A stretch of DNA of 64,000 nucleotides. It comes from Anadara kagoshimensis (lineage: Eukaryota; Mollusca; Bivalvia; Arcoida; Arcidae). Shown here piece after piece: positions 1-64,000 of this stretch. Within the stretch, counting starts at the first letter, position 1. Every line of letters begins with the position of its first letter. A program made the translations under genes and the position numbers. A model generated the notes under the pieces. The model had not been told where the DNA came from and searched no databases. It worked only from the letters and a program-made list of their open reading frames with translations. Location of the stretch: contig CM037860.1 in assembly GCA_021292105.1 (NCBI GenBank), forward strand, positions 11,240,698-11,304,697, written 5' to 3'.

Positions 1-860
1 GAACAACTACATTGTAAAATTTCTACGCATCTTTACATATTATTCATTTACATCTGTTTACTATGCATGTTAGTGTTTTTTTTTTGGTCGTTTTGTCGTC
101 CAGAGCTGACAAAATTTCAACTAATGCTTAAAAATTATAAAAATTATACAAAAAAAAAACTTAAAACAGTTTGATGTCATCATGAAAGACTTAGGCAGAA
201 AGTTGCAGCCTTATGTCTCATCGGAGACGAAGAGGATTAAGTAAGTAAGTAATGACAGACTTAGTAATTTTGAGAATTAGTTTCGATAATTACGCACATG
301 CCATGTGAGAGAGATAACAAGTCATTTTATAGCCACGTGCGTAATTACAGATAATCATGTATGCTTATCGATAAATGTGCTTTAATAGAAGGTCATCTTT
401 AACTTTAAATGCATTCTTTGACTGCTCTTTAAACTTTCTCAGACATTTTCTGGATTTTGGAAACATTAATACCTATAAATGGAAAACTAATAAATGACAT
501 TATGAGAACGCTTTGTCAAATTCCTTCATTATTTCCATACAATTACCTAAAATAAAGAGAAAAGAATTTAATAATTTCAATGAAAATTAATTTCCTTCAA
601 CTGCTACCTAAATCTTATGAGATTATTGCATCTGTAGACAATTTAAAAGTGCATTTGACAGTATGCGCACATTTGTTGTATATGGTATTCCTTTGAGAGA
701 ATATTGCAATCATTTAATGCATAAGTGTCTTACTATAGAAATGTTTTTAATATTAGATTTAATAAAGAAACAAAACGTTAAGTATATTTTAAAATTACAT
801 ATTGTTTTTCTTTAAAACAAATTTTAGCAACCTCACTTTTAAAAATATAGAAAAGAAAAA
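1..860. other. AT-rich DNA, nothing recognised
   Basis: No reading frame of note, no RNA gene and no repeat shared with the rest of the window was seen. Short A/T homopolymer runs only. Homology to copy B becomes visible near position 860. Confidence 0.6.
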
Positions 861-959
861 AAAAATTTATTTTACTCTTTAACTTTAAATAAAGTGCATG
901 CTAAACTCCAGATTTTTGAAAGAGACTTCATACATCATTTAAACATTTAAAATCTTCAT

Positions 960-3420
960 TTCATTATCAGATTAAATTTATACAATCTATATTTTTGAAA
1001 ATGTTCATAGCCGTCATCCAGAATAATCCTCAATATATTTGACGTTTATAGTTTTAATTTTCTTTCGTTATCAATTTGGATTTCGATTACACATGTGACA
1101 AGCTATACAGGCGATAATTTTTGCAAATGACATTGCCTTTTTAATGGTAAATTGCGTGTTCAACATAATTAACCAGGTTTTTAAGTTTTTACTTTTCAAT
1201 AGCGATGTTGAAATTAAGTGTTAATTGTTAATGAGAATTAAAAATTAAAAAAATAGAGAGAACATAAAACAACTTGATTTAATAGTGGACCTAGAGGATA
1301 AACAAATCGGTGAACTTCAAGCTCTATCATCTATAGATATAATCTATTTGACACGTCGGTGCGGCAGAATTCATTATTTAGAATAGCTCTCTTTAAAACC
1401 AATTAATCGACCTAATAATTGTCTTAAGAATAAAGAAATCAGTCAATGAACGTTATTAGTAATTTGACGGTTGTCAACAACACAATTGGTGGTCATAGAG
1501 TCTGTATCAATTTGCTCAAATTTCTGTAGTGCCTGACTGTATATTTCTAAAATAGAGTCGCTGCGTCATGATCATGCAGGGTATTGTTATATTCCACATA
1601 CATTTCACACGTCTAATGCATGTCATTCAGTTTGTTTTGCACGCCAATGGAAAGACTATAAACGTTATTTCGAGAGAGTTAAATAGTTAAATAATTTTCT
1701 CCGTGCACACAATGCTGATCTTTTCTTAAATCAAATAACAAAATAAATTGACAATAACTAAGATTAAAAACAAGTTTACATTTATCAGTTATGCAAGACA
1801 AACGATACAGTATATATCATCAGACACCCTGTCAATAATGTGTATGGTTGGTCTGACTTAAATTAAATCAAGCTCTTGATAGTATATGTTTGTCATCTAA
1901 TTAAAATTGAAAGTTGGACTGGTTTGAAATGGCTAAATTTGGTTGATACGACACAATTAAATCCAATTTAAAGACAGTGAAAGCTCTGTGCTTTAATCTC
2001 AATTCGAAATCGCGTTAACCTGATAGATTTCCTATCAGAAATATAACTTTATACTGATAAAAAAATAAAGCTAAATGATTAATCATAAATCAGTTCGATA
2101 ATGATGCCTATTCTGCCTCGATGCAGACGTATTACCATAGCAACATAGCAACTTGCAATGCACAAAGAACAAACGAAATAATCTTGAAGCATTATTGTAT
2201 TATGTTCTGTATACATGTATTTTGCTTACTGTATGCACATGCATGCACGTGCATAGGTGGTTGCGATGTACGAGAGTAAGGTAAAAAGCTACAAATATAA
2301 AAGGAAAACTTATTTAGTGACTCGATGAGACGAACTGACTAAACAGACAAATTTAACATATTAAGAACAAATTATTTCCTATATGGTAACTAATAAATAT
2401 GCTAATTTGTGATACCTAAAATTATCGGACACTCTAGGTGCTCCAACCAAAATGTAGGGAACTACGGAAAGAAACCTAGTAAAATCTTTATATTTAAAAT
2501 ATATCTGCATATTATCACAATAAAGTACTTTTGCTATGATCTGTCTCTGATGTGTATCTTCAATATCACACTTACATTAACATCAATGCAGTATGGTTGA
2601 AAAATGGGATTTGAAAGTACCAACGTGAGTACTGCAAGGGTTGACACAGTTCCATTTTTATGATATTGGGACAAAATAAGAAATAACAGGAGTTATCCAA
2701 GTTACCGATAGTTTTTCGTGAGTTGAAATACTTAATCTATGCTTATACTGTGAGCTGTCAGGTTTCAAAAGAATATAAATATCAAACTTTCAATTCTGAA
2801 GACGAAGTCTGCAAAAACATGGTCACAACGCACATGAACAAAAGATTTCTGATTAAGGGAGGTAATTCACTAAATAATCAAAGCACTGAAGGTACCCTCA
2901 CAATGCCTACATATTATTTCACTATTCCATTATATATACACTAGTATATATACTAGTAATATCAACACATTTGCAAACGTTAACGAGAAAATGTCTCGAT
3001 ATAATATCGATTTCCAGTTTGATGATGTTTTATACAGAACGAACAAAAGTATTGATATCAACAGTACTTTAATGCAGGCAAAACAACTCTTTGAGGGCCC
3101 TGCTAGGTCTATGTTTTTAATATCGCAGTGTCAAGAATCCATTTGAAAGCATCATGCTTCGTAGTTCCGGTAGTGGGGACAATGTTTACCATAACGTATT
3201 TATTGTGAAACAAATATATCAAAGCAGAAAAAAACAGGTCTATTGCTGCATCGAAAAAACGTTGTCACAAAAATTGTCATCACGTTTGTAATACAGTAGC
3301 AAATGTAGCCTTTCATTGCCGTCATAATTGATGCATAAGTCAAATTACTGTGAATACAAGGAGCAAAAAAACGTCTTGCAGTACGAGTTGCTAGACTGAA
3401 ATAGATACTGAATTTTTCTG
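960..3420. other. Block present only in duplication copy A
   Basis: Sequence on both sides continues directly in copy B (about 54422-54430), while this stretch is absent there. It holds one reverse-transcriptase relic (about 3050-3350) and otherwise unrecognised AT-rich DNA. Exact edges and terminal repeats could not be fixed by eye. Confidence 0.5.
3050..3350 (-). pseudogene. RT-element fragment (C-terminal coding part)
   Basis: Diverged match to the region read at 40500-40790 and 58040-58320, recognisable by 'ctttttgagggcc', 'gtagtggggaca', 'gaaacaaatata', 'tattgctgca' and 'catcacgtttgt'. It belongs to the C-terminal extension of the reverse transcriptase. Both ends of the element are missing. 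Confidence 0.7.
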
Positions 3421-4607
3421 CAAGGAGAAAAAAATGTCTCTAAGGAATATTTTATTATAAAATATTCATACTATATGACACTGTTTTCTATGTCACTCAA
3501 TATATTTATGTTGTGTCCTGTGTTATTGGTTGCATCTGGATGCGTATACAATATATTAAGCGGCAGACGATAATGGATTATCAAGCTCTCTGACTGAGTT
3601 CTTCTTTATTCAATAGAAGTATATCGAGTAGCAATAAAACAATTTGTTACTCGTGGATATTTTGTTGACCGAGTTGTTTAATTCGCCGTGTTTGCCTGCA
3701 TTTGAACCAAAGGAAGAATGTCAATTGGTATGTCTTGGTCAATATTTGTGAACTATTAGCTTTATAATTTGTTTTGCTACATAAAGTTTATATACATATT
3801 TATCGATAATGATGTCACTATTCTTTTATGCTTGAATCACGAGTAATGTGTCAGTTTACCAATTTACATAGTTTATTTTATATTCTGGTTTATAGATTTG
3901 AATTTTTCAGGAAAATTACATTTATTGTATATACTGGCATTCTTGTTATGTAATGATTTTCACGATTTGCAATTGATTACAAAACTACTTTGAAGCTAAT
4001 ACCAGTGAGTAGTTCTGTATAACAAATCATAAAAAAATCAAAATGCATATGGCGACATTTTCCTTAACACCAAAATCATGAAAACCAATTAATTTAAACA
4101 ATATTTTATTCAGACAAAATGTTGAAAAGGACAGCAGACATTGCCTATATAAGTCCTCTCTTTACTTGTGAACAAACCCTAGATTACAAATCATGAAAAG
4201 GGGTGCAATTGGTATTAATAAGATATTTGTTTTAACCAAGCTTTAACAGAAAAGTAATGGTGCCCTATTTAAAGTTTTAAATTTTAAAGTATACAAACGT
4301 TTAATACATTGTCTTGTTTCTCTGTCAGACTGACATGTTAGACTATGAAAAATGAAAGAAATGTTTCGTCTTTTATAATGGTTTTCGCATTGTATTCCTT
4401 ATAGAACGAATGTTATGTTACTGTAGCTGAGAAAAATTAAATACAATCAATTTAAATGATAGTAAGGGGAAAGGAAATTGAACATTATAACATAGTGTCG
4501 ATGTTACATATATCTATAATCACAAAACCGTAGTCAGAATAACCAAAGCAATGTTACAACTAAAGGAGAGGGAATAAAGAAATCAAGGCGAAGTAAGAAA
4601 TTGAATA

Positions 4608-4652
4608 ATTACATATTATACCAGTTTTAATTTTACAGCACTAGATTCCGTA
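4608..4652 (-). repeat. Truncated hammerhead-repeat insertion
   Basis: On the minus strand this reads from next to the hammerhead cleavage site (tagtgctgtaaaatt) to the repeat's 3' end (ggtataatatgtaat). Copy B at 55675-55690 runs straight from 'gaata' to 'atgtgatt', giving an empty site. A TA on both sides (4606-4607 and 4651-4652) could be a target duplication. Only the part 3' of the cleavage site is present. Confidence 0.7.
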
Positions 4653-6709
4653 ATGTGATTAGAGACTTAAGACATGCATATGTGCATGTGTTTATTAGAT
4701 TTACCGCATTTGCTTATGATTATGGGATTCATAATCATGCGTTTTTTTATATTGAGTATATTCAGCATATTCCTCAGGTTGCGTTTAATTATGAAAAAAA
4801 AACCTTCAAGCGAGGTCTAAAAAATAAAATTTATCATAATATTTTTTTTCTAAAATAGTTTTTAAAAAATCAAAATTATGATTCTTTTTTTACGCACATC
4901 CCACGTTTGCTTGAATTTTGAACAGTCGTGGTTATATAACAAAAATGATAACGATAACGTTAGTTTTTATGACCTGTAGCTTTTCAGACGATCTAAATAT
5001 ATAAAAGTGTATAAGACGAAATACAGATACAATTCTTATACGACGTCGTTTTTCACAAACAGAGATGAATCATGCTATTATGTTAGGGTAATTGCGTAAG
5101 ATACCATATCTCAACCATTACAACAGGAAGTGTCGGCAAAAAAAGACATATTATTTAAGAAGCTTTTTCAATTAAAGTCTTTATTTAGTATGATTATAGA
5201 TTTCATCCACAAAAACGTCTCCTCTTTAGGATTCATACGTGTATGTTTTTAAAGTGAGGCATCAAGATTATCCAGGATCTGTGCCATCCTAAAATTCTCG
5301 CGATGTGTTTTAAACATTTTAAAACACATATTTAAACATACAGGATCAGATATACTTGTTGGTTTTCTGCTTAACATCAGTATGTTTTAATTTTCTTTTT
5401 AGCAGCATTAAGCTGAAATAATGCTGGTGGGACTAAACACTACTAATTTGCCAACTGGGTATGTGAGCAGTGACAGAACTGGTCAGTTATCTTAGTAATA
5501 GGAGAGAAATATTATTATAAAATACGTTTCACGAGCAGTATAAATTTTTTCTGATGGAATTTTGTAAGTTTCAGAAAAAAACTTAAAATAATTTTATGAA
5601 GTCTTGTTTAATAGTATGTATATTGAGCGTATCATGTTTATCTGTTAAGAAACCAAACACACACCTGCTAGCAAAACCTTTATGTAGGCTGATGTTATCT
5701 GATTAAAAAGATTTTATAGCGATTTTTCTTTCAATTTTTGTTTTTTAACTCTAAGTGTATCTTCATTTCGTTTATAATACACAGAATATCAAATCTAAAA
5801 CATGTTTACAGGAAACCATAAAGATATGATGCAATTTCAGTCTAATTATTACAAGATTGATATGGAGTTGTTTTGATTTGAAACAAATTTCTGTCTGAAG
5901 AAAAATATTTATTTAATGTATGTTTTAAAATATCCACATTTGAAATCATGTAAAGTTCCGTAAATTTTATTTTTTCTCTACTTAATATGATTAATGACAA
6001 GAAAACATCTCAAAAAGTAGAAAGTCTGTAAATCATATCAACTGGTTATAAAAGCAATATGAACGGCTTAAGACTCTTAAGTTCTATAAGTATTTACAGT
6101 GTGGCTGAAACTTATATGATGGAAATAGACAATACTACCTAAACTGAAGATGGTATATAAAAACCAAAGAGAGCACTAAAAGCGCATATAGATCAATTAA
6201 TCTCCTAAAACATAATCACATGGATTCCACTTTCGATGAAGATAAATGTACACTGGCGAATGGCAAATGTCTTTATTTTCGAATTTCAGATCATCATCGT
6301 GATCATCAACCATTGGTGTTTCAAAGTTTCAAAATGACCATATCTCGCACACTTTCGATTAAAGATTCTTTTAACCTGATATGTATTCAAACCATCAACT
6401 ACTTCAATTGTAGGACTTGTCGACGAAAATTTGAAAGAAATAGGTATACACGAAATCGTTATTAATATGGATTGCCTCGAATGTGACATATACATCAATT
6501 TAACCTCAACATTAGATTTATCTCTTTATTGTCTAACATATCTACAAATCCTAATAATCGGTTTTATCCAGACAATGTGGACATCAGGTACTGATGATGA
6601 TAAATGGAAAGAATGACGCATACAATCCCCTATTTGAAGTCATAAATACATCATGTAACGTATTTTTTAAGCATGTATATTAACATCAAAGAGTTTATAA
6701 TCAAGTATG

Positions 6710-6931
6710 CAAGTTAAAATTTGAAATTTCTCAAAAACTAAGATATACTCCCTCATGCAAAGTATTTCCTTAGCTTAATTTTGTAAAATATATTTTGGTC
6801 CTTTGGGTAGCTTTTCAACATCTTCAAAAAAATTTTGGTTTCATAATTTTGGTCCAAGCACTACTGATGAGGAATTGTATTCCGAAACGGCCGTCTAGTG
6901 CTGTAAAATTAAAACTGGTATATTATGTAAT
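6710..6931 (+). repeat. Hammerhead-bearing interspersed repeat
   Basis: About 220 bp, inverted relative to and closely matching 13651-13870. Shared blocks include 'gttaaaatttgaaatttctc', 'ttggtcctttgggtagct' and 'ggtttcataattttggtcc', followed by the ribozyme and then 'ctgtaaaattaaaact'. No open reading frame. It ends near 'tattatgtaat'. A Penelope-like 3'-UTR fragment on the same strand starts about 65 bp downstream. Confidence 0.85.
6857..6902 (+). ncRNA. Hammerhead ribozyme, type I, intact-looking
   Basis: All conserved core parts are present in order. Stem I is agcacta (6857-6863) pairing with tagtgct (6896-6902), 7 bp. CUGAUGA lies at 6864-6870. Stem II is GGAAU/AUUCC (6871-6875 and 6879-6883) with a UGU loop. 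GAAA lies at 6884-6887. Stem III is very short (A6887-U6894 and C6888-G6893) with a GGCC loop. The cleavage triplet is GUC at 6893-6895, with predicted cut after C6895. The stem III segment ACGGCCGU is a palindrome, as in hammerheads that act as dimers. Self-cleavage is predicted, not shown. Confidence 0.9.
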
Positions 6932-6994
6932 ATCAGGACTTTATTGCATTATTGAATAGTTACATATTGAACAAGAAGGAATAAATGTGTCGCT

Positions 6995-7108
6995 GATCAG
7001 AAGGTAAATACCCTTCCGGAGCACCCTATCCCCATGGTGAAATTCTACGTTTTTAACCTCATTTCCCAGCTTTAAAATCTTTACTTTGCTTTTGAATTTC
7101 AGTCTGGA
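6995..7108 (+). repeat. RT-element 3'-UTR fragment
   Basis: Carries the shared 3' end of the reverse-transcriptase element in plus orientation: 'acccttccggagcaccc', then 'ggtgaaattctacgttttt', then 'tctttactttgcttttgaat'. It runs directly into an oppositely oriented copy at about 7106, so two 3' ends abut. Confidence 0.75.
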
Positions 7109-7745
7109 TCCATGTCCAAATCACAATCCAGAAACATTTTTTTTAAAACTGACAAGTTGGGTTATCCCAGTGACGTTAGGTCGGATTCTCCGGAAGTTTA
7201 AGCTAGTTACACCCGCCAATGTGTAATCAAAATTGAACAAAAGAAACGTGAAACTATGGGACGTTAAATATATCCAGGGCAATCCTGGACACAGACACAT
7301 CATACTTATCAACAGTACTATGATAATGGTCATAAACTTGTAATGTCCCAGGGTCAAGTATTATTTGTAAGCAGCTTACTTCGTTGTATACATTTCCCGT
7401 AGTGGGGAAAAAGCTCTACCATTGTACATAAATTGGGAAAACAACATAAGCAAGAGATGGAGATATATAGCTGCATAAAAAAGGAAAGTTGTGTATAGAA
7501 AAATTGAGGCTATCACGTTTGTCATACAGTTCCGATGTTACAGTTCATGGGCGTCATATTTGAGGTATGAGTCTATTAAAAAGTAGAACTTGAGGAATCA
7601 GTCTTATCGTTTCAAACGCATTAGGATAGATGGCATTCCAATTTGCTATGTAGTAAGGATTAAGAGACAGAACATCATCTATATATCTGTACATTGAGTT
7701 GAAAGATTTTGCGAGAGTCCCATGGTGTAGAACACTCATCATTTA
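7106..7745 (-). pseudogene. RT-element relic with intact YIDD box
   Basis: A 5'-truncated copy of the retroelement at 40239-42420, same strand. On the minus strand residues equivalent to 'RYIDDVLSLN' are readable near 7655-7700; this is reverse-transcriptase motif C with both aspartates, whereas the longest copy has DE. Sequence then continues through the degenerate C-terminal extension to the 3' UTR. Internal deletions and stops make it non-coding. Truncation lies just upstream of motif C. Confidence 0.8.
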
Positions 7746-7909
7746 CTGTTATACTAAATATTTATTATAAATTGATTTATTTCCGCATACAAAACACCAA
7801 AACAACACATTTAATCAATGTCAAACTGTGTCAAATATTCATTGTTAAGTCTTACAAAGTATCCGGTCTGTCTGTTTTATTTCGAAACCAAGACATAACT
7901 AGTTAACGA

Positions 7910-9236
7910 TAAATATGAGAGTCAATAATATCTCGCCCTTGATTCAATAAATTGCTTTGTAATGTGTTTGTATTGATATTATTTCTACAGTGCGTGTAAG
8001 AGCAAATGCACATACTTCAAGAGGGGAAACAAGGTGATATATATGGAAAAAACAGACAGTGAAAGATAATCATTTATAATCAAATATATCATAGAACTGA
8101 CAAATATTTGCCGTCGACCGAGACCAGATGACTTTTTGGTTTTATTACACCGTTAATGTTATGTCATATTACTTATTGGTGCAAAGTGTTATTGATGTGC
8201 CCGAGTTCACGTTATATCAAAGCCCTGTCATTTATGTAATTATAATGTGTTTAGCATATGTCGCCAACCTTAAGAATACTTTAAAGAAATATATAACAGT
8301 CAAAAAGGCTTTCTCAAAGGCATATGCCTTTATGTTTTATGACTGCCATCATTTAAGTACTTCCGATTTTTTTACAAGTAAAATATCATTTATAATAGTT
8401 TTTAGCTTGATACAAGGTTTCAGTGACTCAGTGTTAAGAAATACGGAATAAATTGTAAACTTGGAATGGTCATGTGAGAGATAATTCAAATTGTACATTT
8501 CTTATCAGATCAAAAGGATATTCTTGAAATAGCCTGAAGTTGTGGATTAAGTTTCAATTCGATGATTTTGCTGAAGTGTTATGTGTAAAAATTGATGTTC
8601 TTGATGTTTTGTGTAATATATATATTTACCAAGGATGCATATACGATGCGCATATTGAATTTTCGTAAGCACGTTTCTATTGTCGGCTGTTATTATACAG
8701 GGCGTTTAGAAAAAAAAAATGTTTATAATCTTTGTTTTGCACTCTAAAATACTTCTCGTACTACATTGCTTGAATGGTGAGGGATTTATGAGAGAATAGA
8801 TACACATATTGTATGAAACGAAATTGCCATATTTCTGCGGCACGTACTGCTACGCTATTTCTTCAGAACCCCATCTTTCCATTTCATGTATACAAACGTG
8901 CAACTGAGTTTACATTAAATACAGTGTTTTTTGTACTTTTTCAGACAGGTTCTATGGCCTTTTTGTTTCGATGATATACATTCATACGTTATGTTTATCA
9001 ATTGTGTCTGGATTGTAACCTCTCTAAGCAATAAATATTTAATCCACATAACCTGAAGCCGTAATTATATAAATCTGATACATTACAAGATTTCTGCAAT
9101 ATATAGAAGATTTATCTATAATTGTGTTATATATGGCACATAATCCGATTAGTTTTTCTGAAGTATCCTACTATACGATGATCCGGTTCTCAAAACAGGT
9201 TGCTTAAAATCACATTACACGTTTTGTACCCCTTAT
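7910..9236. other. AT-rich DNA, nothing recognised
   Basis: Contains an open frame at 8128-8451 (+, 107 codons), hydrophobic and without a motif I recognise. Base composition matches the surroundings, so I treat it as a chance frame. No repeats shared elsewhere were noticed. Confidence 0.5.
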
Positions 9237-9332
9237 GCGTCTTCCGTTGTATGATGCGTCTTCCAGTGTTTGAACCGTCTTTCGTTGTATGAAGCGTCTT
9301 CCGTTGTATGAAGCGTCTTCCGTTGTATGAAC
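9237..9332 (+). repeat. Minisatellite, five 19-20-bp units
   Basis: Five consecutive variants of 'gcgtcttccgttgtatgaa'. The fourth and fifth are identical over 19 bp; the second and third carry substitutions. It lies in otherwise unique AT-rich DNA. Confidence 0.95.
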
Positions 9333-10720
9333 TTGTTACTGTTTGTAGTAACACTCTGATTTTGCTTAAATATTTGCAAGATGTTTTTAAAAAATAAAAA
9401 ACAAAGAGTATTAAAACATATCTATGTATTAATTAATGTCGGCATTGTTTAATGAAAACGTTCATATTTGAATCTCTACAAAGGCATGAGTAAGTGCGTG
9501 CTAAACCGTGTTATACATAACCACATAGAGTCGCTTAACAACAAAATCAGGCTCTAACATTGTACTTTGCCGATTTTGAAAGAGTTTTAAATTTAATAAG
9601 GTTAAAAAGCATGCTATTTTGACAAAAGCAACGGAAAAAAAATCAGATGTTTAAGAAGTTACATTACCTAATTGGTTTATTTTTAAACGTTATATATGAA
9701 GATATTTAAAAAATTAGAACGGAAAGAAAGCCTAGTCTCTACAACAGTATGTTTTATTTTCAAAATATGTTTTGTGATACCACATCATATCTAAATAACT
9801 TTGCTCTAATGTTCGATTTATACATTATTAGATCAACCGGATGTCCTGAGGGGAGAAAGATGTTTGCATTACTCGTTTTATATTTATAAAAATCGGAGAA
9901 ACTGTTACATTGCCACATTTCTTATTTTTAAAACTAGAGCCTATTAAATGTCTGAAAGTTATTATTGAAACAGTAGGCCAATATTTGTGTCTTGGGTGGT
10001 CTTAGCTTTTATGTCTAATTTTTCTTAACGACAATTTTAACGTTGTTTTGATTACCTCAGCAGTTTCCTGTTTCAATGTACATGTTTTGATTATAAATTT
10101 CTCTATTCCGCTTTAATGTGTTATATTAAAAGCTATTGATACTAATAAAACGTACAAACATTATCTTAAAATATAAAACAGTATAACGTAATGTTTTGAT
10201 TGAGCTGCAGCTGATATTTCTATGGTTATGTAGATGTTTGTGTATAATATTTATGTTTATTACTTTTGTATCTTTGTAAATAAATAAAAAAATCATGTTA
10301 AATCAGTTCTAGTAAACTGACAAAGTCTGTTTCTTCAAATAATTCTGAATGGTTTTTACAGCATTAATGTATTTTCCAAGTATATTTTAGTTTTAAAAAG
10401 AATATAATTATAGACATGTTGCAGTAAGTAGTAACAAAACATTTAAAGACAAGTAAGTGCCAGTATCAAAGGAGATGACTTCCAACAACAGCAAACCTCT
10501 CTCGTGTAATATGCAATTGACCTGGCTATATATAAACAATTTACTATTTTTCATTGTTTTTAGCAATTTAAATGCTGAAATTTGTTTTATTATATCGATT
10601 GTTTTTTCATGAAACGAGCTTAAGTGCCAAATGATATGATTTCAAATCTTAAGCAGAAAACAGTTCATTAATCGTAATGTTTAGTCACGGTGTTTTTTCG
10701 AATATCAATTATCAAATTTT
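9333..10720. other. AT-rich DNA, nothing recognised
   Basis: No coding signal, structured RNA or shared repeat was seen. Confidence 0.5.
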
Positions 10721-10853
10721 CTATAATCAAACACAAACATACTTATTCATGTCCGAATCACAATCCAGAAGTTAAAACGTTGAAACTGACAAGTCAGGTT
10801 AGAGAAGAGAAATTGGACCAGGAAAGTAAAGCCGGGTGCTCCGTTCTTTACAA
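10721..10853 (-). repeat. RT-element 3'-UTR fragment
   Basis: The 3'-terminal part only: 'ataatcaaacacaaacatac', 'gtccgaatcacaatccagaa', 'ctgacaagtcaggtta', 'gccgggtgctccg'. Truncated within the 3' UTR hairpin region. Confidence 0.85.
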
Positions 10854-12534
10854 CTATTCTACACTAGCAATTCTGTAAAATATATGCTATAAGATAGATA
10901 ATAATAATTAAAAAAACCTTTTTCCCCTTGTTTTTATCTAAACAAGTACGCGTCTGTGTATGCGTGTATTTAGACATGTTTGAACTTGAAAAATACTTTT
11001 TAATGTCATTGCAATTGTTTCAATATTTTTTTAAAGACGTGAAAGTAAGATTTGAGGATGTATTCTTTTTAAAATCTCGAAAACAGAAACATAAACAGTT
11101 TAATGAATATTCAACAAACTTCCTGCATTCAGGTTTTCATAGAAATGCATTACACAGATTAGATAAATTTCGGATTTTTCTGTTACACAGTTCACAATCA
11201 CAAAGTTAAAGCATCCCTACCCTCTTTTATCGTTCTTAATTTTAACTGATATCTCTGATAAAGTTTAGGTGATCTAGATTCAGATTTGTAATGGTATTGA
11301 ATTTTGAATGTTCGATGGTCCAGTTTATTATGTCTAAATTTTCCGATTTTGTCAGCTTATATAAGGAACTATTGTCTTCAGTGGAATGAATTGCAATACA
11401 CAAACAATTCAATTTAATTATAAGATACTACTTTTAGCAAACAACCTCAATTTAAAACTCTTGAATAATAAATCTACTACAATTCAGCGCACAGATGTTC
11501 TAATTAATTTCCTGTCAATTAAGTAAATAATTGGACAAAAGGTAGCTTTAATACGTTATTTAATTATCTCTGTAATGTGAAGTGTTATTTTGTTAAAATG
11601 TAAAGGGATTAATTATCATAGAAATAAGTTTCAATTGGCTAATTTGTTGTTCTCTTTTCTAGTCTTCCAGTTTTTCTTGTTTGTGTATTTGGTTTTGTAA
11701 TCATGATTGTATATGTGCAAGAATATGTATTTCAGTTGTTGCTAATTGGCATCCATCGTTTGAAGTCTTGACTCATTTAAAATCAACAACATATCAATGT
11801 TACTAAACTGTATTTTTAACTCGGTTCTTAGTATTTTTTAGAATGTATATGCAATATGAGATTTCAATGACAGTAATGAGACATTTATACGTAAAAAAAA
11901 CTCTAATGATATATCTCTTCATTTAGATCATAATGAGACATTCCTGAACAAATAATGTCGCATTTCTAATTACATTACACCAGATATTACATTACATGAA
12001 GACAAATGAGACATCATTGTGCTACTAGAGTTATATTAGAACATTATTTTCTATTGACCCTCTTTTTCACAGAGTATTGCTGAATATGAATTGCACTATG
12101 ATAGTGAAATAAAACGTAAAGCTAAATTGCAATATTTTTGTTTATTTAAATCGAACTGTGGCGTGTTACAAGAAAGTCTTACACCAAAGTGCAATTTGAT
12201 TTTTAATCAGTTTGGAAATATGTTAAATCAATTATTCAATTGCTTACGCATTGTGTTTATTTCATATGTTTGGAACCTATAACCTATCACTCTTTTTTCA
12301 TCGCGCCTCACTAATTTCCCACCATGTTACTATCTTATTAGGGCATTTATCATTTGATAATTATTTTCCTTCTGTAAAGATGTAAAATGAACACCATGCC
12401 ATATAATATTCCGATTTTTTTATATATAATCAAACACAACTATTACTATCCTAGCCCTAATGTTACCAATGCAAAACTATGAATTTTTTTTAATTTATAC
12501 ACCTCACAATAACATAGAACAAACTTAATAGTTT
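10854..12534. other. AT-rich DNA, nothing recognised
   Basis: Open frames at 10928-11209 and 12091-12282 (+) have the base composition of the background and no recognisable motif. No shared repeat was noticed. Confidence 0.5.
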
Positions 12535-12715
12535 ATGACCGAATCACAATCCAGAAGTATGTGATCAAAATCAAGTGAAGGGAATTTGGAAGTATGGGAC
12601 GTCAAAAGTTTCCAGGACAATCCTGGACACAGACGTAAAACCTATCAGCAATACTGTGGTGACGGCTATACAACTTAATGAAGGCCTGATAAGCCCAGGT
12701 TTCCAATATCTATAG
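12535..12715 (-). repeat. RT-element fragment with internal deletion
   Basis: Starts with the 3'-terminal 'gaccgaatcacaatccag', then jumps past about 130 bp of 3' UTR to 'gtgatcaaaatcaagtga'. It continues through 'gcaatcctggacacaga'-like sequence into the C-terminal coding region. The same strand lineage is seen at 40239-40550. Confidence 0.85.
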
Positions 12716-13650
12716 ATGATCAATTTAATTGTACGCAATTTGCTTCACTTTGTTTAATCTAGGCTTGTACTGCTTCTTATTGCTTATTGTACATGTTTTC
12801 GTACCTGATTTGAACAGATGTTTTTGTTTTAAATTTTATTCCTTATTTATAGTCTATATTACCTCCCTCATTAAACAGGACAAACAAAGTAATTTTTATG
12901 TTTTAACTTTCTTCAAGCAATTAAAAGGCATTTAGTATTTAGTATCATGGTTCTAAACACTGAAGTATATGAACGCTCCTGTTGGAATTTTGTGATGTTA
13001 CTATCTGGGGCAATCGATTTAGAAATCTATAAATTGCGGCAAATGACGTAAAATATAATTAGAAAAAAGAATATACACAACAATATTTTCCCTAGTCTGT
13101 GAAGATACAACTTGGTAAGAAAGATGAAAGGAGTATGCTTGTATGCCTGAAATTTAAATTTGTTATGCTGCAATTTTTGTTGTATTGGTTTACAGTGTTC
13201 GTCTTAATCATGGAGAAATAATCTTTGAAGAAATATGAAAGACGAGTGTATGTTTTATTCGTGGTGATTAACCGAATTTTATCCTTTAAATAATAAGTAA
13301 CATGTTGATGAAGCAGTTACTTAATTAAATAATGAGGTTTTGATCATTAACTTCAGTTGTAATGAGCTTAATTGAAAAATGTATTTAACATTATATCTTT
13401 TGAACGTTGTCCTAAATAATAAAAAAGTCAATATGCGTCATTGATTTCAATATGTCTAGACTAACTTAAAAGTAAATTGCAAGCAAACAGCAAAAGTCCA
13501 ATGATGTTAGTTGTGTAAAATTTATATAAAAGACGATTTTTACTACAGAAAATTTGATAAGAAGAAATAGAAATATCATGTAATTGTATTGATATATAAA
13601 AATTATATATCATCAAGACTTTCAAAAGCACATTTTTCATTTGTCATTGC
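12716..13650. other. AT-rich DNA, nothing recognised
   Basis: No supported gene. A chance open frame (12729-12935, +) is rich in Phe, Leu and Tyr as expected from A/T-rich codons. Confidence 0.5.
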
Positions 13651-14021
13651 AATTACATATTTTATCAGTTTTAATTTTACAACTAGACGGTCGTTTCGGA
13701 AACAATTCCTCATTAGTAGTGCTTGGACCAAAATTATGAAACCAAAATTATTTTTGAAGATGTTAAAAAGCTACCCAAAGGACCAAAATATATTTTACCA
13801 AATTAAGCTAAGGAAATACGTTGCATAAGGCAGCATACCTTAGTTTTTGAGAAATTTCAAATTTTAACTTACAGGAATTTAGACAATTATAGTATATTTC
13901 TGACAATTATACGAAATTATTGCCTACTGTGTGTGATATCCTGGGGGCACCAGCCACCAGCAGAGATATATCATTTAAATTACATATTATACAAGTTTTA
14001 ATTTTACAGCAATAGACGGTC
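13651..14021 (-). repeat. Two-site hammerhead unit (retrozyme-like)
   Basis: Read on the minus strand: a 5' partial hammerhead cut off in stem III (gaccgtc then tattgctgtaaaatt; GUC at 14015-14017), about 330 bp of spacer, then a second hammerhead with its GUC at 13686-13688, then the common 3' flank ending near 13651. The predicted cleavage sites are 329 nt apart, which would release a 329-nt monomer. The second ribozyme carries CUAAUGAG instead of CUGAUGAG and a weakened stem I, so it is probably dead. No ORF. This layout matches non-autonomous retrozymes or a tandem ribozyme copy. Confidence 0.7.
13685..13723 (-). ncRNA. Degenerate hammerhead ribozyme
   Basis: Stem I 5' arm gcacta is the complement of 13717-13722. 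The core CTAATGAG (complement of 13709-13716) has one G-to-A change. GGAA/TTCC-type stem II, GAAAC and ACGACCGTC follow. The change in CUGAUGA is expected to abolish cleavage. Confidence 0.8.
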
Positions 14022-14617
14022 AATGATTCTTTTTTCTATATCTCCCTTATCATTGCTAAGGTAACACAACTAAACGTATACATAGATTACTATATAACGT
14101 TTTAGTCGTAAACCTACTACATTTTAGCTGTTTTATTAAAAGCATGATGATGCCAGTATGACTTTTTATATCCACCATGACCAATGTTATCTAATACCAA
14201 GCTGTATCTTTTATCAAGTCAACAAAACGTTAAAAAAACTTCTGCTTACACTTGTATATTTTCATCACTAAAGGTTTGAAAATTTAAAATAAAAGCTCTG
14301 TTCAGGGATTGTCCAGAAAATTAACACATATAGACATGGAAACATTTCACTGCCAGTAGACACACATAATAAGCATATAAATAGTGAATGCTATTAAGCA
14401 ATTAAAACATAAATGTACCATAGGATCATTAGATAAATAATCAAATGCCAGGGATCAAATTGTATTGTGCAAATATCAGAGATTCAAAAACATTATTGTA
14501 TAGCCTATAACAGATGGTTTACTCTTATATGCTGCGTAAATAATGTTATGTCATAATAAAACACACAGAAATACAAAACATATTGGTCTGTGTAAAGATA
14601 TTTTCATGTGCAGATGA

Positions 14618-14620
<3 letters not shown>
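14022..14620. other. AT-rich DNA, nothing recognised
   Basis: No coding or repeat signal between the hammerhead unit and the TA microsatellite. Confidence 0.5.
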
Positions 14621-14622
<2 letters not shown>

Positions 14623-14670
<48 letters not shown>

Positions 14671-14682
14671 ATATATATATAC
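14623..14682. repeat. (TA)n microsatellite
   Basis: About 58 bp of alternating TA with a single GA-type interruption near 14668, followed by 'cacacgc'. The simple repeat is visible directly. Confidence 0.98.
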
Positions 14683-14689
14683 ACACGCA

Positions 14690-16035
14690 ACTAAGAAACT
14701 ATGTTATGCCAAAGATGTTTTTTTAACGATGCAAAGACTATTGTCTCACTGACACAATTATATCAATGTTCTCATTTTCAATCAAATGTAAAACGAATTG
14801 ACTTTTACTGCTATATGCACTATTACCTACATAACTTCATCAATGTGTATATTATGTGATAAAATAGGAATCCGTATGTAAGAAATTAGGTGAATCTAGA
14901 GTAGAACAGTATTCGTTACAAGATAAGAAATGTGTATAATGGCTGTTTTGTTAACCTTTATGTACTGTCAATATATGATGTAAATAGACCATCCATCGAT
15001 CGTAACTACAAATATAAATTACATGTACAGTTTAGACCTGTCGCTCTTTTAACACTTAGGTAACGAATTAGTGCCCAATAGACAGCTCTTCCTCGAAATA
15101 AATCCCGGTAGCTTTTAGCAGCTGTTATCTATCTCTTGGATGTTTTTGGCTACTAGCTATACAGATTTTGACTAATCAGCAGTCGTGGTCTGACTTTCCA
15201 GGGTTAAACCTTCGCCAGATCTGCACTGTAGATAAGTCTGTAACTAACAAAGTCAGTATGACTATTAAATGACACAAAAAATAAAAAAACATCTTCCGTT
15301 TGTTTCTTTAAAAAATAAAAAGCATCTTTCTTTTTTATGATGCTCTTCAAAGCGAAACTACTGTTATACAATCATTTTAAACAGAAACTGTATAAACACA
15401 TTCAAGTCAGAATATAATATTTCTATAGTATATATAGGAAAGTGCAAATGCATTCTATGATGTTGTTTTAATTATAAATGATTCCATGTTTCTTATATAT
15501 GGTTTTTTGATATAAAATATAAATGTCAGGATATTATTTCAAGTGAAGATTCATTACTTACAAAATGAGAATTTACATATTTTTATACTTTCTAATTGGT
15601 GTTTGGCGTAATGAAGTCTCTAATCATAAAAAACAAATATATAGTAGAAGGGGCAAATTGCTTTAAATTGAATCTGAATGCTGTGTGCCCGTTTATGAAA
15701 GAAGTTCTGCCAATGCATATTTAGAATAGTATATTTGATGTATTTTGTGAAACGTGAAATTTTGAAGAATTGTGTACATTTTGGCAGTGCTTTAAAATAC
15801 TGGTCACTAAAGCATACACATGGGTGTACAAATTCCGATGAAATGTTAAGATCAAAAGTCAAACAAGAATTACATCATAAGCATTCATGAGTAACAAAAC
15901 ATAGATGATTTAGTTGCTATAAACTTGTATAAGTGTAAAAACCATAACAAACATACAATGTGACATTCGCATGTGGATTTTTGCGAGTTTATAGCTATAA
16001 ACGTAATATAATTTGTCGAGAAATAATAAAATGGG
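14690..16035. other. AT-rich DNA, nothing recognised
   Basis: No supported feature. Minus-strand open frames at 15620-15862 and 15885-16088 show no motif; the latter runs into a repeat. Confidence 0.5.
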
Positions 16036-16037
16036 TA

Positions 16038-16200
16038 TAATAAAAAACAAACACACTTATCCATTTTCAAATCACAAACAAGAAGCAAAGTAAAAACTTT
16101 GGAACTGACATGTTAGGTTACAGACGCAAACGTCCACCAGGGAAATGTGGCCTATTTCTCCGGAAGTGTAACCAGCTTCTATTTAGCTAGCTGATCCCTG
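16038..16200 (-). repeat. RT-element 3'-UTR fragment
   Basis: About 160 bp: 'acaaacacacttatccat', 'agaagcaaagtaaaaact', 'ttggaactgaca', 'tctccggaagtgtaa', ending at 'tttagctagct'. The inner limit at the agctagct motif recurs in several copies. Confidence 0.9.
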
Positions 16201-16429
16201 CAGCATAAACATATCATACACATGTTTGTTATCAAAAATGTTGTTGTGTTATAAAAAAAAAGATATATTTCAAAACTATTTTGCAAGCTACATGTATTGC
16301 CTTTTCCATATGTAACATATCTGATATCATAAAATGCATGTCAGTGTTTTATGATGATATAATATCCTTAGTAAAATATCACACAGGTATTGTAACACCT
16401 TTATGTTTGAAATACAAGGGGAAAATTCC

Positions 16430-17060
16430 CTATATGTGGCAAACAAATTGTTAAATGTCCGCATTCAATTGCTAGCTTTGTGAGGGATGAGAGTCGAATG
16501 TCGACGGTGAGAGGCGTTAGAGTACAACACAAATGACCAGAAGAATGTTAAAACATCTTAACTGTCAAGAATGACTTAACTAATGTAATTGATCATGACG
16601 AAATAGACATGTTTTATATATCTCTTCAACCTACAACTCAGATTTTAGGAAAAAACTATTTTGATAAGTTAAATAGTGTTTTAAACAACCGCATGTTATA
16701 ACATAATTGACGTTTCCCCCGAAATGTTAGACACTTGTAGCCATCAAGTTACCAAAGCAGCGTCAAGGCAACTAATGACGACAAGTGTCATTTACGTCAT
16801 TAAACGACACAATTCAGGCAGAGTTTTTATTTTTTTTGTGTCTAATTCAAGAATGTCCGGCCTTTGTCGGAACATTGTTGGCGTGGCCGGCGATTCGTCA
16901 ATCGTAAATGCATAAATGATGATTTTATCAAGCATAAGAATTTAAGGGGATCTTAATCTCATTATATCAAAGTATCACATAATTGATTCAAACAATATGT
17001 TTTTATATTTTAAATGAAAAGTTAATTGACCTTGAATTTATTCAGCCTGCAATAATTTGT
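16430..17060 (+). repeat. Local duplication, first copy
   Basis: Matches 17240-17640 in direct orientation. Shared blocks: 'ccgcattcaattgctag', 'gtgagaggcgtta', 'aaaacatcttaact', 'taattgatcatgac', 'atagacatgtttta' and, after a gap, 'tttttatattttaaa' with 'tgaatttatt.agcctgca'. This copy has about 200 extra bp (16710-16915), less AT-rich than its surroundings, that the second copy lacks. Confidence 0.85.
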
Positions 17061-17239
17061 TAATCCATGATAAAAGACTGCAATTGAAATGAAATGGACA
17101 TGTAAAAAGTGTATAATCTAAATTATCTTGCAACTTTGCGTTCAATAAGGAGTAGAATTATGCCAATTGTGTTTTATATGTTTTATATCATTGTTATTTT
17201 TATTTTTGTTATGAAACCATAAAAGTTTTTAATAGTCTT

Positions 17240-17640
17240 TCATGAAAACGTCCATATTTGGCACACGAATTGACAACTTTCCGCATTCAATTGCTAGTTT
17301 TGTGGTTGGGAATCGAATGGCGTCGGTGAGAGGCGTTAACGTACAACAAAAATGACCAAAACATAATAAAACATCTTAACTATCAAGAATTGTTTCACTA
17401 ATATAATTGATCATGACAAATAGACATGTTTTATAGATCTCTATAACAAATAGTTTAATTTTAGACAAATATTTTCAGTAAAATTCAATTTTGTTTAAAG
17501 AACTACATGCTAAAACATCATCATAAGGAAAACGTAATCCAATATCTCAAACGACCACACACTTAATTCAAGACTATTTTTATATTTTAAAGGAAAAATT
17601 ATTGATTTTGAATTTATTTAGCCTGCATCATTTCTGCCTG
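17240..17640 (+). repeat. Local duplication, second copy
   Basis: Direct partner of 16430-17060, about 800 bp downstream, diverged by many substitutions. It lacks the roughly 200-bp 16710-16915 segment. Confidence 0.85.
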
Positions 17641-20600
17641 GGATACATTTCATCAACTGCCTGAATACAACTTTTCAAAAAAAGTTGATAAGATGTGCAC
17701 GTTACGTTACTGTCTGGATAAAATTTTTCACAATAGTTATTCAGAAACATGAGTAAACTGCATATTTTAGTGAATGTCTTTTAATATTAACATGTTTAAG
17801 TCTTTGAATTTATTGTTATCTTGATGTTATCCCATTCCTATATTGATCCTCACCTTTCACAATTATTTTCCAACCTTCGGTTTGTCAAATTGACCAATTA
17901 TGAAAACGTGACAGAAATCACTCTCTTCACAAAATGTCACCGACCTCCGATTAGAAAAAAAATTAAAATATTGAGATGCAACTCTCGCTAATATGTAATC
18001 CATAAACAGGTATTTCGAACCACTTGGTGACAGAGACCCAACTTAAATGTCAAATTAACAAATATCTTTACATCGCTTTTCATTCTTTTGCTGGTGTCAA
18101 GAGATAGATAAAACATAAGAATATCATCATATTAAAAGTGAATTGAAGATTTAAAGAAACCGACTTATTTATCGGGTGTGTCTTGCATGCTTTTGTTAAT
18201 ATTATTATTCATTCGTTTTTAATTGTCATTTATCTTTTATCATTCAGAGAGGAAAAATGAAAAATGTTTATTTTTATTGTTGGTTTAGTATTGCAGCTGT
18301 TTCTAAAGGTTACCAAAATCAATATCCAATTTTACAAATTGACAAGCCAATTCTCTCTCGAGCTTAAATACATTACCTTAATGACCCGCCAACTCATTTA
18401 TCCTGTTATTTTTTACTTCTTCTGACAGGATTGTCGCTTATGCACTAACACTTGTCGGTGCACGTACGTCATGAAGGTATATGTACTTTTTAAGAGATTC
18501 ATGTTAATTGTCAATGTTTCTTAAAAGTGATACAACAATATCTATGCAATGTCTCTTATGTCAGATGTCTCATTAGAAATAATGTGTCATATAATCAGTT
18601 TTCTACACGGTTATTTATTATAAACATTCAACCCTTTGTTTTGAAAATCCATATAAGTTTTTGCATGGATTTTGTTCACAGAAAACACTGTTGGCCATTT
18701 TAAGATTATATCAAGTATGTTGAATTGTTGGTAAAGTGTCATTATTTTTGTAGGATAAAATTCGTATTATAAGAGAAGTACTTGTAATACAATATTGCGT
18801 ATTATTTTGAATATTTCCCCTGTTGCTGTGCCTGCATCATCTGTCCAAAACAGAAGTTATCAAATGTTTAAATAATGTTTTTGTCTTCACTTTATTCATT
18901 TGCATCATAGTTCATTCACACAAATATTAATCAGGGTACAGCAATCGACAAAACATATTACCATTGACATGGCAAACAAAGACACTTTCAAGTGCAGTGA
19001 ATATGTTATACCCATGACACATATAAAGTACAGACTTATAAAAAGAATATTAATTGCCTTTCTGCACAATATTGTTCAGTTTGTTTTTAGAAAACCTTTT
19101 TTTAAATCATTCAAATAAGAGTACAGGCGATGGTACTACCAGAAACGTCAAGTACCTTATACGACAAGCAAAAGTCAATGTGTTTGTTTTACAGTCATTA
19201 ACATGCAAATAGCAAGGGTATTAGAAATTGATCTTCCGCCCCTGATTTTCTTCCGGTAGTAATTAACACTTTCATTTAAGATTGATAATACCGCGTCTTT
19301 AGATAAGTTTAAATGAATCTGACACTTGACTTTTGCATGTTGCTATTGATCAACAGACTTGCTGTAAAACATGTATCTAGTTTATCATGATAAATTACCC
19401 TTTCGTTGCAAAACTTTAGTAATTCACCATCGTCAAGGCATTAATTACCTAGGGTTATAAATATGTAACAAACTATTTTAATGACTGTCAAGTCCAATCT
19501 AAACCCTCATTACTTTCTATGCTTTATAACTAATATGATACATGAAATATTGCGTCATTACGTTATATCACACTGTTATAATGACTTCAGATTGTTTGAT
19601 TATTTTGTTTTACTTATTCGGAAATTGTAAAGTTTGTTGATAGATCCAAAGCAAAAAAATAATAAAATTTTCAAAAGGCGGAATCTTAAGCTTCGTATTC
19701 ACTGGCACATAGAAACTAAGCAAATTTAATATTTACCTACTTTTGAAAAACATTCCTGTGACACATTTTTATTTTTGGAATTTTGACAACTCTATAAATG
19801 TAAGGTGTTCTTTGTTTTGATTCATTTTTTCCATCAATCTTTCATTTCCAATTTCTTCTTATGAGTCATATTTACTGATAACCAACTTTACTGGTATTTT
19901 CATTTGATATTGAAGGTCAACGTCAGTCAAAATGTTGTAATTGAGATTATTTTTATTTTGGTTGGTATGGAAATCGTAGATTATCATTTATGGCTTTTAT
20001 AAAGTTCGATTTGGTTCATTTGTTTTATTTGATGTTGTCTGTACATTCCATTGAATGCAAATTAATTTTAGTGATTGAAAAAAAATTATAAATCAAACCA
20101 TGATTGGTTGGTTAAGAAAAGTGAATCATTGATTGAGATTCGTCTGGCTCTAATCCAAAACTGAAATAAAGGAAAATCAGAGTTACATCTACAAAACTAA
20201 AAAACAAATTCTTTGCATTTGTTGGTGTTTTAAGAAACATTAAAAATTACATTTATTTTTATTCTGTCAAACTCAATAAAACACTTTTCCATTTTAGATA
20301 TGAACGTTGCATTATTATTATCCACATCATTCTTTATTCTTAATTTATGGCAACTTTTCAAACAAATGCTGCAATTTTTAAAACTATTTAAAACGAAAAT
20401 GATCAAAACTCAATATATTGTCTAAGATTACAAACTAAATTATTTTTTCTGTTAAACCTTGTTCAATTTAATCATAAATCGCACATTTGTATTTCAATAA
20501 TAAAAACTGTAGGTATCTAAAAACTATTTATTTAATCGCAAACACACTCACAGAGCATCTGGGTACTTCGTTTAACATATTTAGGGTTTCCCCTTTCATT

Positions 20601-22350
20601 AAAAACATAATACTAAATTCCGTTTGGTGCTACTAATTCTATGCTACATTGACATGCAACAATAAATATAATACCTGCCACTGAGATTTACAACTCTCTG
20701 CTGCTGTTATTCAATAGAAAAATGAAAACATCATCATATTTCTGCTATTTGTGACTTGCTTGATTTGTATTATGCCATTATACCAGCATATAGACACTAA
20801 AACTAATAACAGGAAGATAGATTATATGTAAAAGAAAATCAAACATAGTGGCAACCAGCATTTTGATTTGGTTTGTAGCAAATCACGATAGCTACAATCT
20901 TTATGTTATAAACATACAAATGTTTGGTTTACATATTTTTTTATAATGGAAAACTGCTCTATAACATGTCGAGTTATAATTCACTTGTCATTCACATCTG
21001 CATTTGCTTTGCTACGTCTACTGATTCTTGGCTGTGACTTTTTTTCTATAAAGTAGAACACGCTCGTTTTACTCTGTAACATCACTGAATCAAACAGCAT
21101 AACAATACATCCAGTAGGATGTTTATAACTTTAGCAGAATTTCTATCAAGAATAGACACACACTATATGCCGTTAAAGCAAACACCTATGTCTATATTTG
21201 ATCCTGTTATTAGATCCATCTTCTGGAGATTTTAAACTGATTTATGCAACACTAAGGTTTTGAGTGCATACTTATTACTTATTACTTTTTCTACAAAATA
21301 ATGAATAACTAAAAAGAATAAGATTAAAAAGTTTTTGACTGGTCATTTAGTCATAAAGGACCATTCCGAATAGCACTAAGTTATAATATTGCCATCCTTT
21401 TCTGATATTATATACAAAACTGAAACAAAATTTAACTTTTCGAGTTATAGTCTACATGCATTGGGTCATTTGTGTATACAATATAAAATGGTTTAAAACT
21501 TTTGTTATGCGCCAAGAACATTAGATGTTCTTTTAATACATTACTTTAACATATACCTCAAGAAATGTTACTTATAGTTAGACTTAAACCATCTAACTAG
21601 CTCTCCTAAGGCATATAAATAGATCAAAATAACATTGAAAAATGTGTGGAAATATGAAACTTGACAACATTATTTCTGTAATAAAAAGTCTTCACCGAAC
21701 ACAAAAAGCAGACAGAAATATGTCATTCGAACGCAACAAATGTTTTTGATTCTGTTCTTAAATTAGATTCTTTCGTTTCAATTTATGACAACAATTAACA
21801 TATCAAATTTCCAAATCTTCTGCTAAAAATATTTTCTTTATAATTTCATTTTTGGAGGAGTTTCTGTCAGTTCCAATTCATCTGCAGGGTATACAATTTG
21901 ATAAAAAATCTGATTGAAATACAATCCGTACCTACAAGGCTTCGGTTATGTAATGACTTATTTAAGTCATGTCTACTGAATGCATATATATATTGGATTT
22001 CTTTTTATCACTGCACGCGATCAGGACAGAATTTATGACAATTGAAATTAAAAAAAAATTAGATTGACTGTAAGGCAAAAGTTTTGGTGACTTAAATGTG
22101 AATAGTACTATTGAGTTTTTTGAATTGCAAACAACAAAAAAAGCGAAATGTCATCAGTATAAATCACCTGCCCTATAGTCACATAATAGGTATCAAAATT
22201 TCTATCTAAACATTGAAAAATAGTATATTATCAACTCATATTGCTATATAGCACAGATAAAAAACATTGCACATTTCATAACTATAACATGATAATAGTT
22301 ATTTTGTATAAACCACTTGTATTCGTTTAAGCTTAAAACATATGTATTTC
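17641..22350. other. AT-rich DNA, nothing recognised
   Basis: About 4.7 kb with no shared repeat, structured RNA or coding signal that I can defend. The open frame at 18900-19118 (+) is unremarkable. Confidence 0.5.
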
Positions 22351-22501
22351 CCTAACTAATTATTATCTTATTTGTTTTGTGAAACTGTAAGCATTGACAT
22401 GCATTATTGTAGGATTGGATAATTGACATAAAATTGAATGTTGTTTTAGCTACATACTGTTGCCTGTACGAACCTATGCAATCTTCAATCGCCTTACATA
22501 C

Positions 22502-22601
22502 CGAATGATATCCACCGGGCTTTATCAATAAAGCAGTCACGTTTAATCTACGGACTTGTTCATAAGTAGGACTTGTTAAGACAGTTGCCCTTTGATGCTC
22601 A
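22502..22601 (-). CDS. Possible host exon (weak)
   Basis: A 100-bp minus-strand stretch inside an open frame (22352-22624) is less AT-rich than its surroundings. It is bounded by an acceptor-like 'tatttagcag' and a donor-like 'gtatgtaag'. The translation is balanced in composition (it includes 'SPTYEQVRRLNVTALLIKPG'), unlike most frames here. I do not recognise the protein, and no neighbouring exon was found. It could equally be a chance frame or an old repeat. Confidence 0.2.
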
Positions 22602-22649
22602 CTGCTAAATAGTATATTCGCCAATAAAATATAATGGAATCTTCACAGA

Positions 22650-25445
22650 GGTAAAATCTATATTGAATGTGTGATAAATGTTAGTCAAACAAGTCATTTT
22701 ATTTAAAATATGTGTTTTTATGTACAATTGTAAATGATAGTTAATTTATGACTAAGATAAGGTCTTGTCGATATTTGCAAACTTGGTTCAGCATCTTAAA
22801 CGCAACCAATTAATTACAATAGTACATATTCCCTCCGTTGTCAGCTTCGTTAATCAGCATGCAATACAATGCAACATGATAATTAGATTGGATTTTGTTG
22901 TTTCCTGTTTAGTTTAGTTATTGATGTACTGTGCACAATTTTTAATCTCAGCATGCGTCAAATCTATTTCATTTATCAATTATTGTAATAAAATATTGGA
23001 AAAAAGAACAGTAAAAATTACAATTAAAAAGAATCAGAAGAAACGGATATGCCAAGATCATACACTCCCAAATTATATTGTAATTTGAGATCATGTCAAT
23101 AATAACATCTCGTTATATAAACGCTGCATCCTATAACCAATCTGTACCAACATGGACTTTATCGTTGTTATTCGTGCATATCATATCAAGTACCGCGGTA
23201 TGATAAGATTGCGATAGGTTACCATTTTTCACCTACAAAACACATCTCTGGAGTTTCCATTGTCGCATCTGTCGCATTTCAGCATGGGGTCGATTTTTCA
23301 TTTGTCATTGGTAAAAGCGAAAATCGTTTAAATAATAACTATAATGATTTAATAATAAACAAAATAAAAATTTGGCTCTCTTTTTTGCGTAAAATCCCCT
23401 TTAGAGCAGAAATTGTTGACCTTTTAATTGTTTTCCATATAGCCTACATTTGTTGAGTGTCCGAGTTTCGTTAAAATGTTTTTTTTGTTAAAATAATATA
23501 TCAATATGTAGTTTGCGGTTGTTACTGTTGACAATTAATATAAATGAAATAAATTTAACCATGTAAAATAGTTACTCGCTACACAAATTACAACAAAAAT
23601 ATTTATTTCAGTATCACTATATTTTCTTAAATAACATTAAACATTTTTGCACGTTAAATATTCTATAAATGAGGTCTCACGAGTTAAAATAACTAGAATC
23701 TTATTATTTTATGAAACCTCCGTCCATTCCAATAGTAAAGTAAAACATGTATTTTTCTTATTATTTGATATACAAGTCTTATCAATTTTATTGTCTGCCG
23801 AGGACAGAAACAGTTTCCATGGATTTCTCTTTCACCATACATTTAAAGCAATTACTACCACATTATAAAATAATCTGTATGGATTTCTCTCACTTAGACC
23901 TGGTTTTGTGAACAGTTGTGTTTGTAGATTACCTTTTTCGTGACTATAGTAGATGTTTCAACTAACTGCTTGAAAATACTATGTTTTTTACTACCTTATT
24001 CTATAAGAATGAATGAATCGTTTGTGTATTTAATTAGTTTTTGTCGTGTGCTTTAAAAACACAATGTTGTGGAAAAAACAAATTATTATCTTATCCAAGT
24101 TAATCTTTATTTCACATTTAACCTAGAAACATACTGCTTTCACCATTTTTTGTGGCAATTCATGTTTTGTACTTTCGAGCTACAGAACCCGACAGCCATG
24201 TACAACTACTAACCAGAGAGCATCCTCCGGACATAAGTTCATCTTAAGACTGTGAAGATTCTGAAAATTACATTCACTTATGCAGAAAGAAAATGAAACT
24301 ACGTGTATTGGTCCCCATATGATGTTTCAGGTTTTCCTTTTTCATATTGGCCCGGTTTTTGGCCTTGGCATATTATGACACGCCTTAGCCAAATGTGAAA
24401 AAAGAACTAAATAATATTATTGCTATATTAGATATATGTTTTTTCAATGAGTTTTTCCAGCTTTTGCATTATCATCACAGAAAGAAGTTTGAAATGTAAG
24501 AAATGTATGTATATTGAAACACTTTGAATGGTTATTATGAGCAGATATGCTTTATAACATAAAATAAACACCAATGTTAATTCATAAAAAGGGATAAAAT
24601 GATAAACAAAGATCTGTTAAGATTAAAAAAGAAGATTTCTACATTCTTATTTGATAAAACCCTACTAATCACATATAAACTGTTAGACCAGTATTGCTTT
24701 CAACAATTAAATAAGAAATTCGTAAACGCAAATCACATTAATTTTTTATTCTGTTTTAAAACAAATAATTAATTGTTCAGAGACTGGTTTAAAGAAAAAA
24801 TATAAAAACAATACGGATATATATTTACAATAGTAATGACACAATAGAAAGTTACCATGAGTGTTTTATCTTGTTCTGTTTAACTCGTTCAGTTTCAATG
24901 TTACTGCGTTTTAATGTGCCTTTTGAGATTATAGATTATCAGTTTATAAACCCTTAACAATTATATAAAACGGATTTTGAAAATTTAGTTCTAAGATATT
25001 AAAATTCCTTTTTGCATATAAGCTTTTAGATGATATAATTCAAAACGCTCTAAATGTTGAACACTGTTAAATAGTAAACGATTGTTATCGATATCAGAGG
25101 TAATCACGTCTGCATTGATTGTCTCGCCCGGTGATTATAATCGCCATAATGAGACACGAAGGTTCTCTATCAAGGTTAAGTACCTTAAATCACTGCCCGA
25201 AATAAGAAACGTTTTCAAAAAACTTGGATAATATAAAAATCGGCCTTACAAGGATAAACATTAATTATTGCTGCCCTCAACATCAAGCATTACTATTTTA
25301 GCAAACAAATCCAGATTAAATTTTAAAGTCACCGAACTTATGATTAAAACGGCATCAACGTTGGAAGAATTTAAAATGCAAAATTTTCTGACATCTATAA
25401 TTATCTTGTGTTTATTTACACTTACATTTTTCAGCTAATTCTGCG
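22650..25445. other. AT-rich DNA, nothing recognised
   Basis: No supported gene or shared repeat. A short phrase 'tggatttctct' occurs twice near 23820 and 23880, which is too little to call. Confidence 0.5.
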
Positions 25446-25447
25446 CA

Positions 25448-25562
25448 TGTAGCTTGTTAAAGATAGAGTGTGTGCTCTTCCGGAACACCCAGATTCAGTT
25501 CCCTTAATTTGTCTTTTGTAGAGTTTTTATTTTGTTCGGGATTGTGATTTTTGGCATGGACT
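25448..25562 (+). repeat. RT-element 3'-UTR fragment
   Basis: Plus orientation: 'tgtgctcttccggaacaccc', then 'gtagagtttttattttgttc', then 'gggattgtgatttttggcatgga'. Diverged but collinear with 32204-32350. Confidence 0.75.
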
Positions 25563-26050
25563 GGTGAATAAACTTTTGATGCTTTTATTGTGTCTCAGAA
25601 AAATGCAGAAACTCGAATTTTAAATGCAAAATAATATACATGTACTTTCCAAAAGGTGGGTATTTAACATGGTTAAAAAAAGTTATATGTAATCCCCGGC
25701 GTAATTATGACAGATGCATACTTACAAAAAACAGTAAAGGGTATTGGGAGCAGTAAAGAAATTGTTGAGTTTAATAGTATTAATTTACCATATATACTCT
25801 AGTAATTATATTGTTAAACGTTATATTATGTCAATTAAGGTTAATCAAGACAAGGACGGACCTTAACAAGTAAATAATTAACCTTACACATAAAGATGTT
25901 TTAGGTGGGCTATAGATGCCTATTTGGGTTTCTCGTTTTACTAAAATAGATGAATTGTTCTTGCCACGATACAAACACCTATATTCTTTTGAATTTCTAT
26001 TGCTTTATACAATATAAATCTCACTTTTTGCAATGATGACCTTTGCCCTT

Positions 26051-26300
26051 TATAATCAAAAACAAACATTCTAATCAATGTCCGAGTCACAGTCCAGAAG
26101 CAAAGTAAAACTTTCACCAGGGAAGTAAAACCGGGTGCTGCGGAAGTGTAAGTACCTCCTGGTTAGCTAGCTACATCCGCCACGTGTGTAATCAAAATTA
26201 TGTGAAAGGAACATGGAGTTATGGTACGTCGAATATATCAAGGGTAATTCTGAACACAGACGTATCAACAATACTGAGATCACTGCCATAACATTTTTGA
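26051..26300 (-). repeat. RT-element fragment (3' UTR plus C-terminus)
   Basis: Contains the full 3' UTR from 'ataatcaaaaacaaacatt' through 'aaccgggtgctgcggaagtg' and 'agctagctacatccgccac'. It then enters the C-terminal coding region; minus-strand residues like 'ITLDIFDVP' match the family C-terminus. Truncated near 26300. Confidence 0.9.
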
Positions 26301-26309
26301 GTCTCTGCA

Positions 26310-27075
26310 GTATAAATGATAAAACGAATCATTATGACTTTAAATCTTGACCTCAACCAGGTTCGAAAAGAATTTATTTTATTCGATAACGAAAATAAAA
26401 AATCATACAAAGATCAGAAATGGTACAAATGCCGATGTTTTTTTAAATTTAATTCAGGAGAATCTTTTGGGTCATATCCGATTCATCCACATTTCATGAT
26501 AGACAAGAAATTTGTTGTTTCGTAATATAATTTCCTAGAAACGATCGGTATATCAAACACATGCTTTGACGATTGCTTGCCGATTTGTTTCTTAATTGGT
26601 ATGAAGCAGAATTTATACAGAACTTTGTAAGAGTTGAAGAGAAGATTGTCGCCGAATCATTCCGCACTTACTTTCTTGTCGGAACTTAACGTTAAAACTA
26701 ATTCGTCAGATACAAAGGGTTTTTACTTTGCTTTAGGATCTTGTGTTGTACACGATATGGTTTGTTTATTTTTGATTCAACCAAGTAAAATGAAACGAGC
26801 TCTTGAATGTATTCTGAAATTGGCGTCATTAGTGTTTAAAGTAATAAAATTAAACTACAGAAATATCCTATTGCGCCGTACAATTAAACGTTAATTTTTT
26901 ATGTTCTGATATCATAAGCATATCTGAGATTACTTTGTCTGATGGGCAATCATATTGAGGGAAATTAACTCAAACTGGACAGGCCTCGTCTATGGTTAAT
27001 TTTGTTTTCGTCATTTCTTTTGTTTAAAGAGTTGGTCACAACTCAAAGCCGTGTGGAAATATCACATATAACTTA
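26310..27075. other. AT-rich DNA, no supported gene
   Basis: Open frames at 26316-26525 and 26634-26894 (+) have no motif I recognise and no repeat partner here. I treat them as chance frames. Confidence 0.45.
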
Positions 27076-27079
27076 TATA

Positions 27080-28417
27080 CGAGGGTCGTTCAAAAAGTCT
27101 TGTCCCTTCCTGTAAACCGTAAATAAAACACCGTAATTTATTATATTGTCACTTGTCACGGGTGACTGAGTTCATTCCGAAACACGTGGAACATTTTTAG
27201 ATTATATATGCAAAAGAATTAGTTTTTTCTTGCCATATTTTCATCATAACACTCGTTACACTGCTTGGAAAATGACGGACATGACAGGTAAAAACATTAT
27301 TGAAATGAGAAGCTTCATGAAAGCCTGTGCAAAACTCGTTAAATCGCCCAAACAAACATTCATTGAAATGCAAGATGTTTTTGGTGAGCGAAAGCTGTCA
27401 TATAGGTCCATCTCACGCTAGATACGTAAATTTAAAAATGGTGTTAACGACATTTCTGATAAGGCCCGTTCTGGAGGACCAAAAACAGCATGCACCAAAG
27501 AAAACATTACAGAAATTAAAAAACTGGTCAATAGGGATGGAAGGTTGACTGTTAAACAGATAGCTGAAGTCGTTGATTTCAATGGGGGCCGTACATTTCA
27601 TTCTCAGAAAAAAACTAGTCATGAGAAAGATTTCTGCTAGATGGATCCCTCATTTGTTGTCAAAAGAGCAAAAGCTCACACGGGTCAAAATGGCTAAAAT
27701 CTGCTGAAAATATATGGTAATTGTAACAGCAGGCGTCTGGCTGATATAGTTACAGGTGACGAAACATGGGTATATTACTTTTAGCCACATAGAAAGATAA
27801 ATAATAAAATATGGCTAACCAGAAAAAGGAAAACGACCTGAAATTGCAAGGCGCACTCAACGTACAAAGAAAGTTCTTTATGCTATATTTTTCAATAATA
27901 ACGACATAGTTGCCCAAATTCCCATCCTTAAAGGCCAGGGTATCACGGAAATCATTTATAAAAATAAAAGTCTTAAGAAAATGAAAAAAATAAATATGAA
28001 AAGAAAAGACCAAAGTCAGGAATTCGTGGTATTCGGTTACTCCATGACAATGCTCCTGCTCACAAATTTAAGTTGATGACTGAATTTTTGTACAAGGAAC
28101 GTGTTGTTGTTTTACCTCATCCACCTTATTCACCTGATCTTTCACCGTGTGACTTTTATCTCTTTCCTTAACTTAAAAACACCTTTCTGGTCGTCGATAC
28201 AGATCTCATTCATCGCTAGGTTCAGCAATTCATCAGTTTCTCAATGGTATATCCAAAAAAGAATATGCAAATGTATTTAGAAAATGGATCCAGCGTCTTA
28301 AAAAGTGTGTAGTCGTTAAAGGTGATTATTTTGAAGGAATGAAAATAAAATATCATAAATAAAACGTCTTAATTTGTGTTTTTATTATGAAGGACAAGAC
28401 TTTTTGAACGGCCCTCG
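27080..28417 (+). mobile_element. Mariner transposon, full length, inactive
   Basis: 1338 bp flanked by TA on both sides (27078-27079 and 28418-28419). About 28-bp terminal inverted repeats start CGAGGGTCGTTCAAAAAGTC on the left, and CGAGGGCCGTTCAAAAAGTC on the right when complemented. They differ at one of the first 20 positions. The interior holds a broken transposase. Length, TA target and ends fit the mariner branch of Tc1/mariner. Confidence 0.97.
27272..28362 (+). pseudogene. Mariner transposase, DD34D, broken
   Basis: The transposase would bind the inverted repeats and cut and paste the element at TA sites in the nucleus. Read across frames, the N-terminal half shows the helix-turn-helix region ('FGERKLSYRSISR', 'KARSGGPKTA', 'DGRLTVKQIAE') and a WVPHL-like 'RWIPHLLSKEQK'. 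The catalytic half shows 'VTGDETWVYYF' (first Asp), 'HDNAPAHK' (second Asp) and 'YSPDLSPCDFYLFP' (third Asp); 34 residues separate the second and third Asp, as in mariner. The frame is broken by a TAG at 27419-27421, frameshifts (for example near 27585) and several stops (near 27700, 27780 and 28168). I chose the start at the ATG of 'MTDMTGKN'; an upstream ATG at 27230 is also in frame. The terminal inverted repeats flanking it are intact. It cannot make a working protein. Confidence 0.95.
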
Positions 28418-28419
28418 TA

Positions 28420-31400
28420 TCTTTTTTTTTATCTTGATATAAGATTATTATATTTTCTATACTTTTATTTAATCATGAGATATTTCCGTTATGAATCATG
28501 TGCAAGTTTTAATTTTATTATTATTGATAAGCAACATTGATTAAAGAATCGTTTTAGCAGAAAGTATAAAAACCATAAAAGAACATGATTGACATGAAAA
28601 GCTTTTTACAATTAACAAGAGGTTTTGTAAATCCGCGTAAATGGCAACATTCCACAATTCAATATATAATAAAAAAGTATAAATAGGTCCAGACACATAT
28701 TAGAATAATAAATTATAAATTATATAACATTTCATATGTTATCTGTATTAGATTGCATGTTTAAGGGAAATGCTAATTTACTATAAAACCGTTCTATCTT
28801 TTAACGCATTCATCATATCACATTTTCTTAAGTATTTCGCTCAGAAGATACAAAAAATGTAATATAAGACATTCATTTTCATTACGGGATAAATGACAAT
28901 ACGCGTGACGTTTTGTATTCCTTGATTTATTATTGTATCTTAAATAAAATGCAAAGAGATACATCATTGTACCACGTAAGTGATACCAAAACGAGTCGTA
29001 CAAGCTTATTCTGTGTCAACGGTAATGCAAATACATAGCCCGTATGAAATGGGGTATCAGCAGAAACGTTTGTGAAACATTTTGTTAAAAAATGTGTTAA
29101 GTTCAGGAAAATATGTTAACACGTGACAAAACGTTTTATCCTTCACATTTCGATGTTAACTATTTAAAACATAACGCATAGTGATAAGTTTTCTCGAAAA
29201 CAATCAATGATATCCCTATCGGAGTGATCATTTACAAAAAGCATCATGTATAAACTGTGATAAGATATAGAATCGAATATTCTAAAATTAAATAAAGACA
29301 TGTAATCTCAACCGCAATGTAAGAATTATTATGTTACATCGGTGAAATAATGCATAGATTCAAGCTATAAAACAGCATTAAAATAAAATTGATAATCTCT
29401 ATGTGGAATCAGTAGATCATCAGTGGCATTGATGACTTACATGCAGGGTAGATTTACTGTTAAATTACTGGTGGTGCCAAAACATACATCGTGTTTTGAT
29501 CTTTGGTATATTTATATTAGTTTCAAAGCATGATAAATAACAAATAGAATCATCATTTAATAATTTTTGATTATCTGCAATATTTGATTAAAGCCTGTAC
29601 TCTTCTTAAAAAACACCAAAAAATTTAAATTAAACATTTATTAGTCCCAAGATGAGAAATTTTCCCTATTCAAATTAATTTATGAGATAAAACCGCTGCA
29701 ATTTTAGCTATGCGAAAACTCTCTCTCCCTCTTTATCTTTGTGAGTGTTATTTCTATCATATTCATTATTACTCAAAAAGTTTTTTAATCTTGACATCTT
29801 ATATCAAGTATATCTTGATGGAGTGCTCTTTGCCTCATTACCTAGTTGTTTTACATAAACATTCAGTAAACAAAACAAGATTGTAATAAGGAGGACAATA
29901 CCCGAGATTAAACAAATATGATTGATAGCTTGAACAAAAAGGTTTTATGTTAAATGTCCAAATGCTTATTGATTTGTGGAAAAAATAGCTATATGCTTCT
30001 CAGAATATAGCAATTTAAAATATAATGGTTTTTTTTTCTTACATCGATGAAGTGTATAGAAAATAAATGTCGTTCTTATAGTTACAATATAACATTATTA
30101 AGGCCATTTCTGAAAATTAACATATACATGTTGTAAGTTTAACACAAAGAAAACCAATTAGTGCAGTTTTCGTACACTACCTATCTAAATCTAATCCTTT
30201 CCGCGGCCGAATTTTCCGTAAGGTTACTGTTAAACTTCCGATAGGTAGGTTTGTAATATAGCAATTTGTTGATTCATTGAAATATTTTTTACGTTTTATA
30301 ATACAACATAATATGAAACATAGTTTAAGAAGAAATCATCATGCTTAGTATATAATTTCCTGATCACGCTTCAAATTAGTTGAATCAATTTTGTAAAATC
30401 AGTATTCCTTCAATGCCTTGCATTTAAGATTATTTATAAGTTACTTACCGGAATTCCATACGAACTTTACTAATGTTATTTTTAAAGTACTAGAATTGTA
30501 CCACCTGAAATGTGTTGTAATTATGTCTAGTTTTTAAAACTTGTCGGAAATTGGCAGTCTTCTTAATATCTTTTAATCGTTATTTTGTATTTTGAAAGTC
30601 TTTTCTTAACATGTTCTATTACATTTTCTATAATGTGAATAGCACTATAATAACTTATTTCATTTTAAGGTCATCCGTCTACAGCAAGCGTGCATGTCTT
30701 AACGCATGCGGTTTGCCTGTTCTTTAACTTAAACTTACCTGAGATATATTGTAACCTTGTCCGATTTACAGGAATAATGCAAATTCTAAGTCAATTTGTT
30801 AAAATTCCGTTTGAAACAGGTTGGGATACAAGATTTGGAGATTATTATGCCAGTGATTACAATTTGAAGCAATACATATACACTTATATAAAAAAATACA
30901 TATTAATTATTAAAACAATAATGCATGCTAAACTTGGAAGGCTTAGCGCGTTCTGTTCGCTTATATTACTTGCATTCAGTTATAATCAATATTTCATATT
31001 GACCACCTATATGAACTTTTCTAAATTAACAAGGGATTGGTAGCTATTTAATTTACATTATAAGCTCCTATTCTTGAACAGCAATTTAGAACGAATGTTT
31101 AGACTTTCGCATACTAAGTGGCGATTAGTGTAACGCAAAGCGATTCAAAACTGAAAGCCTTGTATTAATATCTTAATACAGCAATATAAAATATTGATCA
31201 AAACCACAGGCGAAGGATACATTGACGTTTGACGGTGTACGGGGGTACAAACTACAAAAAACTTTTTTAACACTTTTGTTACGCTTTGTAGTAATGTTTG
31301 TTTTGTCATTTTTACTTCGAGTTCGTATTCCGCGTAATCCCTATAAACGCTTTTGACTGAATTTGTTATTATAGCTAAACAACATCAGATCATCGATATA

Positions 31401-32195
31401 CCCGTAAGGTATATTTAATGTACATGTGAATGTACCAAGATCTCTCGACCATCAGTAAAACTAGACAAGTTTAATCATTAAAGGCATACCTGACACATAA
31501 TTCAACAATTTAATTAACATTTGCACATTAAATGTGTGATTAATTTCTTTCTAATTTATCAAATCTTCAGTTTCCAAGGCTTTAAATCTATCACGCACGT
31601 TAACATTAAGGGGCAACATATTAATGTGTGAATACAACAGTTATAATTTCTTAATGTATATATCTACAGAATTGCAACATGTTGTAGTATAGCATGTGTT
31701 TCCAATATCAGTAATATAGTAAACCACGATCATTTATTTTAGCCTACATTGCAGTTGTAATATTTTAATCTCAGTGAATTGTTTTCAAAGTATTGTGTCA
31801 TTAGTATCCCTGATTACTGCGTGTCAGAGCACTCTTACAGACTTATGTTGTCTAATCACGAAACAAATCTAACGCTATTTAACTAACTTAAAATCGATGA
31901 GGAGGATCCTATTTATGCTATATCTATACTTATTTTCGTTAAATGAGGATTATACAAGTAGACGATTGATTGTCTTGAGCTTACAAAATAAAGTTGGCTA
32001 GCAATTTGGACCTGTTTTTCCACAGAACATCCCATAAAATCTTATACTTTTAGAAGACACTTTAAGACTTTGATTAATGCGAATTGTGATAGATGTGGTG
32101 GTCAACGCTGTGTTGGTGGACCTCATCACAATCAATCATGTTTAAAGATCGTAAGTCACTTACTAAATAATAAATAAGTAAATTGTTCTATTTAC
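28420..32195. other. AT-rich DNA, nothing recognised
   Basis: About 3.8 kb. It contains an open frame at 30690-31043 (+, 117 codons) with no known motif, no repeat partner and background composition. I see no supported feature. Confidence 0.5.
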
Positions 32196-32196
32196 A

Positions 32197-32355
32197 AACG
32201 TGGCGCGTCTAGATAGCTTATCAATAGGTGCTTACCCCTCCGGAGCACCCAGCCTCACTTCCCTGGTGGAAGTTCACGTGTCTAACCAGATTTGTCACTT
32301 TCAAAGTTTTTACTTTGCTTCTGGATTGTGATTCGTATATGGATAAGTTTGATTG
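32197..32355 (+). repeat. RT-element 3'-UTR copy with hairpin
   Basis: About 155 bp from 'acgtggcgcgtct' to 'gattcgtatatggataag'. It retains the 3'-UTR hairpin GGTGCT(11-nt loop)AGCACC at 32227-32249 and 'aaagtttttactttgcttct'. One of the best-preserved short copies. Confidence 0.92.
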
Positions 32356-32359
32356 TAAC

Positions 32360-34345
32360 GTTTACATTAAACAAAAATTATATATAAAAATAAAAATTAT
32401 GTCGTTGTTGTTACTTTGAAACCAAAAGCAACTATACCAGTCCTTTTCCAAACTTAATTGATCAATAGTAATCAGCATTGCCTTTTAAAGTATGCTTTTA
32501 AAAACCATCGTTCAGTAGCGGAATTAGACTTCTTAGGTTGATACGACCTATCGAGTCTAGCATACCAAAATGTAAATTTGCAATATTTAGATTGAAATAA
32601 AAAAAACCTCAAATATAAGCGTTGTCGTTATCAAAAGCACATTGAGCTGAAAATGGGAGTTGTATGCATTAGATTGTGCCATTCCCTAACGACAGCATGC
32701 TTATAACCATATGTAGTGTTACCACTTATTCAATGAAATGCATTTTGATGAACTATATCGACCAAATTCTTAAGTTCTCATGTTTTCCATATTATGTTTT
32801 TTATAACTTTGTTTTGTATAAATTCTTGTGTTCTTGCCAATTAAAAAATGTCAATATTCAACCGAGTTTTTCTAGATTTTATCTTAGAATAAATAACTAC
32901 AAGAAATTATATCTGTGTCAGAACGGAAAAGACAATTAACATTTTGAATAACCTTGAAAGCATGATTGAAGATGTTATTAGAGTGTTATTGACAAGGAAT
33001 ATTATTTGAAAATTGCCTGAAGCACAACTTCAAAATTCTAAGAAGCTTTAAGAAATAGGCAAAACCAGCAGGAAATATAAACATAGAGAAGTTACGTAGC
33101 TAAAGACAATTTGGCTTTACAAATTACCTTTAACTTGATATGAAGATCGAATTCTTTGAAACGTTATTTGATCAATTTTATCAATAAACCGATTGTCGGA
33201 GCTGTCTGATTAAAACGAGCATGTAAACAATACACTTATCATTGTCACCTGCATATAACACTTCTAACATGCCTTTTAGTCATCTATTATTTTTGCATTC
33301 ATTTGCATCATAAGGTATACAAAAGAGAAAGACTTAGACAACAATGATTTTTTATTGTCAAAATTATATATATATATATATATATTCTACTGTATTAGTA
33401 TTACTTATTTAACTTTGACATATGATGATTTAAATCATAACATCTATTGCCAAATGTTTTTCATTTATGCAACACAGTAGGGCCACGTAATTATTTTACA
33501 CATTTCTTCTTTTTTGTTTCAAAATTTTGAAATAAGATCATTGATATTTATGTCAAAAGTTAACACAATGGAAAACCGAATACTTTAGAATTTTAGCACA
33601 AACTCAATCTTAGTGTTGTACATGGTGCGACCATCGTATTTCTTACTTTTGAACTAATATCAATTTGTTTATAAAACAAATGAATATACATGGATATTTA
33701 CCATTGGCAATAACCAGAAAAATACAAGAGTATACAATAGCGATGAGAATAAAACAGAAAAGAAATGTTCGATTTAAACATATGAAGACCACTGATTATA
33801 AATCAAAATATCTCTTAATGATAGACATTTGTGTTACATAGGATCACATCAATTTTATACAATAAAGCATAGAAGGTTACCAGCGAGATAAAAACACTAT
33901 CAAATGTACGATAACCTCAGATGCTTTCAATAAGTGTAGTATATATGGATGTTTTGAACATTACATTCACCTCATACTTATTTCTTTTAATTCTAATATG
34001 ACTCACATAAAGCGGATTGCAACATTGCGAATCCTATCTTTGGGAGTACATTTTACTCTGTATTTGCAAAACGGCCCATTCAAACACTTCGGCTGCTGAG
34101 ATTACGTCCATTGAAATAAATGATTTTATGAATGAAAATTACGTAACAACCATTGTTCGTTACACATAGCATGACGTCAGAAGATAGGTAAGGGATTGCG
34201 TGATCAAAACAGAACAGCGATGGGCATATCGTTTGTTACACCACGGTTGGCTCTCTTCATGTTTCATATGAAGGAAAACTCAACTCTTGTTTGAATAACG
34301 ATAAATTTAATAATGCATCATGCAATTTGTCAAAAATGCAAAGCA
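32360..34345. other. AT-rich DNA, nothing recognised except (TA)n
   Basis: A short (TA)n run lies at about 33366-33386. No gene or shared repeat was seen. Confidence 0.5.
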
Positions 34346-34348
34346 TAC

Positions 34349-34390
34349 TTATGATTCGGACATGAATTTGTATGTTCGTTTGTGATTTCC
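34349..34390 (+). repeat. RT-element 3'-end scrap
   Basis: About 40 bp: 'atgattcggacatgaatttg' then 'tatgttcgtttgtgattt', the extreme 3' end of the retroelement. Short, but the match is clear next to 34770-34810. Confidence 0.6.
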
Positions 34391-34722
34391 TCTGTAAAAG
34401 CATGTCGTATTTTAGTGTGATTCTTTCATCATACTTATGCAAAACAAAAAGCATGCCATAAGCAATAACCGGACCAATCAAGTACGGATGGCCATTGTGT
34501 GTTAATGTATTCACTTCATTTATGAGTATTCCTAGATTCTTTTGAGTAACCAATTAACTGTGGTATTGAACGTTCATGTATTATAATATCGTCTTAAGAA
34601 ATGACATTCTTTTTTTTTTCGTTATCGATACAAGAATGGCCAGTCCAAATTGCATGACGGCGAATCCGTTCATATATAATTGTTATTCATACTTGCAACG
34701 ATAACAAATAAAATGTCATTTC

Positions 34723-34810
34723 TTATAACTTCACTTGTCAGTTCCAAAGTTTTTACTTTGCTTCTGGACTGTGATTCGGACATAGATTAGTATGTTTGTT
34801 TTTGATTATA
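34723..34810 (+). repeat. RT-element 3'-end scrap
   Basis: 'cttgtcagttccaaagttt', 'ttactttgcttctggact', 'gtgattcggacatagatt', 'gtttgtttttgattata'. The last 85 bp or so of the element, well preserved. Confidence 0.85.
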
Positions 34811-34814
34811 TTTA

Positions 34815-37190
34815 CAATCCTCAATTTAAAAAAAAGAATTACAAAATATGTATTACTTATTATGTATTTTGAACAATTTCAGTTTAATTAGATGACTTGA
34901 CATCCACCGTCAGAAAAAAATGGCAGCACCCACATCGATAAATGATAATAAAATAGTTCTTCCACTCATCAATTTGTTTTTTTATATTACTTCGACAAAA
35001 TCACAATTTCATTTTCAAATCAAAACCACGTCGATTAACTGTTACACATAAAATTATTTTTAATTGTATTTAACTGTAAAAAAATAAATAAAACGGAACG
35101 TCGGAAGGTACTTTGTAATTGTAGTGTATTCAAACGCGGTGATTTGACTTAACACGTTAATGACGTATTTACATGATGACGTCAATTAATAATCATAACA
35201 CTATGACAAACAACTGCTCAATATGTTTCATAGAAGGAAAAACAGTGACAATTGTAAGTATTCCAAAATGCAATAAAAGAGTCTTCCTTTATAGTTTTGG
35301 TTTCATTGTTATACAGACAAAAATACATTAAATATTCGTTTATAGAGGTCTTTTGCGTTTTTATTTGTGGCTACACCATTTATTTAATGCTTTATTTAAT
35401 GCCTATAACTTCGAAAATATCGCATTTACGTCAGCATCAATGTGCATTGATACTTAAAACGGATTGTTTTACCAGTCAATAAACTAGACGGTTACTTTTA
35501 CATTTTTTTATTGAAAAGTCTCATTAAAACAGTTATGACCACAAATTACAAAAAGAAATTGGGAATATCTTAATACAACCCCCAGAAAAATTGTAAATAT
35601 TACTGGTTACGTTATATGGAGACGTATATAAATACATATATTGAAGACATGTTGAATATTGTAGGATGTTTTATGTTTTGATAATGGTTTTAAAGAGACT
35701 AATTCGAATAAATATGGCAGGGTTATTACACTCAAAATCGTCCCAAATTTTCAGTATGATTTTATTTGATGTTATATGGAATTTTGTTACAGAAAAAATA
35801 AATATATATAAATAATACAACTAGATTTATTGAATATCAAACTTTTACCTTTACGTTCATCATAAAAAAACTGATATTCATCTGGATCTTGTCTGACCAG
35901 ATACCGAAACTATTGACATCCTTGTTAATGGACCTTCAACTGTTTGATTCAATTACCCTATTTGTAACTTTCTGATTGACCGAATTTAAATCTAATACGA
36001 TGATGAACGGAAAACATCCAAAATCAGTACCGTATTCGAGATTATTGTAAACATTTATCTAAAAGGTCAATATGGGTAATTCAAAAGTATAATTTAGAAT
36101 ATCCCAATTGAAGTTTACGGACATCTCAAACCTTTTTTTACTTCAATCGATGGTTAATTCCGTTGAGTTTGTAAGAAGAGTTTAGCCATTTGCATTTATA
36201 GTATTTACAAGAACTTGCAATTAAATTATTCGGCAATATCAATATAACTACGGAATTAAGAAACAAGACAAATGTGGATACATATTGCAACCGCTGAGTA
36301 TAAAAATACAACATAGGTATTTTGTACTCGTAATAATAACATTGGACCTAATGACATCGTGCGATTATTGTCTGGTTAAATGGAGTGCATTTGATATCCA
36401 GTTATAAATAGTTTATGTATTTCACTGCGTTGATCGTTAAATTTATTGTACAAGTGCTTCTTAAATCTTCTGTACTAACAGGATTTATGTAACTCTTTAT
36501 AACGTTTTCTTGTTTATCAGCAAATTGCTATTTCACATTTGATTGCATGTCATAATATAACCTTTACGCGTATATTGTTATATGTAATAAGATGCAGTTT
36601 TATTGCGCAAAATTAAAGGTATGTAGTAGCCCTATTTTCTTGCTTGTTTTAAAATTACACTGGCAGATTTATAACATAATATATTGCTCTCTCGATCAAT
36701 TAACTTAATTGTCATTAAACTCATAACACTGCAACAGCACATCATATTTATTCTTTACCCCTTATATTACGCAATTGCGAAATGTAATGTAATTTCCACC
36801 CTACTTTATTAAGAAATCTTTTATTTCTTGAAAATTGTTCCAATTAAGTTTGCTTAATGTTTTACACAAATAAAAGTTAAATAATTTGATCCTACTTGTC
36901 TTGTGTCATGCACTGTGTGTACTAAGTTACATTAACATATGTATGGCTCATATTTACACCAAAAGAAAATGGAAATAGTCTAAAACAATTGTCCTGTTTA
37001 TGGCGTGTTTTGACAACATATATTACGCTATGGTAGTGTTTATACCTTCTTAATCTTTACACAGCGGAAATAGCTCCCTATACACACATTGTTTAATTTG
37101 CTTAATTTTGTAATTCTATGTTCTTATCCATTCTAAAAGTTCAAAGTTCTTTCCATTGTAAAAACTCAATGTTCTTTTCATTTTACATTT
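34815..37190. other. AT-rich DNA, nothing recognised
   Basis: No gene and no shared repeat. One palindromic TGACGTCA lies at 35177-35184. Confidence 0.5.
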
Positions 37191-37194
37191 CGAT

Positions 37195-37350
37195 GTGGCA
37201 CGTGATGCGTCTAGCTAGCTAGACAGGATGTGCTAACTATTTCAGATCACCCGGTGCCACTGCCCTGCTAGAAGTTTTCATGATTACGAATTGTCAAAAG
37301 ATATTGGGATTATGGTTTGGGCATGGACATGTATGTTTGATTTGATTGTG
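37195..37350 (+). repeat. RT-element 3'-UTR fragment
   Basis: Diverged copy beginning 'gtggcacgtgatgcgtctag', then the agctagct motif, 'tcacccggtgccactgccct' and 'ggcatggacatgtatgttt'-like 3' end. Hairpin arms are degraded. Confidence 0.75.
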
Positions 37351-39285
37351 TATCGTCACTAATAGCTGGCTGATATTTATAGAATCCTCTTTAAGACAGT
37401 GTCATTGTCCCTTGATGACATCAAATTTTTAATCTTAATTTTCAAGTTTTCAATGTCTTAACATTGTTTTTGTGATCTTGATTTGTGCACTGTATGTTTA
37501 TTGTGTTTTTACACATCTAATACATTGCTATTCAACCCTACCATAAACAGCTTCATACTGTAATGAGCATTATAACTTGTTTTGCCAATCATACCTTTGT
37601 TAATTTATTACACATTTATATCATTTTATTTATAGGTTGGATAAGTTTACAATTCTGATAACACATCATAAATAAAAGTCAGTGACCATTATGTCAAAGA
37701 GGATAATGTCATTACATCATCTTTTTTGGCCTTTGCATAATTTAGGTTCTCTGGCCTTTTGATGCATAAGCAGAAGACATGTATTCTGTCCTCACTTATC
37801 CTTTATAAATATTTGGTCTGTTAATCTTTGAATAAGGGTAACGGTGTTGTTTGCCTCTATTGTTAGTCTCTTAGGTTTTGATGGTGGTCTTGGTAATTAA
37901 TAGAAATTGTTTTCATATATTTACAATTACCTCTTGGTAGTCTTGGTGATCATGATAATGAAATGTATTTTTTTCTTATTACTTTATCAGGTTTTCTTTG
38001 TCAATGAATAACTTTTTAAACCTTATCTTGCGCTACCGAAAACATATGTAACATCTTAGCCATTTCATCTTGGAAAACAAGGCATTAATAGTTAATATTG
38101 CAAAAAAAAACTATAATTCTGAACAATAATGGTAAGACAAAGAATATCACATATTTAAAATGACAATTTGTCTGATCTTTGCGTTAATTATACTTACATT
38201 TCAGAGTGCCGCCTATGAATACAACATCAGCAATAGCATTCATGAGCTGCACATGGTACTTCTTATTTGCAAACATATTTGTTTTAAAATCTTCAATACC
38301 ATACCGACCTTCAATTAAAGTTAGGAGTAATGTTAAACGTAATATTGAAACGAATTATCTGAAATTTAATGCAAAATGACAAACAAGTCACACGTTGACC
38401 TTATGTACCGTTAAATAATTAATTTTTAATTACGAGAATTAAAACATTTAAAGGAGAAAATTATATTCCCATAGCCATCAATTACGTAAAAACAACCTTA
38501 TACGTGCTTGCATTGTTTCGAATTGTTTAAAGTTTTTATCAGGTTTTTTACTTATACAAAGATCACATAGTGCATAATGTCATGTAGTACTTTTTGATTT
38601 TCTTTTTACCGATGAAGTCTTTTTTGCTACAATATTATTAACTAATTATTTAAATATCGGTCGTTATGTTATCCAAATAGAAGAAATTAACAATTTGGCA
38701 AGTGGTTGGATTAGAGTTTTAAAGAGGCGTTCTCTTTAACAGTCTAACACTAACAAACTAGATCCATGTTCATACGACCATTCCAAAAGCAAAGTAAAAA
38801 CATTGGTGGTTGTTGTTAACTGTAATAATAGAAACATGTCAAATACAAAACCCCAAAAAGCAAAGAAAAAGTATTTTAAAATTTTAAAATACGCTATGTT
38901 AGAACTTGAAAACACGAGGTTACATAAATATATATAAACACAAGGCCAATAATTTATAATTTTAGTGTCTTGAAATATGTCTTTAAAATGGCAAATGTGC
39001 CTGCTAAAAAGGGATATTCAGTTTTGTCTATATATTCTGTAAAAAAAATTGCATGTTTTGCAAAACAGAAATGAAATTAAAATTTCTAATTAAAAAATAC
39101 TATTAAAACGATAAAGGTTGTGTAGTATTTTCAGTAGGCAAAAGTACAAATAAATGCTTTTAACAATGTTGCTTTTCCACATAATGCTTAATTGCCGAAA
39201 ATTATCTTTTTGGAATACAATGAATAACAGTTTTTAAATTTTTGTGCAGGAAAAAACAAATTAGTATCCTAACGGAGATGCAGTA
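37351..39285. other. AT-rich DNA with one RT-element scrap
   Basis: No gene. At 38761-38802 a minus-strand scrap 'gatccatgttcatacgac' plus 'ccaaaagcaaagtaaaaac' matches the 3' end of the retroelement. The rest is unrecognised. Confidence 0.5.
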
Positions 39286-39289
39286 TTAT

Positions 39290-39910
39290 CCGCCTTTGGG
39301 AATTTGTCAGTTTGTTATTATAATGACTTGAAAAAGATGATTTTTATTTTTTTTTTTATTTTATTTAATTTTTTTAAATTTATAATGCATTATCACAACA
39401 TCAACATTTCATTTCAGAAAACTTAGGATTGTGGTCAATCAAATATTGATTTTTTACTACGTATTTGGTTTGATTTTTCTATTTTTTTCTATGCACATAA
39501 CATTTCTGTTTCTCCTGCTTATATAGCTTATTTGTTTCATAGGGCATACGCTATATTAGAGCAAGAGAATGTTTTCACCTATGATTTTTATACAAATACG
39601 GAAGCTGTCTGTCTTTTTGAATTTGTGAGTTTTTTATGATAATGACTTGAAAATTATAAATCTCAAGATCATTTTTTAGGTTTTTTTATTCTTAATGCAT
39701 AATTAAAATATCAACATTTCAATTCAGAAAACTCAAGATTTCGGTCAATAAAATTGGATTTTTTCACTAGGTATTTGGTTTGATTTTTGTATTTTTTTCT
39801 ATGCACATAACATTTCCTTTCTACTGCTTATTCAGGACATATGCCATGTCAGAGGAAGAGCTTGTTTTCACTTAGGAATTTTATACAACAACTAGGGAAG
39901 CTACTTACAA
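39290..39910 (+). repeat. Tandem duplication, two 310-bp units
   Basis: Units at about 39290-39605 and 39606-39910. Shared phrases: 'aatttgtcag/aatttgtgag', 'tcaacatttcatttcagaaa', 'gtatttggtttgattttt' and 'tctatgcacataacattt', with an offset of 310-319 bp. Each unit ends in 'ggaagct'. No other copy was seen in the window. Confidence 0.92.
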
Positions 39911-40139
39911 ATTTTTGTCGCTAAGATATTGCAAAACCTAGGCTGTCAATATCGTGATTGGCCGTCATAATTATAATTTTGATATTGTATGCAAAATCAT
40001 TTTGGATTTTACTGTCGTCCCACAGTTCCATGTTTCTTTCTTCCTTATTCTAATTAGAAATGTTGCGTATGAAGCAAGCTAGACAGAAACACTTAGTCTT
40101 CGTAAGATCTGCTATAATGTAATAGCTTCTGCATAGATC

Positions 40140-40195
40140 TTATTTTGCTTTTGAATTTTTGTTCGAAAATAGATCGGTTTGTTTATTTTTTTATT
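40140..40195 (+). repeat. RT-element 3'-end scrap (plus)
   Basis: 'ttattttgcttttgaattttt' resembles the element's terminal phrase, followed by 'gttcgaaaatagatcgg' and 'tttgtttatttttttatt'. It lies 45 bp left of, and tail-to-tail with, the long minus-strand copy. Confidence 0.55.
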
Positions 40196-40355
40196 ATTTA
40201 ATTTTATTATTAAAATTTCAGTTGTATAATAAACTGCAATAATCAAAAACAAACATACTAATACATATCCGAATCCCAATTCAGAAGCAAAGTAAAAACT
40301 TTGGAACTGAAAAGTTAGGTTATACACGTGAACTTCAACCGGGGAAGTGAGGCCG

Positions 40356-40378
40356 GGTGCTCCGGAAGGGTAAGCACC
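40356..40378 (-). promoter_or_regulatory. 3'-UTR hairpin of the RT element
   Basis: GGTGCT and AGCACC form a perfect 6-bp stem around an 11-nt loop. It is kept exactly at 32227-32249 and nearly at 26130-26152. A role as recognition site for the element's own reverse transcriptase is inferred from position only. Confidence 0.5.
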
Positions 40379-40440
40379 TTCTGTTTAGCTAGCTACAACC
40401 GCCACGTGTGTAATCAAAATTGTATGAAAGGAACATGGAA

Positions 40441-42371
40441 CTATGAGACGTCAAAAATATTTAGGGCAATCCTGGACACAGAGACGTCAAACGTATCAAC
40501 AATACTGTGATAACGGCCATAAAACTTTTTGAGGGCCTTGATAAGCCTAGGCTTGCAATATCCCGGAATCAACAATTTATTTGCAAGCAGCCTACTTCGT
40601 TGTACAAAGTCCCCGTTGTGGGAACAAGCTCTACCATAGCGTAATAATTGGGAAACAAATACACTATAAGCAGGATAAGCAGGTATATTGCTGCATAAAA
40701 AGGAAAGTTGACAATAGAAAAATTGAAGTCATCACGTTTGTCATAATGTTTCACATTTAGCCTTTTTATTTCAAGCTCACTAGGATAGACGACATTTACA
40801 TAGTCTCCAAATTTAGGATTGTTAAGAGACAGAACCTCATCTATATATCTGCATGTTGAGTTGAATGATTTTTCGACAGTCTTCTCTCCAGATTTAACAA
40901 TGTTCTGTATAAATTCTGCTTCATAAGAATAAAAAACAAATCAGCAAGCAATGGTGCACAGTTTGTACCCATTGGTATACCGATTGTATGTTGAAAAACC
41001 ATATTACCAAACACAAAAAATATGTTATCTATCAAAAACTCCAACATTTTGTTGATGGTATCTTCAGTATATTTTTGTTTGGAATCCGTATAATGCTCGA
41101 CAAAATAACCAGAATCCCTGTTCAGCACCAGATATTTGAATCTTGACTTACCGTTTTTGTAAAAGAAAGACAATTGAATAATTTCTTTAAGACGTTCTTT
41201 TAATTTAGAATGAGGGATAGTGGTGTATAGTGTAGAAAAATGAAATGTTTTTATACTTTTTACATGAGTAAAGTATTAGAAGCAAAATGTTCAAGTAATT
41301 CTTTAGAATTTTTGAGAATCCACATTTGGTTGATTCCAGATGTAGAATATACTTTTTCTGAATAAGACTGAAGATCATCTTTGACGATTGTCAAAATCTG
41401 TGTTAGAGTTATCGATAATGATTAAGTAGTACATTTAGATGAGCCTGCTATATATCTTTCCTTGTATAGATTTTTATGGAGTTAAGGAATTCAATACAAG
41501 TAAGGAAGATCAAGATCTTCCTCTTTAAGATTGATACCGAAAGACTCGAGATCTCCCCTATGGTTGCAAAGAACTTCACCTGGGGTAAAATTAGTTCTAG
41601 TCTATGCAGGGTTATTTGATATACCATCTAAACCAAGCTCTTGAATAAGACATTCAAGGTAGAATTTCTTACAAACGAGAATAATGTTGTTGGAAGCCTT
41701 ATCAGCTGGGACAACAACATATTTGTTGTGTATGTCTGTTAGAATTGCCTTGATTTCTTGATCCTTGAGTACTGAAGACGGTTAAGTATCATAGACCCTA
41801 TAAGTCTGGCAATTCTAGTTTTAACGAGAGATCTTACAACCTTTATCCAGGCGGATAAGGTATCAAGCTCAACATCTTCTAATTTAGCGCAACATCTGGC
41901 GTACTCTTGAACAGAATCCATGACAAGTCTGAAATTCCGTCCCCAAGGAAAAAGTCGAGCTTCTCTATATTTAGGACCTTATGAAAGTAAAGATCTTAAT
42001 TTAATGTTCTCGATTATATTGAGATCACCAATTATCACATGTCCAGCTGGTCCATACATATAGGGAGAAGACGAGCAAGAGCAGGTAGGTGGAGTAAAGT
42101 TATGAAAGTTCAAACACTGTAATGTTTGTTTATAATTCAATATTTTGGATGCAATAGGTTTATTGTGGGAGTAGGAAACTAGAGGTTGCGAATTATTTTT
42201 GAAAGAAGCAGGGATTTTATATTGTACTTGTTTATTTTGAAAAATATTGGAAATGTGTATAGCATCTATGCCTTTGTTAGCACAGTGTAACTTAAGATAT
42301 TGGCGTTGACCATCGTTCTCAATATCGTTTTCCTGAGCAGGTTTAAATAATCTGTTAAAAGCAATATCCAT
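40441..42371 (-). pseudogene. Reverse transcriptase, Penelope-like, broken
   Basis: Would copy element RNA into DNA at the insertion site. Read across frames from 42371: an N-terminal region with a Cys cluster ('PTCSCSSSPYMYGPAGHV') and 'GDLNIIENIKLRSLL'; 'VVVPADKASNNII' near 41680 (the DKG-type motif of Penelope-like enzymes, here DKA); motif A as 'TLYTTIPHSKL' near 41220, with the expected aspartate read as His; motif B 'TIGIPMGTNCAPLLADLF' near 40960; motif C 'RYIDEVLSL' near 40840, where the family has YIDD; then a C-terminal extension ('KKFYGRYHSIVD') ending at the TAG at 40441-40443. I see no GIY-YIG nuclease. Several stops and frameshifts (near 41210, 41270, 41430, 41490 and 41620) kill it. 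I assign the Penelope-like class from motifs only; a distinct related RT clade is possible. Confidence 0.85.
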
Positions 42372-42424
42372 GATAATAGCAGTAAATTCCCCTCCTGCAT
42401 GCTTGTTTAGAAACCTTTTTATTC

Positions 42425-45400
42425 ATGTGGTAAAAATAATATAAATAAATAATGAAATCGTTTTAACAATCAAGCTGTATTAGAAATGTTTTCTTTTTGA
42501 TAATCGATTGCTCATTTGATTATAATTACACATAACTCGATTTAGATTTATGATACTGTTTTGTAGATTAAATATTTTTATGTGTTAACATTTCTTAAAT
42601 GTTGGTTTAATATCCAAATACACTAGTTATACCTCTTAACGGATTTGAAAGCATAATCTTGACACTTATCCGGTCATAATATACATTTACTTGATGTTAT
42701 TTTCATCCACACTATTAACTCAAAACTATTAAAATATATTAAATATTATATTAAATAACTATTTGTATTTCAAGTTTGATGCAGATTAGGGAATTTACAC
42801 GTTTATTCTAAAGTACGTTTGCTCTTTCTGGAGTGTGTTTATCGTGTAAACTAAATATTATCTAGGTAGGTAGACAAATGTGTTTCATTATTATTTCAAA
42901 TTTAAAGACTTTTAATTTACCTGTTTATATCAGTCAAACTCAATGATGCTAGTGATATAAATGTCGTAATGCATGGAATGCATAAACGATGTCGATTTAG
43001 AAAGTGATTGTTTGATCATTGAAGTGACCATAACTGTGTTTAAAACATTTCACGACTACCGATATATTTGAATACCTGTATGTAAAAGTTATGTGTACTC
43101 GTATTAAAAATATGTTATACATTTTCACTAAATTATTGTCAAATCGTGTATTTTGTTTAAAGACTGTACTTTACTGCGCGAAAAAAAGTACTAAACTTGG
43201 GGTTATTGACATTGGTATGAAACTAAATATAAGGTTCAAATAGAGCGATTAGAAATAATTTACAGAATTACAGTTACACAGAAGCTTCAAGCGACAATAT
43301 ATTAATCATCCTCAGTAACACCTATCCCGATAGATAATTAGTCCTGATTTAAGTTAAACGTTTTGAATTAATCCAGTTTGGGTTTTGATTAAGACCATCT
43401 CCGTTTAGATGAGGCATCAAGTGATGATTTTTTCGTTTTCTGTAGATAATTACTTCACTCATTTTTACTTACACTGAACCATACTGTTCTGTCACAACAG
43501 AATTAGATTTTAAAAAGCAATGCGTTGTTTAACCGCAGTACAAATTATTACATATTGTTATTGTTATAACAACATATGGGCTATCGAAACGAATATTTAT
43601 TCAGTTTTCCTATGATAGAATTTGATTATGATAAAAAATAGTATTCAATGCTGCTAGAAGATGGATATGAATCACGTGTGTACTTTTTCGGAAATCCATA
43701 TATGTACAGTGTCCGATATTGGCAGATCCATATAAGATGCTGACCGCTCAGTCACTAGATAATCAATAGAATATATATTTTTTTTTATAAAATATTTTAT
43801 ATAAACTAATACTGTTCAATGGTTACATAAAATCAATATTCTTAATCTCTGGAGTTTTGATTTGAGATTAATTACCCATTATTAGATCTTAAGGGTGAAA
43901 GTCTGCTTACAAAATGAAACATTTTGAAAGTTTTTTATTAAAGTACATCTAAATTTAAAAAAAATGGGGGAATAATAAAGCTTCTACTGACAGCTTTTAA
44001 TATCGTATTACACAATAAACAATAAAAATGGTCATTTTAGAGAAACTATAAATCTATATTTTGCTTTTGGTCAGACAAAAATTCTAATTTAGAAATGTAA
44101 AGTCAGTTATTCAGGCGACAAATTGAATATCCATAAATGACTTGTTTCATGTCAATGTCGAATGTATTATTGTTGCAGTGTTTAACAATAAAAGTCAGAC
44201 TACCAGAATAAGTTGATGACGTTATGACTTATTTGCAAAAGGCTTAAAAATAATAAAGCTGAGGAATGAAAGAAGAAAATTATTGATTAACGATTTACCT
44301 GTATTGAAAAGTTAAACAGATAGAAATTGAACCAACTACAAACATATATGTACTAGTCAATGTACATGAGTATGATAGTAACTATGAGATGTCAATTATA
44401 TCGCTGATCATTTTGGTTACATGTACATTATATCTAGACATAAGGACATGCGCTACTATAGCTCATTAAGTATGAAACAATTACACCATAAGCGGGACAT
44501 GTATATTGTTACATGGGATAGTTGAAATAAAAAAAATAGAGAATCATGTTTTTAAAATAGCTCCTAATGTAAGCTTCCCTGGTTGTCATAATTTTGGTAC
44601 GTCCAAATATCAATAGAAGTTGAAAAATTCAGAATTATCTGTGGGTATTATATATTGTTGAAAGAAAAAAGTAAAGATGTGTTTTGATTTTCCTCGGTTT
44701 AAGCACATACTTACATAGGCGATATATTTATACAATAAACACTCTATAGACGTGTTTAACGAACATGCACATAGTTTAACAAATGAACAAAACACAGATG
44801 AAAATAGTCAAGCTTACATTCACCACATTTACAATTTTTTGTATCATAAAATTCTGAACGAATACTACATTTTTGTATAAGTTATTCGTATTTTAAATAA
44901 ACAAAAACATCTTTTTTTCAATCAGTCTTATATTTCATCACAAAATTTAATAGCCAAGATTTAGAAAGAGACATTAAACGTTTCTTTTTTCTGAGCAATA
45001 CCTTATTTACACAACTGATCAAATATACAGACCATCAATATATTGATTTATCAATGCTATCAGACTGATTAATGGTTAAAGAAGATAGATGGCAGACAAC
45101 CACGGAATGTATTAAAGGTATGAGTCAAGATGTACAAATTTCTTAATTTACAATTTGATATGGCAATAGATACAAAAAATAGTAGGAAAATTATAAACCT
45201 ATTAGAAAGAGAACTATATCTATACAAATATCTTTTATAGTTATGAATACACGTCGGCTTGAGATTAGGTGATTAAAAGTTCAATGACTATACGAACGTT
45301 ATTTCAAGGATTTCTCTCCTCTCTCTTATTTGTACTTGACACTCGATAATGAATAAATTAAATCTGGTAGTGTTTCATGAAAACACTGTAAACTGAATAT

Positions 45401-46495
45401 GTCTTTGTTTGCAAAACTTCAAAAACACGATTTGCACAAGTTTGTTAATGTAAAACAGTACCTCATTTGTATTAATTGCATTACATGCTATCATCAACTG
45501 GCAAAACAATTACACCTGTTAAATGTAAGCTTCAAGGACTATGATTTAATTTACCCTTAATTTCTCTATTGTAAAAAAAATTCCGAAATTATTGTTGACT
45601 ATTTCTGGTTTTTAAAACATGCCTACAGTGAATTTTGTTAAATTAATTCAAATTAAAGTCAGTGTAAACATCAAATTGTTACGAAATAACTTTATTTCAC
45701 GTTGTATTATTTAACATTGTTTATAGGGCTTATGGATATTATTTGTTTAAAACTCAACCATATAACGTTGCAGGAAGAAACTAGATCCGATTCTCGGAAG
45801 CAAGATAAATAAATGATATACTAAGACTTTACAGGCTTTAGTGCTATGTACATACAGATTTTAATCAGTAAAAGGAATTTTTCAAAGGAAGTAGATTAGA
45901 CACTAAATATGCGATATACGATGCTCTTGTAGCTTCCAGATTACAGGTCTGGATACATAGTTGTTAAACCATTTTATTCCAATAAACTGATAAATGACAT
46001 AAAACTTAAATGTTTAATTAATCCTATCGGAATGTATTTATAAAAATAATTCTTATTTTTTTCTGAGGAAAGCTTCAATTCTACGTAAGACAAACATTGA
46101 ACTGATTTATCTGTTAACTTAAATGTTTAAGCTGGGTTTACAAACGTATACAGTGTTCCTTCACATTAAATGAATGTCAAATCTTAACTAGAATGGCGAC
46201 ACCTTAAGGGGTTTCATAAGAAAGAATGGATATCCACTATTGCTTCTGCACAAGTTGATAGTTAAATCCATTTACAGTACAGGCCTGTCAAAATTTTAAC
46301 ACCAAGCTAACGTATTTGTGTCACAAAGAACTTTAAACAATAGTTTTACCATTTGATGCCAATACCACTATATACACAAAATGTATGTATAGTTTTTCTT
46401 CAGTCTTTATTGTAAAACTATGCTTTGCATAGTTGATGGAATTGAGTAGAAAATACATTGATCAGTTGTTGATAAATATTGTACTTAAGGATTTG
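42425..46495. other. AT-rich DNA, nothing recognised
   Basis: About 4 kb without a supported gene or shared repeat. The open frame 44610-44795 (-) has no motif. Confidence 0.5.
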
Positions 46496-46499
46496 GGAA

Positions 46500-46730
46500 A
46501 GGGTCTTTTACGCACTAGTCAAGATTCTTTTACCTTTATAAAGCAAGTTAGGGATGGTGGAGAAACTGGATTGCAGAGAATACCACCAACCTTTTGCAAG
46601 TGAACAGACAAACCTTCTCACACTAAGATCCAACGTAAGTGGGATTCGAACTAGGTGGTCATGGGCACTTTGATCTGTGGATGTGCTACTGTCCACTGAG
46701 GCATAAGGACTTTGCCTGAAACTTTCAATC
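46500..46730 (-). mobile_element. tRNA-derived SINE
   Basis: On the minus strand: a tRNA-like head with an A box ('tgcctcagtggacagtag') and a B box ('tagttcgaatcccact'). A body follows with 'aaggttggtggtattctct' and 'ccagtttctccaccatcc', resembling a conserved central domain of metazoan SINEs, then a 3' part with 'taaaagaccctttccc'. Target duplications were not resolved. Confidence 0.75.
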
Positions 46731-47361
46731 CTACATTATTTTATAACATCGCATAAATACATACCAATATCAGAGTACTTAAACAAAACCACCATATTTG
46801 AATGAAGGAAAAACCTGCATGTATATCACTGTAATTACCCACACATAAGATTAGTTAACAATACTTTTTACGGAGAAGGAGGCATGAGCCTGTCATTGGA
46901 GAAGTTTTTTGTCTATCAATACCTCAGTACACAGCGAGAACACTTTTATTCTATTCATGTATATGCAGTGATGGCTGTGTAGTTGGGTTTTAGTAACTAG
47001 CAAGGCCTCAACAATGCAGATTTGAATCTACCAATGGTTGGCCTATTGTATTAACACTTACATAAATTATTGCGATGGGATGCTGAATACAATGCAAGCA
47101 ACAAAAAATTAATCTTTCAACATAAAAAAATAATAATTTATACAAGTTCTACATAATGCTGTTTTATATCTTTTTATTGAAATAAACAAGAACAATAAAA
47201 TATAAAATTAGTAAGACCACCCTTACATACAAAATTTCATCCATTCTTTCACTTCATTACTTGCACTGATTAAGATTTTTTTCATTTAATACCTGCAAAT
47301 GTGTATACAATATAACCTTGTTATAATGTTCCTCAATTATTTTACTAATGTTTGTCACTTA

Positions 47362-47432
47362 ATGTGACACCGGGCTCAAACCCACGACCTCCTAAATAGG
47401 GAGCAAACACTCTACCAACTGAGCTGTTGAAG
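47362..47432 (-). mobile_element. tRNA-derived SINE head or tRNA relic
   Basis: Minus strand: 'cagctcagttggtagagtg' (D arm / A box) and 'gtcgtgggtttgagcccg' (T arm / B box), with an anticodon-like loop ctattta in a 4-bp stem. The acceptor arms do not pair and the T stem is imperfect, so it is not a working tRNA. The downstream sequence has no clear SINE body. Confidence 0.65.
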
Positions 47433-47855
47433 ATATAAATGTATTAAATGTATATGTATATTTATACTTTGCATTCACATATTTATAAAATATGAATAGC
47501 TCAAATCATAACCACCATTATCGTAAATTGTTAAAACAACACTAGTGCCTTGGAGAAACTGACAGACTTACCATATACTAGCATCCTTAACAAGATATAC
47601 CGAATTTCGATTAGTGAATGCTTGCAAAGATGAATTAGACTAAGACTGTTGTAAAGCTTTTGCAACTTGAGACCCTGCAAAGCTTGGTTGGCTGCTGCAT
47701 AGTTTTGCTTTCTTTGTTTTCTGAAATAAAAATGAATTACTTTTTAATAAATCATGGAAATAGTTGGTTTTATAAAAAAACATACATAAACGTATGGTTC
47801 TTGTCAAACAAATATGCTTTAGAACTTTAAAACTTTAATTTTTAAGTAGTGGAAA
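47433..47855. other. AT-rich DNA, nothing recognised
   Basis: No supported feature between the tRNA relic and the hammerhead relic. Confidence 0.5.
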
Positions 47856-47916
47856 CTACATATTATACCAGTTTTACAGCAATAGACAGCCGTTTCGTAA
47901 TATAATTCCTCATCAC
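47856..47916 (-). repeat. Hammerhead-repeat relic with degraded ribozyme
   Basis: Minus strand: GTGATGAG (C3 of the core changed to G), stem II GGAAT/ATTac, GAAAC, ggctGTC at 47885-47891, then 'tattgctgtaaaactggtat'. The stem I 5' arm is missing. Not expected to cleave. Confidence 0.8.
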
Positions 47917-47919
47917 AAA

Positions 47920-50900
47920 CAAAAAATAAAACTAAACTGGTACATCATGGATGTTTTAATGCAAATATGCAATCTTTACACATGTATGCAAATAACTGAC
48001 TACACGTATTTTCGTTTAAAGAAGGTACATGCCTTATCTTGATATTTTGCATTAAAACAAATACAAGGCAAAAGAAAAAGTCTGATATTATATTGTATTG
48101 AAATAAAGAATAATTTGAGAATAACTCAAACTTTAATAAGCAGATTCATACTTGATTTTTATTATTTGACAATAACTTATAGGTAAGCATTTTTTTTACA
48201 TATCTTACACATTATCAATATGCAAACTATATGTTTTGATTCAAACGGTTTATCATAATTTTTTAGCAGCATCTTTGGTAGGATTAAATTTTAAAATTGG
48301 ATTATAAAAATACAAGTTGATGGCATTTAGAGAGCTACATAACCTTCACATCATCGATTGCTATGTGAATGCTTAATGTCACATATTAATGCGTCTGAAA
48401 GTACTAAAAAGGGATAAATATTATGCTTAAATTGGTGCGTGTTGACATACGTTTATACAATACAATACAATATATAACACCTGTCATAAATACACAATTT
48501 ACTGCTACTTATGTCGTGTTAACTATTAATATATTTTCATAAGCTATACAACATATTATTCTAAATTATGTCACTTATGTCATTAAAAATGCAAAGTAAA
48601 AGTAACAAGTAAAATCATAGATTTTGTATAAGTTCATTTGTAGCGAAAAAACTGGGGTGCTAATTACGACATTTTAATAATTACACTGTTGCGTTTATAC
48701 GATAAAAGTTTTCATGACAGGTAAAAACACACTTAAGTATATACACAAGACAATTGATTGTGAAACTTGACCTGAAAGTCTGTAAAAATAGGTCAGTGTC
48801 TGACATTGCAATAAACCACTTTATTGTATTATTCGCCTGTTTGCTTATTAGGATTCGATTCCATAAGCCAGTCCATATCTCATATTTAGAATGATACATT
48901 TAAGTTACGTACTTGGATGACAAAATCAAGATGTCATGAATTAACAAAGAAGAGCAAACTAATAAACTGTCTGTGGCTAAAAGGATAAAAGCATCTGTAG
49001 ATTTAGCTAAGAAGAGTATAAATTTTTTCCTACTTGCACAATGTATTCCAAATAAAATCACCACGAAAAGGTATATACATATTACCTATGAATAAAAGAA
49101 CTATATAATCGTTTTCAACTTCTCAATGTCTGTTGAATAAGACTTTAAATTTATAGGAATTTTTTTCTTTACATGTAACAAAACATTGTTTGGATTTTTT
49201 TTATTGCATTAAAAATATATGAAAATGTACAAATACTACTTGTGATAATTTTTTTTTATAAAACAATTTCCATTGATTTTTGTTCTTAATATAAAAACGT
49301 TTATTTAAAACAATTCAACATGGGAGTTATGACGTTAGTATACCAAATATCTTGACAGAAGTGTCACACGTCATGGGATTCCGATTTTAATACCAAAGTG
49401 TCACCATTTTCTAGGTTTAAAGTTTCTATTAAATTATTCTAGTTAAGATTAGGGAATGCAATAACGTAATTTTAATTGAAAACGCTTGCTTTTATAAACT
49501 GCCAAGTGATTGGTTAAAAAATATTCATATATTTAGTATGATGTAAAAAGAACAAGAAGCACAGATAAAGGTAAATGAAAAGGTGGTGGAAAACATTGTG
49601 ATGATGGTCATATAACATAGAATATAGAATTTCATGGATGCCACGATTTCGCCTTATTTTTTTTAAATAAAATTATACTATCACTAATTAAAATAGACAT
49701 CCTCAACTAATACCTCCGTGGCAACATTCCTCTTATGTTATTGTAACATTTCCCGTCATTTCGATAGTAAGATATATTGTTATGTAATTTGTCATTGTTC
49801 TTTCGAATTTCTGGATTTAGCATTTAAAATTTAAGAATGAGTGAGGGGAAACGCCTTACATGTTAGATTTGGAAGGGAAAAGACTTTTTAAGATTTTAAT
49901 ATGCATGTTAAGCCATATTTGCTTACACTGAGAAGTTAGGTTTTCCAAAAACCGTAAGTATTATTGTTTCAAATTGCCGTCCAATAAAGGTAATATACAG
50001 CCAGTCGCATATGTATTTAATTTTTATTGTTTTACTCCTGTTTTTGTTTTGAAATATTCTTATTATGATTGATATGCATTTTATTTTTTAACAATTAATA
50101 TTAAGCAGTTTTATTTCTAGCTTACATTTTAGGTTCTTGCTTTTTCGGAGTCAAAAAATGCTTGAAATGATTTTATTTAAGAAATTGTGCGAAAAAATAA
50201 TGATGCATTTTTTAAAAAATAATTTAAAGTTGTATGTTGTAAAACTATAAAATTTTTCCTTACAAATGTTTTTTACATTTCGGAAAAATATCTTAAAAGA
50301 CCGAAAAACGATCGAATCAAACTTTGGGTCTAGACAATAAAAATGGCAAGAAAATATAAAATAACGTAAGCGTCATTCAACAGTACAAATGTGACATAGA
50401 TAAAGCGTCTTCTACTACGTCCGTAACATACTTCTCTAATATATATATATGTGTACGATTAGGGGTCAAATATTAGACTGTTCCTCTGATAGATTTTTTT
50501 GTTGTCACTAAAAGTATTAGTCCCATTAATATAAGTCAGAGTGTGACCTTCCAACGGAACAACACCCGCCTGCTTAACAGCATTATTTTATCTTTTCTGT
50601 AAGTTAGGTTTTATATGGTTTTTTTTTAATTTTTAATATTGATCTCAGCCAAGAAAAAACTATTTATAGTGTGTCTTGATAAATTAAAACCAAATTCAAG
50701 CTACAATTTAGCCTAGGCCATATTTAGTTGAATTTTTCATCGGCAAATGTCTTTTTTCCCTTTTTTGAATTTCTCTTAAGATACTGTATAGTTGCTTTTA
50801 TTCACTGGGGATTTAATTTTGCTATATTTGCGGGTCTTCATAGCAAGAAATTAAATACAAAGTCAATATATTTCATGTAGCATTCATTAAACATGGACTG

Positions 50901-51090
50901 ATATAATCCGTGTAGAAAATTGTTAACACTCGCCACTGGACTGGATATTTTTTACCCCGCATAATTAATCAACTACACAGTGAGTAAAACAAAGTTCAGT
51001 AACAAAAATATCACCATTTTCTCTAAATTGGTATAATATCGTGCAAATTCTGAAAATCTCAATAACATCTTTATCATTTTTGCAAATCAG
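47920..51090. other. AT-rich DNA, nothing recognised
   Basis: About 3.2 kb with no supported gene. The open frame at 48681-48899 (-) has no motif. Confidence 0.5.
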
Positions 51091-51480
51091 TAAGCAAAGT
51101 GATCGCTTCGTATTTGGCGGTCGACGGTTCAAGTCCCGTTAGGCTGTGGCCAAGATATGAAAGTCGGTAGTGCCTGTTCTTTCGCCGAGCCCCATGTATT
51201 GAGGAATGAAAGGTGTGGGTCATTCGGGTGAGACCTTTAACCCCGATGCCGCATGTAACTGTAGGCGTGACACTAAAATCCCTCACTACACGGCCGAACG
51301 GAGGGGTTCAGTGGAAGTGTGTCCGTCTCGAGAACAGGGCTAGGTCAGATACCGCTTCTTTACCTGTCGCTCGGTATTGAAAGAGAAGCAATTGGTTCAC
51401 CTGATGTAAGTATAAAATGACTGGGAGAGTGGTTTACTTTCTGCGTCATAATGACTCTGTGAGTTAGCACCTTAAAATTC
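51091..51480 (+). mobile_element. tRNA-derived SINE, bivalve type
   Basis: Markedly GC-richer than the flanks. A tRNA-like head ends with the B box 'ggtcgacggttcaagtcccg'. The body has 'cggtagtgcctgttctttcg', 'aaaggtgtgggtcattcggg', 'gagacctttaaccccgatgc', 'cgtgacactaaaatccctca' and 'ctacacggcc', an order I associate with bivalve SINEs. The A box is degenerate. Ends are approximate. Confidence 0.75.
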
Positions 51481-52157
51481 AACCCAAGTGCATGCTAATA
51501 AATAAACATCTCGCGCATTCACAAACCTGTTCTTATGTTAATCCTTAGAGATCACTAAACTTTTATCTAGCCGTGAATAGCAGAAGTTGCTGGTGCGACT
51601 TTGAAAAAAGCATTTTATCCATCCAACCAATTTTAATGTATTGCTCTGATAGTACTGCAAAGACACAAAAATCTGTCACTTTTTAGAGTTCACTCTACTA
51701 TTCCAGAAATCCATGATACAAATAAAAATTACATGTATATTTGGGATTTAATTTTTGTAGCGTCTATAAAGAACTAGTCTAATATTTAGCTGTCTCTGCG
51801 AATGCACCCCAGGCTACTAAATAAGCAATGTTGATATTTCTGCTACTTTTAAAGATACAAAAATTCAAAATTAGCACTTGACAGGAATGGATATTGGGAT
51901 CTTATTTCATTTATATTTTATGACGATAGTGTATGGAGATCGGCAGCTAGCTTGTGCAAATTTAGTATCACATTTTATATTCTGATATAAGCACTTGGCA
52001 TTTCGGTAACGGGCAAGTGTTGAAAGCGTATGGAACGGATCCGAGTGTGTGAAAAAGTGTTAGTTCGCTTATCGATGGCAGGTTGTTTCTTTAGATACTC
52101 TGGTTCCCTCTTTCACCCGGTAAATCGGTTCGTTTCGAAACTTAATCGCCTTGTACC

Positions 52158-52171
52158 ACTATGTATTTTAG
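52158..52171. repeat. SINE target-site duplication, left
   Basis: actatgtattttag, 14 bp, repeated exactly at 52417-52430. Confidence 0.95.
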
Positions 52172-52416
52172 ACCACTGCGGTAGCTCAGCTGGTAAAGTG
52201 CTCGCTCAGTGGGTTCGAACCAAAGCCTTGAAAGTAGGTAGTTACTGATCATTCGCCAAGCACTTGGCTTTACGAAATTGCGAAATGAAAACCACCCTGC
52301 TGTAAAATACCATCAGCGCAACGCAATTGACAGAATTTCTGCACCTTCGGCTATAGCTGGCGACATATCAATATAAGTTTTCTAGATCGGTACGTTAAAC
52401 ACCATAACTCAACTCA
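52172..52416 (+). mobile_element. tRNA-derived SINE, complete, with 14-bp TSD
   Basis: 245 bp. A box 'ggtagctcagctggtaaagt' and B box 'gtgggttcgaacc' form the RNA polymerase III head. A body with 'ttcgccaagcacttggcttt' follows, and the 3' end is the short repeat 'taactcaactcaact'. The flanking direct repeat is exact, so the element is complete and relatively young. Both polymerase III boxes look functional. The partner retrotransposon supplying its tail is not in the window. Confidence 0.95.
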
Positions 52417-52430
52417 ACTATGTATTTTAG
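52417..52430. repeat. SINE target-site duplication, right
   Basis: Exact copy of 52158-52171, directly after the ctcaact tail. Confidence 0.95.
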
Positions 52431-53690
52431 TGAATAGAAAAACGAGGAAGCAATATTTATTGTCAAATCATCTTGAATGGACCAGGTTAGGCGGGGATTA
52501 TTCAAAATGCGTCTCGAACGGACTTGATTCAAATACTTTAGAATTTGGTTTTATTATACCAAATTGTGTGACTTCTTACAAAACAAATACTTTCAAAATA
52601 ATGTTTTCATGTTAGAAAATATTTCCTACACCTTTAAAACAACTACCACCCTGAAACAAAATAAAACTTAATGAAAATGAACTCGCGTTTATTAATGTTG
52701 CAATAAAACATTTTATTTTTAAACTTGCAGCTTTTTAGGGGAAAATGCAATTTTCGACATCTTTATGTATAGATAAAATAACTTAAGACAAGACTGCCAT
52801 GTGCTACTTTATAATTGCTATGTACTTTTAAGCGGTATCATTTAATAATAAAAAAATCAAAATACATGTAGTTAGTGGAGTTGGTTTGCGGTGACACATT
52901 CGATATAGGCGACGGGACTATATTTATCGATCTCTTAAACTTCGATTAAAGAAACCCTTATTATATAAATGAAGTCGAAATACATTCAAAATTTTGGCAA
53001 TGCAGAGGCTGTGCTCAGTCATAGTGATATTTATAGAACCAACAGTATCATGTAAACGTCATAAACAGATACCTTTATGTGTCTATGCAAGGATTGACCT
53101 TAACAACTTAAATTCCTGTATTAGCAACACCAAACTTAACCAAGAACACGACACAATGTACTAAAATGATACAGTCAAACAAGACAAGACCAAAAAACCA
53201 AGCACAAATTGAGACATCTTGCTATAAAACTCCCGACTTTAGACGGATATTGAAGCAAATCTCCAGCGGTGTGGTTGTAGAACTATTAGAAACCTTTCAC
53301 ATTTTGGTAGTTATGTTTGATATAGCTTGCCTTTTATCAAGCTCACGTGATCTATATGCTATTTAAGAGACGTCCAATTTCAGCATTACAATGTCTTCTA
53401 ACTTGATTTTCTGTTTCTACATATGATTATTACAACAAATGTAGGTTTTCAGATGACAAGTAAACTATGCGTTGATTATAACGCCTTTTGAGAATGGGAT
53501 CTTGTAAAAGTGCGCATGACCGTTGCCCTTCTGGTTGCCATGGATATTGCATAATTTTCAAATTTCCAAAGATAATATTTTAAGGATGACTAAACATGTT
53601 CTAAGTATATGTAGTTACTTGACTTTTTTGTATACATCGATGACAAAACGCACATAATGTTACCAATAATAGCAATTTTCTCTTAACATC
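52431..53690. other. AT-rich DNA, nothing recognised
   Basis: No supported gene. Open frames at 52430-52615 and 53166-53366 have no motif. Confidence 0.5.
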
Positions 53691-54120
53691 ATGATTTTTG
53701 TTGACCTTTGACCCAGGTCACGTGATCATATTTTCTATTATTAGAATAGCTAATCCTTTTAAAATAATATCAAACACATTGGCCAATTATAATACCTAAG
53801 GTATGCCTAAGTAGACAAACCAACTTTTGAAAATTTCCCCACAAAATAGTTTAATCAGAGATTTTTTGTTGAAAATCTGATGTTAGTGGTGTAGAGTTAT
53901 TCCCCTTTGTTCTATAAATAGAATGGTAAATTAAATCCAACTTTACCTGATATTTACAACATTACTTATGACTACCAGAAAATATTGGTGTTTTAATAAT
54001 ATACCAAAGGGACTTTCCAGAAAGCGAAGGGAAATATGAAAATTTGCTTTAAAAATGTTCAAAAATGGCCTTCAATGTCATATTTGACCTTGGGTCACGT
54101 GATCAAGGTCACTCTGTTAC
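53691..54120. repeat. Possible repeat with nuclear-receptor-like sites
   Basis: Two related blocks, 53698-53728 (ttgacctttgacccaggt, cacgtgatca) and 54085-54115 (tttgaccttgggtcacgtga, tcaaggtcac), each join AGGTCA half-sites to CACGTG. The first contains a direct repeat GGGTCA-A-AGGTCA on the minus strand. Bivalve repeats often carry such phrases, so a regulatory role is doubtful. Confidence 0.4.
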
Positions 54121-56411
54121 AAATTTATTGGTATGCGAATTAAAGTACTGGGTCTCCCCTACAAGTTGATACCTAGGTTATATAATTATACTAATACATT
54201 ACGACACACTGATATGTATTGTAAAATGTATGTGTTGGGTACAGAAAATGTGCTAAAAATGCCTGGTCAACAAAGGGTTAAACAACATAACTTTTCAAGA
54301 ACAGAACGAACAATTTCTTTAACACATTAAAGAAAAAGACTCTTTATTTTTAAATAATGTGCAAGTTAAATTCCATAAAAGCTCTTTTAAAAGAGGCTTC
54401 ATACATCATTTAAACATTTAAAATCAGATATTGGACTTTTCTGCTCTGGGAAAAATTGTCTATTCAATCTCTTATTTCAAAACTATATACTCTCATACTA
54501 CATAAAATCGCCATTGTCTTAGTATACATCTATGCTGTACCCTGTCTTCTCGGTTGCATCTGGATGTGTATATGATTTACCAATAGACTGAATTTTTCTT
54601 TACTAAAAAGAAGTAACTCGAGTAGCAATATAACGCCTTGTTACTCACGGAAATCCAGTATTTCGGTTCTTTTCCACCACCCAAGAACTGATTGGCTCAA
54701 TAAAAAGTATATATCTTTGTTTGGGGGTCTACTACGTAGCACATCATTACTCGATTACACTCTTTATTAGCATGCCTCATTTATCATTACGTAGGAGCGA
54801 TTTAATTGGAATGAATGAAATTACCTTTTTCTTAACGTAGAAAACCGAAATAGAATCAAATAAATCGAATATAATAAAAAAATAGCTTCTTTTGTTATTA
54901 AATATGCATTCTGATCAAAGAAAGAATTTCAATTGAGCTCACTTTTTCTATATTTGGCAGATGGTATCTTTTGGTATTTTTTCACTATTTAAAGCGTATT
55001 TATATCGATACTAAAGTCTTGTATGTTTGAATCACGTTTATTGTGTCAATTTACCTAGTTGTATTTTATACCCCGGGGTATTGATTTGAATTTTTCATAA
55101 AATTACATCTATTGTATACACTGACATTCTTGTTATGTAATAATGTTTACGATTTGCAGCCTTGATAACAAAATCTTGTAGTTACTACCAGTGATTATAC
55201 CTACATAGCAAATTATAAAAACATTAAAACGGCGAAATTTCCCTGTATTCTAAAACCATAGAAATCAATACTTGTGAACTTATCCTAGATTACAAATCAT
55301 GCAAAGTGGAACAGCGGGTTTTAAAAAGATCTTATGTGTAAACCAAGCTTTAACAATGCATAAACAGAAATAAAAGCACAGTGGTGTCCTATTCGGCTTT
55401 TGTTTTATTTTAAAGAATAAAAACGTTTAAAATATCGTCTTGTTTTTGTGGCAAACTGACATGTCAAACTATGAAGATTGAAAGACATTTTATAATGGTA
55501 TAGACAATGCGATTATTTTAAACTATAGAAAGGCGAAACGGTACTTGACACATTATAACATAGTGTTGCTGTACATATAAAAACCGAGTACTATAAATGT
55601 GAACCACATAGCCATAGTCAGAATAATTAAAAGCATGCCATAACAAAAGGAAAGGGAAAAAACCAAGGCGAAATATAATATGGAATAATGTGATTAGAAC
55701 TTTGGGTTAGATTTACCACATACATGTATGGTCATGAAAAGGGAGTCATAAGCATTAGTTATGTTTAGATTTAATATATCCCTCATGTTGCTTTAAGAAT
55801 GATTGGAAAATAATCGTCTAGTGATGCCTCAAAAATATGATTAAATATATCATAATCATTTTTCTGAAATATGTTTGAAAAATAAAAAAAAAATCTTTAA
55901 TTTTAACTTTAATACAACCTGATTTTTGCTTGCACTTTGGGCAGTTGTAGTTATCCAATAAAAAGAAAACGATAACATAACTTTTCGTGACCTACAGCTT
56001 TTCAAACTATATAAATATATTTGATTTCATTAGTGGAAAGTATAGACAGTATTCTAATGCGAAGTCGTCCTTAACTGAAAGATAGACGATGTCATTATTT
56101 TAGGGTAATTAAAAAACATATCTCAACCATTACAACAGGGAGTGTTGGGGACAGAGGACATTAACATTTTTTTAAAAGGATCGATCAGTTTGGGTATTTA
56201 CTTAGTATAATAATTGATTACATACCCAAAACGCCTTCTCTTTAGAATTCATACATGTATGTAACTTAAGCGGAGCATAAATGTTATCAAGGATTTGTGA
56301 CATTCCAAAACTTGTGCAATATCATTTCAACATTTTGTTCAAATTTTATAATAAATATACTTCATAATGTTAAACATGCTAATGGTTATTTTCATCAATC
56401 TTAACATTCTG

Positions 56412-56454
56412 TTCCATGTTCGATTCGCAATCCCAAAAGTAAAGTAAAACTTTA
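56412..56454 (-). repeat. RT-element 3'-end scrap
   Basis: 'ttccatgttcgattcgcaat' then 'cccaaaagtaaagtaaaac' matches the 3' terminus of the retroelement. Confidence 0.65.
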
Positions 56455-56553
56455 ATATAACTCTAATATATTCATTAAATACATATAGTTTAACCACAGA
56501 TTAAAATATTGCTATGACGTCATCCTTTGTTCTTTTGAGTCTAATATCCAACA

Positions 56554-56671
56554 TACTTGAACTGGACCGGTGCCAACAATCCAATATGTTGTGACAACAG
56601 TCCAATATTTTCAAACTTATTGGACTGTTTTCACAATATATTGGATCGTTGGCACCAGTCCAGTTTAAGTA
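56554..56671. mobile_element. Foldback MITE, 118 bp, TA target
   Basis: Near-perfect inverted repeat. The left arm starts TACTTGAACTGGACCGGTGC and the complemented right arm starts TACTTAAACTGGACTGGTGC. Arms of about 53 bp surround a loop near 'ttttcaaact'. TA borders both ends. No coding capacity. It lies in the cluster absent from copy A. Confidence 0.9.
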
Positions 56672-56906
56672 CACTGGAATCGGAAAGAAAGAAAAAAAAC
56701 AACAAAACATCAGTATATTGATTTTACTAACACCAAAACTAAATATGATTTACAATCAAAATCAGACAAATCATAAAATCCGACACGCGAAAGCAAATAT
56801 TTCAAATGATGCAGGGTTCGTTACAACAACACGGATCCGTTTATTGCCCTTTTATTGAATTGCTTTGACCTGCAAAATATAAACAGATATTTTTCAACAA
56901 GGAACA

Positions 56907-56908
<2 letters not shown>

Positions 56909-56983
<75 letters not shown>
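56909..56983. repeat. (CT)n(CA)n compound microsatellite
   Basis: About 44 bp of CT repeat running directly into about 30 bp of CA repeat. Visible directly. Confidence 0.98.
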
Positions 56984-56984
<1 letters not shown>

Positions 56985-56999
56985 ATTCGATCTTATATA

Positions 57000-57600
57000 C
57001 GCAGATTACACAGTTTGACCAACTTTTCATTGATAAACAATTATAGAGACCGGACGATACACACATCTACAAGCTTTAAAACATTTTTATCGGGTTAAAG
57101 TTGCGTGTCTTACACATTATAACTAAATTAGGTCATAATACCAACATATTTTTGTAAGATAAATAATGGGTAAATTGAATGCAGATCAAATAAAATCGTT
57201 GCATATATTATATAACAATGTACATTTGTAGTATTGAACATACCTGTTTTAGCGAATTAAGTTTCCAAATCCTAAGAATGATTTCACGATTAAATCCAAA
57301 CACATTGACAGTAAATATTTTTGGCGCTCTTCGTGCATTTGCGTGATGACAATATCATAAACGGGGATTGATTATATTTCACAAAAACCGTGTTAATAGT
57401 CACGTAAACGGCGGGTGACCTACTATCCTCAACTCTGTTCACGAATTAATTTAGGGGTTACATACAGGAATACAAGTTTTATATTTTTATTTTCTTATTT
57501 CTTAATTTGTGATACTGATTGATTTATTCATAAAATTTTCCCTGATTTACTTGATTTGTTCTTTTTTCCTTTTTATGTTTGTTTTTGCAATATTTTAAGT
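57000..57600. other. Unrecognised DNA inside copy-B insertion cluster
   Basis: No gene or partner repeat. Slightly GC-richer around 57330-57430. Confidence 0.4.
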
Positions 57601-57602
57601 AA

Positions 57603-57710
57603 GATATAAGCCTCAAACTGTCCAGTATGTAAAATATTGGACTGGCCTCGGCGCTTCGCGCCTCGACAAGTCCAGTATTTTACATACTGGACAGTTTTTC
57701 GGCTTATATC
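57603..57710. mobile_element. Foldback MITE, 108 bp, GC hairpin loop
   Basis: Arms of about 44 bp: left 'gatataagcctcaaactgtc', right when complemented 'gatataagccgaaaaactgt'; both continue into 'ccagtatgtaaaata'. The central spacer contains a second small hairpin, ggcgcttcgcgcc. It shares the phrase gtccaatatttt/gtccagtatttt with the MITE 1 kb upstream, so the two may be related. Confidence 0.88.
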
Positions 57711-57786
57711 CTTTACATAGAGGTATGGTGCTCTACAAAGGTAAAACCTTGTTGTCTAGCTATCATATTAGTACTGATGTTGAAGT

Positions 57787-58592
57787 AAAAAACAAACACG
57801 CTTATCCATCTCCGAATTACTATCCAGAAGGATAGTAAAAACTTTGGAACTGTCAAGTCAGGTTTTATGTGAACTTCTACAAGTGAAGCCGGGTGCTCCG
57901 AAAATGTAATCACATTCTGTTTAGCTAGCTACACCCGTCACGTGTGTAATCAAAATTTTGTTAAAGGAACATGGCTCGATTGGACTTCAAATATCTCCAT
58001 GGCAATCCTGGACGCAGTCACATCGAACTTATCAACAATACTGTGATGACGGCCATAAAGCTTTTTGATGACCTTGATAAGCCTAGGCTTGCAATATCTC
58101 TGAGTCAACAAATTATTGGAAACAGCCTGCTTCGCTGTACAAAGTCCCCGTAGTGGGAACAAGCTCTACTATAGGGTATTAGTTAGGAAACAAATACATC
58201 ATAAGCAGGAAAAGCAGCACATATATTGCTGCTTAGAAAATGGGAGTTGACAATAGAAAAATTGAAGTCATCACATTTGTCATAAAGTTTGAAATGTAGT
58301 CTTTCTTTAGGGTCATAATTTAAGTATAATTCTAAATATGAAGCAGAACTTGAGGAATCAGTCGTTTCTTTTATTTCAAGCTCACACAAGTTGATGGCAT
58401 TTGCATAGCCCCTTCCAATTCAGGATTGAAAACAAAACATCTATATATATATGTATGTTGAGTTGAATAATTTAGTGACAGTATTCTCTTCAGATTTAAC
58501 ACGGTTCTGCATAATTCTTTTTATATAAGAATAATGAAACAAATTTGCAAGCAATGGTGCACAGTTTGTACCCATTGGTATATAAATTCTTT
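57787..58592 (-). pseudogene. RT-element relic, about 0.8 kb
   Basis: Same family as 40239-42420, 5'-truncated at motif B (plus-strand view 'gtttgtacccattggtata', equivalent to 40960-40985). In element order it holds the region of motif C (degraded), the C-terminal extension with readable pieces such as 'SSSASYLELYLNYDPKERLH' (about 58290-58350) and 'KKLYGRHHSIVDKFDVTASR' (about 58010-58075), a stop, and the 3' UTR. Several frameshifts separate these pieces. Hairpin arms in the UTR are mutated. Confidence 0.9.
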
Positions 58593-59050
58593 GCAGCCAT
58601 AAAATTCAGGACCACACATACTTGTTGCTATACGATTTAACATTAGTATATTTCAGTTACAGTTTTTTTTTCTTTTAGCAGCGTAAAGTTGACTTAATGC
58701 TGATGTGACTGTATTAAGCAATTGTGCGAGCAGTAATAATACTGGTTATATACCTTAGTTGTCGGAAAGAAATTGTATTATTAATTACGTTTTTAAGTAG
58801 TTGTTTTTCTAATGAACTTAAAAGTTTCAGGAATAATAGGTTAAAAATATTGTGAAGGCTTGTTAAATAGATGAAGCTTGTGGGTATAATGAACGTAAAC
58901 ACCTGCTCGTAAATCATGTAAGCTGATGTAATCTGAATAAAATAAAGATTTCATAACGATTCCTATAAAACGTTTGTTTAAGTGTATCTTCTTTTTATTC
59001 AAATGCACAAAGTATCGAATCTAAAACATATATACAGGAAACCATTAAGA

Positions 59051-59053
59051 TAT
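59051..59053. repeat. Target-site duplication TAT, left
   Basis: TAT here and at 63195-63197. Copy A has a single TAT at 5825-5827 in the same context (aaagatatgatgcaa). Confidence 0.8.
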
Positions 59054-59320
59054 TAGTCCATCATATTCGTGCAAAAAATTGACAAAATTGTGGGTTTTTT
59101 GTTAAAAGCATGAAATTTGGCATGATTATAGTTCATAACCTGGAGATTATTTTCAGATATGGGGCCATCCAAAAAAATTCAATATGGCCGCCATTTTCAA
59201 TATGGCGGACAAAATGGCCGCCAAAATCACATACACTGATTTAAATTTTGTTATCACCTATTTTGTTCACATATATGCAGGATTTTTTTTTTAGTTTTGA
59301 TCTGCTTATTACTTTAACAT
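59054..59320 (+). repeat. Left terminal inverted repeat
   Basis: 267 bp. Shared landmarks with the complemented right end: 'gcatgaaatttggcatgatt', 'attattttcagatatggggc', 'caatatggccgccatttt', 'tcacctattttgttcaca' and 'gatctgcttattactttaac'. Confidence 0.95.
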
Positions 59321-59633
59321 ATGTCTCAAGCAGTTGACATGCCTTGTACACTAGAAAGGCTCCTCGCTGAATGTGGTCTTGTATCACGCCGCTTGTAGGA
59401 GGGAGTGAATCGGTACCAGCTCACTTGGACAATTTATATATATTCAACAATAATTTTAAATACATTTAAATTATCTCTAAAACAAAGGTTTTATTTTTAT
59501 TTTCATTTTATTTTTATTTTTCAAATTAATTGTGATTAAAATGAATAAAATTAACAAGGGAGAGGACAACAAGTTAATGTGTCAATTGCAAATCAAGGGA
59601 AATAGCTGGTCATGGTGAAAGGTTTTTTTTATG

Positions 59634-60802
<1,169 letters not shown>

Positions 60803-60830
60803 TATGTCATGTCATGGGTTCTACTAATGC

Positions 60831-61135
60831 GTTTGAGTGGAGTTATGCCCCTTTCACTTTGTGAATTTTATCAAAATGATGGTTTCTCTGGACTTTTTTC
60901 CGTTACGCTTGAGATATTTCACTCAGATTTGGGGTTGGGTCGTGAGTAGCCTCTCTTGATTTTGGAAAGATTGAAAATTTATATTTATGTGAATTACTTA
61001 GTTTACTCAATTGATAAACATTGTGTGGCTTGTCCATTTTGACCATTGTAACATATTGATATGTGTTAGAACCTAACAACTTGAACAAAAAGCAGACTTG
61101 TTGTTAGAGGCTTCCCGATCACAGTATATATTATT
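60831..61135. repeat. Interspersed repeat, bivalve type
   Basis: 'tggagttatgcccctttcac', 'atggtttctctggactttt' and 'gatatttcactcagattt' follow an order I associate with common bivalve repeats. No partner in the window. Inside the transposon. Confidence 0.4.
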
Positions 61136-61499
61136 TGCATGATTTTCATTTGTTACTGATTCATTAGACAAATCTCAGTTTTAAGTGCACATTTTTTTTA
61201 TCAAATTGCTCAGTTTAGCTGATGCTTCAGTACCTTCAGTCCTTTGATTAAATTATTGTTTTTCAAAAAGTAATTGCAAAAAAAAAAAAAAAGTTTTTTA
61301 ATTTATGAATCGCCAATGTTTTTACTTTGATTTGATATATTTTATAAAATTTTTGTCCCCGTAACAATGATGTGACAATAAATTGTATACACCCTATTTT
61401 AGAAAGAATTAGTAAGACTCAATATCTAATGCCTACCAAAATGGCCGCTACTTTACCTGGAAAGTGGACAGTGTGACGTCACATAGGAACTATCTATAG

Positions 61500-61690
61500 T
61501 AATGGCGGTCATCTTGGATGCCTTGTGCAAACTTAAGCTTACCCACCTAGGTGCCTTCTACACCAAATTTCGTTTAATTGCCTAAATGGTTTTAAAAAAG
61601 ATTAAAGTTTACACACACTGACGCACTGAATGAAGCATGGACGCACGCTTCGCCATGCCATAAGCTCAGCTGGCTATTGTCAGTTAAGCT
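61500..61690. repeat. Interspersed repeat, bivalve type
   Basis: 'accaaatttcgtttaattgc' and, at the end, 'catgccataagctcagctgg' with 'cagttaagctaaaaata', resembling a frequent bivalve repeat terminus. Recognised from memory of such genomes only. Confidence 0.45.
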
Positions 61691-61714
61691 AAAAATATAT
61701 TCAAATTTTCATCA

Positions 61715-63160
61715 GATATGATAATCAATACAACTAATCTGTATATTTTTTTTGTTACTATTCAATCGCTATTTTGTTTGTCATATTTGATATGACAGTC
61801 ATTTTTAATTGCAAATAAATTTATCATTTATCTACGAGTAATCACAGGTCACATAAAAATTATTTCAAGAAATATTGAAATGTTAATTCGTACAAAAAGT
61901 GTTTAAATCTACATTTTTCATTTATTCAGAGGACATTTTGTCCGACATATTTGGAATGACAGCCATTTTGAGTTTCAAATCATCAGCTGATATATGTAAA
62001 TATAATAAGTAGATCAAAAACAAAATAAATTCCTGTATATTTGTGAAGAAACTAGGTTATAAAAAACTTTCAATACAGTTAATTTGATTTTGATTTGGGC
62101 GGCCATTTTGTCCGCCATATTTGAAATGGCAGCCATATCGATTTTTTTAGTTGGCCCTATATCTGAAAATAATCTGTAGGTCATGAACTATTATTATGCT
62201 AACTAGACATAGTTCCTGTTTTCAACCAATCATCAAATAGCCATATACAAAAATATTACTGCAGATATGATAATAAATACAATGAATATGTAAATCTATT
62301 TGTTACTATTTATCCGCCATTTTGTTCAGCCATTTTGAATTGCAAACAACTTTACGATGTTTCTATGACACAGGTCATGTACAAAAAGATGTATCTATGG
62401 GTAATCAAGTCATATACAAAATGTTTTCATACAGTTCTGATTTTCAAAATCAGTACAAAAATGTTGAGATCTACATATTTTATTAATTGAGTGGCCATTA
62501 TGTCCGCCATATTGGAAATGATAGCCATTTAAAATTTCAATAAATTTTAATAATTTATTAAATAATCCTTATCTGGATTTTTTTCTTAAAGCAATACAAA
62601 GCAAAGTTTGTGTTTTCAAAAGATCGCCAAAAAGTCAGAAGCAGACCTATTTTTTAAATATCCCGCGGTTCAATACAATGAAGCTGTACAGCTATTTGTT
62701 ATAATTTGGCCGCCATTTTGTTCGTCATATTGGATTTGACGGCCATTTTGAATTGTAAAAATTTTTTAAATATATCTCTGAGTAATCACAGACCATATAC
62801 AAAATGTTTTCATGCAATACTTAATTGAAAATTGGTACAAAAATGCTTAAATCTACGTTTTTCATTCTTTGAGTCGCCATTTTGTCCGCCATATTAAAAA
62901 TGGCAGCCATTTTGAAATTCAAATCATCAGCAAATAAATGTTAAAGTAATAAGCAGATCAAAACTAAAAAGAAATTCCTGCATATTTGTGAACAAAATAG
63001 GTGATAACAAAATTTAAATCAGTGTATGTGATTTTGGCGGCCATTTTGTCCGCCATATTAAAAATGGCGGCCATATTGGATTTTTTTGGTTGGCCCCATA
63101 TCTGAAAATAATTTTCAGGTCATGAACTATAATCATGCCAAATTTCATGCTTTTTACCAA
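61715..63160 (+). repeat. Three tandem subterminal units of the transposon
   Basis: Units start near 61715, 62265 and 62667. Each carries 'cgccattttgt.cgccatatt' followed by 'atgg.agccatttt' blocks (61925, 62100, 62315, 62495, 62705, 62872 and 63035). Units 1 and 3 are nearly collinear from 'catttttcatt' to 'ggtcatgaacta'; unit 2 is shorter. The last unit runs into the right terminal inverted repeat. Confidence 0.88.
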
Positions 63161-63194
63161 AAACTCACAATTTTTTCACGATTCCGCTGGACTA
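62938..63194 (-). repeat. Right terminal inverted repeat
   Basis: Complement of 59054-59320 with scattered differences; ends TGGACTA, then TAT. Confidence 0.95.
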
Positions 63195-63608
63195 TATGAT
63201 GCAAATTCAGTTTCATATTCCAAGATTGATACAAGGATGTTTTGATTTAAAACAAATTTCTGACTGAAGACAATATTCTGCAAAAATTAACGCAAATTAA
63301 AATAATTATTTTTTTAGATACATAAATATAACTTTTTTAAAAAGCTACTTAATATGATGAGTAAAATTAGTCAGTAAATCATATCAACTTATTTTAAAAC
63401 ATTTACCAGAGAATTGTCTAAAGTTTTCAAATTGTGGCTAAAACATGTACTTGGAAAAAATAATACTACTAAAAAGAAAACTCAATATGCCATATGAATC
63501 CCACAGAAGACAAAAAAGACAACTAAAACTACCGATTGTGGGCAATCACAATGACGTCGCCGAGTTCTATGCCCATTTCATTTTAATATTCAGTTCACCC
63601 GTGGTTAG

Positions 63609-63757
63609 CGCAGCTAGCGCGTCAGAAGGTGATAACCTTCCACATGTTCCATACTACCCTGCCTAATTTCCACGGGGAAAGTTTACGTGTTTAACTTAAT
63701 TTTTCAATTTTTCAAAGTTTTTATATTGCTTTTGGGATAGTACTTGAACGTTTGTGT
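63609..63757 (+). repeat. RT-element 3'-UTR fragment
   Basis: Diverged: 'gcgcagctagcgcgtc', 'aaggtgataaccttcc', 'cacggggaaagtttacgtg', 'tttcaaagtttttatattgc', 'tttgggatagtacttgaacg'. Collinear with 32204-32350; hairpin arms lost. Confidence 0.7.
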
Positions 63758-64000
63758 TTCAATGATTTAACTGTATTTTTTTCTCTCATTAATCATGTTA
63801 TAATTGTATTATCTGTTATGTAAGCCATGTTGTAGTTACAAAGGTCTTTGTTATTTTTTTTACTATTTATTTATTCATCATCATCAAACATTTCACATGA
63901 TCTGTTTCAGAATAAATGTCTTGCACAATTTTCGATTATTTTAATCTAATAATGTGTGTTTTAACACCACCAAAGCGAGCAACTGTATCAATTATAGACG

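Follow-up and report, generated by a model that had tools for sequence, protein, structure and literature searches.

A type I hammerhead ribozyme of Anadara kagoshimensis that probably belongs to a non-LTR retrozyme with a shared 3' end

The animal non-LTR retrozymes described by Cervera and de la Pena combine a type I ribozyme with short tandem units that are low in GC and non-coding (PMC7229834, in part; also passages of PMC7761336 and PMC6155905). For Mytilus galloprovincialis, the sections of PMC7229834 drawn on here put the number of type I hammerheads at about 5,000, most often within repeats of about 350-390 bp, and describe high circRNA levels; the tertiary contact between loop 1 and loop 2 is mostly absent in the mussel families, and a cloned mussel repeat is reported to cleave at a rate of about 0.1 per minute. 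The element reported here resembles the Mytilus retrozyme in its type I hammerhead, in repeats that are low in GC, non-coding and a few hundred bp long, and in its thousands of copies, and it differs in a unit of about 339 bp, the two being likened by description. The retrozymes of newt and axolotl, as portrayed in the same sections, are also type I, with a very short stem III, a palindromic loop, plausible action as a dimer and a unit of 330-350 bp. Loop-loop contacts are described for them (one axolotl type conserves all of them, and in the other they are likely less stable), whereas none is recognisable here, again in a likeness by description. The same sections leave open which element copies animal retrozymes into DNA, the possibilities named being LINEs and Penelope-like elements, the second as a strong candidate. 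One of the latter, Poseidon of Anolis, resembles the present element in that its type I hammerhead lies upstream of the fixed internal point at which reverse transcription starts and its genomic copies stop at start sites (PMC11167929, in part). Unlike it, Poseidon encodes a reverse transcriptase and a GIY-YIG endonuclease, and its start lies farther from the cut: the cut is placed 26 bases into the ORF, the start 111-118 bases (same passages). We put at about 90% the probability that the ribozyme at 6857-6902 belongs to a metazoan non-LTR retrozyme, here a mobile, non-coding element whose unit measures about 339 nt and which is reverse-transcribed from a fixed internal site. Mussels and other animals already provide examples of such retrozymes, to which this one adds a new member.

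We analysed a 64,000-nt stretch of A. kagoshimensis DNA, referred to below as the window. It was confirmed to contain a complete type I hammerhead, which from its sequence is predicted to be a self-cleaving RNA (Table 1). The original prediction of an intact ribozyme here was right in its coordinates, in all core bases, and in a 7-bp stem I and a 5-bp stem II; the cut that it placed after 6895 agrees with the GUC found there, and the two-base-pair stem III that it called self-complementary lies in the palindrome ACGGCCGU. Folding suggests a possible extension of stem I, separated from it by an internal loop of GGUCCA (6851-6856) and GU (6903-6904). In the 25 distinct copies aligned, 84.6% of cells in this extension helix are paired. 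No canonical loop-loop tertiary contact is recognisable in the ribozyme; in the fold the internal loop and the UGU loop could meet, and no covariation was seen.

Table 1. Parts of the ribozyme and retrozyme insertions in the window, by window position.
Feature	Position	Strand	Basis
Type I hammerhead ribozyme	6857..6902	+	read from sequence, RF00163 alignment, shuffles
Stem I, 7 bp without mismatch	6857-6863 AGCACUA / 6896-6902 UAGUGCU	+	
Hammerhead core CUGAUGA	6864-6870	+	
Stem II, 5 bp, loop UGU	6871-6875 GGAAU / 6879-6883 AUUCC	+	
Hammerhead core GAAA	6884-6887	+	
Stem III palindrome ACGGCCGU, 8 nt	6887-6894	+	
Stem III pairs A-U and C-G, monomer form, GGCC tetraloop	6887-6888/6893-6894	+	
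GUC, predicted cut after C6895	6893-6895	+	
Possible stem I extension, 7 bp	6844-6850/6905-6911 (span 6844..6911)	+	fold, pair list
Whole retrozyme insertion with intact ribozyme, 5'-shortened, single	6708..6931	+	
Element tail to shared 3' end ...TATGTAAT	6903..6931	+	
Second retrozyme insertion, 368 nt, more than one unit	13652..14019	-	
Decayed hammerhead, CUAAUGA core, 3' strand of stem I shortened by deletion	13681..13723	-	
Solo tail, starting 2 nt ahead of the cut-site position, ending at the shared 3' end	4608..4645	-	
Copy with its start within the ribozyme core (GUGAUGA) and its end at the shared 3' end	47852..47915	-	

The check by the Rfam Hammerhead_1 model that had been proposed for this feature came out divided. 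On the 68 bases from 6845 to 6912, RF00163 aligned from its first to its last model position with 28.1 bits and an E value of 1e-5, under filters that are laxer on so short a stretch; this score is below the gathering cut-off of 34 bits. At gathering, no hammerhead was reported for the whole window, and none appeared with E<=10 in the 351 bases from 6700 to 7050. An RF00163 profile search of the species' own genome returned no matches and is uninformative (73 of 112,716 candidates were scored, and 14 control genomes likewise gave none). The unreached gathering threshold would suit a motif assembled by chance, a reading that we regard as vanishingly improbable. A relaxed descriptor (exact core with stem I of at least 5 bp) has the 6857-6902 site as its sole match in the window; it matched once in 400 dinucleotide shuffles, and never with stem I of at least 7 bp and stem II of at least 5 bp. 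Moreover, the core pattern CTGATGAG-N12-GAAACG-NN-CGTC has 6,190 exact matches (3,136 and 3,054 by strand) in the species' own genome assembly (1,115,223,567 bases, 36 contigs), where its reversed control has none, and this copy number already refutes chance. A simpler gapped core pattern is expected 0.04 times per window and was present in 4 of 100 shuffles. In a collection of prokaryote contigs (257 Gb by its own description), the core pattern was found in 15 stretches, with stem I never longer than 3 bp and stem II never longer than 1 bp; another search of prokaryote contigs for relatives of the ribozyme gave no match, nor did four patterns searched in viral contigs. Phage records produced just short matches in 10 (E up to 1), one of which was inspected.

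Folding bears on the suggestion that the ribozyme works as a dimer. The 46-mer alone prefers a misfold of -12.3 kcal/mol over the hammerhead of -7.8 kcal/mol, and two co-folded strands form a double hammerhead with an 8-bp stem III at -34.5 kcal/mol, versus 2 x -12.3 kcal/mol for the separate strands. These modelled energies agree with the proposal that the ribozyme may act as a dimer, and the need for a dimer is unproven by them. The relevant passages of PMC7229834 liken a 2-bp stem III with a tetraloop to the hammerheads of invertebrates, and according to those of PMC7761336 most type I motifs of invertebrates cleave efficiently in monomer form. Neither the 328-nt window unit (z -0.26) nor 6826-6931 (z -0.30) folds better than its shuffles; the 49-nt stretch 6855-6903 is more stable than shuffles (z -2.69), yet its fold is the misfold. 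Covariation over the whole structure in 25 distinct copies is not above that of shuffles, which is a weak test given how similar the copies are and that the core pattern fits 27 of the 28 rows. The 2-bp stem III with its tetraloop is present in all 25 distinct rows, but the pattern that 27 of the 28 rows fit fixes these very bases.

The genomic copies have the arrangement of a retrozyme. One hundred of the core-pattern matches were listed, all on contig C1, and the first 30 were fetched; with G-U pairs counted, stem I reaches at least 7 bp in 22 of the 30 fetched centre copies, a rough share since five of them form one array. In this C1 array, five ribozymes stand at spacings of 339, 339, 339 and 338 bp, and the five units are 98-100% identical to the one chosen as reference. 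Further ribozyme pairs on C1 are 325, 339, 357 and 378 bp apart, and head-to-tail groups at 325-378 bp account for 13 of the 100 matches listed. The array unit is 339 bp long with a GC content of 33.6%, and its longest stop-to-stop frame, read over three tandem units, is 83 aa; with no frame longer than this, the unit is too short for a reverse transcriptase. The insertions in the window have a GC content of 0.304. Presumably a colinear mussel repeat has a similar block after its ribozyme, which we take as a lead only. In a sample of twenty 10-kb stretches drawn blind to content, four hold copies of the unit (two stretches of the sample adjoin the window), and L020 of this sample holds a decayed tandem pair.

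Several features by which retrozymes are recognised are present: a type I hammerhead with an intact core, tandem repeats within 150-450 bp as dimers to multimers in many copies, and non-coding sequence with GC below 45%. Assignment to the non-LTR class (no LTR, PBS or PPT) is a provisional judgement from unit size and arrangement. The kinship with metazoan retrozymes that had been suggested is thus borne out by the type I hammerhead, the many genomic copies, the short tandem units and the pattern of insertion ends described below.

Two observations concern the ribozymes of other copies. The catalytic G12 lies within a CpG and reads A in L034:1204-1350 and in both ribozymes of L020:8791-9389, and so ribozymes may die by CpG decay. 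A second ribozyme type, distinguished by the stem II stretch GGAATTTTATCAC, occurs at C1 12444557, 13227824 and 13228811 (3 of the 100 matches listed).

The insertion that bears the ribozyme corresponds to positions 116-339 of the 339-nt array unit, with 94% identity. Comparison of the window with itself shows 92% identity between 6708-6931 and 13873-13652, and yields three further insertions of the repeat, all on the minus strand; the only intact ribozyme in the window is the one at 6857-6902. The shared 3' end lies 36 nt past the predicted cut in the 6708-6931 copy and 37 nt past it in the array unit, and the tail sequence of the retrozyme is AAAACTGGTATAATATGTAAT. With its single ribozyme, the 6708-6931 insertion could cut a read-through transcript once and could not itself release a unit-length RNA. 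From a start 5 nt ahead of the cut-site position, the second insertion spans one full unit plus a second ribozyme and stops at the shared 3' end; its two cut-site positions (14015 and 13686) are 329 nt apart. Next to the copy that starts inside the core, 47916-47980 (minus) has a counterpart at L017:6686-6760 (minus): the two have in common the upstream sequence ATTTGCATTAAAACATCCATGATGTACCAGTTTA before a ribozyme fragment that starts in the core. Since two such fragments share this upstream sequence, a chimeric repeat has seemingly been amplified.

The ends of these insertions hint at how the element is copied into the genome. We set the end of the array unit directly after the motif that closes solitary copies, which gives 339 nt with the cut site at position 302, and compared a five-unit array stretch by BLAST with the window, L017-L036 and L037-L066 on both strands, merging matches by position. 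Of the 39 insertion blocks obtained, 28 stop at the shared 3' end. Three same-flank duplicates (C1:2041708, C1:3015946 and L017:6620) were dropped to leave 36 distinct blocks, a set from which the weak copy L017:1637 is absent. Of the 36, 26 stop at the shared 3' end, which reads TATGTAAT or some variant of it; the tolerance was 12 of 339 positions, from 334 through the sixth base beyond the unit, and about 1 in 36 would be expected if ends were spread evenly. The other 10 distinct blocks stop away from the shared site, and two of these (C1:932431 and L036:4490) have a similar motif just past the BLAST edge. The 5' ends are scattered over the unit, with those inside the ribozyme under-sampled because 30 loci had been selected for an intact core. 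Seven of the 26 blocks with the shared end are longer than a unit, at 369, 394, 465, 482, 599, 802 and 1727 nt. In the C1 array the inner units run on past the shared site, and the last unit alone stops there. Taken together, the common 3' end, the varied 5' ends and the blocks longer than a unit point to reverse transcription that starts at a fixed site, with a template either circular or more than one unit long.

Tandem arrays of near-identical units are also what ordinary satellite DNA would produce, with arrays spread by recombination and the ribozyme a mere passenger. We consider this very improbable: among the 36 distinct blocks, 29 fall short of a full unit, the combination of a common 3' end with scattered 5' ends fits reverse transcription and not unequal exchange, and the ribozyme core has been kept in thousands of copies. 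In the passages of the literature covered here we found no statement of a shared 3' end in animal retrozymes, which may nevertheless be in print; sequence words searched in the text of papers gave no match.

No consistent target-site duplication was seen among 23 shared-end insertions, taken from one strand and without L017 and the overlapping L038-L041, L051 and L064. Omitting L047, a flanking word of at least 7 nt is common to both sides in 7 of 22 insertions, as against 14.8% of mismatched pairs, which is a weak signal. At L047, what looked like a 32-nt duplication turned out to be a 32-bp tandem repeat that had received the element as an insert. At this locus (about 1036-1262 and from 1569 on, reverse-complement) the register of the repeat continues across the insert, with no visible gain or loss save whole repeat units.

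We then asked of the genome counts whether the template was cut. There are 3,259 exact tails in the genome, of which 2,815 extend up to the cut (TAGT) and 2,481 include GTC; 1,730 extend further through CGGCCGUC (CGGCC added). These counts are of exact tails and include inner array units, for which crossing the cut is inevitable. Per base, 3.6% of the matches are lost ahead of the cut and hardly more, 4.1%, across it; beyond it the loss is 7%, in a region with two CpG and a variable pair. With cut RNA as the usual template, inserts would be expected to stop at the cut. Because 88% of the exact tails that reach the cut also cross it, most templates are likely to have been uncut multimers or re-closed circles, and a minority may have been cut. 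Cut RNA as the main template had been suggested by two of the four window insertions, which start 2 and 5 nt before the cut; the genome counts lend it no support. Behind 60 exact tails in the first 18.6 Mb of C1, the exact core is present 17 times, a figure that mixes 5' shortening with decay. In the passages of PMC11167929 on the Anolis Penelope-like element, cutting by the ribozyme is unneeded for insertion in vitro and uncut RNA is taken as the main substrate. By analogy, this agrees with the crossing of the cut seen here.

The data fit a Penelope-like mobilisation, with a Penelope-like enzyme as a possible mobilising partner. A different proposal is that the feature is itself a pseudo-LTR fragment of an autonomous Penelope-like element encoding its own reverse transcriptase, with the arrays as tandem pseudo-LTRs; we judge this improbable. 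Penelope-like elements do bear type I hammerheads and a tail signature with an internal start of reverse transcription (PMC11167929, in part), and the missing canonical loop-loop contact recalls the Penelope minimal ribozymes (PMC7761336, in part). However, the Penelope type is described in the latter passages as lacking helix III or tertiary contacts, and a closed stem III is predicted here. Further, the grouped ribozymes among the copies listed or fetched are 325-378 bp apart and leave no room for a polymerase, and no RT/GIY-YIG ORF bounded by ribozyme-bearing pseudo-LTRs was found among these copies. Broken reading frames with a GIPMGTNCAPLLADLF motif occur in the window at 40441-42422 (minus), and we take them to be reverse-transcriptase-like. 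Repeat pieces related to them lie at 3115, 7108-7531, 12560, 26074, 40261-40750 and 57920. The frames could be counted in favour of an autonomous element, but alignment of one of them with telomerase is insignificant (E 2), and a Pfam search of four such frames and one transposase-like frame gave nothing at an E value of 0.001, with a chance DUF2304 match (0.45) at E<=10. The piece at 7108-7531 adjoins the 6708-6931 insertion, but on the opposite strand, and the other ribozyme copies of the window show no constant arrangement with the RT-like repeat. For the identity of the feature, then, the Penelope-like element mentioned beside retrozymes in the original prediction finds no support, given a 339-bp unit, no frame above 83 aa and a stem III closed by 2 bp; a retrozyme remains our reading.

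Other repeats were seen in the window. Inverted ends ATACGAGGGTCGTTCAAAAAGTCTTGTCC at 27077-28420 surround a frame with a weak match to HTH_48 (Mos1 transposase; E 0.0067), perhaps a decayed mariner-like element. A 258-nt inverted repeat (59063-59320 and 62938-63195, 92% complementary) has related pieces between its arms and encloses a GAT microsatellite at 59731-60661. A hairpin at 57615-57697, with 40-nt arms that are 88% complementary and 3 nt between them, is possibly a small inverted-repeat transposon.

For the non-LTR retrozyme, the cycle that we propose would begin with transcription of a stretch holding at least two units. By what the literature describes, a unit would be closed into a circle by a host RNA ligase. 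A reverse transcriptase, presumably from another element, would then begin at the fixed internal site, which lies 36-37 nt beyond the cut; copying would run along an uncut multimer or round the circle, sometimes more than once, to stop at varied places. A more general proposal is tentative, and we give it somewhat less than even odds: metazoan retrozymes may be copied in a Penelope-like manner, from a fixed internal start 36-37 nt past the cut on a re-closed circle or uncut multimer, in more than one round, so as to give inserts of non-integer length with a restored ribozyme. Most worth following are the common 3' end and the tendency of copies to cross the cut. A 3' end shared at a set distance from the cut in thousands of copies makes the copying element testable by genomics alone, and two routes offer themselves: a search for an autonomous element with the same tail, and a reading of the template state from 5' ends and cut crossing. 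If the proposal is true, the share of copies that cross the cut would record how large a part of the template was closed or uncut during copying.
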